The translations under genes were made by a program, and so were the position numbers. Below, one piece after another: positions 1 through 64,000 of a stretch of 64,000 nucleotides of DNA (its first letter is position 1; every line of letters starts with the position of its first letter). Source of the stretch: Tsukamurella paurometabola DSM 20162 (lineage in GTDB: Bacteria; Actinomycetota; Actinomycetes; Mycobacteriales; Mycobacteriaceae). A model generated the notes under the pieces. It worked only from the letters and a program-made list of their open reading frames with translations, was not told where the DNA came from and ran no database searches. Where the stretch lies: positions 4,092,001-4,156,000 of the forward strand of contig NC_014158.1 of assembly GCF_000092225.1 (NCBI RefSeq). Direction: 5' to 3'.

Positions 1-1
1 C

Positions 2-1099
2 ACCACTCGGGAACAGGGACGGCTGCTCACCGCCGCCCCCGCGCTCCGTTCGCCACTGGGCAACGGCCTCGAGGAGCGCTGGCGCGGGGCGGTCGACGGT
101 GCCGCCGGGGCAAGCGTGAATCTGGTCGACAGCAGCGGAAAGACGCTGCGGCACATCGAGTCCTTCCCCGGGACGACCCCGGCCCCGGTACGCAGCACAC
201 TGGACGCCGGCCTGCAACGGGCCGCCAACGCCGCAGTGGCCGGGGAGAATCGGCCCACGATGCTGGTGGCGATCCGGCCGTCTACGGGCGGGATTCTGGC
301 GGTCGCGCAGAACGCCGCCGCCGACAAGCAGGGGCCGATCGCACTGACCGGGTTGTACCCGCCCGGCTCGACCTTCAAGACGATCACCACCGCCGCGGCC
401 CTGGACGCCGGCGTCACCACGCCGAACGCGATGCTCGATTGCCCCGGACGGGCCACCTTCGGCACGCGCACGATCCCGAACGAAGACGACTTCGCGCTCG
501 GCTCCGTACCGCTCCACACCGCATTCGCCAAGTCCTGCAACACCACGATGGCCGGCCTCGGCACCAAGCTGGGCGAGAACGCGCTGGCCGATACGGCGAA
601 GACCTTCGGCCTGGGCGTGGATTTCGTGATCCTCGGAATCACCACGGTCACCGGCTCCGTGCCCTCCGCGCGCACCGACGCCGAGCGGGTGGAGGAGTCG
701 ATCGGCCAGGGCCGGGTCACCGCATCGCCCTTCGGCCTCGCGGTCGTCGAGGCGAGCCTCGCCGCGCGGAACACCGTACGTCCCTCCTTGTTCGACGGTG
801 AGCCGGCCCGAGCCGATACGCCCGGCCGGCGGATCGATGCCGGCGTCGCCGATGCACTGCGTGCCGCGATGCGCGAGACCGTGACCGCAGGGACGGCGAC
901 GGCGCTGCGCGACATTCCGGGACTCGGCGGCAAGACCGGGACCGCCGAGTTCGGCGACAACACGCACGCGCACGGCTGGTTCGCCGGGATCGTCGGAGAC
1001 CTCGCATTCGCCACGCTCGTGGTCTCGGGCGAGAGCTCCGGTCCGGCGGTATCGGTGAGCGGCGCCTTCCTGCGCGGCGCGGGCGGCGATCTGCCCTGA
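2..1099 (+). CDS. Penicillin-binding protein, transpeptidase part (5' end outside window)
   Basis: This reading frame is open from the first base, so the gene begins upstream and only the C-terminal 365 codons are present. The three hallmarks of a serine acyl-transferase penicillin-binding protein are in order: SxxK as STFK near base 370, SxN as SCN near base 533, and KTG followed by T near base 932. The protein would cross-link peptidoglycan outside the membrane. The layout resembles the lipoprotein class B PBPs of mycobacteria (Rv2864c type), but the N-terminal lipobox and NTF2-like domain cannot be seen here. The internal GTG at 116 is not a believable start because homology-like sequence continues upstream of it. 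A small secreted protein gene follows after about 60 bases. Confidence 0.9.
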   Translation, partial: TTREQGRLLTAAPALRSPLGNGLEERWRGAVDGAAGASVNLVDSSGKTLRHIESFPGTTPAPVRSTLDAGLQRAANAAVAGENRPTMLVAIRPSTGGILAVAQNAAADKQGPIALTGLYPPGSTFKTITTAAALDAGVTTPNAMLDCPGRATFGTRTIPNEDDFALGSVPLHTAFAKSCNTTMAGLGTKLGENALADTAKTFGLGVDFVILGITTVTGSVPSARTDAERVEESIGQGRVTASPFGLAVVEASLAARNTVRPSLFDGEPARADTPGRRIDAGVADALRAAMRETVTAGTATALRDIPGLGGKTGTAEFGDNTHAHGWFAGIVGDLAFATLVVSGESSGPAVSVSGAFLRGAGGDLP

Positions 1100-1161
1100 G
1101 GGTGTGCACGCCCACCGTGAATTGATACTGTGAAATCCGAGTTCACGAAGAAGGGGTTCGC

Positions 1162-1437
1162 ATGTCCAGTCGCTCGACCATCCGTCGCACCGTCGCCGGC
1201 GGCCTCGCCGCGCTCGGCGTCATGTCGGCCAGCTTCGTCGCGAGCACCGGCACCGCGGGCGCCCTCGAGCCGTGCCCGCCGGGCCAGACCCCGTTCTGGA
1301 ACGGGAAGAACTGTGTGATGCAACTGTGCAATCCGCCGTACAACCCCACGTTCCCGCCGTGCACCATGCCGATGCCCACCGCGCCACCGGCTGCCGCCCC
1401 GGGCGCACCCGGATCCATCCCCGGCCAGCCCTTCTGA
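1162..1437 (+). CDS. Small secreted proline-rich protein
   Basis: This 91-residue protein has a clear Sec-type signal peptide: an Arg-containing N-terminus, a hydrophobic stretch at about residues 12-30 and an Ala-rich cleavage region (TAGALE). The mature part of about 56 residues has four cysteines, which could form two disulfides, and ends in a Pro/Ala/Gly-rich tail. No known domain is recognised. The ATG at 1162 is preceded by a purine-rich AAGAAGGGG segment that can serve as ribosome binding site; an upstream overlapping ATG-like frame lacks a signal peptide and was not used. Many mycolic-acid actinobacteria encode such tiny secreted proteins of unknown role. Confidence 0.75.
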   Translation: MSSRSTIRRTVAGGLAALGVMSASFVASTGTAGALEPCPPGQTPFWNGKNCVMQLCNPPYNPTFPPCTMPMPTAPPAAAPGAPGSIPGQPF

Positions 1438-1461
1438 TCCCTCACTTCTAAGATCGGGCGC

Positions 1462-2052
1462 ATGTTCGTCAAGGTATGCGGCCTGCGCACGATCGACGCC
1501 GTCGATGCCGCGGTCGATGCGGGTGCCGACGCGGTCGGGTTCGTCTTCGCCCCCGGCAGCGTCCGCCTGATCGGCGCAGACGAGGCCGCCCCCCTGGTCG
1601 CGCGGGTGCCGGACCGCGTCGAGACCGTCGGCGTGTTCCGGCGTCAGCCGATCGACGAGGTACTGCAGCTCGCCCGCGCTTCGGGGGTGAGCACTGTGCA
1701 ACTGCACGGCGACGAGCCGGACGAGCATTTCCGTCGCGCGGTGGACGCCGGCTTCGCGGTGCTCCGCGCCGTCTCGGCCACCCGCTACACCGAGGCCGGC
1801 CGCGACTGGCGCGAGCGCCTGCTGATCGATGCCACCGATCCCGGTTCCGGTGTCCCCTTCGACCCCGCCGACCTCCCCGTCCCGCCCTCGGCCTTCTGGT
1901 TGCTCGCCGGCGGGCTCACCCCCGATAACGTCGGCGCGCTCGCCGCCGCCTTCGCCCCGTCCGGCGTCGACGTCTCCAGCGGTGTCGAATCGGCGCCCGG
2001 GCTCAAGGATCCGGGACGCATCCGGGACTTCCTGGCCGCCGCCCGCACCTGA
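1462..2052 (+). CDS. trpF: Phosphoribosylanthranilate isomerase
   Basis: This cytosolic TIM-barrel enzyme converts N-(5-phosphoribosyl)anthranilate to the carboxyphenylamino-deoxyribulose phosphate, the third step of tryptophan synthesis. Family signatures are visible in order: KVCGLR at the N-terminus with the catalytic Cys, VGFVFAPGS, VQLHGDE, LLIDA with the acid-catalyst Asp near residue 120, and the phosphate-binding LLAGGLTPDNV and VDVSSGVE at the C-terminus. The length of 196 residues is normal. It stands alone with no other trp gene nearby. Many mycobacteria rely on the bifunctional PriA instead of TrpF, so the presence of a dedicated TrpF here may distinguish this lineage; whether a PriA also exists cannot be judged from the window. 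Confidence 0.93.
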   Translation: MFVKVCGLRTIDAVDAAVDAGADAVGFVFAPGSVRLIGADEAAPLVARVPDRVETVGVFRRQPIDEVLQLARASGVSTVQLHGDEPDEHFRRAVDAGFAVLRAVSATRYTEAGRDWRERLLIDATDPGSGVPFDPADLPVPPSAFWLLAGGLTPDNVGALAAAFAPSGVDVSSGVESAPGLKDPGRIRDFLAAART

Positions 2053-2074
2053 GCTTCTGACCTGCCTATTCCAG

Positions 2075-2105
2075 TTCGAGAACCCTCCCCTACAGGGAGT
2101 AGTAT
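2075..2105 (+). promoter_or_regulatory. Promoter with metal-regulator-like dyad in a 19-base spacer
   Basis: A dyad CTCCC-N5-GGGAG occupies 2085-2099. It lies exactly between a -35-like TTCGAG (2075-2080) and a -10-like TAGTAT (2100-2105), giving a 19-base spacer. Long spacers containing the operator are typical of MerR-family activators such as CueR; the C/G-rich dyad also resembles CsoR/RicR copper operators. The predicted transcription start falls on or near the ATG at 2112, so the mRNA may be leaderless. The link to copper is inferred from the Met/His-rich product encoded downstream. Confidence 0.5.
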
Positions 2106-2111
2106 TCGACC

Positions 2112-2783
2112 ATGTTCCGGCCCGCCCATCCCGCCGCCACGGCCCGTGGCGTGCTGGTGGGCGGTACCTCTCTCGCGGCGAGCCTGACCGCGCACACCGT
2201 CGCGATGGCGGGCGCGATGGGTCCGTCAGGGCCACCGAGCGCCGGAGACCCGATGCCCGGCCACGCCATGTCCGGCCACACGATGTCCGGCCACACGATG
2301 TCCGGCCACACGATGTCCGGCCACGCGATGGCCGCCATGCCCGGGCACGATATGGCGGCGATGACTCCGGACGGTGCCGGTGCGATGGCACCGTCGGTCC
2401 CGCCGTTCTCGATCCTGGTGCTGGCCGCGGTCTGTGCGGCGATCGGTGTGCTGGCCGCTCGACCGCGGGCCGCGGGTCCGCTCGCGACCGGTGCGATGGT
2501 GCTGTTCGGTCAGCTCGGCGGCCACGTCGCCCTCGGTCTCACCATGGGGCACCTCGCGATCACACCGGGGATGGCCGCGGCGCACCTGCTGGCAGCGGTC
2601 GTCGCCGGCGCGACGATCGCCGGGGCCGAGGCAGCGCTTCGTCTCGCCCTCGCCACGCTCCGCGCCGTGGTGGCGGCCTGGACCAGGTTGCCGCGCACCG
2701 TCGTCGTGCGCTCCTGGGACTTCCGGCCACTGCCGGTCCGGGTCCAAGCCTGCAACGGTGCCCTGCGGGCGCCGCCGGCCTGA
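2112..2783 (+). CDS. Met/His-repeat membrane protein, putative metal-handling
   Basis: This 223-residue protein carries at residues 48-72 five tandem copies of a pentapeptide of the form M(S/P)GH(T/A), followed by more Met and His (MAAMPGHDMAAM). Such Met/His clusters bind Cu(I) or Ag(I). After the repeat come several hydrophobic segments (about residues 95-115, 120-140 and 150-180), so the repeat probably sits between the N-terminal signal or membrane anchor and a small helical membrane domain. No database family is recognised by eye. The next gene encodes a PepSY-type membrane protein about 80 bases downstream in the same direction, suggesting a two-gene metal-stress unit. The promoter carries a metal-regulator-like dyad. 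The exact metal is an inference. Confidence 0.75.
   Translation: MFRPAHPAATARGVLVGGTSLAASLTAHTVAMAGAMGPSGPPSAGDPMPGHAMSGHTMSGHTMSGHTMSGHAMAAMPGHDMAAMTPDGAGAMAPSVPPFSILVLAAVCAAIGVLAARPRAAGPLATGAMVLFGQLGGHVALGLTMGHLAITPGMAAAHLLAAVVAGATIAGAEAALRLALATLRAVVAAWTRLPRTVVVRSWDFRPLPVRVQACNGALRAPPA
2253..2327 (+). repeat. Five tandem 15-base coding repeats
   Basis: Five in-frame units beginning ATG at 2253, 2268, 2283, 2298 and 2313 encode M-(P/S)-G-H-(A/T). Three of the units are identical at the DNA level. Slippage between these units could change the number of Met/His ligands in the protein. Confidence 0.9.
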
Positions 2784-2867
2784 CACCTCACCCAGCACTC
2801 CACTCGGAACGGCTTCGCCGTCCGAGTCCTCCGCGCGTGCGCGCACTACCGTGAGGTGAATGCTTCC

Positions 2868-4319
2868 ATGTCCCTGATTGATTCGGCGGCCGACCCAGCG
2901 CCGCCGCAGTCCACCTCGCCGCCGAAGCGGCCGGGGTGGCGGGCCGCGATACTGCGGCTGCACTTCTACGCGGGCCTGCTGGTGGGCCCGTTCATCCTGA
3001 TCGCCGCGATCAGCGGCGGGCTCTACGCGGCCGCTCCCACCGTGGAACGGTTCGTCTACTCGAACGAACTCACCGCGGCCACGACCGGTCCGGCACAACC
3101 GCTCACCGCCCAGGTGGCGGCCGCCCAGGCAAGTCGACCCGATCTCGTGGTCAAGGGCCTCCGGCCGGCCGAGGAGGCCGGTAAGACCACGCGAGTGCTG
3201 TTCACCGACCCAACCCTGACCGACGGTCGTGATCTCGCCGTCTTCGTCGATCCCGCCTCGGCACAGGTGCAGGGCGCGCTCCCGGTGTACGGGTCGGTCG
3301 AGGCGCTGCCGATCCGGTTCTGGATCGATCGCCTCCATGTGGACCTACACCTGGGCGATGTGGGCCGGTTCTACAGCGAGCTGGCGGCATCGTGGTTGTG
3401 GGTGGTCGCTCTCGGCGGCATCTACCTGTGGTGGCGGGCCCGCCGCGGCGACGCCCGCGCGATGCTGGCCTACGACCGGTCCCGCCCGGGACGCGGCGGC
3501 GCGATGAATCGGCACGCGGTGATCGGCACCTGGCTGCTGCTGAGCCTGCTGTTCTTCTCGGCGACGGGGCTGACCTGGTCGAAGTACGCGGGCGACAACA
3601 TCGCCCAGCTCCGCACCGAGCTCAGTTGGACCAAGCCGACGCTGTCGACGTCGTTGCAGCCCGAGGCGAAGTCCGAGGGCGGGGGCGAGCACGCCGATCA
3701 CGGCGGTGCCGCGCCGGCGGCCGCACCGGTGAGCCCCGAACTGGCGGCACAGACCCGCGCCCGCAACATCGCCGCGCTCGACCGGGTGGTGGCCGCGGCG
3801 GCGGACCGAGGTGTGGGCGGCGCCGTCCAGGTGTCCATCCCGGCCGACCCGGCGGTAGCGATGACGGTGGCGCAGACCCGCCAACCGTGGCGGTTCGGCA
3901 TCGATTCCGCGACCGTGAACCCCGAGACGGGTCAGGTGGTGACGGTACTCGCCTTCGCATCCTGGCCGCTGATGGCGAAGCTCACCGAGCTGCTCATCAA
4001 CACGCACATGGGCTGGCAGTTCGGTCTGCTCAACCAGATCGTATTGGTTGCCTTCGCAACGCTTTTGAGCGTGCTGATCGTGCGGGGCTACGCGATGTGG
4101 TGGCAGCGCCGGCCCCGTGGCGGCGGTCTCCCGCGCCCGCCCGCCCGCGAATCCCTGCGGAAAGTCGATCCCGCCCAAGCGATTCCGGCAGTGCTGGCGG
4201 TCGGATTCGTGGGTTGGTTCCTCCCGGTGCTGGGCATCTCACTGCTCGCCTTCGTACTCGTCGATGTTGCGATAGGCGTGGCTAAGAGGGGGACGGCTAA
4301 CCTAAGAAATAGGCCCTGA
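2868..4319 (+). CDS. PepSY-associated TM helix protein
   Basis: This 483-residue integral membrane protein belongs to the PepSY_TM family. It opens with the characteristic LRLHFYAGLLVGPFIL helix (about residues 25-50), and has further helices near residues 180, 215, 375-400 and 435-465. A large outside region lies between, with a His-rich stretch (EHADHGG) before residue 290. Relatives such as PiuB/FsrB are implicated in iron-siderophore reduction or metal uptake. ATG at 2868 is chosen because GAGGTG at 2853-2858 is correctly spaced as a ribosome binding site; the in-frame GTG at 2856 overlaps that site. The gene follows the Met/His-repeat gene and its 3' end holds an IdeR-like half-site for the ferritin downstream. 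The exact substrate is unknown. Confidence 0.85.
   Translation: MSLIDSAADPAPPQSTSPPKRPGWRAAILRLHFYAGLLVGPFILIAAISGGLYAAAPTVERFVYSNELTAATTGPAQPLTAQVAAAQASRPDLVVKGLRPAEEAGKTTRVLFTDPTLTDGRDLAVFVDPASAQVQGALPVYGSVEALPIRFWIDRLHVDLHLGDVGRFYSELAASWLWVVALGGIYLWWRARRGDARAMLAYDRSRPGRGGAMNRHAVIGTWLLLSLLFFSATGLTWSKYAGDNIAQLRTELSWTKPTLSTSLQPEAKSEGGGEHADHGGAAPAAAPVSPELAAQTRARNIAALDRVVAAAADRGVGGAVQVSIPADPAVAMTVAQTRQPWRFGIDSATVNPETGQVVTVLAFASWPLMAKLTELLINTHMGWQFGLLNQIVLVAFATLLSVLIVRGYAMWWQRRPRGGGLPRPPARESLRKVDPAQAIPAVLAVGFVGWFLPVLGISLLAFVLVDVAIGVAKRGTANLRNRP
4287..4305. promoter_or_regulatory. IdeR/DtxR-box-like half-site upstream of ferritin
   Basis: The sequence GCTAACCTAA at 4296-4305 matches the entire right half of the 19-base IdeR consensus; the left half agrees at only about 3 of 9 positions. 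It lies in the last codons of the PepSY gene and about 80 bases before the ferritin start. In mycobacteria IdeR activates ferritin from distant upstream boxes, so the placement is plausible. Confidence 0.4.
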
Positions 4320-4382
4320 CCAGCACAAAGGGTCGCCTTGCCTGCGTTGCCGGGCCGGTCGAATCACTCTACAGTCGTTCGT

Positions 4383-4886
4383 ATGAAGCTCACGGACGCA
4401 CTCGAAGAGAAGTTCAACGATCAGATCACCCTCGAGTTCGAGGCGTCGCTGGTGTACCGCCAGCTCGCCATTGAGATGGAGATCCGCGACCTGCCCGGCA
4501 TCGCCGGCTGGCTCCGCCACCAGGCCGACGAGGAGATCGTGCACGCCAACAAGTGGATCGATCATCTGTCGGACCGCGACAACCACCCGACCATCGGTGC
4601 CGTGGGCGCCCCCAAGGTCGATGTGAACACGGTTCTCGAGGTGTTCGAGGTGGCACTGCAGCACGAGCGCCGCGTCTCCGAGTCGATTCGCGACCTGTAC
4701 CGCGCCGCGAACGACGACATCGATTCGAAGGCTCTCATTCAGTGGTTCGTCAACGAGCAGGTCGAGGAGGAGGCCACGGTGAGCGAGATCGTCGGTCGCC
4801 TCAAGCTGATCGACGGTGACGGCCCGGGCCTGCTGCGCCTGGACGAAGAGCTCGCCGCCCGCCCGGTCCGGACCACCGAGGCCTAG
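4383..4886 (+). CDS. Ferritin (BfrB type)
   Basis: This 167-residue non-haem ferritin oxidises Fe(II) and stores it as mineral inside a 24-subunit cage in the cytosol. Ferroxidase ligands are visible: Glu18 in ITLEFEAS, Tyr25, the ExxH pair Glu51/His54 in ADEEIVHAN, a Glu near residue 95 in the HERRV helix, and the QxEE group in NEQVEEEA near residue 127. The start is ATG 4383; an upstream in-frame ATG at 4338 would add 15 residues without family resemblance and overlaps the regulatory region. It is a single-gene unit closed by a strong terminator. An IdeR-like half-site upstream suggests iron-dependent activation as known for mycobacterial bfrB. Confidence 0.93.
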   Translation: MKLTDALEEKFNDQITLEFEASLVYRQLAIEMEIRDLPGIAGWLRHQADEEIVHANKWIDHLSDRDNHPTIGAVGAPKVDVNTVLEVFEVALQHERRVSESIRDLYRAANDDIDSKALIQWFVNEQVEEEATVSEIVGRLKLIDGDGPGLLRLDEELAARPVRTTEA

Positions 4887-4912
4887 GCACCCAGCCACAC
4901 ACTGCAGCCCGG

Positions 4913-4950
4913 AACGGGGCCCTCCACGACGGAGGGCCCCGTTTTCGTTT
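4913..4950 (+). terminator. Intrinsic terminator after ferritin
   Basis: A perfect 13-base stem (AACGGGGCCCTCC at 4913-4925 with its complement at 4931-4943) encloses a 5-base loop and is followed by a T-rich tract (TTCGTTT). This is the best-formed Rho-independent terminator in the window. Confidence 0.9.
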
Positions 4951-4967
4951 GTCCGCTTCCCACCACA

Positions 4968-5001
4968 TGGCCGATCATGCTAATTTTTGACCATGCGGCC
5001 A
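4968..5001. promoter_or_regulatory. Imperfect palindrome at the TetR gene start
   Basis: TGGCCG-N2-CATG (4968-4979) is mirrored by CATG-CGGCCA (4992-5001) around an AT-rich centre. It covers the start codon of the TetR gene at 4993, the expected place for an autoregulatory TetR operator. The two arms differ by a 2-base spacing, so this is tentative. Confidence 0.35.
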
Positions 5002-5661
5002 GAAAATGAGACAGAGGGTCAAAGGACCTTCATCGAAGAGGCCCGCCGCCGCCAGATCATCGCGGCGGCGGCCGAAGTGCTGGCCGATGAGGGGTACGGC
5101 CGTGCCACGCTCGCCCGCATTGCGCGGCAGGCCGGAATCTCCAAGGGCGTCATCTCGTACCACTTCGACGGCAAGGACGATCTGATGCGACAGGTGGTGA
5201 TCCACCTCTTCGTCGCCGGTGCGGAGTTCATGGGCCCGCGCCTCGCCGAGCAGCACACGGCCACCGACATCCTGCGTACCTACATCGCCACCAACCTCGA
5301 ATACATCAAGGCGGAGCGCCGACTCCTGGGCGCCATGGTCGAAGTCGTCCTCAATTTGCGCAACCCCGACGGCACCCCGGCATTCAGCCCGAACGACGGC
5401 GAGCAGCAGATGCTCGCGCCCCTTGCCGGAATCCTGCGAGAAGGGCAAGAATCCGGCGAGTTCTCCCCCGATTTCGACCCGATGATCCTGGCTCGGCTGA
5501 TCCGCGATGCGATCGACGGCGCCGCCGGCCGCGCCGCTCGTGATCCGGACCTCGACCTCGACGCCCATGCGGACCAGATGATCCGCGTCTATCTCGCCGC
5601 GGTGCAGACTCCGCCGCACGCATCCACACCCACCGCACCGTCGGAGGACACCGATGACTGA
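4993..5661 (+). CDS. TetR/AcrR-family transcriptional regulator
   Basis: This protein of 222 residues has an N-terminal TetR helix-turn-helix at about residues 20-65, with the signature segments AAAEVLADEGYGRATLARIA and ISKGVISYHFDGKDDL, followed by a helical ligand-binding domain without a recognisable ligand. ATG 4993 is used; a TTG two codons earlier is possible. The C-terminus overlaps the start of the glycosyltransferase gene by 8 bases, so the two are co-translated and the regulator probably controls that membrane enzyme together with itself. A palindrome overlies its start. The natural inducer is unknown. Confidence 0.9.
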   Translation: MRPENETEGQRTFIEEARRRQIIAAAAEVLADEGYGRATLARIARQAGISKGVISYHFDGKDDLMRQVVIHLFVAGAEFMGPRLAEQHTATDILRTYIATNLEYIKAERRLLGAMVEVVLNLRNPDGTPAFSPNDGEQQMLAPLAGILREGQESGEFSPDFDPMILARLIRDAIDGAAGRAARDPDLDLDAHADQMIRVYLAAVQTPPHASTPTAPSEDTDD

Positions 5662-7168
5662 GACCACCACATCCGCCACCGCCGACCGCTTCCGCTTCGC
5701 CGATCCGGCACCGACCGCATGGGCGTATCTGGTGCCGATCCTGGTGCTCAGCGCCATCGCCGCCGCGTTCGGCGCCAGCCGCTATCACCTGTTCGGAGAT
5801 GAGCTCTACTTCATCGCCGCCGGTCACCACCTGTCGGTGAGTTACGCCGACCAGGGCCCGATCCTGCCACTGCTGGCCCTGCTCGGTGACGCCCTCCCCG
5901 GCGAATCCCTGGTGCTGTTCCGGCTACCGTCCATTCTCGTCACCCTGGCCGGAATCCTGCTGTCGGCGTTGATCGCCCGCGAACTCGGCGGCGGACGATT
6001 CGCGCAGGCCCTCACCGCCGGCGCGTACGCCACATCGACCTTCCTGCTGCTGCAATCCTCACTCTTGGCCACCAACGCGATCGACACCCCGCTGTGGGTG
6101 GCCATCACCTGGCTGCTGGTGCGCTGGGTACGGACCCGGCAGGATTGGCTGCTCTTCGCCGCCGGTGTGGTGACAGCGGTCGATATGCAGGTCAAGTGGC
6201 TGATCCCGGTGTTCTGGGTGTGCACGATCATCGCCTCGTCGATCTGGGGCCCCAGGGATCTCATCCGCCGGCCCGCTCTGTGGCTGGGAGGCGCCGTCAC
6301 CGTGGTCACCATGATTCCGGCGCTGATCTGGCAGGCGCAGCGCGGTTGGCCGTATCTCCAGCTCACCGACCAGGTCGCCGCGGAGAGCCAATACGCGGGC
6401 GGACGCATCGCCTTCGTGCCGATCATGCTGCTCACCGCGGGTGTACTCGGGGCCCTGCTCCTGCTGTACGGCCTGTATGCGCTGATGCGGTCGAACGCCT
6501 TGCGGCCGTATCGGTTCCTGGCGCCAGCCTTCGTCCTCCTGGTGATCGTCTTCATCATCACCGCGGGCCGCCCCTATTACCCCGGCGGCATGCTGCCGGT
6601 GATCATCGCGGCCGGCGCGGTTGCCTTCGAGGCACTTCCCAAGACTCGACTACGGCTGGCGGTGACGGCGCCGCTGTCGATTCTCGCGGTCGGTTCGATC
6701 CTGGTGAGCCTTCCGTACACCCCGGAATCCGAGATCAAGGAGCCCGAGTCGGTGATGGAAGCGGGTATGCAGATCACAGTGTACGGACAGTTCGGCTGGC
6801 CGGAACTGACGACTGCCGTCGAGGAATCCATCGCAGCACTACCGGAAAACGAACGCCCCCAGGCGATCGTGGCCAGCTCGTACTGGCAGGCGGCAGCGCT
6901 GCAGTACTACGGCGAGGGCCTACCGCCGGTGTTCAGCCCGAACCGCGGATTCGGATTCTTCGGTGAGCCCGCAGATTCGGCGACCACCGTGCTCCGCGTC
7001 ATCAACGCCGACGCCGAGCTTCAGGACGATATGTGCGATCAGGAGCGCACACTGCGCCGATTCGACTACCGGCTCGGCTTCCCCACCGCCTCGACGGGTG
7101 TGGACATTCGCCTGTGCCACCCGCGGGCGCCGTGGTCACAGCTGTGGCCGGGACTGCGCCGCATGTGA
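5654..7168 (+). CDS. GT39/ArnT-like membrane glycosyltransferase
   Basis: This 504-residue protein has 10 or more predicted transmembrane segments through about residue 360, followed by a soluble C-terminal domain on the outer face. The first extracytoplasmic loop has the acidic motif FGDELYF (about residues 47-53) and YADQGP (about 65-70), as in polyprenol-phosphate-dependent ArnT/PMT-type enzymes, where acidic residues act in catalysis. It likely transfers a sugar from a decaprenyl-phosphate donor onto a cell-envelope acceptor. Its start lies inside the end of the upstream TetR gene behind a GGAGGA ribosome binding site, indicating translational coupling. The acceptor cannot be deduced. It ends convergent to asd with a hairpin between them. 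Confidence 0.85.
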   Translation: MTETTTSATADRFRFADPAPTAWAYLVPILVLSAIAAAFGASRYHLFGDELYFIAAGHHLSVSYADQGPILPLLALLGDALPGESLVLFRLPSILVTLAGILLSALIARELGGGRFAQALTAGAYATSTFLLLQSSLLATNAIDTPLWVAITWLLVRWVRTRQDWLLFAAGVVTAVDMQVKWLIPVFWVCTIIASSIWGPRDLIRRPALWLGGAVTVVTMIPALIWQAQRGWPYLQLTDQVAAESQYAGGRIAFVPIMLLTAGVLGALLLLYGLYALMRSNALRPYRFLAPAFVLLVIVFIITAGRPYYPGGMLPVIIAAGAVAFEALPKTRLRLAVTAPLSILAVGSILVSLPYTPESEIKEPESVMEAGMQITVYGQFGWPELTTAVEESIAALPENERPQAIVASSYWQAAALQYYGEGLPPVFSPNRGFGFFGEPADSATTVLRVINADAELQDDMCDQERTLRRFDYRLGFPTASTGVDIRLCHPRAPWSQLWPGLRRM

Positions 7169-7206
7169 AACGCCGCCCCCTCATCCAGCCCGCCCTAGCG
7201 GGGGAG

Positions 7207-7240
7207 TGCGCTCCCCATGCCCATGGACATGGGGAGCGCA
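7207..7240. terminator. Bidirectional hairpin between convergent genes
   Basis: A perfect 13-base inverted repeat (TGCGCTCCCCATG at 7207-7219, complement at 7228-7240) with an 8-base loop lies between the stops of the glycosyltransferase and asd. There is no T-tract, so it fits the hairpin-only type of terminator proposed for mycobacteria. Confidence 0.7.
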
Positions 7241-7286
7241 TCCGGCGCTGGGGTGATCGACGGCCCGCTAGGGACGCACGACGGGG

Positions 7287-8315
<1,029 letters not shown>

Positions 8316-8849
8316 TTATCGCCCCGTTCCGCCGTAGACCACGGCCTCTTCGTCGGCGCCCAGCCCGAAGGCGTCGTGCAGCACCTTGACGGCCTCGTTG
8401 AGCTCCGTGTCGCGGATGAGCACCGAGATGCGGATCTCCGAGGTGGAGATCAGCTCGATGTTGATACCGGCCTTCGAGAGCGCCTCGCAGAAGGTGGCGG
8501 TGACGCCCGGATGGCTCTTCATGCCGGCGCCGACCAGCGAGACCTTGCCGACGTGGTCGTCGTAGACCACGGAGTCGAAACCGATCTCCTTGCGCAGGGC
8601 CTCGAGCTTCTCGACGCCCAGCGGGCCGAGCTCGCGCGGCAGGGTGAAGGTGATGTCGGTGCGGCCGGTATCCACCTTGGACACGTTCTGCAGCACCATG
8701 TCGATGTTGATCTCGGCATCGGCGATGGCCCGGAAGACGCGGGCGGCGTAACCCGGCTTGTCCTCGAGCCCGACGACGGTGATCTTCGCCTCGCTGCGAT
8801 CGTGGGCGACGCCGGTGAGAATTGCCTCTTCCACGGGGATGTCCTCCAT
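8316..8849 (-). CDS. Probable internal beta-subunit start of aspartokinase
   Basis: Alpha2-beta2 aspartokinases of Corynebacterium and mycobacteria make a second polypeptide from an in-frame internal start that contains only the regulatory ACT domains. Here an ATG at 8849 begins [14 protein letters not shown], precisely at the linker before the ACT domains, and AAAGG sits just upstream as a possible ribosome binding site. The product would be 177 residues. The position matches the known family behaviour; use of the start in this organism is inferred. Confidence 0.5.
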
Positions 8850-9581
8850 TGAACCTTTGACGATGGTGCCGGGCTTGGTCGAGTACGACGAGCGCACGTG
8901 AACCGGGACGTTGTAGCGGCGGGCGTACTCCACGCAGCGCAGCATGAGCACCTTCGCGCCGCACGCGGCCATCTCGAGCATCTCTTCGAAGGAGACCGTC
9001 TCCAGGTGCTTGGCGTTGGGCACGATGCGCGGATCGGCGGTGTAGATGCCGTCGACATCGGTGTAGATCTCGCAGACATCGGCGTTCAGCGCGGCCGCCA
9101 GGGCTACCGCCGTCGTGTCCGAGCCACCGCGACCGAGGGTGGTCACATCCTTGGTGTCCTGCGAGACTCCCTGGAAGCCGGCGACCAGCACGATCTTGCC
9201 GTCGTCGATCGCGGCCTGCACGCGGCCCGGGGTCACGTCGATGATCTTCGCGGCGCCGTGCCGGCTGGTGGTGATCACCCCGGCCTGCGAGCCGGTGAAC
9301 GATTGCGCCTGGGCACCGAGCGAGTGGATCGCCATCGCGACGAGTGCGTTGGAGATGCGCTCGCCGGAGGTCAACAACATGTCCATCTCGCGCGCGGGTG
9401 GGGCCGGGCAGACCTGGTTGGCGAGGTCGAGCAGTTCGTCGGTGGTGTCACCCATGGCGGAGACCACGACGACGACGTCGTTACCCGCGCGTTTGGTCTC
9501 GACGATCCGTTCTGCGACGCGCCGGATGCGCTCGGCGGAGGCGACGGAACTGCCTCCGTACTTCTGGACGACGAGTGCCAC
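8316..9581 (-). CDS. ask: Aspartokinase
   Basis: This 421-residue enzyme phosphorylates L-aspartate, the committed step to the aspartate-family amino acids and diaminopimelate. The N-terminal KYGGSSV motif begins at residue 7 and the kinase domain runs to about residue 250. Two ACT regulatory domains follow (about 265-340 and 345-415), which in this family bind lysine and threonine for feedback control. The GTG start at 9581 gives the family-standard N-terminus [10 protein letters not shown] and has GGAGAGG upstream; the longer frame starting at 9689 is not family-like. The gene is followed after three bases by asd. An internal start for a separate beta subunit is listed separately. Confidence 0.95.
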
Positions 9582-9740
9582 TTGGGTACCTCTCCGTTCG
9601 TAGCTCGAGCAGTGTGCGTCGAGAGACGATCCTACCGACCTGGGCCTGTGGCCCCGAACACCCCGTGTTCCAAGCAGTGTGCAACCCACTGCCTAGCGGA
9701 TCGCGGATAATCGCCTGTGAAGCCGAAACGAGGAGAACCC

Positions 9741-10496
9741 ATGAACCCGTACGGAGACCAGAATTCCGGGCAGAACCCCCCGGGCGGTCAGTACCCGGGT
9801 GGCCGCTATCAGCAGGGCGGATACCAGCAGGGCGGGTACCCGCAGGGTGGCTACCAGCAGGGCGCTCCTCAGCCGCCCGGCGGCTACCCGGGCGGTCCGT
9901 ACTCGGCCGGCGCCCCCACCCACATGTATCCGCAGCAGCCCGGCGGCTTCCCGCCCGGCCCCCCGGGCGGCGGCAACGGCGACGGTAATCGCAAGGGCCT
10001 CATCATCGGGCTGACCACGGTGGTCGTGATCCTCGCCGTGGCGGCGGCGGTCGGCATCGGTGTCGCCCTCCGCGGTGGCAACGAGCAGACGGCATCGCCG
10101 GTCCCGTTCTCCTCCGCGGCCCCCACGTCGGGCGTGCCCACCTCGGGGGCACCGAACACCGGCGGCACCCCCGGCACCGAAACCGACGGTTTCATCACCA
10201 CCGCGCCGCCGTCGACCGGCTCCGGCAGCACCGTCTCGGTGCCACTCAAACTGACCGCCGGCGGATCCGGCGCGGGTGTCGTGCAGATCTCGGGACTGAC
10301 CGGCTCGTCGGCGCCGCCGCCCGCCGCCGTGCTGCCCTGGGAGTGGCAGGGTCTAGCGGACGTCGGGGAGACCATGACGATGCGCGTGGTCGGAACCGGC
10401 CGGGTCACCTGCTCGATCTCGGTGGACGGTAAGGAGCTCAGCTCGCGCGATGGCGATAACACCGTGACGTGCGGAATCAAGCGCTCCGCTTCGTGA
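9741..10496 (+). CDS. MmpS-like membrane-anchored protein
   Basis: This 251-residue protein has three parts. A cytoplasmic tail (residues 1-85) is rich in Gly/Tyr/Gln/Pro with tandem YQQGGY/YPQGGY repeats. A single transmembrane helix lies at about residues 90-112. The outside domain has a Ser/Thr/Pro-rich linker and ends with GRVTCSISVDGKEL...VTCGI, the two-cysteine beta-type end seen in MmpS accessory proteins. MmpS proteins partner MmpL lipid or siderophore exporters in mycobacteria; no mmpL is in the window. ATG 9741 is chosen because GAGGAGA precedes it; GTG 9717 is less likely. A GATAAT -10 element lies at 9706-9711. The MmpS assignment rests on architecture and the C-terminal Cys pattern. 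Confidence 0.6.
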   Translation: MNPYGDQNSGQNPPGGQYPGGRYQQGGYQQGGYPQGGYQQGAPQPPGGYPGGPYSAGAPTHMYPQQPGGFPPGPPGGGNGDGNRKGLIIGLTTVVVILAVAAAVGIGVALRGGNEQTASPVPFSSAAPTSGVPTSGAPNTGGTPGTETDGFITTAPPSTGSGSTVSVPLKLTAGGSGAGVVQISGLTGSSAPPPAAVLPWEWQGLADVGETMTMRVVGTGRVTCSISVDGKELSSRDGDNTVTCGIKRSAS

Positions 10497-10543
10497 CGGC
10501 AGCGGACGCGACCCGCCCGGACGCCCGTCCCACCGCCGGTACG

Positions 10544-11752
10544 ATGCAATCCGTGTCGACCGCTCCCGCTGCCGCCGAGGCGCCGCCGCGCAGCATCGTC
10601 GAGCGGACCCGGTCGGTCTGGCTGCCGATCGCCTACTACCTCGCGATCCGCGGTATCGGCCTCGCGGTACTGGCCCGGTTCGCGCAGTTGCGCAATCAGA
10701 ACCTCGCCGACCTCCTCACTGCCTGGGACGGCAAGTGGATGATCGGTCTGGCCACCTACGGCTACGACGACATGCCGTGGCGATTCGTGGACGCACGCGG
10801 CGAGCACACCGCCGACACCGCCTACGCCTTCTTCCCGGGCTTTCCGATGCTGGTGCGCGCCGTCGCTCAGCTGCCCGGATTCGACGCGTACCGGGCCGCG
10901 CTCACGGTGAACGTGATCGTCGGTTGCGCCGCCGCGGTCGCGGCCTACCGGCTGGGCAAACTGTGCGTCGAGCACATGCCGCAGGTTCCCGACCGGTACG
11001 CGCAGACCGCGGGTCTGCTCACCACGGTGCTGTTCGCGGCGGCGCCGATGGGCATCGTGCTGACCATGGCCTATACCGAGGCCCTCTATTGCGCGCTGGC
11101 CGGCTGGGCCCTGGTCGGAGTCATGGAAAGACGGTGGCTCGTCGCCGGGGTCTGCACGGCGCTGGCCGGGTTCTGCCGCCCCACATCGGTGGTGCTGATC
11201 GGTGTGGTCGCGCTCGCGGCGCTCCTGGCGGCGCTCTCATCGACGGGGCCCGAGCGACGACGCGCAGCACTGTGTGTCGTGCTCACCCCGCTCGGCTGGG
11301 TGACCTATCTGCTGATCGTCGCACGGCACACCGGCAGCCTCACGGGCTGGTTCCGCATCCAGACCGAGGGCTGGGGCACCACGTTCGATATGGGTGTGCA
11401 GACCTGGCAGTTCGTCAACTACACCCTGATCAACGGCTCGGACGTGGCCGACCTCTCGGTGGTCGCGCTGCTCGCCGCATCGATCGTGCTGATCGTGATC
11501 GCGGTGCGCTCGAAGATGCCCTGGCCGATCACCCTGTACGGCGCCCTCGTGGTGATCTCGCTGCTGGGCTCGGGCGGCCTGATGATGTCGCGGCCGCGCC
11601 TGTTGCTCCCCGCCTTCGTGCTCCTGATCCCCATCGCGATCGGCCTGGCGAAGCGCTCCCGGCCCGTGCGGCTGTGGACCTGCGCAGGAATCATCACGGT
11701 CACCTGTTGGTACGGCGCGCACATGGTGAGCGTGTACCCGCACGCCATGTGA
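10544..11752 (+). CDS. PIG-V-like polyprenol-dependent mannosyltransferase
   Basis: This membrane protein of about 402 residues has 9 or more hydrophobic segments. The first outside loop carries LLTAWDGKWMIGLATYGY, the W-D-G-x-W motif of PIG-V-type (GT76) mannosyltransferases, followed by the typical AYAFFPGFPML segment. Actinobacterial members use decaprenyl-phosphate sugar donors to mannosylate lipids, glycans or proteins outside the membrane. The start is uncertain: ATG 10544 or GTG 10553, while the longest frame (GTG 10469) would overlap the upstream gene. It follows the MmpS-like gene by about 50 bases and converges on the MbtH/NRPS operon, so it could decorate an exported peptide; that link is speculative. 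Confidence 0.78.
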   Translation: MQSVSTAPAAAEAPPRSIVERTRSVWLPIAYYLAIRGIGLAVLARFAQLRNQNLADLLTAWDGKWMIGLATYGYDDMPWRFVDARGEHTADTAYAFFPGFPMLVRAVAQLPGFDAYRAALTVNVIVGCAAAVAAYRLGKLCVEHMPQVPDRYAQTAGLLTTVLFAAAPMGIVLTMAYTEALYCALAGWALVGVMERRWLVAGVCTALAGFCRPTSVVLIGVVALAALLAALSSTGPERRRAALCVVLTPLGWVTYLLIVARHTGSLTGWFRIQTEGWGTTFDMGVQTWQFVNYTLINGSDVADLSVVALLAASIVLIVIAVRSKMPWPITLYGALVVISLLGSGGLMMSRPRLLLPAFVLLIPIAIGLAKRSRPVRLWTCAGIITVTCWYGAHMVSVYPHAM

Positions 11753-11798
11753 CCGACTGGGTTTCGAATCCGGGCCGATCACCGGCCGCGGGAAAGAG

Positions 11799-12002
11799 TC
11801 AGGCGCGCAAGCTGAGCGGGCGGATGTCCGTCCATGCCTGCTCGATGTAGCCCAGGCATTCGGCGCGCGACCGGCCGCCCTCGCCGAAGGCGATGCGCCA
11901 TCCCTTCGGGGTCTCGCGGAAGGTCGGCCACAACGAGTGCTGGCCCTCGTCGTTGATGAGGACGACGAACTCGCCGGACTCGTTATCGAAGGGATTGTTC
12001 AT
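11799..12002 (-). CDS. MbtH-like protein
   Basis: This 67-residue chaperone binds NRPS adenylation domains and is needed for their solubility or activity. It shows the full family signature: [10 protein letters not shown] at the start, then SLWP, PKGW, the CLGYIE segment and the ending WTDIRPLSL, with the conserved Trp residues in place. It is the last gene of the minus-strand NRPS-permease operon, 51 bases after the permease, with a strong AAGGAG ribosome binding site. Its presence supports the NRPS being functional. Confidence 0.96.
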
Positions 12003-12053
12003 GGTGTGACTCCTTCTTTCGGACGGATGGTGATGTCGGTCGGTGTGGTGCGG

Positions 12054-12896
12054 TCAGCGGCGCATGTACGCAATGGCCGCAAGGGGGACGAGGATCGCGA
12101 TCATCGCCACGGAACTCAGCGCCGCGTACGCCGTGGCGTGCTCGGAGGCCCAGTTGATCGGATCGTTCAGCGCGGGCGTGGGACTGAGCGGATTGCCGAA
12201 GGCCTCGCGCAGCGAATGCGCCATGGCGGTCACGGGGTTCCACGCGGCGATCGTGCGCAACGGCTCGGGGAGCTCACCGGCCGAGATGAAGGCCGAGGAG
12301 ATGAACGCGAACGGGAACATGACGATCATCAGGGCGGCCTGCGCCGACTCGGGAGTCGACACCAGCAAACCGATGAGCGCGCCCAGCCAGGACATCGCGA
12401 AACCGAAGAGCAGCAGGACCGCCAGCGAGAGCGCGGCATCGAGCCAGCTGCCCCGCATCCGCCACCCCACCAGCAACCCCACTCCCAGCATCACGGCCAC
12501 GCTGATCACGTTGACCAGGAGATCGGACACGGTGCGGCCCACCAGGATCGATAGGCGCGACATGGGCAGCGAACAGAACCGATCGATGATGCCGTTCTTC
12601 ATGTCCGAGGCCACGCCGATGGCGGTGGGCGCCGCACTGAAGGCCACCGTCTGCACCAGAATGCCGCCGAGCAGGAACTCGCGGTAGACACCGCTGCCCA
12701 CGTCACCGCCGAGTGCGGAGCCGAAGACGTAGCTGAACAGCACCACGAACATGATCGGCTGCACGGTGGCCGAGAGCAGCAACTGCGGAATGCGCACCAG
12801 GGTGGTGAGATTGCGCCGCGTCATCACAGCGCAGTCGCTCAGGAAGCCCGGGAACGACGATGCCCGCTCCTGCGGGAAGGTGATCGTCGCGGTCAT
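12054..12896 (-). CDS. ABC-2 type (DrrB-like) exporter permease
   Basis: This 280-residue protein has six predicted membrane helices at about residues 35-55, 70-90, 115-140, 150-175, 185-200 and 250-270, and an ABC-2 membrane domain containing MKNGIIDRFCSLPMSR and the AWNPVTAMAHSLREAFGNP segment typical of DrrB/antibiotic-export permeases. Its ATG shares one base with the stop codon of the upstream NRPS-ABC gene (TGATG), so it is translationally coupled to the polypeptide that carries the matching ATPase. It should form the membrane channel for the peptide made by the NRPS. No separate ATPase gene is present in the operon, which supports the fused domain being its energy partner. Confidence 0.92.
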   Translation of the reverse strand: MTATITFPQERASSFPGFLSDCAVMTRRNLTTLVRIPQLLLSATVQPIMFVVLFSYVFGSALGGDVGSGVYREFLLGGILVQTVAFSAAPTAIGVASDMKNGIIDRFCSLPMSRLSILVGRTVSDLLVNVISVAVMLGVGLLVGWRMRGSWLDAALSLAVLLLFGFAMSWLGALIGLLVSTPESAQAALMIVMFPFAFISSAFISAGELPEPLRTIAAWNPVTAMAHSLREAFGNPLSPTPALNDPINWASEHATAYAALSSVAMIAILVPLAAIAYMRR

Positions 12897-15800
12897 CAGT
12901 TCTTCTCCTCGATGGTCTGAGTCGCGTCCTCGCCGGTGAGCGCGAAGAAGACATCGTCCAAGGTCGCTTCGCGCACCATCGCGCTGTCCGCGATCACGCC
13001 CACGTCGCGGAGATCGCCGAGGACCGCCACGATCTTCTGCTGGCCATCGGCCACCCGGATCGCACACAGACCGGAGGCCTCGCGGACGGCGGTGCCGTCG
13101 ATGGCGTGCCGGGCGAGGATGGGCCACGCCGTCGCGCGGTCGCGTTCGCGCAGGCCGATCTGGATGAGATCGGCGGCCGCGGCGGCCTTGAGCTCGGGCA
13201 CCGTGCCGCTGCGGATGATCTTGCCCTGGTCGATGATGGTGACCAGGTCGGCGAGCAGTTCTGCCTCATCGAGGTACTGCGTGGTGAGGAGCACCGCGAT
13301 TCCATCTTCCTTGCTCAGTCGCGCGATCACGTCCCAGACGTCCTTGCGGCTGCGCGGATCCAAACCCGTCGTCGGCTCGTCGAGCACCACCAGGCGGGGG
13401 CGCGCGATGATCGCGCCCGCCAAGTCGAGCCGGCGCCGCATGCCACCGGAGTAGGTACCCGAGCGCCGGTCCGCGGCCTGAGTGAGGCGGAACTGCGAGA
13501 GCAATTCATTCGCTCGTGCCTTCGCCGAGGCCTTGTCGAATCCGTAGAGCCGCGCGAACATCTCGAGGTTCTCGCGACCGGTCAGGTTCTCGTCGACCGC
13601 GGAGTACTGGCCCGACAGACCGATGATCGAGCGCGCTTTCCGCGGGTCGGCGAGTGCGTCGACGCCATCGATGGTGACCGAACCCGCGGTGGGCTCGAGC
13701 AGAGTCGCGATGATCTTCACGGTGGTGGTCTTACCGGCACCGTTCGGACCGAGAAGCGCGTGCACGCTGCCGGGCGCGATATCCAGGTCGACTCCGTCCA
13801 GCGCGTGCACCACGTTCTTCCCGCGGCCGTACGTGCGGGCCAGGCCGCGCACGCTGACCAGCGGCTCCAGATCGTCGAACGACGCGGCGTTCGCCTTCGC
13901 CGCCGGCGTGTAATTGCCGGTCAGGAAGACGTTCATGGTCCGCGCGACCTCGTCGATGGCGGGCGCCGAACCGAGCTGGTTGTGCGTGGCCTCGATGTCG
14001 TGGACCTGCACCAAACCGGTCACGTAAGGCCGCCACAACTGCGGAATCAGTCCGCCCGTGGGTTGGTGCGTGGCACGGAAGACGAGGATGTTGCCGTCGT
14101 ATTCGCGCGGCACGTGCGAGTAGCCGAGCGAGACGTTGTGCCGGTAGTTCGAATACAGCCGTTCCATCTGGCCGCGGGACAGCTCCCGTGCCGGACCACC
14201 CGCGCCGGCCAGAAGGTCGAGCGCCTCGTCGGTGCTGATCTCGGTGCCGTCGTCGATATCGAGCCCGACGAACTCGCGCAGCAGGCTGGCGATCGTCATC
14301 TCCTCGCGCGGTCCGCGGTACTCGCTGAGCGGGTAGGCGTCCATCAGTGCGAGGTTGACCTTCTCACCCAGGCCCCGCAGCTCCACCGCCATCTCGTGCG
14401 CGATCAGGCCACCCAGGCTCCAGCCCAGCAGGTTGTAGGGACCGTGCGGGCGGGTGGCCCGGATCGACCGAACATAGTTGCGGGCCAGTTCCTTGATCGA
14501 ATCGGCGGGCGGCATCGGATGCGAGATACCGGGTGCCTGCAGCCCGATGATCGGAATGCTCGGGTCGAGCTCGGCACTGAGTCCCAAGTAATTCCAGGCG
14601 AGCCCGACCGCCGGGTGCACGCAGTACAACGGGTCGATGCCCGGGGTTCCGGCGCGCAGCGGCAAGATCGGATCGGTGATGGCGGTATCGGAATCCGCTG
14701 CCACACCGGTGATCACGGCCGTGGTCGGGGCGGCTCCGGGGTTACCCGCGATCCGCGCTGCCAGCGCTCGCACGGTGGCATCCTCGAAGAACCAGCGGAT
14801 ACTGGCCTCCTCCGCCCCGAACCGCTCGCGCAGCCGGTCGACGGCGATCGCCGCCTGCAGGGAGGTGCCACCGACGGTGAAGAAGTCATCGTCGAGCCCG
14901 AGCGAGGGAACGCCGAGCACATCGGAGAGTACTTCTGCGACTGCGCTTTCCATATGGGCCGAAGCCGCCGGGAGGGAGGTGTCCGCCGAATCCTGACGCA
15001 CCGGCGCGGTGATCCCACGCGGCGCCGTAGGTACTGCGGGCCGGGCGGGCGCCGTCACCCGCGGGGCCCGCGGCGGTTCCACCACCTGAGGCACCGTCGG
15101 CGCGACGAACTGCACCGGTCCGGCGGGCTCGACCGGCGTGTCGACCTCGGACTCGACGACCTTCACCGGTTCGGACACGACCGGAGGCAGGGCCTTGAGG
15201 TCGGTCTTACCGTGCGCCGTCACGGGTACCCGGTCGATCTGCACCAGCACGGACGGGATCATGTGCCGCGGGAGACGATCGGTGATGTGTGCGCGGACCT
15301 GCTCGGCCGGCAGCACGCCGTCGGCGACGTAATAGGCCACCAGTCTGGCCGCTGCCTGTGCGTGCAGCGAACCGTCGCCACGATCGACGACCACGACCGC
15401 CTGCCGGACCGACGGATGGCTCTCGACGGCGGTGGCGACCTCGCCCGGCTCCACGCGGAAGCCGCGCACCTTGAGCTGATCGTCGCTGCGGCCCACGAAC
15501 TCCAGCACGGGCTCGCCCGAGTCCGACGCGCGCCAGCGCACCAAGTCGCCGGTGCGGTACATGCGCTTGTAGCCCTCGGCGTCGCTGTACGGGTTGGCCA
15601 CGAACCGCGAGGCCGTCAACTCAGGGCGATCGAGGTACCCGTGTGCCACACCCGGTCCGGCGACGTACAGCTCGCCGACAGCGCCCGGGGGCACCAGGTT
15701 GAGCCGTTCGTCGCAGATCATCAGCTGGGCATCGGTGACGGCACTGCCGATGCTCACGTTCTCGGCGTCCACGGGGCCCATGGTCGCGGCGATCGTCACC

Positions 15801-18800
15801 TCGGTGGGGCCGTAGGCATTGATCAAGATGCGTCCGTCGGACCAGCGGCGGGCCAGTTCGGATTGCAGCACATCGCCGCCCACGCTGAGCGCTTCGAGGA
15901 GCGGCAGGTCCCGATCGGGAATCGTCGCCAGGGCCGCCGGGGTGATGAACGCGTGCGTCACCTCGTTCTCGGCCAGGAAATCGCCCAGATCGGAGCCGCC
16001 GTAGAGCGTCGTCGGCGCGATCACCAGTTCGGCGCGCGACCAGGTCGCGAGCAGGAGCTCGAGGATCGATGCGTCGAAGCTCGGGGAAGCGAAATGGAGT
16101 ACCCGCGCACCGTTGCCCACGGCGTGCTGGCGCACCAGCGTATCGGCCATGGCGGCCAGGCCGCGGTGCGGCACCACGACGCCCTTGGGGCGGCCGGTCG
16201 AACCGGAGGTGTAGATGACGTAGGCGGGGTCATCGACGTGCACCGGGTCGACCTCGACGGGGGGACGCTGCACGCGGGAGGCACCGGGATCCACCAGCAC
16301 CCAGTCGATCTCCTTCGGCAGCTCACCCACCACCTCACGGACGGTCAGTCCCATCGAAGGCTTCGCGTCGTCGAGGATGTACCTGATCCGCTCGGCCGGG
16401 TAGCTCGGGTCGATGGGCACGTACACCGCGCCGATACGCGCCACCGCCCAGAACGCGACGACGGAGGCGGCGGACCGCGGGATCGACACGGCCACGCGGG
16501 TTCCCGACCCCACGCCGAGCCCTGCCAGGCGGTTCGCCAGTGCGGTCACAGCGGAGTCGAGTTCGGAGTAGGTGTACCGGACGACCCCGTCGCGCAGGGC
16601 CGGATCTCCCGGACGCTGCCGCACGGCGCGGGCCAGGATGTCGGCCATGGTGTGCGGTTCGACGGAGCTGCTCGCCCGCAGGAAGGCCTCTTCCTCCTCC
16701 GGCAGGAGTACCGGCAGGTCGGCCACCGGGGTGCCCGGCGATGCGATGCCCTCGGTCATCAACCGGGCCAGTCGCTTGACGATGCCCTCGGCGGTGCCGT
16801 GGGTGTACAGGTCCGTGCGGTAGCGCAGGTTGAGCCGGAGGCCCTCCTCCACTTCGCGCACCTCGAAGGTGGCGTCGAAGGTGGTGGTGGCCGCCGCCAG
16901 ATCGAGCGGCTCCAGGTCGAACATCCCCGCACCGTCGGTGCTGATCACGCTGAGCGGATCTCCGAGATTCTGGTGGCTCAGCACCACCTGGAACAGCGGA
17001 TGCCGGTCACGGCTGCGAGGCGGCGCCACCGCCTCGATCACGCGCTCGAACGGCGCGGTGGCGTGGACCAGATCGTCCAGGTCGCCGCCGCGGATGCGGT
17101 CCACCAGTGCGCTGAACGGTTCCTCGCTCTTGACCGCGGTGCGCAGCGCCACGGTGTTGACGAACATGCCGACCACATCACGGAGCCGGCGGTCGGTGCG
17201 GCCGATCACCGGTGTGCCCACGACCACGTCGTCGGAGCCGTTGACTCGGTGCAGCAGCGCGACGAGTGCGGCGTGCAGCACCATGAACACCGATACGCCA
17301 CGGCGTCCGGCGAACTCCGCCAGCGCATCCCGCTGCGCGGACGGGAGCACCACGGCGACCTCGCCGGCATCGGTCGATCCGACGGTCGGGCGTGGTCCGT
17401 CGGCGGGGAAGCTGGACTCCTCGGGAATGCCGCGCAGGCGCTCGGCGAAGTAGTCGACCGCTCCGGCGTCCTTATCGGCCTGCCCGCGCTGCCACACCGC
17501 ATAATCGGCGTACTGCAGCGGGAGCTCCTCCCACTGTGGGGCTGTGCCCGCGGTGCGCGCGAGGTAGGCGGCCATCAGGTCGCGAGTCAGCGGCACGACG
17601 GACGCGCCGTCGGCGGCGATGTGGTGCACCGCGATCGACAGGATCGAACCGATACCGGTGGGCGCGGTGAGCAATCGGATCGGAAGATCGCGGTTGAGCA
17701 CGAAGGGGCGCGCCACGAACTCGGCGATGGCATCGCGCTGATTACTCACGGTGGACGCGGCGGTGCCCTGCTCCGCCGAGAAGGAGCGGACCACGGGGTC
17801 GTCCGCGGCCAGGATCTCCTGATACGGGCCTTCGACGCCCGACGGGTAACGGGTGCGCAGGCTCTCGTGGCGCGCGAGTACATCGCGCAGCGCCTCGTCG
17901 AGAATCCGCTTGTCCACCGGGCGAGCCGCGAAGAAGGCCGCGCCGATGTTGTAGGTGGGGCCCGGATCGATCTTGTTCTGCAACCACATCCGCTCCTGGG
18001 CGGATGAGAGCGGCATACGGTCGCCGCGCTGCACGCGGCGCAGACCCTGGTCTTCCAGCGCGGATAGCTGGATGATCGAGTCCGGGTCGCCGGTCAGCGC
18101 CGCTGCGATGGCCGACGGGGTGCGCAGGTCGAAGACGGTCCGCACTTCGATCCCGTTGCCCAGCAGGCCGACCAGCTCGTTGGCGGACAGCGAGTTGCCG
18201 CCCAGGTCGAAGAAGTCGTCCTCGACCCCGATGTGCTCATTACTGAGCACCTTCCGGAAGGCCGCGACCACACGGCTCTCGCCCGGGGTGGTGGGCGTCG
18301 CCGCGGCATCGCCGGTTCCGCCGAACCGCGGCTCCGGCAGCGCGCTCTTGTCGAGCTTGCCGGTGCTGCCCATGGGCACCGCGTCGATCATCATCACTGC
18401 CGCAGGCACCATGAAGGCCGGCAGCCGAGTACGCACGTACGCTCGCACCGCGGCGGGGTCGATGTTCCCGCCCTTGACGTAGGCGACGAGGGCCGACTCG
18501 CCGTCGGGGCCGGGCAGCACCTGAGTCGTCACGAAGTCGACACCGGGCATCGTGCCGATGGTCGAATCGATTTCGCCCAGCTCGATCCGAATGCCGCGAA
18601 TCTTGACCTGGAAATCGTTGCGGCCCACAAACTCCACGACCAGTTCTCCGGATTCCGAACGGGACCATCGAACCACGTCGCCGGTACGGTACATCCGGCT
18701 TCCGGGCGCGCCGTACGGATTGGCCACGAACCGCGATGCGGTGAGTTCGGGGCGGCGGTGGTAGCCGCGGGCCAATTGCGGGCCCGCGACGTACAGCTCT

Positions 18801-21800
18801 CCCGGCATGCCGACGGGCACGGGCCGCAGCAGCTCGTCGAGCACCAGCAGGCCCTGTCCACGCACGGGCGGCCCGATCGGAACGCGCCCGTCACCGGACA
18901 ATGCGTCCGAGATGGCGGTCATGATGGTGGTCTCGGTGGGGCCGTATCCGTTGTGCAGGCGGCGGCCCGCACTCCACTTCGCGGCGAGGCCGGGGTTGAT
19001 CGCCTCTCCGCCGGAGAGTACGTGGGTCCACTCGGGCACCGCCTCGGGTGCGAGTGTCGCCAGCGTGGAGGGCGTGAGGAAGCCGTGAGTCACGCCGTTG
19101 TCGGCGATGATCCGTTCCAGTTCCCGGCCGCCGGTGATAGCGGGCGGCACGATCACCAGCGGCGCACCCACACGCAGGGCCAGCAGGTGCTCGAGCACGG
19201 TGGCGTCGAAGGCGGTGGAGGCGAAGGCCATCACGCGGGTACCGGTGCCGGTCTGCAACCGCACGTGCAGTTCCTCGGCGAAGTTCTCCAGGCCGCGGTG
19301 GGTGACCACGGTGCCCTTGGGCTGCCCGGTGGAGCCGGACGTGTAGATCACGTAGGCGGCGTCGTCGAGGCCGGGCACGATCTGCGGGTCGTAGCCCGGG
19401 CCGTGCTCGTCCAGGCGATCCATCGCAACCCAGGACAGGCCCGGTGCGCCGCCGGAGGCGGTGACGCCGACCCGGGCGCGGATGTCGTCGGCGATGTAGT
19501 CGCGACGCTCCTTGGGGTACTTGGGATCCACCGGTGCCACCGCCGCACCGGCCAGGGCGATGCCCCAGAAGGCGATCACCGAATCGGCGGACCGCGGTAG
19601 GTCGGTGAGCACCGCCTCGCCCGGGCGTGACCCGGCAGCCACCACCGCCGCGGCCACGGTGCGGGCCTGCGAGTACAGCTCACGGTAGGTCAGGGTGCGA
19701 TCGCCGTCGATCACCGCAGGACGATCGGAGAAGGTCCGCGCAGCCTCGCGCATGAGCTGCCCGAGCGGCGTGCGGAAGTCCGCCTCGACCCCGCGGACCG
19801 GGGTCAGCTCCGCGAGCCGGGACTCGGACATCACGGGCAACTCGGCGATGGTCAGCTCGGGGTCGCGGCCGACGGCGTGCAGCACCGAGACGAGCGCGTC
19901 GAGGATCGACTCGGCCTGCTCGGCCCGGTACAGCTCCGAGGCGTAGCGCAGCTCGATGGTGCCATCACCGGCGAGCGTGACCTCGAGGTCGAAGCGTGCG
20001 ATCGGGACGTCGACCGGTGCCACCTCGACGTCGATACCGGCCATAGGGAAGTGCTGGGCGTCGAACGGCCGCTGGTTGAGCATCACCTGGAAGATCGGGT
20101 GTCGTCCGGCGGCGCGCGGCGGGTCGACCAGTTCGAGCACCGACTCGAACGGCAGGTCCGAATGATCCAACGCCGCAAGGTCGCCGCGGCTGACCTCCCC
20201 CAAGTGCTGGGAGAACGTGGCGTTCTGCGGGGTCCGAGTACGCAGCGGGATCGAGTTGACGAACATGCCGACGAGGCCGTCGAGTTCCGCCTCGCCGCGG
20301 CCCGCGACCGCAGTACCGATCACCAGGTCCTCCTGGCCGGACAGGCGCGTGATCGCGGCGGCGAGTGCCGCGTGGACCACGATGAACGGGGTGGTCACGT
20401 GCGCGCGGGCGAGTCCGGCGACACCGGCCCAGACCTCGGGCGCGACGCGGGTGCCGATCGACCTGGCGCCGGAGACCACGCCGCCGGAACGCGGCACCGC
20501 GGCGGGCGGGACCGATTCGGCGGGCAACCCGGCGAGGGTCTGCGCCCAGAAGGCGTCGAGGGTCTCGCGCGGGGCGCCGGTGAGCCGTCGTTTGTAGGAG
20601 CGAGCGTGCTCGGTGTAGGTGCGCGGGAGCGGTGCGAAGCGCGGTGTCTTGCCCTGCGTGCGCACCGCGTAGGCGGAAGCGAGATCGCCGGCGAGCGGCA
20701 TCATCGACCAGCCGTCGGCGGCGATGTGGTGGATCACGAGCACCAGCACCTGATGCTTGGCGTCCACCTTGTAGAGGCGTGCACGAATCGGCACATCGGC
20801 GGCCAGATCGAAAGGCTCACCGGCGTATTTGACGGACGCCGCGGTGAGATCGGCCTCGGTCACCTCGCGCTCGGTGAAGGGCACCAGGTTGGGCCCGGCG
20901 GGCAGCACCTGGACCTCGGGTTCGCCGGCGGTAGGACCGTTGCGGTACACCGTCCGCAGCGGAGTGTGCCGGGCCACCACGTCGCCGAGTGCCGCGCGCA
21001 TCGCTGAGACGTCGACATCGCCGCGCAGGTGCAGAGCGACCGGGATGTGGTACGAGCCATCGGGACTCACCCGGTTACGTACCCACATCTGATGCTGCGC
21101 CGGGAGCAGGTCGGCGGCCTCTTCGGCACGGTCCTCGGTGGTCGGATCGGCGTGGATGATGTCCTCGGGCTCCGGCGCGGGCGCGGGGGCGCCACCGATC
21201 GCAGCCGCGAGCCCCTCCACCGTCGGGTGCGCGAAGACGGTGGCCACGCTGACCCGATTGCCCGTGGCGGAGCCGATGCGCGCCGCGATGCGGGTGGCGG
21301 ACAGCGAGTTGCCACCGAGGTCGAACAGTGTCGTGGTGACGTTGAGCTTGTCCTTGTCGACTCCGGGGATCACCTCGGCGAAGGCCTCGGCCACCAGCTT
21401 CTCGGCGTCGGTCTTCGGCACCCGGCCGGCCGTGACGGCGGCGATATTGCGCTCCGGCTGCGGCAGCCTCTTGTAGTCGACCTTGCCGTTCACGGTGAGC
21501 GGGAACTCGTCGAGCACGATGATGTGCGCCGGGACCATGTAGGCCGGGAGTTCATCCGAGATCGCCGCAGTGATGGTCGCCGCGGGTGCGGTACCGGTGA
21601 CATAGCTGACGAGTTCGGCGGTGGCGGTGTCGTCGCCGTGCACCACGGTGATCGCGCGCTCGGTGCCGCCCACCCGCATCACCGCGGCGTCGATCTCACC
21701 GAGTTCGATGCGGAAGCCGCGGAGCTTGACCTGGGAATCGATGCGGCCCAGGAATTCCAGCGTCCCGGATTCGGTCCAGCGCACCACGTCGCCGGTGCGG

Positions 21801-24256
21801 TACATGCGGACGCCGTCGCCCTCGAACGGATTCGCCACGAATCGTTCGGCGGTGAGCACCGGATTGCCATGGTAGCCGCGGGCTATGCCGGGGCCGGAGA
21901 TGTACAGCTCGCCGGCGACGCCGGTCGCCGTCGGACGCAGGGAGGAATCCAGCACGTACAGCCGGGTCCCGGGAATCGGGCCGCCGAGTCGGACCGGTTC
22001 GCCGGCGGCCAGTTCGCCGAGGGTGACCGCGATGGTGGTCTCGGTCGGACCGTACACGTTGACCAGGGTGCGACCGGGCGCCCACGCGTCGACCAGGGCC
22101 TGCGGCACCGTATCGCCGCCCACTCCGAGCGACGTGAGCTCGGGCAGATCGGCCGGATCCAGAGTCGCGACCGCGGCGGGGGTGATGAAGCCACCGTTGA
22201 CCTTCTCCCGTGCGAGCACCTCGGTGAGCTCGTCGCCGCCGTAGACGTCCGGCGGCACCACCACGAGGGTGGAGCGACTGTCCACGGCCATGAGCAGTTC
22301 GAGAACGGAGGCGTCGAAACCGGGAGAGACGAAGTGCATGACCCGCGCACCGTCGGGCAGGCCGTGCGAGCGGACCAGCTCGGCTGCCAGACTGGAGAGC
22401 CCGCTGTGGGTGACGCTGACGCCCTTGGGGCGGCCGGTGGAGCCGGAGGTGAAGATCACGTACGCCGGTGTGTCCAGCGCGATGTCGGGCCAGTCCGAGC
22501 CACCGGTGTCGGCATGGGCACCGGGCCCCCATACGCGCGCCAGATCGGCCGGCGTCAGGGTAGCGACCGGTGCCGCCGCCTCGCTGATGTGCTCGGCTCG
22601 CTCCGCGGGCAGCTTGGGATCGATCGGCACGAACGCCGCCCCGGTCTTGGTCACCGCCCACACCGCGATGACGGACTCCAGCGAGCGCGGGATACGCAGG
22701 GCCACGCGCTCTTCGGGTCTCGCGCCGATGGAGATCAGGTGGCGGGCGAGCCGGTCGCTGTACTGGTCGAGTTCGGCATAGGTGATGCTGCGGTCACCGT
22801 CCACGACCGCCACCCGGGCCGGCTCGGCCGCGGCGGCGCGGCGGAGCAACTCGGGCATCGGAACCGAGGGTCCGGCGGCTGCGGGGGCGCCGTCCACGGC
22901 ACCGGCCAGCCGCATCCAGTCGGCGCGCTCGGCATCGGTCGCCACGTCGAGTTCGGACAGCGGGGTCTGGCCGGCCGCGGCGGCGAACCGGTCCAGGTAC
23001 TCCATGAACCGGGCGTGGTGGGCGGCGAGCTCCTGCGCGGTGTAGGTCGCAGGGTTCGCCTCCATGTCGATCCGGACGGCGCCCTGCTCGGATTCGTAGA
23101 CGGTGGCCGCGACATCCTCCGCGGGTCCGGAGGTGAGCAGATTGAGTTTGCCCTCGGTCTCGCCCAAGGTGATGGCGGTCGAGAACATCATGATGTTGAT
23201 GGTGTCGCCGAACGTCGAACCGACCACGCCCTCACGGAGCGTGGGTGCCTCCATGCGGGCCGCCGGGTACAGCTGGTGGCGGAGGCCGTTGCGCAGGTCC
23301 AGACCGGTGCCATCGACCACGTCGGACACGGTGGCGCCCTTGCCGACCCGAACCGGGACCGGTAGCACGTTCGCGGTCATGCCCGTCGATCCGCGCAGCA
23401 CGGCGGTGGTGCGGGCGGCGACCGGCACCGCGATCGACAGCTCGTCACGGCCCGCGATCGCGGCGACGTACGCGCCGAACGCGGCGATGACCAGACCCGA
23501 CCGATTGGTCCCGAGCCGCTCGGCTCCGGCATCGAGGCGAGCGCCCATCTCGTGGCTGGACTCACCGTTATGACGCAGGTTCAGAGGCGATGGGCCCGAG
23601 ATTCGGCGGCCGAGCCCGGCGGCCTCCGGGAGGGTGGGGACGATTCCGGACCAGTACTGGGCATCCCCCTCGGCGCGGGCGGACTGGAAGTACTTCTCCT
23701 CGGCGGCGACGAAGCCCTCGGGGGCCAGCGGCTTCGGCTTGAGTGCGGGTGCGTCCTCACCGGTGACCAGCGCGGTGTACAGCTCGGCGACGCGACGCTG
23801 CAGAGTGGAGGCTCCGTACCCGTCGATCACGGCGTGGTGGGCCCGGGCGTACCAGAACCAGCGATCCTCGGAGACTTCGATGAGCCGGTTGACGATCAGC
23901 GCGTCCGCGGCCAGATCGAGCGGCCGTGCGTATTCGGCACGCATCCACTCGACGGCGGCCGCGACCCGCTCCTCCTCGGGCAGGTCGGCGAGGCCGATGT
24001 CGATCACCTCGGCGCCGGCATCGATGCTGCGGTCGATGCGCTGTACCGGAGCGCCGGAGTCGTCGACGTCGATGCGGACGTAGGGCGAGACGAACTCGTC
24101 ACTGGCGGCACGGGTGGCGGCACGCATCTTCTCGACGTCGAGCGCACCCTCGAAGTCCACGTACTGGGCGACGGCGTAGGAGACGTCCGGCGACATCTGC
24201 TGGCTCAGCCACATCCCGTATTGGGCCCCGGTCAGGGAGTGCACCGCGTGCTCCAC
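12896..24256 (-). CDS. Three-module NRPS with thioesterase fused to a DrrA-type ABC ATPase
   Basis: This 3786-residue protein reads C1 (HHAVIDG near 140), A1 (FTSGSTG near 604), T1 (GGNSL near 982), C2 (HHIAADG near 1178), A2 (YTSGSTG near 1643), T2 (near 2020), C3 (HHIAADG near 2213), A3 (YTSGSTG near 2684), T3 (GGTSL near 3129), thioesterase (GWSLG near 3279, late His in ATHNQ). From about 3460 to the end follows a complete ABC ATPase: Walker A GPNGAGKT near 3503, signature YSGGM near 3603, Walker [13 protein letters not shown] near 3623, and a DrrA-like C-terminus [10 protein letters not shown]1 and the thioesterase resemble EntF. There are no epimerase or methylation domains. By visual alignment with GrsA the A-domain pocket residues are DALFGGVIAK, DALFLGGIMK and DALFSGAIAK; substrates are not predicted with confidence. 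The GTG at 24256 is chosen because AGGAG lies six bases upstream. It makes a short acylated or capped peptide and probably energises its export with the coupled permease. Confidence 0.95.
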
Positions 24257-24290
24257 CAAGCTCTCCTATTGTCGCGTCGCAAAACCTCAA

Positions 24291-24306
24291 GCTTGCAATC
24301 GCAAGC
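24291..24306. promoter_or_regulatory. 6-4-6 inverted repeat at the NRPS promoter
   Basis: GCTTGC-AATC-GCAAGC is a perfect palindrome located just downstream of the predicted -10 element of the NRPS promoter, where a bound repressor would block the start of transcription. The cognate regulator is not in the neighbourhood. Confidence 0.4.
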
Positions 24307-24336
24307 AGTGTAGGGAGCGGTGCGGCGGATTCGCAA
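24307..24336 (-). promoter_or_regulatory. Predicted promoter of the NRPS operon
   Basis: On the minus strand a -35-like TTGCGA (24336-24331) and a -10-like TACACT (24312-24307) are separated by 18 bases, each matching 4 of 6 sigma-70 consensus positions. The predicted transcript begins near 24300, leaving a leader of about 45 bases before GTG 24256. No IdeR box was seen between here and leuA. Confidence 0.4.
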
Positions 24337-24642
24337 CATTCAAAACCGTGGTTACTTTCATCGCGCGTTGTGCGGAACCCGCCTGGTCACTAGGCGTGTA
24401 GTTTGACAAAGTTTAGTTCTAGATAAGTGGCCTGGCGTTTCTCCCGCAAATTCGGTCGATTCGGGCGCACCAATTGATTGAGATCGCGAATATCGCCGCC
24501 TCGAAATCGCGTACCGCCGGTAGATCATGTTCTAGATCACAGTCGTTGTCACCGACTCTTCATCGGCGCGTCATCGCCGCTTCGTACCTGCGATCCGAGC
24601 ACCGGCACCACCCGCCGATCAACGGTGCGTTATGGTGACACC
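24337..24642. other. Intergenic region between NRPS promoter and leuA leader
   Basis: Just over 300 bases separate the divergent NRPS promoter from the leuA leader. The stretch is relatively AT-rich around 24395-24480 (TTGACAAAGTTTAGTTCTAG and nearby), which suggests further promoter or regulator sites, but no gene or clear repeat is seen. A short open frame from 24478 only overlaps the leader and is not convincing. Confidence 0.5.
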
Positions 24643-24684
24643 GTGCAGCGGACCCTCCTCCTCGGTTGCCGCGGCGGGGCCTGA
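24643..24684 (+). CDS. leuA leader peptide with three consecutive Leu codons
   Basis: A 13-codon frame, GTG CAG CGG ACC CTC CTC CTC and onward to TGA, encodes VQRTLLLGCRGGA. A TATGGT -10-like element at 24631-24636 places the transcript start at about the GTG, so it may be leaderless. Ribosome stalling on the CTC triplet at low leucyl-tRNA would report leucine supply to leuA 120 bases downstream. Leucine-rich leaders before leuA are known in actinobacteria; this one is identified by sequence only. Confidence 0.6.
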   Translation: MQRTLLLGCRGGA

Positions 24685-26676
<1,992 letters not shown>

Positions 26677-26683
26677 GGTGCTC

Positions 26684-26718
26684 CGCGATGGGTGAGGATG
26701 TCACTCTCACCCATCGCG
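26684..26718. terminator. Perfect 13-base hairpin between leuA and an EamA gene
   Basis: CGCGATGGGTGAG (26684-26696) pairs with CTCACCCATCGCG (26706-26718) around a 9-base loop. It lies between two convergent genes, and its right arm contains the stop codon of the EamA gene. It likely terminates both transcripts. Confidence 0.75.
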
Positions 26719-27669
26719 GGTTGCCCGCGTTCGCGCCGACGTCGGGCGAACAGTACGGGTGCGGACAGCGAGGACGGCACAAGCGATCACGGCCAAGCCG
26801 CCGATGATCGTGGACCAGCCGATGTGCTCGCCTAGAAGCAGAGCCGCCCAGGCGATCCCGAAGACGGGTTGTGCCAGCTGGACCTGGCTGACGGTGGTCA
26901 TGGGGCCGATCGCGAGGCCCCGATACCAGGCGAAGAAGCCGAGGTACATGCTCACTACGCCGAGGTAGACGAAGGCCAGCCAACCGTTCGCAGTCGAGTG
27001 CAGCCCGCCCCGGGCGCTGCATGCCGTGAGTACCAGCATCACCGGGAAAGCGACGATCAAGGCCCACGAAATCGTCTGCCAGGCACCGAGTTCCCGCGAC
27101 AACAAGCCCCCTTCCGCGTAGCCGACGGCCGCGGCCACGACGGCACCGAAGAGCAGCAGGTCAGACAGTTGGAGCGAGCCGATCCCGCCGCCCTGTATCA
27201 CCGCGAAGGCGACCGCGGCCAGCGCTCCTGCTACAGCCGCTAGCCAGAAGCGCAGAGGTGGGCGCTCACCGCCCCGCCGGACCGCGACCACGGCCGTCGC
27301 CACAGGGAGCAATGCGATCACCACGGCGCCGTGCGAGGCCGTGGCCGAGGTGAGGGCGAACGAGGTGAGCACCGGAAAGCCGATCACCACCCCCGAGGCC
27401 ACCAGCGCGACCCTGATCCATTGCGTGCCGCGCGGCAGGGCCTGCCGGGTGATGATCAGGGCGAAGCCGGCGAGGGCCGCCGCCACCACGGCGCGACCGG
27501 CCCCGACGAACAGCGGCGGAAGCCCGCCGCCTGCGACCGCGACGCGGGTGAGCGGGATCGAGAAGGAGAAGGCGATCACGCCGACCAGGCCCCACAGCAG
27601 CCCGCCGGACGCTGGCGACGGCGGTATCGGTCGGTACCCGATGAGAGTAGCGCTATCCTGTTGACTCAT
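26707..27669 (-). CDS. EamA/DMT-family transporter
   Basis: This 320-residue protein has ten hydrophobic helices in the two tandem EamA repeats of drug/metabolite transporters. The C-terminal repeat contains PVFGIAWAALLLGEHIGWSTIIGG, the usual signature of the family. Members export amino acids, purines or drugs. The correct start is the ATG at 27669 (MSQQDS), whose bases overlap the start codon of the MocR regulator on the opposite strand; the longer upstream frame is antisense to that regulator. The regulator is probably its controller. Confidence 0.88.
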   Translation of the reverse strand: MSQQDSATLIGYRPIPPSPASGGLLWGLVGVIAFSFSIPLTRVAVAGGGLPPLFVGAGRAVVAAALAGFALIITRQALPRGTQWIRVALVASGVVIGFPVLTSFALTSATASHGAVVIALLPVATAVVAVRRGGERPPLRFWLAAVAGALAAVAFAVIQGGGIGSLQLSDLLLFGAVVAAAVGYAEGGLLSRELGAWQTISWALIVAFPVMLVLTACSARGGLHSTANGWLAFVYLGVVSMYLGFFAWYRGLAIGPMTTVSQVQLAQPVFGIAWAALLLGEHIGWSTIIGGLAVIACAVLAVRTRTVRPTSARTRATRDG

Positions 27670-27682
27670 GTCCAACGATAGC
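27652..27682. promoter_or_regulatory. Face-to-face leaderless promoters around overlapping start codons
   Basis: The start codons of the EamA gene (27669-27667, minus) and the MocR gene (27668-27670, plus) share two bases. The plus-strand -10-like TATCCT (27654-27659) lies inside the EamA gene, and the minus-strand -10-like TATCGT (27680-27675) inside the MocR gene. Both place the transcript start at about the start codon. An inverted repeat GCTATC (27652-27657) / GATAGC (27677-27682) with a 19-base centre frames the whole site and is a candidate MocR operator. Recognisable -35 elements are weak. Confidence 0.5.
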
Positions 27683-29074
27683 AGCGACGGCCGCTTGGCG
27701 ACGACGCTTCGCACCTGGATCGAGTCGGCACCGCCCGGTGCACAGCTCCCGTCCACCCGAAGCCTGGTGACGGCACACCAGGTCAGTCCCGTCACGGTGC
27801 AGCGCGCCCTGCGTACACTCAGCGCGCAAGGACTGATCGAATCTCGACCCGGTGTAGGAACTTTCGTGCGCAGAGAGCGAGCTACCCGGCCTGTCGATTT
27901 CGGTTGGCAGACCGCGGCACTCGGCGTACAGGGGCGGCGCACACCTGGTACGCCCACCGCGCTCCGGCCGAACGACGGCGACGCCATCGCCCTTCAGTCG
28001 GGATACCCCGCTCGCGAACTGCTACCCGAACGACTCGTGCGTACTGCCTTCGCCCGAGCGGCGCGCAATGAGGCCTTGCTCGATCGCACGCCCAGCGCGG
28101 GGATCGACGGATTGCGCTCCTGGTTCGCCACCGAATTGCAGTCGCTCACACCCGCCCGAGCGGCGCCCGCGGTGGCCCGTGACGTGGTGGTGACTCCCGG
28201 CAGCCAGGGCGGCCTCCTCACAGCCTTCCGCGCCCTCGTCGGCGCGGGCCGGCCGCTCCTGATGGAGTCGCCCACCTATTGGGGCGCCATCTTGGCGGCC
28301 GAGAGCGCCGCTGTCGACGTGATTCCGGTTCCCAGCGGACCCGACGGCCCTGACCCCGACGTGGTCGAGCGCATCCTCGCCGAGACCGGGGCTCGCGCCT
28401 TCTACGCGCAGCCCGCCTTCGCCAGCCCGACCGGCGCGGTGTGGAGTACCGAACGGTCGGAACGCATCCTGGACGCGGTACGCGCCGCCGGGGCATTCCT
28501 CATCGAGGACGACTACGCCCGGGATTTCGGGATCGACGCGGAGCCGACGCCGCTGGCCGCCCGCGATGATTCCGGTCATGTCGTGTACATCCGGTCGCTG
28601 AGCAAATCGGTAGCGCCGGCGGTCAGGGTGGCGGCGATCATCGCGCGAGGCCCTGCCCGCGACCGGATCCTGGCCGATATCCAGGCCGACGCGATGTACA
28701 CGAGCGGCGTTCTGCAAACCGTGGCACTCGATGTGATCACGCAGCCTGCGTGGCGCACTCATGTCCGGCGGCTAGGGCGACAACTCGGCGAGCGCCGAGA
28801 CCTCTTGCTGCGCTCCCTCCGCGACCACGCACCGTCGGTCACGGTGAACCGGGTGCCACGCGGCGGGCTCGCCCTCTGGGCACGACTGCCCGACGACGTG
28901 GACCTGGCTGCTCTCGTGGACGAGTGCCGGCGGAACGGGCTCATCGTGGGTTCCGGCGACGAATGGTTCCCCGCCGAACCCACGGGGAATCATCTGCGGC
29001 TGGCGTACGCCGGACCTGAGCCCTCCCGGTTCGAGGAGGCGGCGAAGATCCTGGGGGCCGCCCTCACCCGGTGA
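27668..29074 (+). CDS. MocR/PtsJ-type GntR regulator with aminotransferase domain
   Basis: This 468-residue protein starts with a GntR winged helix (residues 8-75, with QLPSTRSLVTAHQVSPVTVQRALRTL and the wing GVGTFV). After a linker follows a class I aminotransferase fold (about 105-460). The PLP-binding lysine is in SLSKSVAPAVR (near residue 318) and the substrate-side acidic site is in IEDDYARDF. Such MocR proteins sense PLP or amino compounds and often control divergent transporters or PLP enzymes; here the divergent EamA transporter is the likely target. Its stop codon abuts the stop of the convergent flavohemoprotein gene without any gap. Confidence 0.93.
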   Translation: MSNDSSDGRLATTLRTWIESAPPGAQLPSTRSLVTAHQVSPVTVQRALRTLSAQGLIESRPGVGTFVRRERATRPVDFGWQTAALGVQGRRTPGTPTALRPNDGDAIALQSGYPARELLPERLVRTAFARAARNEALLDRTPSAGIDGLRSWFATELQSLTPARAAPAVARDVVVTPGSQGGLLTAFRALVGAGRPLLMESPTYWGAILAAESAAVDVIPVPSGPDGPDPDVVERILAETGARAFYAQPAFASPTGAVWSTERSERILDAVRAAGAFLIEDDYARDFGIDAEPTPLAARDDSGHVVYIRSLSKSVAPAVRVAAIIARGPARDRILADIQADAMYTSGVLQTVALDVITQPAWRTHVRRLGRQLGERRDLLLRSLRDHAPSVTVNRVPRGGLALWARLPDDVDLAALVDECRRNGLIVGSGDEWFPAEPTGNHLRLAYAGPEPSRFEEAAKILGAALTR

Positions 29075-30241
29075 TCACACCGTGGGAGTGAACGCTTCGA
29101 ACCACACCTGCTCGCGCGGTAATCCTCGTCGTTCCAACTGGTCTGCGAGCCCCGTCATGAACGGCATCGGACCGCACAGGTAGGCGTGGGTATCGGGCTC
29201 AACGGTCAGCGCCGAGACGTCGATGCGTCCGCGGTGCTCACCGTCAGAGAGCGGATACCGATCGGGAAGGCCGTCGTACCAGACGTGCAACGTGGCACCG
29301 GGAATCCGCTGCACCAGCTCGGACAGTTCGGTGCGGTGCGCGTGTGTCGCCCGCGTGCGGTCGGCGTGCGCCACCGTGACGCACCGCCCCTGCCCCTCCT
29401 CGGCGAGGTGGTACAGCATGCCGAGCACGGGCGTGATGCCGATTCCCGCGGAGGCGAGCACCAGCGGTACCGAAGGATCGCTGTCGAGCACGATGTCGCC
29501 GAAGGGAGGCGACACTGACAACCGCGTCCCCTCGAAGGCGTACTCGTGCAGGTGCGTCGAGACCTCTCCGTCTCGTCGAACCCCGATCCGCCAGCGACCG
29601 GTACCCGCCCCGGAAAGGCTGTACTGCCGAACCTGACGGGCTCCGTCCGGAAGTGGCACTGCTACCGAGATATATTGTCCGGGCGCGAATTCAGGGAGAG
29701 GAAAGCCGTCGGGGTCGGCCAGGACGAAGGCCACGGTATGCGGCGATTCCTGCCGGCGCTCGGCCACCTCGACCGTGCGCCACACCGACTCCGGCGCGAC
29801 CCCGGCACGGCGATACAGTCCGGCTTCGAGGGCGATCAGTTCCTCGGCCAGCTGCCAGTACAACGCGGTCCACGCCTGAGCCACCTCCGCGGTCACGGCC
29901 TCGCCGAGCACCTCGGCGATGGCCGCGAACAGGTGCTCGTACACCACCGGATACTGCTCCGGTGCCACACCGAGCGAAGCATGCTTGTTCGCGACCCGTT
30001 CGAGCAACGACGATGCATCGACCGAGTCATCGATGACTGCGGTGGCGTACATGGCGATCGACGCCGCCAGTGAGCGTTGTTGCGCACCGACCGCCTGATT
30101 ACCGCGATTGAACAGATCACGTTCCAGTTCCGGATGGGCGGTGAACAGGCGACGGTAGAAGTTCGGTGTGATCGTGTCGATCGCACCGCCCACGGCGGAC
30201 AGGGTGTCGCGAATGACGGCGCGGTGCGCTGCGGTGAGCAT
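29075..30241 (-). CDS. hmp: Flavohemoprotein (nitric oxide dioxygenase)
   Basis: This 388-residue enzyme converts NO to nitrate using O2 and NAD(P)H. The N-terminal globin (residues 1-140) has the distal Tyr of FYRRLF, the Gln in QQRSL and the proximal haem His in NKHASLG (near residue 86). The FAD domain shows RQYSLSGAG and the NAD domain LASAGIGITPVLGM and the C-terminal EAFTP. A dyad operator lies 30 bases upstream of the start, suggesting inducible expression. It is transcribed toward the MocR gene and the two stop codons form the palindrome TGATCA. Confidence 0.95.
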   Translation of the reverse strand: MLTAAHRAVIRDTLSAVGGAIDTITPNFYRRLFTAHPELERDLFNRGNQAVGAQQRSLAASIAMYATAVIDDSVDASSLLERVANKHASLGVAPEQYPVVYEHLFAAIAEVLGEAVTAEVAQAWTALYWQLAEELIALEAGLYRRAGVAPESVWRTVEVAERRQESPHTVAFVLADPDGFPLPEFAPGQYISVAVPLPDGARQVRQYSLSGAGTGRWRIGVRRDGEVSTHLHEYAFEGTRLSVSPPFGDIVLDSDPSVPLVLASAGIGITPVLGMLYHLAEEGQGRCVTVAHADRTRATHAHRTELSELVQRIPGATLHVWYDGLPDRYPLSDGEHRGRIDVSALTVEPDTHAYLCGPMPFMTGLADQLERRGLPREQVWFEAFTPTV

Positions 30242-30264
30242 GACGTTGGTCCTTCGGGCCGGGG

Positions 30265-30295
30265 ACGATACGTCTACGACGCTACGTAGTAGACG
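30265..30295. promoter_or_regulatory. Operator dyad and -10 of hmp
   Basis: A perfect 7-base dyad CGTCTAC-N11-GTAGACG spans 30271-30295. On the minus strand it lies immediately upstream of a -10-like TATCGT (30270-30265), so it occupies the promoter spacer. A redox or NO-responsive repressor such as an NsrR/Rrf2 or TetR protein could bind here; none is encoded nearby. Confidence 0.5.
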
Positions 30296-30339
30296 AGCTG
30301 CGCACCAGGGTCACCTGTCCCGCCGCAACCGGGACGTGC

Positions 30340-30591
30340 CTACAGAAACTCCGGAGGCACCCGCGTCGCGGGGACCGATCCCGGATCCACCCACCGGTGG
30401 CCCGGTCCCATGAACGTATGGACAAAACCGCATGCGGCACAGATCGCACCGTCGGCGGACTTATTGGCCCAGTCGAATCCGAACATCGTGGCACCGGTTG
30501 TGTTCATCAGGATCTCGCGCTGCCGGAATCGAGTGCCGCGACATACGAGGCAGCTTAAGTACGCGCCTGACGACTCGATGAGGACCAGCAC
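30340..30591 (-). CDS. Small zinc-ribbon protein
   Basis: This 83-residue protein contains two CxxC pairs, in SCLVCRGTRF and ICAACGF, about 33 residues apart, making a probable zinc ribbon. Between them is REILMNTTGATMFGFDWANKSA; from memory, related small actinobacterial proteins carry a similar segment after the first Cys pair. Function is unknown; nucleic-acid or protein binding is possible. GTG 30591 is the most sensible start because it follows the SDR stop by four bases; a longer frame would overlap the SDR gene. It is the third gene of a FAD dehydrogenase-SDR-ribbon run. Confidence 0.6.
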   Translation of the reverse strand: MLVLIESSGAYLSCLVCRGTRFRQREILMNTTGATMFGFDWANKSADGAICAACGFVHTFMGPGHRWVDPGSVPATRVPPEFL

Positions 30592-30595
30592 AGGA

Positions 30596-31402
30596 CTACC
30601 GCTGCAATCCGTGCCGCTTGGCGACGATCTTCGAGACCACCTCGACCGGTACCAATCGCTTGAGCAGGAAGACCAACGGAGCGTTGCTGCCGACGGCGTA
30701 GAACTCACGGGGCGGATCGGCCTCGATCGCGTTGACGATCACCTCGGCCACCTGCTTCGGGGTGATGCCGGCCCGCTCATTACGGTCGAGATTGTCGATC
30801 ATGGTGTCGAAATCGCTGCGATACACCGAATCGTCTGCAACGTACTTGGTGCGGCGCTCGCCGATACCGGTGGCGATCGATCCCGGCTCCACGGTGGTGA
30901 CCCACACACCGAATGGGGACAGTTCTTGGCGTGCGGCGCAGGCGAAGCCCTTCAGCGCGGCCTTCGCGGCTACGTAGGAGCCGCGGAACGCGAGCGGAAA
31001 GCTTGCGAGCATGGAGCCCACCATGATCACCCTGCCGTAGCCGCGCTCACGCATTCCCGGGAGCAGCGGCTGAGTCAGCTGAACGGCGCCGAAGACATTG
31101 GTCTGGAACAGGCGATCGACCGCATCGGCGGGCAATTCCTCCAGCGGACCGGACTGACTCTCACCGGCGTTGTTCACCACGATGTCGACATCGCCCGCAG
31201 CCTGTGCGCAGGCGGCGACCGAATCGCGGTCGGCCAGATCGAGCGCCAAGTATTCGACACCCGGCAGTCGCTTGTCGGCGGCGATGGTGTCCGGGTTCCG
31301 ACTGGTGCCGATGACTCGGTACCCCTTCTGCACCAGCAGTTTCGCTACCTCCAACCCGATACCCGACGATGCTCCGGTCACCAGTGCGGTGCGTGCGTTC
31401 AT
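30596..31402 (-). CDS. Short-chain dehydrogenase/reductase
   Basis: This 268-residue NAD(P)-dependent oxidoreductase has the cofactor-binding TGASSGIG at residues 8-15, an NNAG segment near residue 80, and the catalytic pair as YVAAK near residue 148. It is a classical SDR; the substrate is not deducible. The ATG at 31402 overlaps the stop codon of the upstream FAD dehydrogenase (ATGA), so the two are translated together and may act in sequence on one substrate, for example steroid- or lipid-like compounds. Confidence 0.9.
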   Translation of the reverse strand: MNARTALVTGASSGIGLEVAKLLVQKGYRVIGTSRNPDTIAADKRLPGVEYLALDLADRDSVAACAQAAGDVDIVVNNAGESQSGPLEELPADAVDRLFQTNVFGAVQLTQPLLPGMRERGYGRVIMVGSMLASFPLAFRGSYVAAKAALKGFACAARQELSPFGVWVTTVEPGSIATGIGERRTKYVADDSVYRSDFDTMIDNLDRNERAGITPKQVAEVIVNAIEADPPREFYAVGSNAPLVFLLKRLVPVEVVSKIVAKRHGLQR

Positions 31403-33117
31403 GCCTTCTGTCCTTCCGTCGGATCGCCGATCGCTGCGGCGGCGGCGCGTCCGGCCGTCATTCCCGAGAATATGCACCCGCCGAGGAAGGTGCCCTCCAA
31501 GGCGTTGTAGCCGTGCACTCCGCCGCCGCCGAAGCCCGCTACCTCCCCCGCGGCGTACAGGCCGGGGACGGGCGCACCGTCGGCACCGAGAACGCGGGCC
31601 GAAAGGTCCGTTTCAAGACCACCGAGGGTCTTGCGGGAGAGGATGTTCAGTCGCACGGCGATGAGCGGTCCATGCTCGGGATCGAGAATCCGATGCGGTT
31701 TGGCGACGCGCACCACCTTGTCGCCCAGGTAATTCCGCGCATTGTGCACGGCCTGCAGCTGGGCGTCCTTACTGAACCCGTTGGCCACCTCGCGATCGCG
31801 GGCCACGATCTGCTCGCGCAAGCGCCCCACGTCGATATGCCCGCCGCGACCGATCCGGTTCATTCCGGCGACCAGTTCGTCCAGCGTGTCGGCCACGATG
31901 AAGTCCTCGCCGTGCTGCTTGAAGGCTTCGACCGGGCCGGGTGCGCCCTTGGATTTCACCCGTCCCAGGGCGAGCTTGAGGTCCTTCTCGGTGATGTCGG
32001 GATTCTGCTCGGAACCGGAGAGCGCGAACTCCTTCTCGATGATGGTCTCGGTGAGCACGAACCACGAGTAGTCGAAGCCGGTCTCGAGGATCGCCTTCAT
32101 CGTCGAGTTGGTATCGAAGCCGGGGAAGTTGGGCGCGGCGAAGCGGTTGCCGTTGGCGTCGAACCACAGCGACGAGGGTCCCGGGATGATCCGGATGGCG
32201 TGCTGCGGCCAGATCGGGTCCCAGTTGTGGATGCCCTCGGTGTAGGCCCAGACCCGGTCCCGATTGACGATGTTCGCGCCGGCCGCTTCCGAGATGTCCA
32301 GCATCCGGCCATCGACATGCGCTGGGACGCCGGCGATCATGTGCTGCGGGAAAGCGCCGAGACGCTCAGTGGGCCAGTACTTCTTCATCAGGTCGAAGTT
32401 GTGGCCGATGCCACCGGAGGTGACCAGCACCGCCGGGGCACGGTACTCGAAATCACCCACCACGTCCCGGTTCGAGGCGACGCCGCGCTCCAGATCGGTC
32501 TCGGCGAGGAGGGCACCGCGCACGCCGGTCACCGCACCGTCGTCCTCGCGCAGCAGCTCGTCCACCCGGTGCCGGAAGGCGAATCGGATGAGGCCGTGCG
32601 CTTCGGCCCGCTCGACGGGCTCGCGGAATACGCGGACCACCTCGGGCCCGGTGCCCCAGGTGAGGTGGAAGCGGGGCACCGAGTTGCCGTGGCCATCGGC
32701 CGCGCCGCCGCCCCGTTCGGCCCACCCGACCACGGGGGTGAAGCCGAGGCCCAGCCTGCGGAGGTAGTCCCGCTTGCGGTGGGTCGCGAAGTCGACGTAC
32801 GCGCGGGCCCATTGCCTGGGCCAGTGGTCCTGATCGTCGCGATCGAATCCGGCGGAGCCGAACCAATCCTGCAGTGCCAGTTCCTTCGAGTCCTTGATGC
32901 CGAGGCGGCGCTGCTCGGGTGAATCGACCAGGAACAGGCCGCCGAGGCTCCAGAAGGCCTGGCCCCCGAGGTTGTTGCGGTTCTCCTGGTCGAGGATCAG
33001 CACTCGTCGGCCGGCCCGGGACAGCTCGTACGCGGCGACCAGGCCGGCGAGGCCGGCCCCCACCACGATCGCATCGGGATCGAATCCGTCGGGGCCGGTG
33101 TGCTGCGCCTCCATCAT
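31399..33117 (-). CDS. FAD-binding dehydrogenase (ketosteroid-dehydrogenase-like)
   Basis: This 572-residue protein has an N-terminal Rossmann motif VGAGLAGLVAAYEL with the following acidic residue in ILDQE, then NNLGGQAFWSLGG, and a C-terminal FAD-binding region AAGEVAGFGGGGVHGYNALEGTFLGG. The layout matches the fumarate-reductase/3-ketosteroid-Delta1-dehydrogenase superfamily and in particular the mycobacterial Rv0785 type. It is preceded by a divergent TetR gene with a dyad between them and followed by an overlapping SDR. Substrate unknown; a lipid or steroid is likely. Confidence 0.88.
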   Translation of the reverse strand: MMEAQHTGPDGFDPDAIVVGAGLAGLVAAYELSRAGRRVLILDQENRNNLGGQAFWSLGGLFLVDSPEQRRLGIKDSKELALQDWFGSAGFDRDDQDHWPRQWARAYVDFATHRKRDYLRRLGLGFTPVVGWAERGGGAADGHGNSVPRFHLTWGTGPEVVRVFREPVERAEAHGLIRFAFRHRVDELLREDDGAVTGVRGALLAETDLERGVASNRDVVGDFEYRAPAVLVTSGGIGHNFDLMKKYWPTERLGAFPQHMIAGVPAHVDGRMLDISEAAGANIVNRDRVWAYTEGIHNWDPIWPQHAIRIIPGPSSLWFDANGNRFAAPNFPGFDTNSTMKAILETGFDYSWFVLTETIIEKEFALSGSEQNPDITEKDLKLALGRVKSKGAPGPVEAFKQHGEDFIVADTLDELVAGMNRIGRGGHIDVGRLREQIVARDREVANGFSKDAQLQAVHNARNYLGDKVVRVAKPHRILDPEHGPLIAVRLNILSRKTLGGLETDLSARVLGADGAPVPGLYAAGEVAGFGGGGVHGYNALEGTFLGGCIFSGMTAGRAAAAAIGDPTEGQKA

Positions 33118-33142
33118 GGACCGCCTCTCGATCGATAAATAG

Positions 33143-33157
33143 ACTATACGTTCTAGT
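33143..33157. promoter_or_regulatory. Candidate TetR operator between divergent genes
   Basis: ACTATA-CGT-TCTAGT is a near-palindrome (5 of 6 pairs) in the AT-rich stretch between the FAD dehydrogenase and the TetR gene. It overlaps -10-like TATAGT on the minus strand, so the TetR product could repress the dehydrogenase operon. Confidence 0.45.
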
Positions 33158-33210
33158 TATCGGTATCATGGCACGCACCGATGCCGGGGTCAACGGATTG
33201 CGAGGTACCG

Positions 33211-33804
33211 ATGGCGAAGGGCGACAGAACACGGGCGCGCAGCGTCGAGCGCTTCCTGGACGCGGGACTCGCCGTGTTCGCCGAGCGCGGCTTCCACGCC
33301 GCCTCGATGGACGAGATCTGCACCCGTGCCGGGCTCTCCCGCGGCGCCTTCTACTCCAACTTCCCGGGTAAGGAGGCCCTGTTCCTCGCACTGTTCGACC
33401 GCCACGCCGAACACCAGATCGGCCGCATCGCCGCTGCCATCGACGCGGCACCCACGCTCGACGAGGCGATCGCCAGCGCCGCGCTCGCCGCCGGCGCCGA
33501 CGATCCGAACGAGCGCCGCTGGTCGCTACTCACCACCGAGTTCACCATCTACGCCGCGCGTGACGACGAGGCCGCGGCCAGGCTCACCGCGCACGACCGC
33601 GCCGTGCGAGCCCGGCTCGCCGACGCGATCGCCCGGTTCGATGTGCCACCCGCGGACGCGGAGGCGTTGGCCCGCTTTGCGATCGCGCTCTACGAAGGCG
33701 TGATGACGACTCGCCTGGTCGACGGCGATTCGGCCGCTGCACACGGGCTCCTCACCCGGTTCCTCCCGGCCGGCCTGAGCACACTGGCACGCGAACCGCG
33801 CTAG
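33211..33804 (+). CDS. TetR-family regulator
   Basis: This 197-residue protein has a TetR helix-turn-helix at residues 8-58 with FAERGFHAASMDEICTRAG and SRGAFYSNFPGKEALF, followed by a helical effector domain. ATG 33211 follows GAGG at a good distance; ATG codons upstream (33168) lie within the promoter. It is divergent from the FAD dehydrogenase-SDR operon and probably represses it. The next gene starts one base after its stop. Confidence 0.9.
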   Translation: MAKGDRTRARSVERFLDAGLAVFAERGFHAASMDEICTRAGLSRGAFYSNFPGKEALFLALFDRHAEHQIGRIAAAIDAAPTLDEAIASAALAAGADDPNERRWSLLTTEFTIYAARDDEAAARLTAHDRAVRARLADAIARFDVPPADAEALARFAIALYEGVMTTRLVDGDSAAAHGLLTRFLPAGLSTLAREPR

Positions 33805-33805
33805 C

Positions 33806-34999
33806 GTGGAGACGGTGCCGAAGCTGTCGAACGATCAGATCATCGGATTCCGCCTGCGCACGCACGGCCTCGCGGAGCGCCTTGCCGAGCGCGAGTTCAG
33901 CCGCGCCGCAGGGCGGTGCGGCATCCAGGACAGCCCGCCCGGCTCGGCCCTCCTCGCGCTGCACGCCAGAGTGCGCGGCGTGGCCGTCGACACCCTCGAT
34001 GAGGCTCTCGAATCGCGAGAGCTGCTGCGCACCTGGTGCATGCGTGGCGCACCGTTCCTCGTGCCCACCGCCGAGGCGGCGGTCTTCACCACCGGGGTCC
34101 TGCCGCCCACCGAAGACGCAGCGCGGCACCTGATCCAGGGCGTGGGCCCGGCGCTCGACGGGCTCGGCCTCACCCTCGACGAGGCCGTCGACCTCACCGC
34201 GAGGCACACCGCCGCGGTACTCAGCGGTCGCAGGCTCGCGATCGCGCAACTCGGCGTAGAGGTCGCCGCCGCGATCGCGCCCGAGCTCGGCGCGGACCAG
34301 CGCGAGCGCTGGGAGGCGGAGGGCCCGCACGCGGCCGGCCAACCGCTGGGCGAGGCCGTGGTGCACTTCTGCGTTCGCGTCCTCGCCCTGCGCGGCCAGG
34401 TCTGTTTCGCACCCCGCGACGGCAATACCGCGCCCTTCGCCCTCACCGACGACTGGCTCCCGGCTCCGATCCCCGCGCGCACACCCGAGGACGCGCGCGC
34501 CGGCCTCTTCCGCCGGTTCCTCCGCTGTTACGGTCCCACCACGCGTGCGGATTTCGCAGCGTGGATCGGCGTTCGTGCCGCCGACGTGGACCCGTGGTGG
34601 GACACACTCGCAGACCAGCTCGAACGCGTCGACACCGAGGGCGCTCGCGCCTGGGCACACGCCGACGACCTCACCGAGCTCCGCGAGACCTCGCTCCCCA
34701 CGGGCGTGCGCCTCCTTCCGCCGCGGGACCCGTACACGCAGGCGCGCGACCGCGCGGTGATCCTCGCGCCGGAGCACCACCGCGCCGTCTGGAAGCCGGT
34801 CGGCGAGCCCGGAACGGTCCTGCTCGACGGGCGCATCGTCGGGCTCTGGCGCCCACGCAAGCGGAGCGATCATCTCACGCTCACCGTCACACCGTTCACG
34901 CCTCTCTCCGCGTCCGACCGCGCCTCCGTGAGCGTCGAAGCGGAGGCGGTCGGCGCACTCCGCGGCGCCACGTCCACGGTGGTCGCGTTCGACTCCTAA
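33806..34999 (+). CDS. AlkZ/YcaQ-like winged-helix DNA-binding protein
   Basis: This 397-residue protein belongs to the HTH_42 (winged-helix DNA glycosylase-like) family. The N-terminal half contains a GIQDSPPGSALL segment, followed by repeated winged helices including the MRGAPFLVP region. The C-terminal half has RFLRCYGPTTRADFAAW and the family-typical LLPPRDPYTQ...R. Characterised members unhook alkylated or cross-linked bases, often natural-product adducts, but many are uncharacterised. Start GTG 33806 immediately follows the TetR gene. The tail overlaps the convergent LLM gene by four bases. Confidence 0.8.
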   Translation: METVPKLSNDQIIGFRLRTHGLAERLAEREFSRAAGRCGIQDSPPGSALLALHARVRGVAVDTLDEALESRELLRTWCMRGAPFLVPTAEAAVFTTGVLPPTEDAARHLIQGVGPALDGLGLTLDEAVDLTARHTAAVLSGRRLAIAQLGVEVAAAIAPELGADQRERWEAEGPHAAGQPLGEAVVHFCVRVLALRGQVCFAPRDGNTAPFALTDDWLPAPIPARTPEDARAGLFRRFLRCYGPTTRADFAAWIGVRAADVDPWWDTLADQLERVDTEGARAWAHADDLTELRETSLPTGVRLLPPRDPYTQARDRAVILAPEHHRAVWKPVGEPGTVLLDGRIVGLWRPRKRSDHLTLTVTPFTPLSASDRASVSVEAEAVGALRGATSTVVAFDS

Positions 35000-36375
35000 C
35001 GTGCAGGTGCGCCGATCCCGATTCGGCGCGCGTAGTGAGACTTCGGCAGCCGCGGACCGTCGGACGTCCCGAGCCGCTCCCGCAGCGTCGACGGTCCCCG
35101 GACCGGATCGTCGAGCAGTCCGCGGCGCCGCAGCTCGGGCACGAGGTGTTCGGCGATATCGGCGAAAGTAGCGGGCATCGTGACGTACATGAAGTTGAAG
35201 CCGTCGACATCGGCCTCGTCCTGCCACCGCTGCAACTGATCCGCGACGGTCGCCGCCGACCCCGCCAGCACCGGACCGCGCCCTCCGATGCTCACGAAAC
35301 GAGCGAGTTCACCGACCGTCCACTCGTGGTCAGCGTCGCGGGTGAAGGCATCGAGCGCGGACCGGTTGGCATCGGTACTCACGTGCACCAACGGCGCATC
35401 GGGGGGAATGCCCGCGAGATCGACGCCGGTCCAGCCGCCGAACAGAGCGAGCGCACCGGATTCACTGGCGGAGTGTCGATATTCGCTGAGCGCTTCCTCC
35501 GCTTCCTCGTCAGTGGCACGAACGACGGCGGTGAGGCCCGCGATGATCCGCACCGACCGCGGGTCGCGGCCCGCCGCCTCCGCCTCGGCGCGGACCGCGG
35601 CCACCGTCGACCGGACCGCGGCGGGTGTAGGGCCGATCACGAAGACGGCCTCGGCATGCCGACCTGCGAACCGTCTGCCTCGCGGCGAGGATCCGGCCTG
35701 GAAGATCACGGGTGTGCGCTGCGGCGACGGCTCGCACAGGAATGCGCCCGGAACGGTGAAATACTCTCCATGGTGATCGATATCGCGCACCTGATCAGGT
35801 CGGGCGTAGACACCGGTGGCGCGATCGGCGACCACGGCGGCGTCGGTCCACGAGTGCTCCCACAGCTTGTAGCAGACCTCGAGGTACTCGTCGGCGATGT
35901 CGTAGCGCTGATCGTGCGGGATCTGCGCCGTGAAACCCAGGTTCTTCGCCGCGGAGTCCAGATAGCCAGTGACCACGTTCCACCCGATCCGTCCCCGGGT
36001 GAGGTGGTCGAGCGTAGTCATTCGGCGCGCCAGGGCGTACGGCTGCTCGTACGTGGTCGAGACCGTGACGCCGAAGCCCAGGTTCCGAGTGGCGGCGGCC
36101 ATGGCGGAGATCGCCAGGATCGGATCGTTCACCGGGACTTGCAGAGCGGAGCGCACCGCCTCGTCGCGGGTACCCCCGTACACGTCATAGGTGCCCAGGA
36201 CATCGGCGAGGAAGAGCGCGTGAAATCCGGCGTCGTCGAGCAGCCGGGCAAGTGAGATCCAGTGATCGAGCTCGGTGTAGTGGGTGCTCCGGTCTTCGGG
36301 GCGGGTCCACAGGCCAGCGGACTGATGCCCGACGCAGGCCATGGCGAACGCGCTGAGCAGCAACGGCCGGCTCAT
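34996..36375 (-). CDS. LLM-class FMN-dependent monooxygenase (NtaA/DszA-like)
   Basis: This 459-residue flavin monooxygenase has the bacterial-luciferase-like fold. Typical segments are HALFLADVLGTYDVYGG, the NVVTGYLDSAAKNLGF motif of the nitrilotriacetate/desulfurisation (NtaA/SnaA/DszA) group, and QAGSSPRGRRFAGRHAEAVF. It uses reduced FMN supplied by a separate reductase to oxidise small sulfur, nitrogen or carbon compounds. ATG 36375 overlaps the stop of the upstream MFS transporter by four bases, indicating an uptake-and-oxidation unit. No flavin reductase gene is adjacent. Confidence 0.9.
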   Translation of the reverse strand: MSRPLLLSAFAMACVGHQSAGLWTRPEDRSTHYTELDHWISLARLLDDAGFHALFLADVLGTYDVYGGTRDEAVRSALQVPVNDPILAISAMAAATRNLGFGVTVSTTYEQPYALARRMTTLDHLTRGRIGWNVVTGYLDSAAKNLGFTAQIPHDQRYDIADEYLEVCYKLWEHSWTDAAVVADRATGVYARPDQVRDIDHHGEYFTVPGAFLCEPSPQRTPVIFQAGSSPRGRRFAGRHAEAVFVIGPTPAAVRSTVAAVRAEAEAAGRDPRSVRIIAGLTAVVRATDEEAEEALSEYRHSASESGALALFGGWTGVDLAGIPPDAPLVHVSTDANRSALDAFTRDADHEWTVGELARFVSIGGRGPVLAGSAATVADQLQRWQDEADVDGFNFMYVTMPATFADIAEHLVPELRRRGLLDDPVRGPSTLRERLGTSDGPRLPKSHYARRIGIGAPAR

Positions 36376-37700
36376 GCGAGCGCCTCCGCCGCGGGACGCT
36401 GCGGCGCGACGGTCGGCCGCACCGGCCGGGTCTCCGGCGCGAGGTACACGCCGATACCCGAGACCACCGCGAGCGCGGAGACGAATCCTGCTACCAGCCA
36501 TGGTGTCCCGCCCCCGGCAGTGAGCAACGCCGCCGCGACGAGCGGGGTGAGCCCGCCGCCGAGCACGGCGCCCACCGCGTACCCGATCGACGCACCGCTG
36601 TAGCGGACGTCGATGGGGAACAGCTCAGCGAAGAAGGCGCCCTGAGCGCCGTACTGACTGTCGTGACCGATGTTGATGCCGATCACGAAGGCCACCACGA
36701 TCAGCACGGCGGAACCGGTCCCGATCAGCGCGAAGGCCGGGGCGGTGAACACCGCGGTGACGATCGCGCCGAACAGATACACGGGCCTACGCCCGAGGCG
36801 GTCGGAGAGTGCTCCCCATAGCGGGGTCGCCGCGAGCCCGGTCACCGAGGCGACGAGCGTGGCCACCAGACCGATCGGGGCACCGTCGGAGCGCACCTCG
36901 CCGACGATGTAGGTGAGCATGAACACGGTGTAGAGCGTGTACACCGAGTTCTGGCCGATGCGCATCAACACAGTCAGTCCCACGGTGCGTCGATGGCGCC
37001 GCAACACCTCGCGCACCGGCGATCGGTGAACCGCGCCGGTAGACCGCAGTTCCTCGAATTCTGCCGAATCCCGCACCGACAGTCGCACCACCAGACCGAC
37101 GATCACAAGAACGGCACTGAGCAGGAAAGGGATCCGCCATCCCCACGCGGTGAACGCGGCGCCGCCGAGCACAGTGTGCACAACCGTGTAGATGGACGTG
37201 GCCAGGATCATCCCGGCGGCGGAGCCCGCCTGCGGTAGGGCGCCGAAGAGACCACGACGATCCGTGGGAGCGTGTTCGACGGCAAGGAGAACCGCTCCAC
37301 CCCACTCGATTCCGGCCGACAACCCCTGAAGCAGCCGCAACGCAGTGAGCAGGATCGGGGCTGCGACTCCGATGGCGGCGTAGCCGGGTAGCAGACCGAT
37401 CGCACTGGTAGCCAATCCCATCAGCACGAGGGAGGCGACCAGCACACGCTTGCGGCCGATCCGATCGCCGAGGTGTCCGGCGATCGCGCCTCCCAGTGGG
37501 CGGGCGAGGAATCCGACCGCGTACGTGGCGAAGGCGGCCAGGACTCCCCCCGCCGCTGATGCGGTGGGGAAGAACAGCGGCCCCAGGATCAACGCGGAAG
37601 CCGTTCCATAGAGATAGAAGTCGTACCATTCGACCGATGTCCCGACGAAGGAGGCGATTGCCACCCGTCGTCGTTCGGCCCTCGCCCCATGCGCAGTCAC
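36372..37700 (-). CDS. MFS transporter, metabolite:proton symporter type
   Basis: This 442-residue protein has 12 predicted helices. The opening SFVGTSVEWYDFYLYGTAS and the GHLGDRIGRKRVL loop are typical of the MHS (metabolite:H+ symporter) family, with the duplicate loop SDRLGRRPVYL in the second half. Members import organic acids, osmolytes or aromatic acids. It is the first gene of a two-gene unit, overlapping the LLM monooxygenase, and starts GTG. A LysR gene lies 22 bases upstream in the same direction. Confidence 0.9.
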   Translation of the reverse strand: MTAHGARAERRRVAIASFVGTSVEWYDFYLYGTASALILGPLFFPTASAAGGVLAAFATYAVGFLARPLGGAIAGHLGDRIGRKRVLVASLVLMGLATSAIGLLPGYAAIGVAAPILLTALRLLQGLSAGIEWGGAVLLAVEHAPTDRRGLFGALPQAGSAAGMILATSIYTVVHTVLGGAAFTAWGWRIPFLLSAVLVIVGLVVRLSVRDSAEFEELRSTGAVHRSPVREVLRRHRRTVGLTVLMRIGQNSVYTLYTVFMLTYIVGEVRSDGAPIGLVATLVASVTGLAATPLWGALSDRLGRRPVYLFGAIVTAVFTAPAFALIGTGSAVLIVVAFVIGINIGHDSQYGAQGAFFAELFPIDVRYSGASIGYAVGAVLGGGLTPLVAAALLTAGGGTPWLVAGFVSALAVVSGIGVYLAPETRPVRPTVAPQRPAAEALA

Positions 37701-37721
37701 ACCGGGACGATCCCAGCCCGT

Positions 37722-38657
37722 TCAGGTCCAGTCGAGCGTTGGAATCTGCCTGATGCCAGCACCGTCCGCATGGACCGCTGCCACCTCGTCATCGAGCGCA
37801 CGGAGCACGGCGGCCACCGCGGGTCGCCGCTCGGCACCCGGCCGGGTCGCCACCTCGAGGATGCGGGCGGCGAGAACGCCCGCGATCTCCAATCCGCGCA
37901 CGCCGGGATGGGTGACCGCATGCCGGGCCACAAGGGCTACTCCGAGACCCGCCGCGACCATCGCCTGAATGGTGTGGAAATCGTTGATCCGCTGCACGAT
38001 CCGCGGCTGCACACCGGTGATCGTCGCCAAGGAGCGCAACACGTCGTCGACCGGGAAGCCGTCGCGCACACTGATCCAGTCGAGATCTTTGAGCTGTTCC
38101 GCGGCGACGCGCCCAGCCGCCGCGAGCGGATGGTCCATCGGCACGACGAGGTCGATCGGCTCGCGCATGAGAACGCGGGAGGCGATGCGGGGACCGCCCA
38201 GCGCGGGGGCGCGCTCGTCGCGGTGCGCCACCACGACATCGGCGTCCGCCAGCATCGCGGGCAACTCGGTGCCGGGGAGGTCGGCGTCGGCGGCGGTCAC
38301 CTGCACGCCCGCCCCGGTGGTGCGGCGCAGCACGCCGGGGAGCAGCAGTTCGGCCGCCGACGGGAACAGGGTCAGGCGCACGACACCGGTGGGCGTGGAG
38401 CGGTAGCGGTCCATCTCGGCGCGAGCACGTTCGAGTTCGCCGAGCACGGATTCGGCCCGCACCACCAGAGCGAGCCCCGCATCGGTCAGGCGTACCCGCC
38501 GGCCGTCGGGTTCCAGCAAGTCGACGCCTGCCTCCCGGGCCAGCACCTTGAGCTGCTGCGAGACCGCAGACGGCGTCATATCCAGCGCTCGCGCGGTGGC
38601 CGCGACGGTGCCACGATCGGCGAGTTCGCGCAGGATCCGCAGGCGGTGGACGTCCAT
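37722..38657 (-). CDS. LysR-family regulator
   Basis: This 311-residue protein has a LysR helix-turn-helix at residues 1-60 (LRELADRGTVAATARALDM and PSAVSQQLKVLARE) and a C-terminal periplasmic-binding-like effector domain. It is divergent from an EamA transporter, with paired GAAG/CTTC dyads between, and upstream of the MFS-LLM unit on the same strand, so it could control either side. The effector is unknown. Confidence 0.92.
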   Translation of the reverse strand: MDVHRLRILRELADRGTVAATARALDMTPSAVSQQLKVLAREAGVDLLEPDGRRVRLTDAGLALVVRAESVLGELERARAEMDRYRSTPTGVVRLTLFPSAAELLLPGVLRRTTGAGVQVTAADADLPGTELPAMLADADVVVAHRDERAPALGGPRIASRVLMREPIDLVVPMDHPLAAAGRVAAEQLKDLDWISVRDGFPVDDVLRSLATITGVQPRIVQRINDFHTIQAMVAAGLGVALVARHAVTHPGVRGLEIAGVLAARILEVATRPGAERRPAVAAVLRALDDEVAAVHADGAGIRQIPTLDWT

Positions 38658-38676
38658 GCCGATCAGGCTACGTCAG

Positions 38677-38707
38677 TGAAGTGAAGCTACACACTTCATG
38701 CAGAAGT
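38677..38707. promoter_or_regulatory. LysR-type double dyad between lysR and EamA gene
   Basis: TGAAGTG (38677-38683) mirrors CACTTCA (38692-38698), also readable as TGAAG-N7-CTTCA, and directly beside it ACTTC-N5-GAAGT occupies 38693-38707. Adjacent recognition and activation sites of this kind are typical for LysR regulators. Confidence 0.55.
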
Positions 38708-38750
38708 ATTCGATTGTTCTGAGGATTCAATCCCGGAAGACTTTCCTGTC

Positions 38751-39671
38751 ATGAGCCCCCGTCACCGCCTCGTCGCCCTCACCGTCGTCGTGCTCTGGGG
38801 ACTGAACTTCCTGGCCATCCGGTACGGACTCGACTACTTCCCGCCGTTCTTCCTCGGCGCACTGCGGTTCCTGGTGATAGCGATCCCGGTCGTGCTGTTC
38901 GTACCCCGGCCGGACGTACCCACTCGCTGGTTGGTCCTGTACGGCGTGGGATTCGGGACGCTGCAGTTCGCATTCCTGTTCTTGGCCATGCACCTCGGGA
39001 TGCCCACCGGTCTCGCCTCGCTGGTGCTGCAGTCCTCGGCACCGTTCACGGTGCTGCTCGGCGCGCTGCTGCTCCGGGAGAAGCTCAGTACCCGGCAGGT
39101 CGCCGGGATCGCCATCGCCGTCACCGGCATGGGCCTGATCGTGGCCGATCGGGCCGGACACGGCGCCGCTACCGGCGTGGTGCCCGTGCTGCTCACGCTG
39201 GCCGCGGGGCTCGGCTGGGCCTTCGGCAATCTGGGGAGCCGCCTCGCGCGCGCCGAGCAGCCGATGCGGCTGACACTCTGGATGGCCGTGGTGCCGCCGA
39301 TCCCGATGCTGTTGCTCAGCGCCGTGATCGAGGGGCCCACCACCGGCTGGAACCTGCTGGCGCACAGCTTCGGCAGCGAGGCAGGCCTCAAGGCCCTCGG
39401 CGGGCTCGCCTACATCGTGCTGCTCGGCACCATCGCCGGTTCGGGTCTGTGGACCTGGCTCATGGCGCGCTACCCGTCGTCGACGGTCGCGCCGGTCTCG
39501 CTGATGGTGCCGGTGGTGGGCATCGCGGCCAGCTCGCTGTTCCTGGGCGAGCATCCTTCGGCCCTCGCCCTGGTGGGCGCCGCGGTGGTGATCACCGGCT
39601 GTCTCGCGGGGATGATGCAGCGTGCACCGAAACCGGCGCCATCGCCCGGTCGGGAGCCGGTCGTCGCCTGA
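38751..39671 (+). CDS. EamA/DMT-family transporter
   Basis: This 306-residue protein has ten membrane helices in two EamA repeats, with LAVTVVVLWGLNFLAIRYGL-like opening and SLFLGEHPSALALVGAAVVITG at the end. It resembles amino-acid exporters of the YdcZ/RhaT group. It is divergent from the LysR gene and likely its target. The substrate is unknown; LysR-EamA pairs often deal with amino acids. Confidence 0.9.
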   Translation: MSPRHRLVALTVVVLWGLNFLAIRYGLDYFPPFFLGALRFLVIAIPVVLFVPRPDVPTRWLVLYGVGFGTLQFAFLFLAMHLGMPTGLASLVLQSSAPFTVLLGALLLREKLSTRQVAGIAIAVTGMGLIVADRAGHGAATGVVPVLLTLAAGLGWAFGNLGSRLARAEQPMRLTLWMAVVPPIPMLLLSAVIEGPTTGWNLLAHSFGSEAGLKALGGLAYIVLLGTIAGSGLWTWLMARYPSSTVAPVSLMVPVVGIAASSLFLGEHPSALALVGAAVVITGCLAGMMQRAPKPAPSPGREPVVA

Positions 39672-39677
39672 ACCCGC

Positions 39678-40424
39678 CTACCGCTGTGCGATGAGCGCGA
39701 TGGTCGACGCGCCGAGCTCGACATCCCGGTCGCCGATCACGCCGGCGAGCGCCGACCGCAGTGCGGCCTTCCGATCGTCGGGCAGCGTGGAATGGGCCGA
39801 GTAGGTGAAGATCAGGTCCAGCCACCGCTCAGCGGTCTGAGTCTCGGTCCACGCGTCCTCGCGGGTTCGCACCGTGAAGCCCGCATCGGTGAACCGGTTC
39901 CCGAGCTCCGCAAGCGCGAATTCGGCCTGCGTCGGATCGGCGCTCACGGCGTCGACATTGATGTAGTCCGCGCTCGCCGCCCGGAGCTCGGCGTTCGACG
40001 GGGTGGTCGGCCGCAGCTTGTTCCACAGCAGCGCCACCCTGCCGCCGGGGTTCAGGAGGCCGGCCAGTCGGGGCACCGCGATGTCTGCGTCCACCCAATG
40101 CCAGGACTGGCCGAAGGTGACCAGATCGTACGTACGGCCGGCGGCGTCCCAGTCTTCGAAGGTCGCCACCTCCGCAGGCACCCCGGAACCGCGAGCCACC
40201 TCCGCCATCGCGGCGTCGGGCTCCACGACCAGCACGTCGAGGCCCCGGTCGCGCAGTTGCCGGGACAGAATGCCCGTACCAGCCCCCACGTCGACGGCGG
40301 TCGCGGCGCCCGCGCTGATCGCGTCGACCGTGACATCGGCGTAGCGCGGCCTCAATCGGTCGTAGGCGTCGGCGATGGCGCCGAACGACAGGGCGCGGTG
40401 ACGATCCTCGTGGAGTTCAGCCAT
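39678..40424 (-). CDS. Class I SAM-dependent methyltransferase
   Basis: This 248-residue protein has the SAM-binding motif I AVDVGAGTGILSRQL (about residues 42-56), acidic motif VVEPDAAM and the LVTFGQSWHWVD segment common to the methyltransferase type 11 group often annotated as ubiquinone/menaquinone-type or unknown. The substrate is not recognisable. It is alone on the minus strand between an EamA gene and murT. Confidence 0.85.
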   Translation of the reverse strand: MAELHEDRHRALSFGAIADAYDRLRPRYADVTVDAISAGAATAVDVGAGTGILSRQLRDRGLDVLVVEPDAAMAEVARGSGVPAEVATFEDWDAAGRTYDLVTFGQSWHWVDADIAVPRLAGLLNPGGRVALLWNKLRPTTPSNAELRAASADYINVDAVSADPTQAEFALAELGNRFTDAGFTVRTREDAWTETQTAERWLDLIFTYSAHSTLPDDRKAALRSALAGVIGDRDVELGASTIALIAQR

Positions 40425-40462
40425 GAACCCAGCGTAGGGGCAGGTGGCCTATCCTGGACCGC

Positions 40463-41701
40463 ATGCCCGGACTCCCCCTCCGCGCCCGCACGGCGCTGTT
40501 CGCCGCCCGTTCCGCAGCCTGGGCGTCGCAGCGCGCCGGCCGCGGCAAGGGCTCGATGATCGGCGGGCTCGTGGCCCTGAAGATCGAGCCCAACCTGATG
40601 ACCAGCCTCGCGGCGGGCAAGCGCACGGCCGTGATCACCGGCACGAACGGCAAGTCGACCACCACCCGGATGACGGCGACCGCGCTCGGGACGCTCGGCG
40701 CCGAGGTCGCGACCCAGGCCGACGGCGCGAATATGGACGCCGGCATCGTCGCCGCGCTGACCGCCCACCTCACGGCACCGCTCGCGGCCCTGGAGGTGGA
40801 CGAGCTGCACGTACCGCACGTCCTCGACGCGGTGCAGGCCGAGACGCTCGTGCTGTTGAACCTCTCGCGCGATCAGCTCGACCGGGTGGGTGAGATCAAC
40901 GCCATCGAACGCAAGATCCGCGCCGCGGTCGATGCGCACCCCGCCTTGACCGTGGTCGCCAACTGCGACGACGTGCTGGTCGCCTCGGTGGCGTACGACG
41001 CGAAAGAGGTCGTGTGGGTCGCCGCCGGCGCCGGCTGGACCTCGGACTCCGTCTCCTGTCCGCGCTCGGGTGAGCCGATCGTGCGTGACGGCGAGCATTG
41101 GTATTCGACGGGCACCGACTTCTCGCGACCTGCCCCCGACTGGTGGGTCGATGACGAGAACATCTACGGCCCGGATGGTTTCGTCGCTCCGCTCACACTG
41201 AAGTTGCCCGGTCGGGCGAACCGCGGCAATGCCGCGCAGGCCGTCGCGGCCGCCGTCGCGATGGGTGCCGATCCCGCAGCCGCGGTCGCCGCGGTCGGTA
41301 CGGTGGGCGAGGTGGCCGGCCGCTACTCGACGGTGACCGTGGGCGAGCACACCGTGCGGATGCTGTTGGCCAAGAATCCGGCCGGATGGCAGGAGGCGAT
41401 GTCGATGATCGACGGCACCGCGGAGGGACTGGTGATCGCGGTGAACGGTCAGGTCCCCGACGGCGAGGACCTTTCCTGGCTTTGGGATGTGCAGTTCGAG
41501 CGGTTCGAGAACGGCAAGGTGGTCGCCTCGGGCGAACGCGGTGCCGATCTGGCGGTACGGCTCACCTACGCCGGGGCCGAGCACTCGCTGGTGGCCGATC
41601 CGGTGGCGGCGATCGCATCGTGCCCACCCGGACGAGTGGAGGTGCTGGCGAACTACACCGCCTTCCGTGATCTGAATACGGCACTGGAGGGCCGCGCCTG
41701 A
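40463..41701 (+). CDS. murT: Lipid II isoglutaminyl synthase subunit MurT, zinc ribbon degraded
   Basis: This 412-residue Mur ligase-like protein acts with GatD to amidate D-Glu of lipid II to D-isoglutamine at the cytosolic membrane face. The P-loop TGTNGKSTT is at residues 60-68, the central domain runs to about 300, and the C-terminal DUF1727 domain follows. The ribbon inserted in the central domain normally has four Cys as two CxxC pairs; here only one remains (SCPRSGEP near residue 195, then YSTGTDFSRP). The stop codon shares a base with the gatD start. The same pair is Rv3712-Rv3713 in M. tuberculosis. Confidence 0.93.
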   Translation: MPGLPLRARTALFAARSAAWASQRAGRGKGSMIGGLVALKIEPNLMTSLAAGKRTAVITGTNGKSTTTRMTATALGTLGAEVATQADGANMDAGIVAALTAHLTAPLAALEVDELHVPHVLDAVQAETLVLLNLSRDQLDRVGEINAIERKIRAAVDAHPALTVVANCDDVLVASVAYDAKEVVWVAAGAGWTSDSVSCPRSGEPIVRDGEHWYSTGTDFSRPAPDWWVDDENIYGPDGFVAPLTLKLPGRANRGNAAQAVAAAVAMGADPAAAVAAVGTVGEVAGRYSTVTVGEHTVRMLLAKNPAGWQEAMSMIDGTAEGLVIAVNGQVPDGEDLSWLWDVQFERFENGKVVASGERGADLAVRLTYAGAEHSLVADPVAAIASCPPGRVEVLANYTAFRDLNTALEGRA

Positions 41702-42438
41702 TGATCGACTTCTCCGGATCCGAGACCCGGATCACCGATTCCACTCTGGTGATCGGCCTGGTGCTGCCCGATGTGATGGGCACCTACGGCGACGGCGGCA
41801 ACGCCCTGGTACTGCGGCAGCGCGCACGGCTGCGTGGCATCGAGGCCGAGGTCCTGCCGATCACGCTGGCCGATCCGGTGCCTGCATCGTGCGACATCTA
41901 CACCCTCGGCGGCGCCGAGGATTACGCGCAGCGGTTGGCGACTCGACACCTGTCGAAGTACCCCGGCATGCAGGAGGCTGCATCGAAAGGTGCACCGGTA
42001 CTGGCGATCTGCGCCGCCATCCAGGTGCTGGGCCACTGGTACGAGACCTCCGAGGGCGAGCGGGTTGACGGCATATCGCTGTTCGACCTGACCACGGCCC
42101 CGCAGGCCACCCGCTCGATCGGCGAGATCGAGGGGCGTCCGCTCATCGACGGACTGACGCAGCCCCTCACCGGATTCGAGAACCACCGCGGCGGTTCGAC
42201 TCTCGGTCCGGCCGCCGCCCCCTTGATGCGGGTGACTCGAGGCGTGGGCAACGGCGCCGGCGAGCCGGTGGACGGGGTGATCCAGGGCAGCGTGCTCGGC
42301 ACCTACATGCACGGCCCGGCCCTCGCCCGGAACCCGGAACTGGCGGATTACCTGCTGGCGAAGGCGACCGGTCGTGAGCTGGAGCCGCTGGACCTCCCCG
42401 ATGTGGAGTTGCTACGCCGCGAGCGCCTGCGCCGATAG
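41701..42438 (+). CDS. gatD: Lipid II isoglutaminyl synthase glutaminase subunit GatD
   Basis: This 245-residue class I glutamine amidotransferase releases ammonia for MurT. The nucleophile Cys is in LAICAAIQVLG (near residue 104), which departs from the usual CxGxQ but keeps the nucleophile and Gln. The catalytic His is in TYMHGPAL (near residue 203), followed by the NPELADYLL segment. It is coupled to murT by a one-base overlap and both are essential in relatives. Confidence 0.92.
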   Translation: MIDFSGSETRITDSTLVIGLVLPDVMGTYGDGGNALVLRQRARLRGIEAEVLPITLADPVPASCDIYTLGGAEDYAQRLATRHLSKYPGMQEAASKGAPVLAICAAIQVLGHWYETSEGERVDGISLFDLTTAPQATRSIGEIEGRPLIDGLTQPLTGFENHRGGSTLGPAAAPLMRVTRGVGNGAGEPVDGVIQGSVLGTYMHGPALARNPELADYLLAKATGRELEPLDLPDVELLRRERLRR

Positions 42439-42440
42439 CC

Positions 42441-42965
42441 CTACCAGAGACCGAGAACGGCCTGTTCGATCGCGAGCAGGCGCATCTTGGTCTGCACGCC
42501 GCCGGTCGCGGAGAAGCCACCTGTCCTCCCGTTCGCGGCAGTCACCCGGTGACACGGCACCACCGGCGGAAAAGGGTTCTCTCCCAAGGCTCGGCCCACC
42601 GCACGAGCGGACCCGGGTAGCCCGATCTCGTGGGCGACCTCGCCGTAGGTTCGCGTGTGCCCAGGCGGGATCCGACGGGCGACCTCGTACACGGCACGCT
42701 GGAAGTCGGTGAGCCCGTTCATATCCAGCACGACCCAGGTGAGATCGTCCTGGAGGTTGGTGCCGTCCGTCAACGCCACGACGGCATCGATAACCCGCTG
42801 AATCGTTTCCGGCGGAACGGATTCGGCGGCTCCATGCGCGATGAACGCCCCCGTCTGTTCGTCGGACTCCTCCGGCAGTCGCACCGCGTTCACGACACCG
42901 TCGGCGCTCCAGCCGATACCGCACCGCCCGATGGCGGTGTCGAAGAGAGCGAAACCGGCTGCCAC
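42441..42965 (-). CDS. ogt: Methylated-DNA-[protein]-cysteine S-methyltransferase
   Basis: This 174-residue suicide protein repairs O6-alkylguanine. The C-terminal domain shows RTYGEVAHEIGLPGSARAVG, the recognition-helix region, and PCHRV with the acceptor Cys. The N-terminal domain lacks an Ada-type zinc site, so it is Ogt-like. GTG 42965 is taken as the start, two bases after the stop of an SRPBCC gene. It forms the end of a minus-strand run with the SRPBCC and DinB-like genes. It faces gatD tail to tail. Confidence 0.9.
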   Translation of the reverse strand: MAAGFALFDTAIGRCGIGWSADGVVNAVRLPEESDEQTGAFIAHGAAESVPPETIQRVIDAVVALTDGTNLQDDLTWVVLDMNGLTDFQRAVYEVARRIPPGHTRTYGEVAHEIGLPGSARAVGRALGENPFPPVVPCHRVTAANGRTGGFSATGGVQTKMRLLAIEQAVLGLW

Positions 42966-42967
42966 CG

Positions 42968-43462
42968 TCAGTCCAGACCGTCGGCCAACGCAGCCAGATT
43001 GGCTTCCATGGCCGTCCGCCACAGATCGAGCCGGTACTCGATGATCCTCGCCTCGCGTTCAGGGTGCGCCGCGACGAAGGCGCGGAACGGCGACGCACCG
43101 TCGCCGACGCGTCCCCACTGCCGCACCAGCGCACCGTCACGGGAGGGATCCACCTCGAACCCCCAGGAGGTCCACGCTTCTCCGCCACCCTCGGGCCCCA
43201 CCGACCACACCCAGCGGCGCCCCTCCTCGACCTCGATGACTTCCGCGTCGGTAGCCCACTCGCCCAGCTGATCGTTGCGGTTGTAGCCGCGGAAGCGGGC
43301 TCCCAGAGCCACCCGTTCAGCACCGTCGAGCCACTCGACGCGCTGCAACTCACCATCGGTCCGGGTGGGAAGTGAGATGTCGGTGACCAGGGCCCATGCC
43401 TGCTCCGGCGTGCAGGCGAGCTTCCGGGTGACCTCGATGACGGGGTTGTCGCGCAGTCGCAT
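42968..43462 (-). CDS. SRPBCC-family protein
   Basis: This 164-residue protein of the START/polyketide-cyclase-like fold begins with IEVTRKLACTPEQAWALVTDISL and includes GARFRGYNR and RRWVWSV. Such proteins bind hydrophobic ligands; function unknown. It is sandwiched between a DinB-like gene upstream and ogt downstream on the same strand with minimal gaps, suggesting an operon. Confidence 0.8.
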   Translation of the reverse strand: MRLRDNPVIEVTRKLACTPEQAWALVTDISLPTRTDGELQRVEWLDGAERVALGARFRGYNRNDQLGEWATDAEVIEVEEGRRWVWSVGPEGGGEAWTSWGFEVDPSRDGALVRQWGRVGDGASPFRAFVAAHPEREARIIEYRLDLWRTAMEANLAALADGLD

Positions 43463-43471
43463 GAGCCGATC

Positions 43472-44041
43472 CTATTGGGCGGCGCGGGCGGACGACTCGA
43501 CCTGCGCGCAGTAGGCCGCCCAGTCGTAACCGTCCGGCAGGTTGGTGTTCTCGGCCAGCAGGCCGACGGCACCGTCGACCGATTCCCGCACGATATCCGC
43601 CTGACCCGCGTGCCGGCCGAGGTCGAGGAGCACGTGCAGGGCGAGGCGGTGCAGCGTCACGCCGCGTCCGTTCTCGCCCCACCACGCGACCGTGCCGGTG
43701 GCATCCAGGGGGAGTTCGGACAGGGTCGCAGTGGCGTGCGCCCGGGCAGCTGCGAACAGATCGCGGATCGCCACGCTCGATTCGTCGGCCCGGACCCACA
43801 GGTCGTCGTTGGGATCGGCCCCGGGAGCCAGCGGATCGGGCAGATTCGGATGCCGGAAGGGGCGGCCGAAACAGTCACCCAGATAACCGGCGTCGACCAT
43901 TGCGCAGTGTTTGACCAGCCCCAGCAGATTGGTACCGGTGGGAGTGAGCGGACGGCGCAGGTCGTACTCGCCGAGACCGTCGAGCTTCCACAGCAGCGCG
44001 TCCCGCGCGTGATCGAGATAGCGCTGCAGATCGTCCTTCAT
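43472..44041 (-). CDS. DinB/DUF664-family protein
   Basis: This 189-residue four-helix-bundle protein of the DinB-like family has possible metal-binding histidines in LVKHCAMVDAGYLG (near residue 45), RLALHVLLDLGRHAGQADI (near 140-150). Members include mycothiol-dependent enzymes and other thiol S-transferases, so detoxification is possible. It is first in the run DinB-SRPBCC-ogt. ATG 44041 gives the family N-terminus. Confidence 0.82.
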   Translation of the reverse strand: MKDDLQRYLDHARDALLWKLDGLGEYDLRRPLTPTGTNLLGLVKHCAMVDAGYLGDCFGRPFRHPNLPDPLAPGADPNDDLWVRADESSVAIRDLFAAARAHATATLSELPLDATGTVAWWGENGRGVTLHRLALHVLLDLGRHAGQADIVRESVDGAVGLLAENTNLPDGYDWAAYCAQVESSARAAQ

Positions 44042-44129
44042 GACACCACTGTGGCAGACCCCACCGACATGCTCCGTCGCGAAACTGTCGCTCACAGGCG
44101 AACCGAGGACATTATGTCCACGCCCCGCC

Positions 44130-44672
44130 TCAGACCGGCAGATTCGCGACGATCTCGCACCGCTCGCGCGTGCCGTCCACGGCGAACCAGCCGCGTTCGA
44201 ACTCCTGCCAGCGCCGCAGGTTCTCCCGCTCGGCCTCGCCGTCGCGGGCGACCGCCCGCTCCAGTCGCTGCGCGGCGGTGCCACCGTCGATCCACAGTGC
44301 GAGCGAGAGTCTGTCGGCGAACGACCGCCGGGCGCTGGAGACCCCCTCGACCACGATGAGTGGCGCCCACGGCAACCGCACCTCAGGGCCGGGGCGCGGG
44401 GTGCCGTCACGCCAGATCAGCGGTCGGTAATGGGCGTCCCAGCCGCGGGAGAGCGGAACGAGGACCTCCTCGAGCATCCGCGGCCACCAGGACACCGGGT
44501 CGTCCCAGGTGGCGTAGTGATCGGTCCGCACCAGGGCGACGCGGGCACCGCCCGCGCGCAGCTCGTCGACCAGCCGTTGGGCGTAGGTCGATTTCCCGGC
44601 GCCCGAAGGGCCGTCGACGGCGACGATGCCCTCGGGGTGGCCGAGCCGGGCCAGCAGCTGCGCGGCGTCCAC
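44130..44672 (-). CDS. Uridine kinase-like P-loop NTPase
   Basis: This 180-residue protein has Walker A GPSGAGKST near residue 20, TDHYATWDDPVSWW resembling the nucleoside-kinase LID region, and the LIVVEGVSSARR motif. It is of the uridine kinase/ATP-binding group and equals the small NTPase often found beside recR in actinobacteria. GTG 44672 starts two bases after the recR stop, indicating co-transcription. Substrate unproven. Confidence 0.78.
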   Translation of the reverse strand: MDAAQLLARLGHPEGIVAVDGPSGAGKSTYAQRLVDELRAGGARVALVRTDHYATWDDPVSWWPRMLEEVLVPLSRGWDAHYRPLIWRDGTPRPGPEVRLPWAPLIVVEGVSSARRSFADRLSLALWIDGGTAAQRLERAVARDGEAERENLRRWQEFERGWFAVDGTRERCEIVANLPV

Positions 44673-44674
44673 GG

Positions 44675-45322
44675 TCAGCTCGGCGGCGTCTCTTCGAGCA
44701 CGCGGGGCGGTTCGGCGAGCGAGCGCCGGCCGCTCATGGCGCGGCCCAGGGTGAGCTCGTCGGCGAACTCCAGCTCGGCGCCCATGGGCAGTCCGGCTGC
44801 GGGCCGGGTCACCGTGAGGCCGGGGAAGTCCTTGAGCATCCGCACCAGGAAGGCGGCAGTGGCCTCGCCCTCGGTGTTCGGGTCGGTGGCGATGATCACC
44901 TCGTCGACCTCCACCCCGTCGACCGCGGCACCGAGCCGCACCAGCAGCTCGCGGATCCGCAGTTTGTCGGGGCCGATGGCCTTGATCGGGTTCAGGGCGC
45001 CGCCGAGCACGTGATAGAGCCCGCGGTACTCGCGGGTGCGTTCCACAGCCTGGACGTCCTTGGCCTCCTCGACCACGCAGATCTTGGAGGCGTCGCGCCG
45101 CGAATCCGAGCAGATCCGACAGCGCACGTCGGCGGAGACGTTGCCGCACACCTCGCAGTACCGCACGTCGTCGCGTACGCGGGTGAGGGCATGGGTGAGC
45201 CGGTCGATCTCGCTGGGCTGTGCTCCCAGGAGGTGGAAGGCGATGCGCTGGGCGCCGCGCGGTCCCACCCCCGGGAGCTTGGCGAGCTCGTCGATCAGCT
45301 CTTGAACGGGGCCTTCGTACAC
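44675..45322 (-). CDS. recR: Recombination protein RecR
   Basis: This 215-residue protein helps RecF/RecO load RecA at gaps. It has the N-terminal helix-hairpin-helix [17 protein letters not shown], the zinc finger [16 protein letters not shown], and the Toprim domain with VVEEAKD and [15 protein letters not shown] 45322 matches the family N-terminus [10 protein letters not shown]. It follows ybaB by four bases. Unlike in many bacteria, dnaX is not adjacent but about 6 kb away. Confidence 0.97.
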
Positions 45323-45326
45323 GGGG

Positions 45327-45635
45327 TCAGAACGGCAGGCCGCCGGCCAGCGGGCCCATCTTCTGCTGCGCCAGCTCGGCGGTGTTGTTCGACAGGTCGG
45401 TGAGCGCACCCAGGACCAGATCCTGCAACGTCTCGACATCCTCCGGGTCGACGACCTTGGGGTCGATCACCAGCGAGGTGACCTGGCCGTCACCGGTGCC
45501 GATGACCTTGACGAGGCCCCCGCCGGCCTGTCCCTCGATCGTGGTGGCCTGCAGTTCGGCCTGCGCGGCCATGAGCTGCTGCTGCATCGCGCCGACCTGG
45601 GCCATCAAGTCTTCCATCGAGCCTCCGGGCTGCAT
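45327..45635 (-). CDS. YbaB/EbfC nucleoid-associated protein
   Basis: This 102-residue protein has the YbaB/EbfC DNA-binding fold, with [18 protein letters not shown] helix and a central [22 protein letters not shown] strand region. It binds DNA as a dimer and sits directly upstream of recR as in most bacteria. The promoter faces the divergent amidase gene. Confidence 0.93.
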
Positions 45636-45727
45636 TGCCGTCTCCCTCCGCCGGTCCCACGACCGCTATGTCCGATTCTTGTTGCTTGTGTTACCACTGC
45701 GCCGCATGAGGCGGTACAGTCCGAGCT

Positions 45728-46492
45728 GTGAAGACCCGTTTCGCCCTGCTGGCTGCGAGCCTCGTCCCGGCCATGATCCTCACCGGTTGCTCCAGCCTAT
45801 CGCCCTCGGAGCCGGCCCTGGTGAACAACGCGGCGCCGGCCGCGGGCTCGCTTGCGGGCAAGAAGGTGTTCATCGACCCGGGTCACAACGGCAGCAACGA
45901 CGCGTCGATCGGCAAGCAGGTGCCCACCGGCCGCGGCGGCACCAAGGAATGCCAGACCACCGGCACCACGGGAGTCAACGGCCTCGCGGAGCACACGTTC
46001 AACTACGCCGTGGCGTACCAGGTGTACCAACTCCTCAAGGCGGCGGGCGCGCAGGTACTCATGTCGCGCAACGACGACACCTCGGTGGGGCCGTGCGTCG
46101 ACGCCCGCGCGAACGCAGCGAACCAGTTCGGGGCCGACGCCGCGGTCTCGATCCACGCCGACGGTTCCGCCGCTGGTAACCGAGGGTTTCACGTGAATCT
46201 TTCCTCGCCGCCGCTCAACCCTGCCCAGCAGGCGTCGACCGGATACGCGCAGGTCATGCGGGATGCGCTCGTGGGCGGCGGGTTCACCCCGGCCACCTAC
46301 CTGGGCTCGGGCGGGTTGTACCCGCGCTCCGATCTGGCGGGCCTGAACCTCGCCACGGTGCCCTCGATCATGGTGGAATCCGGCAACCTCAAGGACCCCA
46401 CCGAGGCGGCGATGCTCGCCTCCGCCGACGGGCAGCAGCGGCTCGCCCAGGCCATCGCCACGGGCGTCGCGAACTACCTCGGTTCCCGCTAG
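45728..46492 (+). CDS. N-acetylmuramoyl-L-alanine amidase, lipoprotein-type (Ami1-like)
   Basis: This 254-residue amidase_3 enzyme cleaves the bond between muramic acid and the stem peptide. It has a signal peptide with a lipobox-like LTGC (Cys near residue 21), zinc ligands in VFIDPGHNG (His), AEHTFN (Glu), VSIHADG (His), and the catalytic Glu in MVESGNLKD. The position next to ybaB-recR matches Rv3717 (Ami1). It ends overlapping the convergent pseudouridine synthase gene. Confidence 0.92.
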   Translation: MKTRFALLAASLVPAMILTGCSSLSPSEPALVNNAAPAAGSLAGKKVFIDPGHNGSNDASIGKQVPTGRGGTKECQTTGTTGVNGLAEHTFNYAVAYQVYQLLKAAGAQVLMSRNDDTSVGPCVDARANAANQFGADAAVSIHADGSAAGNRGFHVNLSSPPLNPAQQASTGYAQVMRDALVGGGFTPATYLGSGGLYPRSDLAGLNLATVPSIMVESGNLKDPTEAAMLASADGQQRLAQAIATGVANYLGSR

Positions 46493-47406
46493 GGCGTCAG
46501 CTCGCGGGAGCTGACGAACTCCCGCTCGGCGCCGTCGATCGGATCGACGAAGGCCAGCCGCCGGGCCAGCAGCCGGAGCGGATCGGTGAAGTCACCGTCG
46601 ATCACCTCGCGCGGTTCGGGGTAGAGCGGATCTCCCAGGATCGGCACCCCCAGGCGACTCATATGCAACCGCAGCTGGTGTGTCTTGCCCGTCTCGGGCC
46701 GCAACCGATAGCGCGCGATGGTGCCCAGTTCCGCCTCCAGCTCGACGTGTGATCGGGCGTTCACCGGCCCGTTCACCTCGTAGGCGCGCATGATCCCCGG
46801 GGTCTTCTCGATCCGGGATTCGACGGTGGCCGGCAGCTCCAGGTCGCGTCGGAGCGGCGCGAGCGCGGCGTACTCCTTGCGCGCCAGCCCCTGGGCGAAC
46901 AGCTGTTGATAGGGACCGCGGACGGCGGGATCGCGGGTGAACAGGAGCACGCCGGCGGTGAGCCGGTCCAGCCGGTGCGCGGGCGAGAGCGACGGTTCGC
47001 CCAGCTCACGCCGCAGTCGAACCAGCGCGCTCTGCACCACCCGCGCGCCGCGGGGCATGGTCGCCAGGAAGTGCGGCTTGTCGACCACCACGATCCGGTC
47101 GTCGGCATGAATGATCGGCATCGGGAAGGGCACCGGCACCTCGTGCGGCAGCTCGCGATAGAGCCAGACCGCCTGTCGCGCGGTGACCGGCGAGGCGGGG
47201 CCGAGTGGTGCACCGCCGGAGGTGACCACGGAACCCGACGCGTACTCCCCCGCCAGGTATGCGGCGGTGCCGGGGAATCGCGCCTGAAGGACGTCACCGA
47301 GCGCGTGACCGGCCTCTTCCTCGGCGATCACCAATCGGGTCGCATCCACCCCGTCCCGCAGCGGCAGCGGCGGGACGGGGGTACCACGATGGCGACGTCG
47401 TGCCAC
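46489..47406 (-). CDS. RluA-family pseudouridine synthase
   Basis: This 305-residue RNA modification enzyme has HRLDRLTAG (near residue 145) containing the catalytic Asp, KEYAALAPL and RLRPETGKTHQLRLHM, all typical of the RluA family. The N-terminal S4-like domain appears divergent. GTG 47406 shares a base with the stop codon of the SRPBCC gene upstream, so the two are coupled. Confidence 0.92.
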   Translation of the reverse strand: MARRRHRGTPVPPLPLRDGVDATRLVIAEEEAGHALGDVLQARFPGTAAYLAGEYASGSVVTSGGAPLGPASPVTARQAVWLYRELPHEVPVPFPMPIIHADDRIVVVDKPHFLATMPRGARVVQSALVRLRRELGEPSLSPAHRLDRLTAGVLLFTRDPAVRGPYQQLFAQGLARKEYAALAPLRRDLELPATVESRIEKTPGIMRAYEVNGPVNARSHVELEAELGTIARYRLRPETGKTHQLRLHMSRLGVPILGDPLYPEPREVIDGDFTDPLRLLARRLAFVDPIDGAEREFVSSRELTP

Positions 47407-47852
47407 TACCCCTTCTCGACCTGAACCCGGAGGTTGGTCAGCAGCTCGCCGTAGATGCGGGCCAGGCCCTTGGGGGCGAAGGTCTTCTCGAAGAAGCCAC
47501 CGATACCGCCGGCGCCCTGCCAGGTGGTGGTGATGGTGACCGTGCTCTGATCACCCGCGCTGTCGGCCGCGACCACCCGGTAGGTGGTGACCATGGAGGA
47601 GTTCGCATCCTTCTCGGTCACGGTGTCGCCGTCGACGGTGACAGTGGCGTGCACATTGCGCGAACGCTTCTCGGTGGCCTGCAGGATCCACTCGGCCACG
47701 GTGCCGGTGCCCTGACCGCCCTCGAGCACGCGGTAGTCGCGGTAGTTCGGCGGCAGGATCTCGCCGCGATGGGTGTAGTCGGTGACGGCCGCGAGCACGC
47801 GGTCCGGCGTGGCGGCGATCGTGATGGACTTGGTGGCGGTTACCTGGGCCAA
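47406..47852 (-). CDS. SRPBCC-family protein (Rv3718c-like)
   Basis: This 148-residue START-like protein begins AQVTATKSITIAATPDRVLAAVTD and continues with YRDYRVLEGGQGTGTVAEW. It corresponds in position to Rv3718c of M. tuberculosis. It may bind lipids. Divergent from the FAD oxidoreductase gene and coupled to the pseudouridine synthase. Confidence 0.85.
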   Translation of the reverse strand: MAQVTATKSITIAATPDRVLAAVTDYTHRGEILPPNYRDYRVLEGGQGTGTVAEWILQATEKRSRNVHATVTVDGDTVTEKDANSSMVTTYRVVAADSAGDQSTVTITTTWQGAGGIGGFFEKTFAPKGLARIYGELLTNLRVQVEKG

Positions 47853-47947
47853 CGTAGCTCGTTCCTCTGCTCTCGGGTTCGACGTTGAGCGTAGCGAATG
47901 GGTGGGCGGACGCGCGCGGACCGGGCGACGGGTATAGCGTCCAAGAG

Positions 47948-49393
47948 GTGAGTGCTCGGATCAGAACGCAGGCCCGCACTACGACGCCGATCGCGATCGG
48001 GGGCGAGGCCGCGTATCGCGAGGGCCTCGACCGCCTCCTGACCAGCTACCGCGCGATCGACGTGAATTCCCGAGTGCGACTGGCGAAGAAGACTTCGAAC
48101 CTGTTCCGCGCCCGCGCCGCGACCGACACCCCCGGCTTGGACGTCTCCGGCCTCGGCTCGGTGATCTCCATCGATCCGCAGGCCCGCACCGCCGACGTCG
48201 GCGGCGTTTGCACGTACGAAGACTTCGTTGCTGCCACACTGCCTTTCGGCCTCGCACCGACGGTGGTGCCCCAGCTCAAGACGATCACTCTCGGCGGTGC
48301 GGTAACCGGTATGGGCATCGAGTCCAGTTCCTTCCGGACCGGCCTTCCGCACGAGGTGGTGCGGTCGATGGACATCCTCACCGGCGCCGGCGAGATCGTG
48401 ACCGCCACCCCGGACGGACCGAACGCCGACCTGTACTTCGGCTTCCCCAACTCCTACGGCACGCTCGGCTACTCGACGCGGCTCACCGTGGAACTCGACG
48501 AGGTGGGCCGGTTCGTGGAGCTGCGGCACGTGCGCTTGCACGACCTCCGCGAACTGCAGACCACGATGAACGCGATCGTGGATGCGGGTGAATTCGACGG
48601 CGAGCGCGTGGACTATCTCGACGGAGTGGTGTTCACCCGGGACGAGGCCTACCTGACCCTGGGTCGCAAGACCGACGAGGACGGGCCCGTCAGCGACTAC
48701 ACCGGGATGGACATCTACTACCGCTCACTCCAGCACGAGGACGGGATCCCGCGCGACCGGCTCACCACCCACGACTACCTGTGGCGCTGGGACACCGACT
48801 GGTTCTGGTGCTCGCGTGCGTTCGGTGCGCAGAACCCCAAGGTCCGCAGGCTGTGGCCGAAGCACCTGTTGCGCAGCAGTTTCTACTGGAAGCTGGTGGC
48901 ACTCGACCGGCGCTACGATATCGGCGATCGCCTGGCCGCCCGCAAGGGCGAGCCACCCGGCGAGCGCGTGGTGCAGGACGTCGAGGTGCGGATCGAGGGA
49001 CTCACCGATTTCCTCGATTGGTTCCTCGACGAGATCCCGATCGAACCGATCTGGCTGTGCCCCTTGCGTCTCCGCGATCCGGCGCCCACCGGAGCGGACC
49101 CGCACCGGCCGTGGCCGTTGTACCCACTCGAACCGCACCACACCTATGTGAACGTGGGCTTCTGGTCCGCAGTCCCCAAGCAACCCGGTCAGATCGAGGG
49201 TCGGGCGAACCGGTTGATCGAGAAGAAGGTCTCGGAACTGGGCGGTCACAAATCGCTCTATTCGGAGGCGTTCTACGGGCGCGAGGAGTTCGATGCGCTC
49301 TACGGCGGTCCGGTCCTGGAACAATTGAAGACTCGTTACGACCCCGCGGGCAGGTTGCTGGGGCTGTACGACAAGACAGTCAGGAGGCAGTGA
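47948..49393 (+). CDS. FAD-binding oxidoreductase (Rv3719-like)
   Basis: This 481-residue protein of the VAO/FAD_binding_4 family has SVISIDPQARTADVGGVCTYEDF, VPQLKTITLGGAVTGMGIESSSF and FPNSYGTLGYSTRL, the FAD-binding core, with a C-terminal DWFLDEIPIEPIWLCPLR region. GTG 47948 is chosen because the TATAGC element at 47933-47938 would give a leaderless transcript near it. With the methyltransferase 3 bases downstream it matches the order Rv3719-Rv3720 and resembles the two-enzyme system that makes 10-methyl branched fatty acids (a reductase plus a CFA-type methyltransferase). Confidence 0.88.
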   Translation: MSARIRTQARTTTPIAIGGEAAYREGLDRLLTSYRAIDVNSRVRLAKKTSNLFRARAATDTPGLDVSGLGSVISIDPQARTADVGGVCTYEDFVAATLPFGLAPTVVPQLKTITLGGAVTGMGIESSSFRTGLPHEVVRSMDILTGAGEIVTATPDGPNADLYFGFPNSYGTLGYSTRLTVELDEVGRFVELRHVRLHDLRELQTTMNAIVDAGEFDGERVDYLDGVVFTRDEAYLTLGRKTDEDGPVSDYTGMDIYYRSLQHEDGIPRDRLTTHDYLWRWDTDWFWCSRAFGAQNPKVRRLWPKHLLRSSFYWKLVALDRRYDIGDRLAARKGEPPGERVVQDVEVRIEGLTDFLDWFLDEIPIEPIWLCPLRLRDPAPTGADPHRPWPLYPLEPHHTYVNVGFWSAVPKQPGQIEGRANRLIEKKVSELGGHKSLYSEAFYGREEFDALYGGPVLEQLKTRYDPAGRLLGLYDKTVRRQ

Positions 49394-49396
49394 AAC

Positions 49397-50704
49397 ATGA
49401 CGCGCCACACCCACACCGAGCACCTTCCCAAGCTGAGCCTCGCCGAGATCATCGAGAAGGTGGCGGGCGGGAATCTCGCTATCCGGGTCAAGGCCTACGA
49501 CGGCTCGTCGGCCGGCCCCGACGATGCGGAGTACGGTCTGGAGCTGCTGACGCCCCGCGGGACGACCTATCTCGCCACCGCGCCCGGCGATATGGGGCTC
49601 GCTCGCGCTTACATCGCGGGCGACCTCGAGCTCACCGGCGCGCCCGCCGGTGATCCCTACCCCGCGCTGCGCGCCCTCTCCGACGATCTGAAGTTCGCCA
49701 AACCCACGCCGCGGCTGCTCGCGCAGATCGCGCGATCGGTGGGTCCCGAGCGACTCATCCCGGTCGCGCCGCCGCCGCAGGAGGCGCTGCCGCGCTGGCG
49801 GAGGATCGCAGAGGGGTTCCGGCACAGCAAGTCCCGCGATGCGGAGGCCATCCATCACCACTACGACGTGTCGAACCGGTTCTACGAGCTGGTACTCGGT
49901 CCGTCGATGACCTACACCTGCGCCTGCTACCCCACCGCGGACGCCTCGCTCGAGGAAGCGCAGGAGAATAAGTACCGCCTGGTGTTCGAGAAGCTGCGCC
50001 TCAAGCCGGGTGACCGGCTGCTCGATGTGGGCTGCGGCTGGGGCGGCATGGTGCGATACGCTGCCCAGCGCGGTGTCTACGCCATCGGCGCCACACTGTC
50101 GAAGGAACAGGCGCAATGGGCGCAGGCCGCGATCGAGGCCGAGGGCCTCGGCGAGTTCGCCGAGGTGCGGCACAGCGACTACCGCGACGTCCCCGAGGGC
50201 GATTTCGATGCGATCAGCTCGATCGGTCTCACCGAGCACATCGGCGTGCAGAACTATCCGTCGTACTTCACCTCGCTGCGCGAGAAGCTCAAGACCGGCG
50301 GACTCCTGTTGAACCACACCATCACCCGGCACGACAACAAACTCTCGGGCAAGGGCGGCCAATTCATCGACCGGTACATCTTCCCCGACGGTGAGCTGAC
50401 CGGATCCGGTCGCGTGATCGCCGCGATCCAGGACATCGGCGGTATGGAGGTGCGGCACGAGGAGAACCTCCGCGAGCATTACGCGAAGACCCTCGCCGCC
50501 TGGTGCCAGAACCTGGTGGACAACTGGGACGAGGCGGTGGCCGAGGTGGGACTGGGTACGGCCCGGGTGTGGGGCCTGTATATGGCCGGGTGCCGACTCG
50601 GATTCGAACGGAACGTGGTGCAGTTGCACCAGGTGCTCGCGGTGAAGCTGGATGCCAAGGGCGGCGCCGGCGATCTGCCTCTACGACCCTGGTGGAACGC
50701 CTAG
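49397..50704 (+). CDS. CFA-synthase-family methyltransferase (Rv3720-like)
   Basis: This 435-residue SAM-dependent enzyme of the cyclopropane fatty acid synthase superfamily has RLLDVGCGWGGMVRYAA (near residue 205), FDAISSIGLTEHIGVQNYP and FIDRYIFPDGEL, the typical family motifs, preceded by an N-terminal SCP2-like segment. Members methylate or cyclopropanate unsaturated phospholipid acyl chains; with an FAD reductase partner they make tuberculostearic-type chains. It is coupled to the upstream FAD gene and overlaps the convergent lipoprotein gene by four bases. Confidence 0.9.
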   Translation: MTRHTHTEHLPKLSLAEIIEKVAGGNLAIRVKAYDGSSAGPDDAEYGLELLTPRGTTYLATAPGDMGLARAYIAGDLELTGAPAGDPYPALRALSDDLKFAKPTPRLLAQIARSVGPERLIPVAPPPQEALPRWRRIAEGFRHSKSRDAEAIHHHYDVSNRFYELVLGPSMTYTCACYPTADASLEEAQENKYRLVFEKLRLKPGDRLLDVGCGWGGMVRYAAQRGVYAIGATLSKEQAQWAQAAIEAEGLGEFAEVRHSDYRDVPEGDFDAISSIGLTEHIGVQNYPSYFTSLREKLKTGGLLLNHTITRHDNKLSGKGGQFIDRYIFPDGELTGSGRVIAAIQDIGGMEVRHEENLREHYAKTLAAWCQNLVDNWDEAVAEVGLGTARVWGLYMAGCRLGFERNVVQLHQVLAVKLDAKGGAGDLPLRPWWNA

Positions 50705-51162
50705 TTCCCGCCGCGGTACTTGATCACGAGCACGCCGCGCTCCGGATACAGGTAGGCGCGCACGGTGCCGGGCTCGACGGCCACATAGGAATCGAGCCCG
50801 GCGCTGGTGATTCCGGGGTCCCCGCTGCGGTTGATCTCCGCCGGAACGTCGGGCACCTCGTGCGTGACGGGCTCACCCGCGGCGTCCCGCAGGCGGGCGG
50901 CCACCTCGTCATCGCGCAGGACGATGTTGGCGTCGATCCACCCACTACCGGTGCTCCGAGAGGTGGTCGGACCGGAGACGTCGCCCAGCCATTTGACGCG
51001 GTACGCCTCGCCGATGTTCGTGACGCGCTTCTGGATCGGTTCCCGGTCCTGCCGCACCGCCACAGCGTCCTGCTGCGGCGCACCGGACGATCCGCAGGAC
51101 ACGAGGCTGCCCGCCATCATCGCTGTCGCGACGACGCCGGCCACCCGGACTGCGAGCCGCAT
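50701..51162 (-). CDS. Lipoprotein of unknown function
   Basis: This 153-residue protein has a signal peptide with lipobox LVSC (Cys near residue 23), so it is likely membrane-anchored outside. The rest contains the segment PTTSRSTGSGWIDANIVLRDDE and ends VLVIKYRGGN; no family is recognised. Its ATG shares a base with the dnaX stop (TGATG), so it is co-translated with dnaX. Confidence 0.75.
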   Translation of the reverse strand: MRLAVRVAGVVATAMMAGSLVSCGSSGAPQQDAVAVRQDREPIQKRVTNIGEAYRVKWLGDVSGPTTSRSTGSGWIDANIVLRDDEVAARLRDAAGEPVTHEVPDVPAEINRSGDPGITSAGLDSYVAVEPGTVRAYLYPERGVLVIKYRGGN

Positions 51163-53375
51163 CAGATGGGCCGGGCCCCGAGCTCGTTCTTGAGGAGTTC
51201 GAGCGCGATCTCCTCGGGATCGCGCCGCGGCGCCGACGCGCCGCCGCCCGCAGCGTCCTCGCGGGCCGCCTCGGCCATCATCTCCTCCTCGGAGACCTCG
51301 GCGACGGGTTCCGGCTCAGGCTCCGGCTCGGGCGGGAGCGGGATGTCGTCGTGGTGTGCGGGTGCCCGGTTCTCCCGGCCCGCGGGTCGCGGATCGGACT
51401 GCTGGGCCTGCTGATCGCCCTGGCGGCTGCGTCGCTCGAAGGTGGGAGCCTTACGCGGCGGCTCGGCGGGCGGACGCTGGCGCGGCGCGGCCTGCGAGGC
51501 AGCGGCCTGGGGCGCGCCGGCACCGTCGCCGACCTCGACATCCCAGTGCGTGCCGAAGACCTCGCGCACGGCGTCGCGCAGGTTACCCACGTGCTGTTGA
51601 TCGCTGAACCGGGCGAGCAGTGCGGGGATCGCCAGCGCGAGGTGCAAGGTGTCGCCGACGACCCCGACGACCTGCATATTGGTCATCAAAGTGGCGGTGA
51701 CCTTGCTGCGCTCACCGACGGCGCGAAGCACCTTCGGCCACGCGGTACGGACCTCGTCGACCGAGGGCCCGGCCGCGGCGGCCGGTGCCGCAGCGGGCTC
51801 GGGCGCGACGGGTTCGGACGCGGGCTCGGGCGCGACGGGTTCGGGCGCCGCCGGTTCCGGGGCAGGCTCCGATTCCGGAGCTGGACGGTGCATCACGGGA
51901 ACCGCCTCGGCGGGCGGTTCCGGGGCCCGCTCCGGTTCGGCCGGCGCCGACTCCCCCTGCGGGACCGCCGTCGGCTGTGCGGCCGGTTGCGTGTCCGGTT
52001 CCGGCCGGGGCGCGGGCGGTTGCGGTGCGGGCGCGGTGACGGAGGCAGCGGCCTCGGACGCCGGTGCGGCCGCGGGCTCGGACGGTGCCTCGGCCGCTCG
52101 CTGGCTGGGACGGACGAACCGCTGCTCGCCCGCGGACGGGCCGGCTGGAGCCGGCGTTCCGGGCTGCGACGCCGCGGGAACGGAGACGGCAGTGGGAACC
52201 GATCCCGCGGCCTGTGGTGCACCCGCGGGTCGGCGTTCGAGGGCCTCGACCCGCTGCAACAGCGCGGCCTGCGATTCGTCGGCCGCGGGCAGCAACATCC
52301 GGGCGCACATCACCTCGAGCAGCAGCCGCGGCGACGTGGCGCCGCGCATCTCGGCGAGCGACGCGTGCGTCACCTCGGCACACCGGGTGAGGGTGGCGAG
52401 CCCCAATTGCCCGGCCTCGGTGCGCATCGTCTCCAGCACGTCGACGGGCACGTCGATCAGGCCGCGATCGGCCGCATCGGGCACGGTGTGCAGCAGGATC
52501 AGATCGCGGAAGCGCTCCAAGAGGTCGGTGGCGAAGCGGCGGGGATCGTGACCGGCCTCCATCACCCGCTCGACGGCACCGAACAGCGCGGCACCGTCTC
52601 CGGTGCCGAGGGCCTCGACCGCGGCGTCGATGAGCGCGGCGTCGGTGACGCCGAGCAGGCCCAGGGCGCGCTGGTAGGTGACGCCCTCGGGCCCGGCGCC
52701 GGCCAGCAACTGATCCATGATCGACAGCGAGTCACGGGGCGAGCCGCCACCGGCACGGATCACCAGCGGATACACCTGCGGCTCGACCGCCACGTGTTCG
52801 GCGCCGGTGATCTTCTCCAGCAGCGGCCGCATCACGTTGGGCGCCAGCAGACGGAACGGGTAGTGGTGCGTACGCGAGCGGATGGTGGTGAGCACCTTCT
52901 CCGGCTCGGTGGTGGCGAAGATGAAGATGAGGTGCTCCGGTGGCTCCTCGACGATCTTCAGCAGCGCGTTGAAGCCCTGCGGGGTCACCATGTGCGCCTC
53001 GTCCACGATGAACACGCGATACCGCGATTCGGCGGGGGCGTAGAAGGCGCGGTCACGCAGTTCCCGGGCGTCGTCCACACCGCCGTGGCTGGCGGCGTCC
53101 ATCTCGGTGACGTCGAGGTTTCCGGGGCCGCCGGGAGCGAGAGCAACGCAGGAGTTGCACACGCCGCAGGGCGTGGACGTGGGGCCCTGTTCGCAGTTGA
53201 GCGATCGGGCCAGGATGCGGGCCGACGAGGTCTTTCCGCAGCCACGCGGCCCGGAGAACAGGTAGGCGTGGTTGATCCGGCCGGAATCGAGCGCGACGCT
53301 CAGCGGTTCGGTGACGTGCTCCTGTCCCACGACCTCGGCGAACGTCGCGGGACGGTACTTCCGGTAGAGAGCCAC
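51162..53375 (-). CDS. dnaX: DNA polymerase III subunits gamma/tau
   Basis: This 737-residue clamp-loader subunit has the AAA+ P-loop FSGPRGCGKTSSAR (near residue 45), the four-Cys zinc site in CEQGPTSTPCGVCNSC, DEAH in FIVDEAH and the GGGSPRDSLS sensor. After about residue 385 comes a Pro/Ala/Glu-rich low-complexity linker to about 535 and then the tau-type C-terminal region. No frameshift signal was noticed. It lies next to aspC-like and SRP RNA genes as in M. tuberculosis. Confidence 0.96.
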   Translation of the reverse strand: MALYRKYRPATFAEVVGQEHVTEPLSVALDSGRINHAYLFSGPRGCGKTSSARILARSLNCEQGPTSTPCGVCNSCVALAPGGPGNLDVTEMDAASHGGVDDARELRDRAFYAPAESRYRVFIVDEAHMVTPQGFNALLKIVEEPPEHLIFIFATTEPEKVLTTIRSRTHHYPFRLLAPNVMRPLLEKITGAEHVAVEPQVYPLVIRAGGGSPRDSLSIMDQLLAGAGPEGVTYQRALGLLGVTDAALIDAAVEALGTGDGAALFGAVERVMEAGHDPRRFATDLLERFRDLILLHTVPDAADRGLIDVPVDVLETMRTEAGQLGLATLTRCAEVTHASLAEMRGATSPRLLLEVMCARMLLPAADESQAALLQRVEALERRPAGAPQAAGSVPTAVSVPAASQPGTPAPAGPSAGEQRFVRPSQRAAEAPSEPAAAPASEAAASVTAPAPQPPAPRPEPDTQPAAQPTAVPQGESAPAEPERAPEPPAEAVPVMHRPAPESEPAPEPAAPEPVAPEPASEPVAPEPAAAPAAAAGPSVDEVRTAWPKVLRAVGERSKVTATLMTNMQVVGVVGDTLHLALAIPALLARFSDQQHVGNLRDAVREVFGTHWDVEVGDGAGAPQAAASQAAPRQRPPAEPPRKAPTFERRSRQGDQQAQQSDPRPAGRENRAPAHHDDIPLPPEPEPEPEPVAEVSEEEMMAEAAREDAAGGGASAPRRDPEEIALELLKNELGARPI

Positions 53376-53404
53376 GGTGTCAGGCTACCGGTGCCGTCCG
53401 ACGG

Positions 53405-53950
53405 TCACTGCGGGCCGTTCGGATGCTGCGGGAACGATCCGGTGTCCGTCGTTCCCGGCGCGGGCGGCAGTACCGGGATCTGGCCCGTCTGGAACGGGGC
53501 CGGGGGCGCCGCGGGGACCGCCGCCGGCCCGGACCGGCCGGCCGCGAGACGATCGGCGAGCGCCAGCGCGAGCAGCATGCAGAGTGAGACGAACAGCACG
53601 AGGACGAACGCGGGGTGCACCTGGACGAGCACGAGCCCGGCGATCAGCAGCACGGCCCAGCCGCAGCAGCTCGCGACGCGAGCCGGGAGCGAGCCCTTCG
53701 CGAGGAACACGGCGAGACCAACGAAGGACACCAGCAGGCCCACGAGCATCACGGCCACCGGAGCCAGCAGGGTGACCGCGTACAGGCCGAGGTCGTAGGT
53801 ATCGGCGCCGAGCCGTGTCGACGAGCCGGCATCTCCAGTGGAGGTCATCCAGTAGATCACCAGGCCGAGCAGGGTGAGAATCGCGATGAGCGCCTGGATC
53901 AGGGCCAGCGCGCGGTACAGACGCGGCACCGGGGCCGGATACGGGTACAT
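53405..53950 (-). CDS. Four-helix membrane protein of unknown function
   Basis: This 181-residue protein has hydrophobic helices at about residues 15-37, 55-80, 95-110 and 115-135, then a Pro/Ala-rich cytoplasmic tail ending FPQHPNGPQ. ATG 53950 is preceded by GGGGAAG, a good ribosome binding site. No family is recognised. It is transcribed toward dnaX and may share its transcript. Confidence 0.65.
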   Translation of the reverse strand: MYPYPAPVPRLYRALALIQALIAILTLLGLVIYWMTSTGDAGSSTRLGADTYDLGLYAVTLLAPVAVMLVGLLVSFVGLAVFLAKGSLPARVASCCGWAVLLIAGLVLVQVHPAFVLVLFVSLCMLLALALADRLAAGRSGPAAVPAAPPAPFQTGQIPVLPPAPGTTDTGSFPQHPNGPQ

Positions 53951-54070
53951 GGTCTTCCCCCTCGTTTGCGAGTGCACCGTCCACGCTAGCGTCCCGCCGT
54001 CCGCTGCGCCGGAACGAAAGGGGAAGCCGCACCCACGGATCTCCACGGGTGCGGCTTCGGGCCGAGCGGT

Positions 54071-55549
54071 CTACTTCTTGGTGCGGTCCAGGCCCAGCAC
54101 GTCGGTGATGTAGAAGAACGGGTCGGTCTGGTCGGTGAGGCCGACCACGTTGGCGGCGCCGGGACCGTATGCGGCGATCCGCACCTGACCGCCGGTGTGC
54201 TGCTCCTCGCCCGGATCGAGCGAGGTTCCGTAGTTCACGGTGAGCGTGCCGCCGTCCTTGGTGTTCAGCGTGCGCGTCAGGCCCGGAGTCACGCTGCCGG
54301 TCTCGATGATCTGGCTGGTGTGGGCGTGGTCGCCGGTCACGATGACCAGGGTGTCCTTGTCCTGCTTGGCGAATTCCAACGCGGTGCTCACGGCGTCGGA
54401 GAGCTGGACGGTCTCACCGATCTGGCCGCACGGGTCGGCGTCGTGGTTGGCCTTGTCGACCGATCCGGACTCGACCTGCAGGAAGAAGCCCTTGTCGCCC
54501 TTGAGCAGATCGATGGCCTTCTTGGTCAGCGACTGCAGCTTCGGCGTGGCACCGAAGGCCGGGTTCGGCGAGCAGGTCACCGCCGGCTCCTTGCCGCCTT
54601 CCTTGGTGGCGGTGGCCTTGTCCCACAGGCGCGGCAGGTTCCCGTCGGCGAACACGCCGAGCAGGGGCTTGTCCTGGTTCGCGTCCTTGATCCCGTCGAG
54701 CTCCTCACCCGAGCGGACGATCTGGTAACCGCGCTCCTTGGCCTGCACCTCGAGCGTCTTCCCGGTGTACTCGCCGGCATCGGCGGTCTGCTGGAAGGTC
54801 TTCCAGCCGCCGCCGAGGGTCACATCCGCCCGTGCGGTGAGCAGCTGCTCGGTGATCGAACCGCGGCCGCCGCTGGCGAGCGAATCCGAACCGCACTTCT
54901 CCTTGGTCTCGACGGGGCCGTAGCACTTGCGCTGCGCCACGTGCGCGACCTGCACGGCCGGGGTGGCGTCCTGCAGCTCTGTGGTGGTGACGTTGCCGGT
55001 CTTGCGGCCGTTGGCCTTCGCGATCTCCAGGATGGACGGCTGAGCCTTACCGTTGACGTCCACGCCGACGGCACCGTTGTAGGTCTTGGTGCCGGTCGAC
55101 CAGGCGGTACCGGAGGCTGCGGAATCGGTGGTGTAGTCCGGCTTCTTGGTGTCCTTGTTGAGCGCGTACGTGGTGTAGTCGCCGGACAGTGGGAGCTGGT
55201 CGATACCGGGGATCTGGCCGCCGGCGCCCCACTGGTAGTCGCGGGCGAGGGTGAGTTCCTGGTTGGCGGTGCCGTCGCCAATGATCAGGATGACGTTCTT
55301 GGCCTTCGACTTCTGGATCGAATCGGCGATCGCCTGAGTCTGGTCGCCGTCCAGCCGCCGGGCGCCGCCGTTGATGGTGACATCGCCCGCGGCCTGGCGC
55401 GTGATGTCGACGCCTGCGGCCGTGTCGCCGGATGTGCCCGGGCCGTCGTTCGTGCCCTTGTTGCCACACGCGGCGGCCACCACCGCGACCGCGGCCACCG
55501 TGCTGACGGCCATCGCCGCGCGCACCTTCTTACCCTCGAATGTCATCAT
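54071..55549 (-). CDS. phoA: Alkaline phosphatase (PhoA-type lipoprotein)
   Basis: This 492-residue phosphomonoesterase has a lipobox-like AAACG (Cys near residue 28), so it is anchored outside. The active-site Ser is in TTDSAASGTA (near residue 140), metal ligands are seen in ILIIGDGTANQE, SVDKANHDAD and TGDHAHTSQI. It releases phosphate from organic esters. A PHO-box-like direct repeat lies just upstream, suggesting control by the phosphate regulator PhoP. Confidence 0.92.
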   Translation of the reverse strand: MMTFEGKKVRAAMAVSTVAAVAVVAAACGNKGTNDGPGTSGDTAAGVDITRQAAGDVTINGGARRLDGDQTQAIADSIQKSKAKNVILIIGDGTANQELTLARDYQWGAGGQIPGIDQLPLSGDYTTYALNKDTKKPDYTTDSAASGTAWSTGTKTYNGAVGVDVNGKAQPSILEIAKANGRKTGNVTTTELQDATPAVQVAHVAQRKCYGPVETKEKCGSDSLASGGRGSITEQLLTARADVTLGGGWKTFQQTADAGEYTGKTLEVQAKERGYQIVRSGEELDGIKDANQDKPLLGVFADGNLPRLWDKATATKEGGKEPAVTCSPNPAFGATPKLQSLTKKAIDLLKGDKGFFLQVESGSVDKANHDADPCGQIGETVQLSDAVSTALEFAKQDKDTLVIVTGDHAHTSQIIETGSVTPGLTRTLNTKDGGTLTVNYGTSLDPGEEQHTGGQVRIAAYGPGAANVVGLTDQTDPFFYITDVLGLDRTKK

Positions 55550-55570
55550 TCATGCATAGGACCATATGTA

Positions 55571-55599
55571 TTTGAACGCTCGCCGTTCGCCGGGTGAAC
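55571..55599 (-). promoter_or_regulatory. PHO-box-like repeats upstream of phoA
   Basis: On the minus strand GTTCACC (55599-55593) and GTTCAAA (55577-55571) lie exactly 22 bases, two 11-base units, apart, with a degenerate unit GAACGGC between. The Streptomyces PhoP box is built of 11-base units beginning GTTCACC. The location 22-50 bases before the phoA start fits an activator site. Confidence 0.55.
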
Positions 55600-55616
55600 T
55601 CTCGGAACTCACCAGC

Positions 55617-56852
55617 TCAGCGCCGGGAATCACGCCGCCGGGCGAACGCCTGAGCCAGCGCGGAACCGAACAAAAGCCCCAAAGCGAGCGCGCAGATCAC
55701 GGCGGCCACATCGACCGCGGTGCGTGCACCCTGCGCCGGATCGAGGCCCACCGAGGTCACCGACAACAAGCCCAGGCTGCCGGGCACCAGCACCCAGAAC
55801 GCGGGCAGGAACACCACGAGCCGCGGTAGGTCGGGGCGGACGGATTCGGCGATCGAGGCGCCGAGGCTCCCCGCAACGGCACCCAGGAAGCCGCCGAGCA
55901 CCGCACCCGAGAGCTCCTGCCCGGCGAGCTGGGCACCGAAGGCCGCGGCCACCACGCAGACGATCGGGGGCAGCAGCCGCATCGACGCGCCCTCGTTGAG
56001 ACACACCCCGATGCAGATGAGCAGCAGACCCACCGGCGGCCCCCACCAGCCGAGTTCGTTGACGCGCAGGTTGATCATCAGTTCCGGCGCCACGTTCAGC
56101 ATCGTGGTGGCGCTGAACACGCCGATCGAGAACAGCATCAGCGCGACGATGCCGAAGGTGAGCCGTGCGGTGCCGGCGACCATCGCGCCCGCGGCCAGTT
56201 CCGACATGCCGGTCACCATCAGCGCACCGGGGAGCAGCACCGCCAGCGGCGCGAGCAGGGTGCGCAGCGGACCGTCGAGCCAGCCGGCCTGGGCCGCGGC
56301 GAAGACGCCGGTCGAGACGGTGAAGGCCGCGATCGTGGGCAGCAGGGTGGATACGAACTGCACCCGCCCGGACAGTGTCACCAACAGCATCACCACCACT
56401 CCGCCGATCGCCGCCGCGGCGATGTTCGCCCAGCCGGGCTGCAGCAGCATCGCGATGCCGATCGCGATCACCGACCAGGAAGCGTCCTGCACCCACCGGG
56501 AGTAACGGTGCGGCAGCGAGCGCAGCGAGCCGAGCCGGCCGAAGGCCTCGTCGGGTGCGGTGGTGCCGGCGACGAGGCCCCGTCGGACATCGTCGACCAC
56601 GGCGGATTGTTCCAGCCGGAGCGGACCGTCGATCGATTCGAAGGTGGCCGGCTCGCCGGGGGCCAGGCCCACGGTGAGTCCGGTGGGTGTAGCCCCGACC
56701 TGCGTCATCGGGTGCCCCAGTGCGGTGGCGACGGCGCGCAGTTCGTCCTCCACCTCGTGCACGGGTTGGCCGCCGGCGATCATGGCGGCGCCCAGATAAG
56801 CGAGGAGCCGGCGGTGCTCGGCCCCGGCATCGGGTACCCGGTCAGGCGTCAC
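55617..56852 (-). CDS. ThrE-like threonine/serine exporter
   Basis: This 411-residue protein has an N-terminal soluble domain (residues 1-120) and about ten helices, matching the ThrE family (ThrE N-terminal domain followed by ThrE-2). Segments LLAYLGAAMIAGGQPVHEVEDEL and ATPTGLTVGLAPG are characteristic. It exports threonine/serine from the cytosol. GTG 56852 overlaps the end of the upstream GT87 gene by 11 bases. Confidence 0.87.
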   Translation of the reverse strand: MTPDRVPDAGAEHRRLLAYLGAAMIAGGQPVHEVEDELRAVATALGHPMTQVGATPTGLTVGLAPGEPATFESIDGPLRLEQSAVVDDVRRGLVAGTTAPDEAFGRLGSLRSLPHRYSRWVQDASWSVIAIGIAMLLQPGWANIAAAAIGGVVVMLLVTLSGRVQFVSTLLPTIAAFTVSTGVFAAAQAGWLDGPLRTLLAPLAVLLPGALMVTGMSELAAGAMVAGTARLTFGIVALMLFSIGVFSATTMLNVAPELMINLRVNELGWWGPPVGLLLICIGVCLNEGASMRLLPPIVCVVAAAFGAQLAGQELSGAVLGGFLGAVAGSLGASIAESVRPDLPRLVVFLPAFWVLVPGSLGLLSVTSVGLDPAQGARTAVDVAAVICALALGLLFGSALAQAFARRRDSRR

Positions 56853-58122
56853 GACCCGACCGGTCCGCCCGGGCGAGATACGCCGCACTGCCGATCAGGG
56901 TGGCCAGGAACAGCCAGACGTAGACACCGCCCGCGAGGGCCTTGAGCACAGGATTGTCGAAGGGCCGCAAGAAGATACCGATGGCATAGGTGTCGTGCAC
57001 GGTCTCGACCCCGGTGGGCTGCAGGTTCGGGAAATAGGTGACCCAGATGAACGTGGCCGCCACCAGCGCGAGCGGCGCCACCAGGTAGGCCAGGCGGTGC
57101 GGCCAGTCTGTCGCGAGCAACGCCGGGGTGAGCAGCACGATGAGCAGCGGCACGAACCACACCCAGTGGTGGCCCCACGAGAACGGCGAGACGGCGCACG
57201 CGGTGAGGCCGACGAGGGTGATCGCGAGCAGCACGTGACCGCGCCGGTACGCCCACGCGGCCACGGCGAGACCGGCGAGCGCGGCGGGCACGGCCGCGAG
57301 CAGCCAGTGCGCGGTCGACGGTTCGTCAGCATGGGAGAGGTAGGCGATCAGGCCGTTGATGGACTGGTTGCCCACCTGGTTGGGCTCGCCCACGCGGTTC
57401 GCGTCGAGGAACGTGCCCGACCAGTACTTCAGCGATTCCTGCGGGATCACCGCGAAGCCGATGGCCACGGTGCCGGCGAGGGTGATCAGCGCATTGCGGG
57501 CCTCGCGCCACTGCCGGGTGACCACGAGGTAGGCGAGGAAGAACAGCGGCGTGAGCTTGATGCCGGCGGCGATGCCGATGCTGAATCCCTTGCCGCGCGA
57601 CCCCTTCGGGCGTCCGAGGTCCCACAGCAGGATCAGCATGAGGAAGACGTTGATCTGCCCGAACCAGATCGTGGTGCGCACCGGTTCGAGCACCGTGGCC
57701 ACCAGGGTGAGGCAGATCGCGGCGAACCAGACCCGGCGGTCGCGGGCGAAGCCCAGCAGCCGGAAGGCGATCAGGATGCAGGCCAGCAGCGCGACCATGA
57801 TCGCGATCGTCCACACCCAGCGCAGCACCTCGGTCGACATCCACGAGAGCGGAACGAAGATCACGCCCGCGAAGGGCGTGTACGTGAAGGGCAGGATGTC
57901 GTTGAGCAGCGGACCGTCGTAGAGGCCGGCCCCGCCGTGCGCCACGATCTCGCCACCCTTGCGGTAGACCTCGGCGTCAATCTGGTTGTGGAACAGGCCG
58001 AACATCGGCGTGGAGAACGGGATTCGCACGAACTGCTGCCACACCGCGATCCCGGCGGCCACGGCGAACAGCGCCATCACCCACCACTGGCGCGGGAACC
58101 GCCGGCTGATCTCGTTCGCCAC
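56842..58122 (-). CDS. GT87 (DUF2029) polyprenol-phosphate glycosyltransferase
   Basis: This 426-residue membrane protein has about ten helices, the outer loop NQIDAEVYRKGGEIVAHG with the catalytic acidic residue, GIAAGIKLTPLFFLAYL and NQVGNQSINGLI, typical of GT87 enzymes such as PimE and AftC. These transfer mannose or arabinose from decaprenyl-phosphate donors to envelope lipoglycans. Which sugar is used cannot be read. It is coupled to the ThrE gene. Confidence 0.87.
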   Translation of the reverse strand: MANEISRRFPRQWWVMALFAVAAGIAVWQQFVRIPFSTPMFGLFHNQIDAEVYRKGGEIVAHGGAGLYDGPLLNDILPFTYTPFAGVIFVPLSWMSTEVLRWVWTIAIMVALLACILIAFRLLGFARDRRVWFAAICLTLVATVLEPVRTTIWFGQINVFLMLILLWDLGRPKGSRGKGFSIGIAAGIKLTPLFFLAYLVVTRQWREARNALITLAGTVAIGFAVIPQESLKYWSGTFLDANRVGEPNQVGNQSINGLIAYLSHADEPSTAHWLLAAVPAALAGLAVAAWAYRRGHVLLAITLVGLTACAVSPFSWGHHWVWFVPLLIVLLTPALLATDWPHRLAYLVAPLALVAATFIWVTYFPNLQPTGVETVHDTYAIGIFLRPFDNPVLKALAGGVYVWLFLATLIGSAAYLARADRSGRDA

Positions 58123-58147
58123 CGGCGCGATCCTCCTGCTCAGACCC

Positions 58148-59557
<1,410 letters not shown>

Positions 59558-59621
59558 ATCGACCACTATACGTGGTCAGCCGATTTCGGGTCACAGGGAC
59601 CCGTCGTCTAGGATGGTCGAC

Positions 59622-59707
59622 GGAGGATTCGCCTAGTGGCCTATGGCGCTCGCCTGGAACGCGGGTTGGGTTAATAGCCCTCAGGGGTTCAAATCCCCTA
59701 TCCTCCG
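59622..59707 (+). tRNA. tRNA-Ser (anticodon GGA)
   Basis: A class II tRNA with acceptor GGAGGAT/ATCCTCC, anticodon stem CTCGC/GCGGG and loop CTGGAAC giving anticodon GGA, a long variable arm GGG...CCC and T arm AGGGG-TTCAAAT-CCCCT. Discriminator G is at 59707. The 3' CCA is not encoded (CCG follows). Confidence 0.97.
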
Positions 59708-59713
59708 CCGCGA

Positions 59714-59752
59714 GAATGCCCGCGATCAGCACATCTGGTCGCGGGCATTCTT
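59714..59752 (+). terminator. Terminator after tRNA-Ser
   Basis: A 16-base stem (59714-59729 with 59735-59750, one T-G wobble) and 5-base loop CACAT follow the tRNA directly, ending in TT. It would end the tRNA transcript and also covers the 3' side of the convergent SRPBCC gene. Confidence 0.85.
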
Positions 59753-59765
59753 CATGTCCCGACCT

Positions 59766-60215
59766 TCATCCTGCGAGATCGGCGACCACGGCGCCGAGCC
59801 GCGGGAACAGGGTGCGACTCCAGCCGCGTTCGACGGCGTTGCGGGCGAAGGCCTGCTGCCGGTCGTCGATATCGAAGCCGCTGAACACCAGGAGCACCCG
59901 GGTGCCGGTGCCCTCGGGCACCAGCGTGAAGTCCACCATCCACCGCATCGGTCGGGCTGCCCGCAGGTCGGTGTAGCTGTGGGTGAACCGCCTCGCCGGG
60001 TCGGCCGTGACCACCTCGCAGGAGACCTCGCCCGGCGGATCGGACGGGATCTCCAGAATGAATGTGCTCCCCACTTGGGCGCGTAATCCCACCGGGCGCG
60101 CGCACCAGCGCTCCATGAGGTCCGGCTCGGTGAGCGCCCGCCAGACCGTCTCGGGCGAAGCCGCCATGAACATGTCGAGTTCCACGGCGGTGCGATCACG
60201 CTCGATCTCGAACAT
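59766..60215 (-). CDS. SRPBCC/AHSA1-like protein
   Basis: This 149-residue protein starts FEIERDRTAVELDMFMAASPETVWRAL and has EPDLMERWCA and RRFTHSYTDL, matching the AHSA1-like SRPBCC group. Function unknown; ligand binding is likely. ATG 60215 is chosen over an upstream frame start. Divergent from the alpha/beta hydrolase. Confidence 0.8.
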   Translation of the reverse strand: MFEIERDRTAVELDMFMAASPETVWRALTEPDLMERWCARPVGLRAQVGSTFILEIPSDPPGEVSCEVVTADPARRFTHSYTDLRAARPMRWMVDFTLVPEGTGTRVLLVFSGFDIDDRQQAFARNAVERGWSRTLFPRLGAVVADLAG

Positions 60216-60259
60216 TCTCCGAGAGTAGGCGAGACTGGACGCCTGGAGAGGGGGTCTCG

Positions 60260-61108
60260 GTGACGGATTCACGGTTCCGCAGCGCCGCGGGTGGTCAGCG
60301 AGTGCGTGCGGAGTACACGCGCTTGCTTGCGGAGTACCTGCCGGAGGTGACGCGCACCGTCGTCGACGGGACGCATGTGCTCAGTGCCGGACCGGCCGGG
60401 GCGCCTCCGGTGCTTCTCCTGCACGGTTCGGGCGGCACGTCGCTGAACTGGGCGGCGGAGATTCCCGCCCTCGCGGCGACGCGGCGGGTACACGCGATCG
60501 ATCTCCCCGGCGAGCCGGGCGGCACCGTCGTCGAGCGGCTGCCGCTGGAACCCGGTACGCACGCCGCATGGCTGGCCGGAGTCGCGGACGCCCTCGATGT
60601 GCAGCGCGCGACGGTGATCGGGGAATCCCTGGGCGGCTGGGTGGCGCTCGACTACGCGTCGGCGCATCCATCCCGGGTCACGACGCTCGGCCTGCTGGTG
60701 CCGGGAGGGCTGGGGCCACGGCGGATCGCGCCGCTGTTCGTCGCGGGTCTGCTGAGCCTGCTGGGCGAACCGGGGCGGCGGCGCGCGATGAGCTACTTCA
60801 CCGGCTGGCACCCGTCGGGGAGCCCCGGTCTGGAATCGGATCTCGCGGCGTTCAGCGGGCTCGTCTTCCGCGCCTTCGCACCGCGCACCGATGGTCTGCC
60901 CGAGTTCGACGATGCGACCCTCGCGGCCGTCACCGCACCGGTCACGGCCGTCTTCGGCGCGCGGGACCGGATGCTGGACGGCCGCAAGGGCGCCGCCCGG
61001 GCGCGAGCGGCGTTCGGCGATGCCTCCGTGACCGTGGAGCCCGACGGCGGACACCTGCTCCCCGACCGGCTGGCGCGGGTCATGGCCGCGGCGGGCGCCG
61101 ACGACTAG
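60260..61108 (+). CDS. Alpha/beta hydrolase
   Basis: This 282-residue hydrolase has oxyanion-hole HGSGGTSLNW, nucleophile elbow IGESLGGW (Ser near residue 121), an Asp in AVFGARDRML and the final His in GGHLLPD. Substrate unknown, probably an ester or lactone. GTG 60260 has GGAGAGGGG just upstream. It is divergent from the SRPBCC gene. Confidence 0.85.
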   Translation: MTDSRFRSAAGGQRVRAEYTRLLAEYLPEVTRTVVDGTHVLSAGPAGAPPVLLLHGSGGTSLNWAAEIPALAATRRVHAIDLPGEPGGTVVERLPLEPGTHAAWLAGVADALDVQRATVIGESLGGWVALDYASAHPSRVTTLGLLVPGGLGPRRIAPLFVAGLLSLLGEPGRRRAMSYFTGWHPSGSPGLESDLAAFSGLVFRAFAPRTDGLPEFDDATLAAVTAPVTAVFGARDRMLDGRKGAARARAAFGDASVTVEPDGGHLLPDRLARVMAAAGADD

Positions 61109-61243
61109 CGGCTCCGCGCCCCGTTTGGGCGAACTGTCCGGTTAGTGTGGTCCCTCACAAAAGATCTCCTTCCGCTGCGCAACGCGGGTTCAGTGATTAG
61201 CCTCGGAGGTATCCGCACCGATGCCGCCGCCCCGGAGACAGTG

Positions 61244-61708
61244 ATGCAGTGGACCGTGATCGACCTCGCCGACGCCATGCGACTGGCGCGCGGGCTGGGC
61301 GAGGAGTGGTCGACCGCACCGGAGTTGGTCCAGGTGGTGGCGGCCCGTCGGGACCGGCCCATCGATGTGACCGCCACCGACCTCACCGGCACCGGCATCA
61401 CGGGCACCGTGCTCGCCGGCCGTGACCGGGACACCATCGTGCATGCCACCGGGCTTCCGCCGTTCTTCGCCGAGCACGTGATCTTCCACGAACTCGGGCA
61501 CCTGGTGTGCGGACACCTGGACGACGCTGAGGCAGGCGAGCGGATCCGGTTCCGCAGCGCCCACTCGAATCCGGCACACGAACACGAGGCCGAGCTGGTG
61601 GCGACCGCCTTCGCCCAGGTCCGCTCGGAGCGTGGCCGTCACCGGCGTCGGGTCGCCGACGACGGCGGCTTCATCGCCACGCTGGCTCCGCACATGTTGT
61701 CGCGATGA
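61244..61708 (+). CDS. ImmA/IrrE-type metallopeptidase
   Basis: This 154-residue protein has a zinc protease motif HVIFHELGHLVCGH and a downstream HEHEAELVATAFA that supplies further ligands, as in ImmA/IrrE family endopeptidases. It lacks a helix-turn-helix, so it acts on another protein, probably a regulator or membrane partner. ATG 61244 follows GGAGA; a longer GTG start at 61145 is possible. The next gene, eight bases downstream, encodes a multi-pass membrane protein typical of the partner in this cassette type. Confidence 0.8.
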   Translation: MQWTVIDLADAMRLARGLGEEWSTAPELVQVVAARRDRPIDVTATDLTGTGITGTVLAGRDRDTIVHATGLPPFFAEHVIFHELGHLVCGHLDDAEAGERIRFRSAHSNPAHEHEAELVATAFAQVRSERGRHRRRVADDGGFIATLAPHMLSR

Positions 61709-61715
61709 GTCCGTC

Positions 61716-62876
61716 ATGCCGCCTCCGCATACCGTTGTCGTCCTGAACGACGTCCTGTTCTCCGGGGCATCGCTCGCCTGCGCCCTCGTGGCGGTGTTGA
61801 TCGCGGCCACCTGCCTCAAGCCCGGTCGCGCCGCGCAGGTTCGCCGCTGGCTGGCGCTGTCCTTCGGCCTCAAGGCACTCGGATTCGCCAGCGCCGCACC
61901 GTGGATCGTTCGGCGGGTGAATGCCGTCTTCGCCGACTCCGCCTCGCTGCTGATCACCTACTCCATATCACCGCTGTGGTGCGCATCGATGATCCTGGTG
62001 GCACGCTCGTGGCGGCTCGGATCGGTGTCCCGGGCCTTCGGATTCACCGTGGGCGGAGCAGCGATCGGCAGCACCGTCGCGATGATCGTGCTGTGGTGGC
62101 ACACTCCCCGGACCGATCTCGTCGGCTCGGTCAGCGCGAAGCTCGCGGAGACAGCGACCGGGACGGCGCTGATCCTGACCTACGCCGGCTCGCTGTCGAT
62201 CGGGCTGATCGTGCTGTTGGGCGCGTGCCGGTTCCACACCGACCGCCTGGGCGAGGTGGCCACCCGGGAGGTACGCACCGCGGTGGCGATCATCTCCGCC
62301 GGTGTCGCGCTCGATCTGGTCTTCGCGGCCAACCAAGCCGCCAAGGCATTGTCGAGCGCGCACGGAACCCCGCTCGTGGCATTGGAATACGTCACCGCAC
62401 CATCGGCGATCCTGGCCGCCGTGCTGTTGGGAGCCGGCTTCGCGTACCCGGAAGCCCGGCACCGCTGGCGCGATGCCGCTCGCGACGCCCGAGCCCGCCG
62501 GACCTGCCGCGCACTCACCCCGCTGTGGACCGACCTGAACACCACCCGAGGCGCCGAACCCACGCCGTGGCTCGCCGCCGCGCACCCCGAGATCCGCGTG
62601 TACCGGATGATGGTCGACATCCACGACGGCCTGATCCATCTCGCCCCCCTGCTCCCCGGCGTCGGCGAGCGATCACACCCGCAGTCGAGCGCGGAGTTCG
62701 CCCGGGAGATCCGCGGCGCTGTGTTACAGATGCATAAATCGGACAGTCCGACGGAGGGACAGTACGGGTTCGGCGAGATCGCACGCCGCCCGGATCTACC
62801 GTTTGACCAGCAGATTTCTTGGGTCAGCTCAGTCTCGCGCGAGTACCGATCGTTAACGGATCGTAAACAAACCTAA
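61716..62876 (+). CDS. MAB_1171c-like multi-pass membrane protein
   Basis: This 386-residue protein has six to seven helices between about residues 8 and 250, including LIAATCLKPGRAAQVRRWLA loop and a SLSIGLIVLLGACRFHTDRLG segment, followed by a soluble C-terminus with EIRVYRMMVDIHDGLIHL. This pattern matches the MAB_1171c/DUF6545-type family of putative signalling or transport membrane proteins that sit next to ImmA/IrrE-like peptidases in actinobacteria. ATG 61716 is placed just after the peptidase stop. No known ligand. Confidence 0.75.
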   Translation: MPPPHTVVVLNDVLFSGASLACALVAVLIAATCLKPGRAAQVRRWLALSFGLKALGFASAAPWIVRRVNAVFADSASLLITYSISPLWCASMILVARSWRLGSVSRAFGFTVGGAAIGSTVAMIVLWWHTPRTDLVGSVSAKLAETATGTALILTYAGSLSIGLIVLLGACRFHTDRLGEVATREVRTAVAIISAGVALDLVFAANQAAKALSSAHGTPLVALEYVTAPSAILAAVLLGAGFAYPEARHRWRDAARDARARRTCRALTPLWTDLNTTRGAEPTPWLAAAHPEIRVYRMMVDIHDGLIHLAPLLPGVGERSHPQSSAEFAREIRGAVLQMHKSDSPTEGQYGFGEIARRPDLPFDQQISWVSSVSREYRSLTDRKQT

Positions 62877-63006
62877 AAGGTGATTCGGGTCACTACCGAA
62901 TTCTACTGTCAGTAGATACTGTGGGTGTCAGACGTTCCGCCGACGCCGCCGGACGTTGCATCATATTCCTCCCCACGGGGACACCCACGACCGCAAGGTG
63001 CTCGCC

Positions 63007-63849
63007 ATGAACGAGAATTCCGTAGTCGCAACCCGTACCGAGAGCTTCCGGCGGCCGAACGGCATCCGGATCTCCTACCGCTACACCCCCGCTGCGGCGC
63101 ACGCAGCGAACCAGGCGCCGATCTTCCTCCTGCACGGAACGTTCCAGTCCGCGCGCATCTGGGAGTCCATCGGTGTCACCGACGCCCTGCGCGGCGATCG
63201 TCCGCTGATCGAGGTCGATATGCTCGGCCACGGCGCCAGCGACAAGCCGGTCGATCCGCAGGACTACCTGATCGAGGCGCTGGCCCACGACCTGCTCGGC
63301 ATCGCCGACGAACTGGGCTTCGAGCGATTCCACACGGTCGGCTTCTCGCTGGGTGCACGCACCTCGCTGCGCATCCCGTTCATCGCACCGGGCCGGCTGG
63401 AATCGATGGTGTGCGTGGGCGGTTCGCACCGCCCACAGCCCTCGTTGGCGGACCGCGTCTTCTTCCCGGGCGCCCGGGCCGCGCTCGACAGCGGATCAAT
63501 GGATGTCTTCATGGATCAGTGGGACGCGCAGCGCGAGCGGCCGCTCAGCGCTGCGTCACGCGATCGTCTGCGCACCAACGAGCCGGGGGCACTGGCCGCC
63601 TTCTTCGACTCGCAGGAACTCGATTCGGGTCGCGAGATCGACGACTATGCAGCGGTGTTCACCCCAGCGCTGTTCCTCGTCGGCGAGCACGACTCGGAGC
63701 GCCTGGCCGATTCCTGGCTGCTCGCGGGGACCATGCCGGCCGGCTACTTCTCCGTGCTCGAGGATGCAGACCACTCTGCGTCGATCCGCGCCGCGGCACC
63801 GGAGATCCTGCGGCACTTCGACGCACTGGAGTTGGCGTCCGCCGCCTGA
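63007..63849 (+). CDS. Alpha/beta hydrolase
   Basis: This 280-residue hydrolase has oxyanion segment LLHGTFQSARIW, Asp-containing LIEVDMLGHGASD, nucleophile elbow TVGFSLGA (Ser near residue 110) and a final DADHSAS. It could hydrolyse an ester or lactone. ATG 63007 is used with AAGGTG upstream; it follows the membrane protein after 130 bases, so it may belong to the same stress or signalling cassette. Substrate unknown. Confidence 0.85.
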   Translation: MNENSVVATRTESFRRPNGIRISYRYTPAAAHAANQAPIFLLHGTFQSARIWESIGVTDALRGDRPLIEVDMLGHGASDKPVDPQDYLIEALAHDLLGIADELGFERFHTVGFSLGARTSLRIPFIAPGRLESMVCVGGSHRPQPSLADRVFFPGARAALDSGSMDVFMDQWDAQRERPLSAASRDRLRTNEPGALAAFFDSQELDSGREIDDYAAVFTPALFLVGEHDSERLADSWLLAGTMPAGYFSVLEDADHSASIRAAAPEILRHFDALELASAA

Positions 63850-63884
63850 CCCCGCTCGTACTCCACCGGGACCCGGTCGACGAT

Positions 63885-64000
63885 CTACTCGTCGGCCGGG
63901 TTCTGTGCTGAATGACCGGCAGCCGGAAGACCCTCCAGCTTCCGCGCGTTGTCGATGATCGCGACGATACTCGCCAGACTGGCCTCGCCGAGCCCTTCCG
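63885..64000 (-). CDS. C-terminal end of an unidentified protein (continues beyond window)
   Basis: A minus-strand frame enters from the right edge and ends at TAG 63887-63885. The 38 visible residues include LASIVAIIDNARKLEGL and end NPADE. The composition is normal for a gene but too short to identify the family. Confidence 0.55.
   Translation of the reverse strand, partial: EGLGEASLASIVAIIDNARKLEGLPAAGHSAQNPADE

Follow-up and report, generated by a model that had tools for sequence, protein, structure and literature searches.

A three-module peptide synthetase fused in frame to a DrrA-like ABC ATPase in Tsukamurella

The window, a stretch of 64,000 nucleotides from Tsukamurella paurometabola DSM 20162 (NC_014158.1, positions 4,092,001 to 4,156,000), carries a single gene in which three condensation-adenylation-carrier (C-A-T) modules of a nonribosomal peptide synthetase (NRPS), a thioesterase (TE) and a DrrA-like ABC ATPase follow one another in one frame (Table 1). 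An ABC-2 permease gene adjoins the fused gene, its ATG sharing one base with the fusion's TGA (TGATG), and a gene for an MbtH-like protein completes the cassette. An earlier note on this DNA had described one frame of 3786 residues that passes from the NRPS modules through the TE into the ABC ATPase, with a permease that begins on the stop codon, and all of this was borne out. The minus strand forms one open frame over 12896..24259 whose translation contains no internal stop, the stop-free fusion recurs in 13 genomes (see below), and the GC content by codon position is that of a single coding frame, continuous across the fused gene. On the plus strand, the frame over 12896-24256 is interrupted by stops. 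The gene ends at TGA 12898-12896 and likely starts at GTG 24256, because this codon is preceded by AGGAG in the window, because the stop-to-stop frame of a relative (L036) opens at the same GTG, and because another relative (L045) keeps the GTG and has TCG in place of the preceding TTG. As read from the DNA, the gene encodes one polypeptide, a three-module NRPS-TE linked to a DrrA-like ATPase.

Table 1. Features of the cassette and its neighbours, in window coordinates. Residue numbers, here and in the text, are counted from TTG 24259 and are one more than in a numbering from GTG 24256.
Feature	Position	Strand	Basis or remark
Fused gene, C-A-T-C-A-T-C-A-T-TE-ABC, 3786 aa	12896..24256	minus	Open frame, translation, Pfam
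Condensation domain 1	22940..24256	minus	HHAVIDG at 141; Pfam; limits approximate
Adenylation domain 1	21470..22882	minus	Pfam, motifs; limits approximate
Carrier (T) domain 1	21170..21427	minus	GGNS at 982; Pfam
Condensation domain 2	19790..21127	minus	HHIAADG at 1177; Pfam; limits approximate
Adenylation domain 2	18365..19762	minus	Pfam, motifs; limits approximate
Carrier (T) domain 2	18080..18307	minus	GGNS at 2020; Pfam
Condensation domain 3	16685..18028	minus	HHIAADG at 2212; Pfam; limits approximate
Adenylation domain 3	15200..16657	minus	Pfam, motifs; limits approximate
Carrier (T) domain 3	14720..14932	minus	GGTS at 3130; Pfam
Thioesterase domain	13931..14632	minus	GWSLGG, Asp in LMDAYP, His in ATHNQ; Pfam
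TE-ABC linker, 19 residues	13868..13924	minus	Alignment of 13 Tsukamurella sequences
DrrA-like ABC ATPase domain with C-terminal extension	12899..13867	minus	Pfam, NCBIfam, motifs
ABC-2 permease, 280 aa	12054..12896	minus	ATG overlaps fusion stop (TGATG)
MbtH-like protein, 67 aa	11799..12002	minus	Pfam PF03621, 90.4 bits
Mannosyltransferase (PIG-V)-like gene	10469-11752	plus	Between cassette and ask
Gly/Pro-rich protein	9717-10496	plus	Between cassette and ask

In the fused protein, Pfam recognised three Condensation, three AMP-binding and three PP-binding domains, one Thioesterase domain (residues 3210-3443) and one ABC_tran domain (3487-3631), in agreement with the domain order given in the earlier note. 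Motifs are named and defined here as is general knowledge for NRPSs and ABC proteins. The C-A-T modules bear HHxxxDG, the core motifs of adenylation (A) domains and the carrier serine, as expected of an NRPS, and the thioesterase, which scored 93.7 bits against a cut-off of 26.4, has the features of an alpha/beta-hydrolase TE, with a Ser-Asp-His triad that we take to lie in GWSLGG, LMDAYP and ATHNQ. The linker between the third A and T domains (about 15199-14933, minus strand; residues 3021-3109) is long and rich in Pro and Val. Matches to the EntF and MxcG models extend along most of the first module; this suggests that the product may be N-acylated, with the cap delivered in trans. As to the acyl donor, no match to a DHB-AMP ligase model exceeded its cut-off, and the best matches lie elsewhere in the genome, at chromosome position 3795640 and plasmid position 95121. 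The A-domain codes, read by eye against the order of the GrsA motifs, gave no interpretable amino acids. On the plasmid of this genome (G000, C2), the region at about 72622-96686 has NRPS-sized frames of 1518-1666 aa that match AMP-ligase domains, two frames (304 and 684 aa) that match ABC-2 membrane proteins, and a gene resembling DHB/salicylate-AMP ligases.

The ABC domain contains Walker A, Q-loop, YSGGM signature, Walker B and D-loop, with TTQYL at the switch position, and the C-terminal extension of DrrA-type proteins. The NCBIfam model TIGR01188 (drrA) aligned over positions 6-302 of 302 at residues 3484-3776, and the score of 307.6 bits narrowly missed the cut-off of 312.45; we therefore call the domain DrrA-like and do not file it as a member of the family. 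The best solved relatives of the domain, judged by sequence, are ABCA-type ATPases. The permease scored 97.6 bits with Pfam ABC2_membrane (cut-off 26.9) and 71 bits with the DrrB model TIGR01247, far below the cut-off of 223.05 and outside that family. According to the portions of PMC11539658 considered, the signature TYSGGMRRR of the fused domain is also that of Mycobacterium tuberculosis DrrA, whose C-terminal region is required for export; in that PDIM exporter, DrrABC, the subunits are separate proteins, unlike the fusion.

Selection across the protein was gauged by uncorrected pN/pS, averaged over pairs of 13 Tsukamurella genomes for 14 segments. The ABC core gave the lowest value of all (0.091). 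The NRPS domains lay at 0.12-0.23, the C-terminal part of the ABC domain at 0.181 and the TE-ABC linker at 0.46, while the linker between the third A and T domains, at 0.58, was the least constrained of the 14. Purifying selection on the ABC core is strong by this measure and, together with the intact ATPase motifs, would fit a working transporter. The TE-ABC linker is weakly constrained, and a specific contact between TE and ABC is therefore not indicated.

Within the genus the arrangement is stable. A genus search (E <= 1e-120) found the stop-free fusion in 13 of 16 Tsukamurella genomes, one per species in the genome collection, and no match in the other three; in a TE-ABC query of 201 family genomes, 13 of the 15 from Tsukamurella and one other (G172) had TE and ABC in a stop-free frame. 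The order of the fused C-A-T x3-TE-ABC gene, permease and MbtH was kept in all 12 relatives fetched; in one of them (L042) the contig edge truncates the 5' end. The gene leuA lies upstream in 11 of the 12, the exception being L042, where the contig stops short, and a mannosyltransferase-like gene and ask lie downstream in all 12. The PIG-V-like and Gly/Pro-rich genes were likewise matched in 12 of 12. The TE-ABC linker has 19 residues in all 13 aligned Tsukamurella sequences, its sequence varies, and no case of a renewed split was seen among the Tsukamurella genomes searched. In genome G168 both flanks are present, with no NRPS-domain match between leuA and the gene that follows the cassette; the site (L161 7417-11178, leuA to the mannosyltransferase-like gene) holds MFS-type and methyltransferase ORFs instead. 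Genome G339 (83% complete) gave weaker matches only, mostly to the ABC part, and in G198 (890 contigs) the contig ends before the site, so that absence of the locus is unproved there.

Outside the genus the fusion is rare. Among the matches listed, a stop-free TE-ABC frame was found only in the window's own genome in a survey of the class (148 genomes, 82 genera), and in two Tsukamurella genomes in a survey of the order (200 genomes). Searching with patterns from the TE end yielded 80 loci, a set that overlaps the other genome surveys and is not extra evidence: 10 were fused (nine from Tsukamurella and one from Gordonia hydrophobica), 62 had a separate ABC gene, either in another frame (52) or in the same frame behind a stop (10), and eight had no ABC in the stretch covered. 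The earlier note had called separate NRPS and exporter genes common and their fusion unusual, and the genomes sampled at family, class and order level support it on both counts. It is amended in two respects: the fusion is derived from a split operon, and one further fusion occurs outside Tsukamurella, in Gordonia hydrophobica. In Gordonia, 35 of 59 genomes gave a match at E <= 1e-100 and one of them was fused; 15 of the other 34 were examined at ORF level (11 loci, of which L170 lacks the TE in the DNA covered, plus G038, G117, G129 and G152), and the ABC was a separate ORF in each, the remaining 19 being known from the match list alone. Several apparent fusions were rejected in the same way. 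Six loci from other genera (L018, L019, L020, L022, L023 and L024), the strongest of the matches interrupted by a single in-frame stop and candidates for read-through or a hidden fusion, proved to be separate ORFs (L047-L049, L051-L053); "open frames" of near 5000 aa (L054-L060 and 11 Gordonia loci) were all split, as was G235 (3980 aa), and a long open frame reported for a match is no evidence of fusion.

The split relatives, from Nocardia, Gordonia, Skermania and their kin, share the operon order NRPS, in some cases MbtH, DrrA-like ABC and ABC-2 permease with Tsukamurella, at 33-50% identity in the TE and 44-56% in the ABC (leaving out L048, whose ABC is in two pieces), but they encode NRPS and ABC as separate ORFs. 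In the split Gordonia loci examined, an MbtH gene lies between the two. In all 15 Nocardia control loci (see below) the NRPS stop overlaps a plausible ABC start, as GTGA in 14 and ATGA in one, and a GTGA overlap also occurs in L061 and L062, the split relatives with the highest TE identity (50%). A small indel would therefore join the frames. From these comparisons, the Tsukamurella fusion is derived, the operon being split in relatives, and would have arisen when an operon of NRPS, ABC and permease lost the stop that separated TE from ABC.

The second fusion, known from one draft genome of Gordonia hydrophobica (L050 2730-15815, also L084; 1 of 59 Gordonia genomes), joins a TE in frame to a DrrA-like ABC with a permease next to it, and differs from the three C-A-T modules of Tsukamurella in having four C, three A and four T domains. 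The 20 kb covered there gave no match to MbtH, which separates NRPS and ABC in the other Gordonia loci examined, as if its loss had joined the frames. In a tree of the ABC domain (87 rows, quick method) the 13 Tsukamurella sequences formed one clade with support 100, and the Gordonia hydrophobica sequence was nested, with support 95 and 100, among split loci that are all from Gordonia except L060. A single clade of all fused sequences was narrowly rejected (AU p 0.047), in a tree that carries a long-branch warning, the Tsukamurella branch included. Two independent origins of the fusion are thus weakly favoured by the sequence data.

In ABC ATPases two domains must pair to bind ATP, and these proteins work as dimers with membrane subunits. 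We consider it fairly probable that the locus encodes a covalently tethered synthetase-exporter, in which a short linker connects the TE of the NRPS with the ATPase of its own exporter. As the published DrrBC-A2 model has it (PMC11539658, considered in part), paired ATPase domains would then lie beneath two molecules of the neighbouring permease, and each permease pair would have assembly lines, most likely two, placed at it and held at the membrane by the fused ATPase. The TE would free the finished, possibly N-acylated, tripeptide beside its export channel. We infer that the protein would be attached to the membrane, that two lines would serve each transporter, and that this particular product would be exported and N-acylated; a direct hand-over of the peptide from TE to channel, put forward in the earlier note together with the two lines, is our guess, and the fused ATPase could in principle export something else. 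In the fusion the association of NRPS and ABC would be permanent, and the fusion argues for, without proving, a coupling of release to export.

A stronger form, for which we see some chance and no more, is an obligate synthetase-exporter: the ATPase would exist only as the tail of the synthetase, two three-module lines would serve each channel, the ATP cycle would be coupled to TE release, the peptide would pass from TE to permease outside the cytosol, and the arrangement would have evolved twice from the split operon.

The most serious competitor, to which we give somewhat less than even chances, is that the fusion is neutral: chance loss of a stop would have merged two overlapping, co-translated genes into one whose product does what the separate proteins did, with no gain. 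Drift of this kind would look alike at first. The overlap of NRPS stop and ABC start (in L061 and L062 and in 15 of 15 Nocardia loci) means that a small indel suffices, the weakly constrained linker fits, and one fixation event explains all Tsukamurella fusions, which form one clade; with the split operon common and the fusion rare, drift is therefore a possible origin. However, chance alone sits less easily with a fusion kept in 13 genomes at a constant linker length and with no re-split seen, or with the joining of the same two domains a second time in Gordonia hydrophobica, although a common origin of the fusions was only narrowly rejected.

Somewhat less probable, in our judgement, is a role modelled on cereulide synthesis, in which peptide synthesis would depend on the ABC domain as an allosteric switch or an anchor at the membrane, in the way that cereulide depends on CesC, with export secondary. 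In the parts of PMC7527721 considered, CesC binds condensation domains of the CesAB synthetase and anchors a C domain at the membrane; the Ces NRPS is held there by CesCD, and no cereulide is made without CesCD. An ABC ATPase thus physically links an NRPS to the membrane, as proposed for Tsukamurella, and the permease adjoins the fusion in all 12 relatives fetched. The CesCD link, however, is non-covalent and made to C domains, whereas that in Tsukamurella is covalent and lies at the TE; the same parts of that paper record no contact of CesC with a TE. This last point weighs, by analogy, against the TE-to-channel reading as well as against an anchor of the CesC kind, and the complete set of ATPase motifs and the strong constraint are just as compatible with a working transporter; nothing in the sequence data tells this reading apart from export.

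It is rather improbable that the ABC domain is also, or mainly, made free of the synthetase, either from an internal start or through proteolytic cleavage of the linker, with the fusion incidental. The varying linker sequence would allow this, as would ATG 3442, which all 13 genomes share and which has GAGG upstream in 10 of them; this codon, however, lies within the TE domain, and the linker has no start codon common to all 13 Tsukamurella sequences. A separate ABC start at the junction should leave conserved silent sites there, and we measured divergence at fourfold sites across the 13 genomes in windows of 12 codons (mean 0.367). The junction was unremarkable (window minimum 0.276, with 13% of windows as low; mean 0.341), whereas the same test detected the permease start, with 0.035-0.163 in the windows just before it and their mean in the lowest 0.3%. 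It also detected the ABC start in Nocardia, where 15 separate-ABC loci picked for their short gap from the 62 split loci served as a positive control: the last 12 NRPS codons gave 0.039 (103 comparisons) against 0.147-0.314 upstream. The test is noisy, since windows in the ABC domain with no known start reached 0.181 (3584), 0.184 (3632) and 0.158 (3656). As it responds to known starts and to nothing at the fusion, the ATPase is probably translated solely within the fused protein; ATG 3442 leaves a loophole by which some free ABC may be formed. With one open frame and no conserved separate ABC start at the junction, the gene qualifies as a covalent NRPS-TE-ABC fusion.

That a frameshift or lost stop in the assembly created the fusion is ruled out in practice, since 13 genomes agree on it, codon-position GC runs on unbroken, the genome paper gives 8.25x Sanger plus 37.9x pyrosequence coverage (PMC3156402, considered in part), and nothing was found in favour.

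Set beside known systems, the tethered synthetase-exporter would be new in one respect. The idea of an ABC-linked synthetase is already known from cereulide CesCD, and the covalent fusion is what would be new against the papers searched. In M. tuberculosis the assembly-line enzyme PpsE binds its exporter MmpL7 (PMC1238737, in part), a system that differs from the fusion in making a polyketide lipid, using an RND permease and consisting of separate proteins. The earlier note knew of no described equivalent, and we likewise found no NRPS fused to an exporter ATPase in a search confined to open-licence papers, which is weak as a proof of absence; the expression "NRPS-ABC-transporter" in the portion of PMC2739229 considered denotes transporter genes of NRPS clusters and not a fusion.

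In the papers considered, the placing of an assembly line beside its exporter rests on interaction and co-localisation data (PMC7527721 and PMC1238737, each in part). In Tsukamurella the link is covalent and genetically fixed, while the related operon is split in neighbouring genera, and the coupling of synthesis, release and export is therefore directly testable. The fusion is a naturally occurring instance of a synthetase linked to an exporter, and hints that synthesis and export of the peptide may take place at a single site on the membrane.
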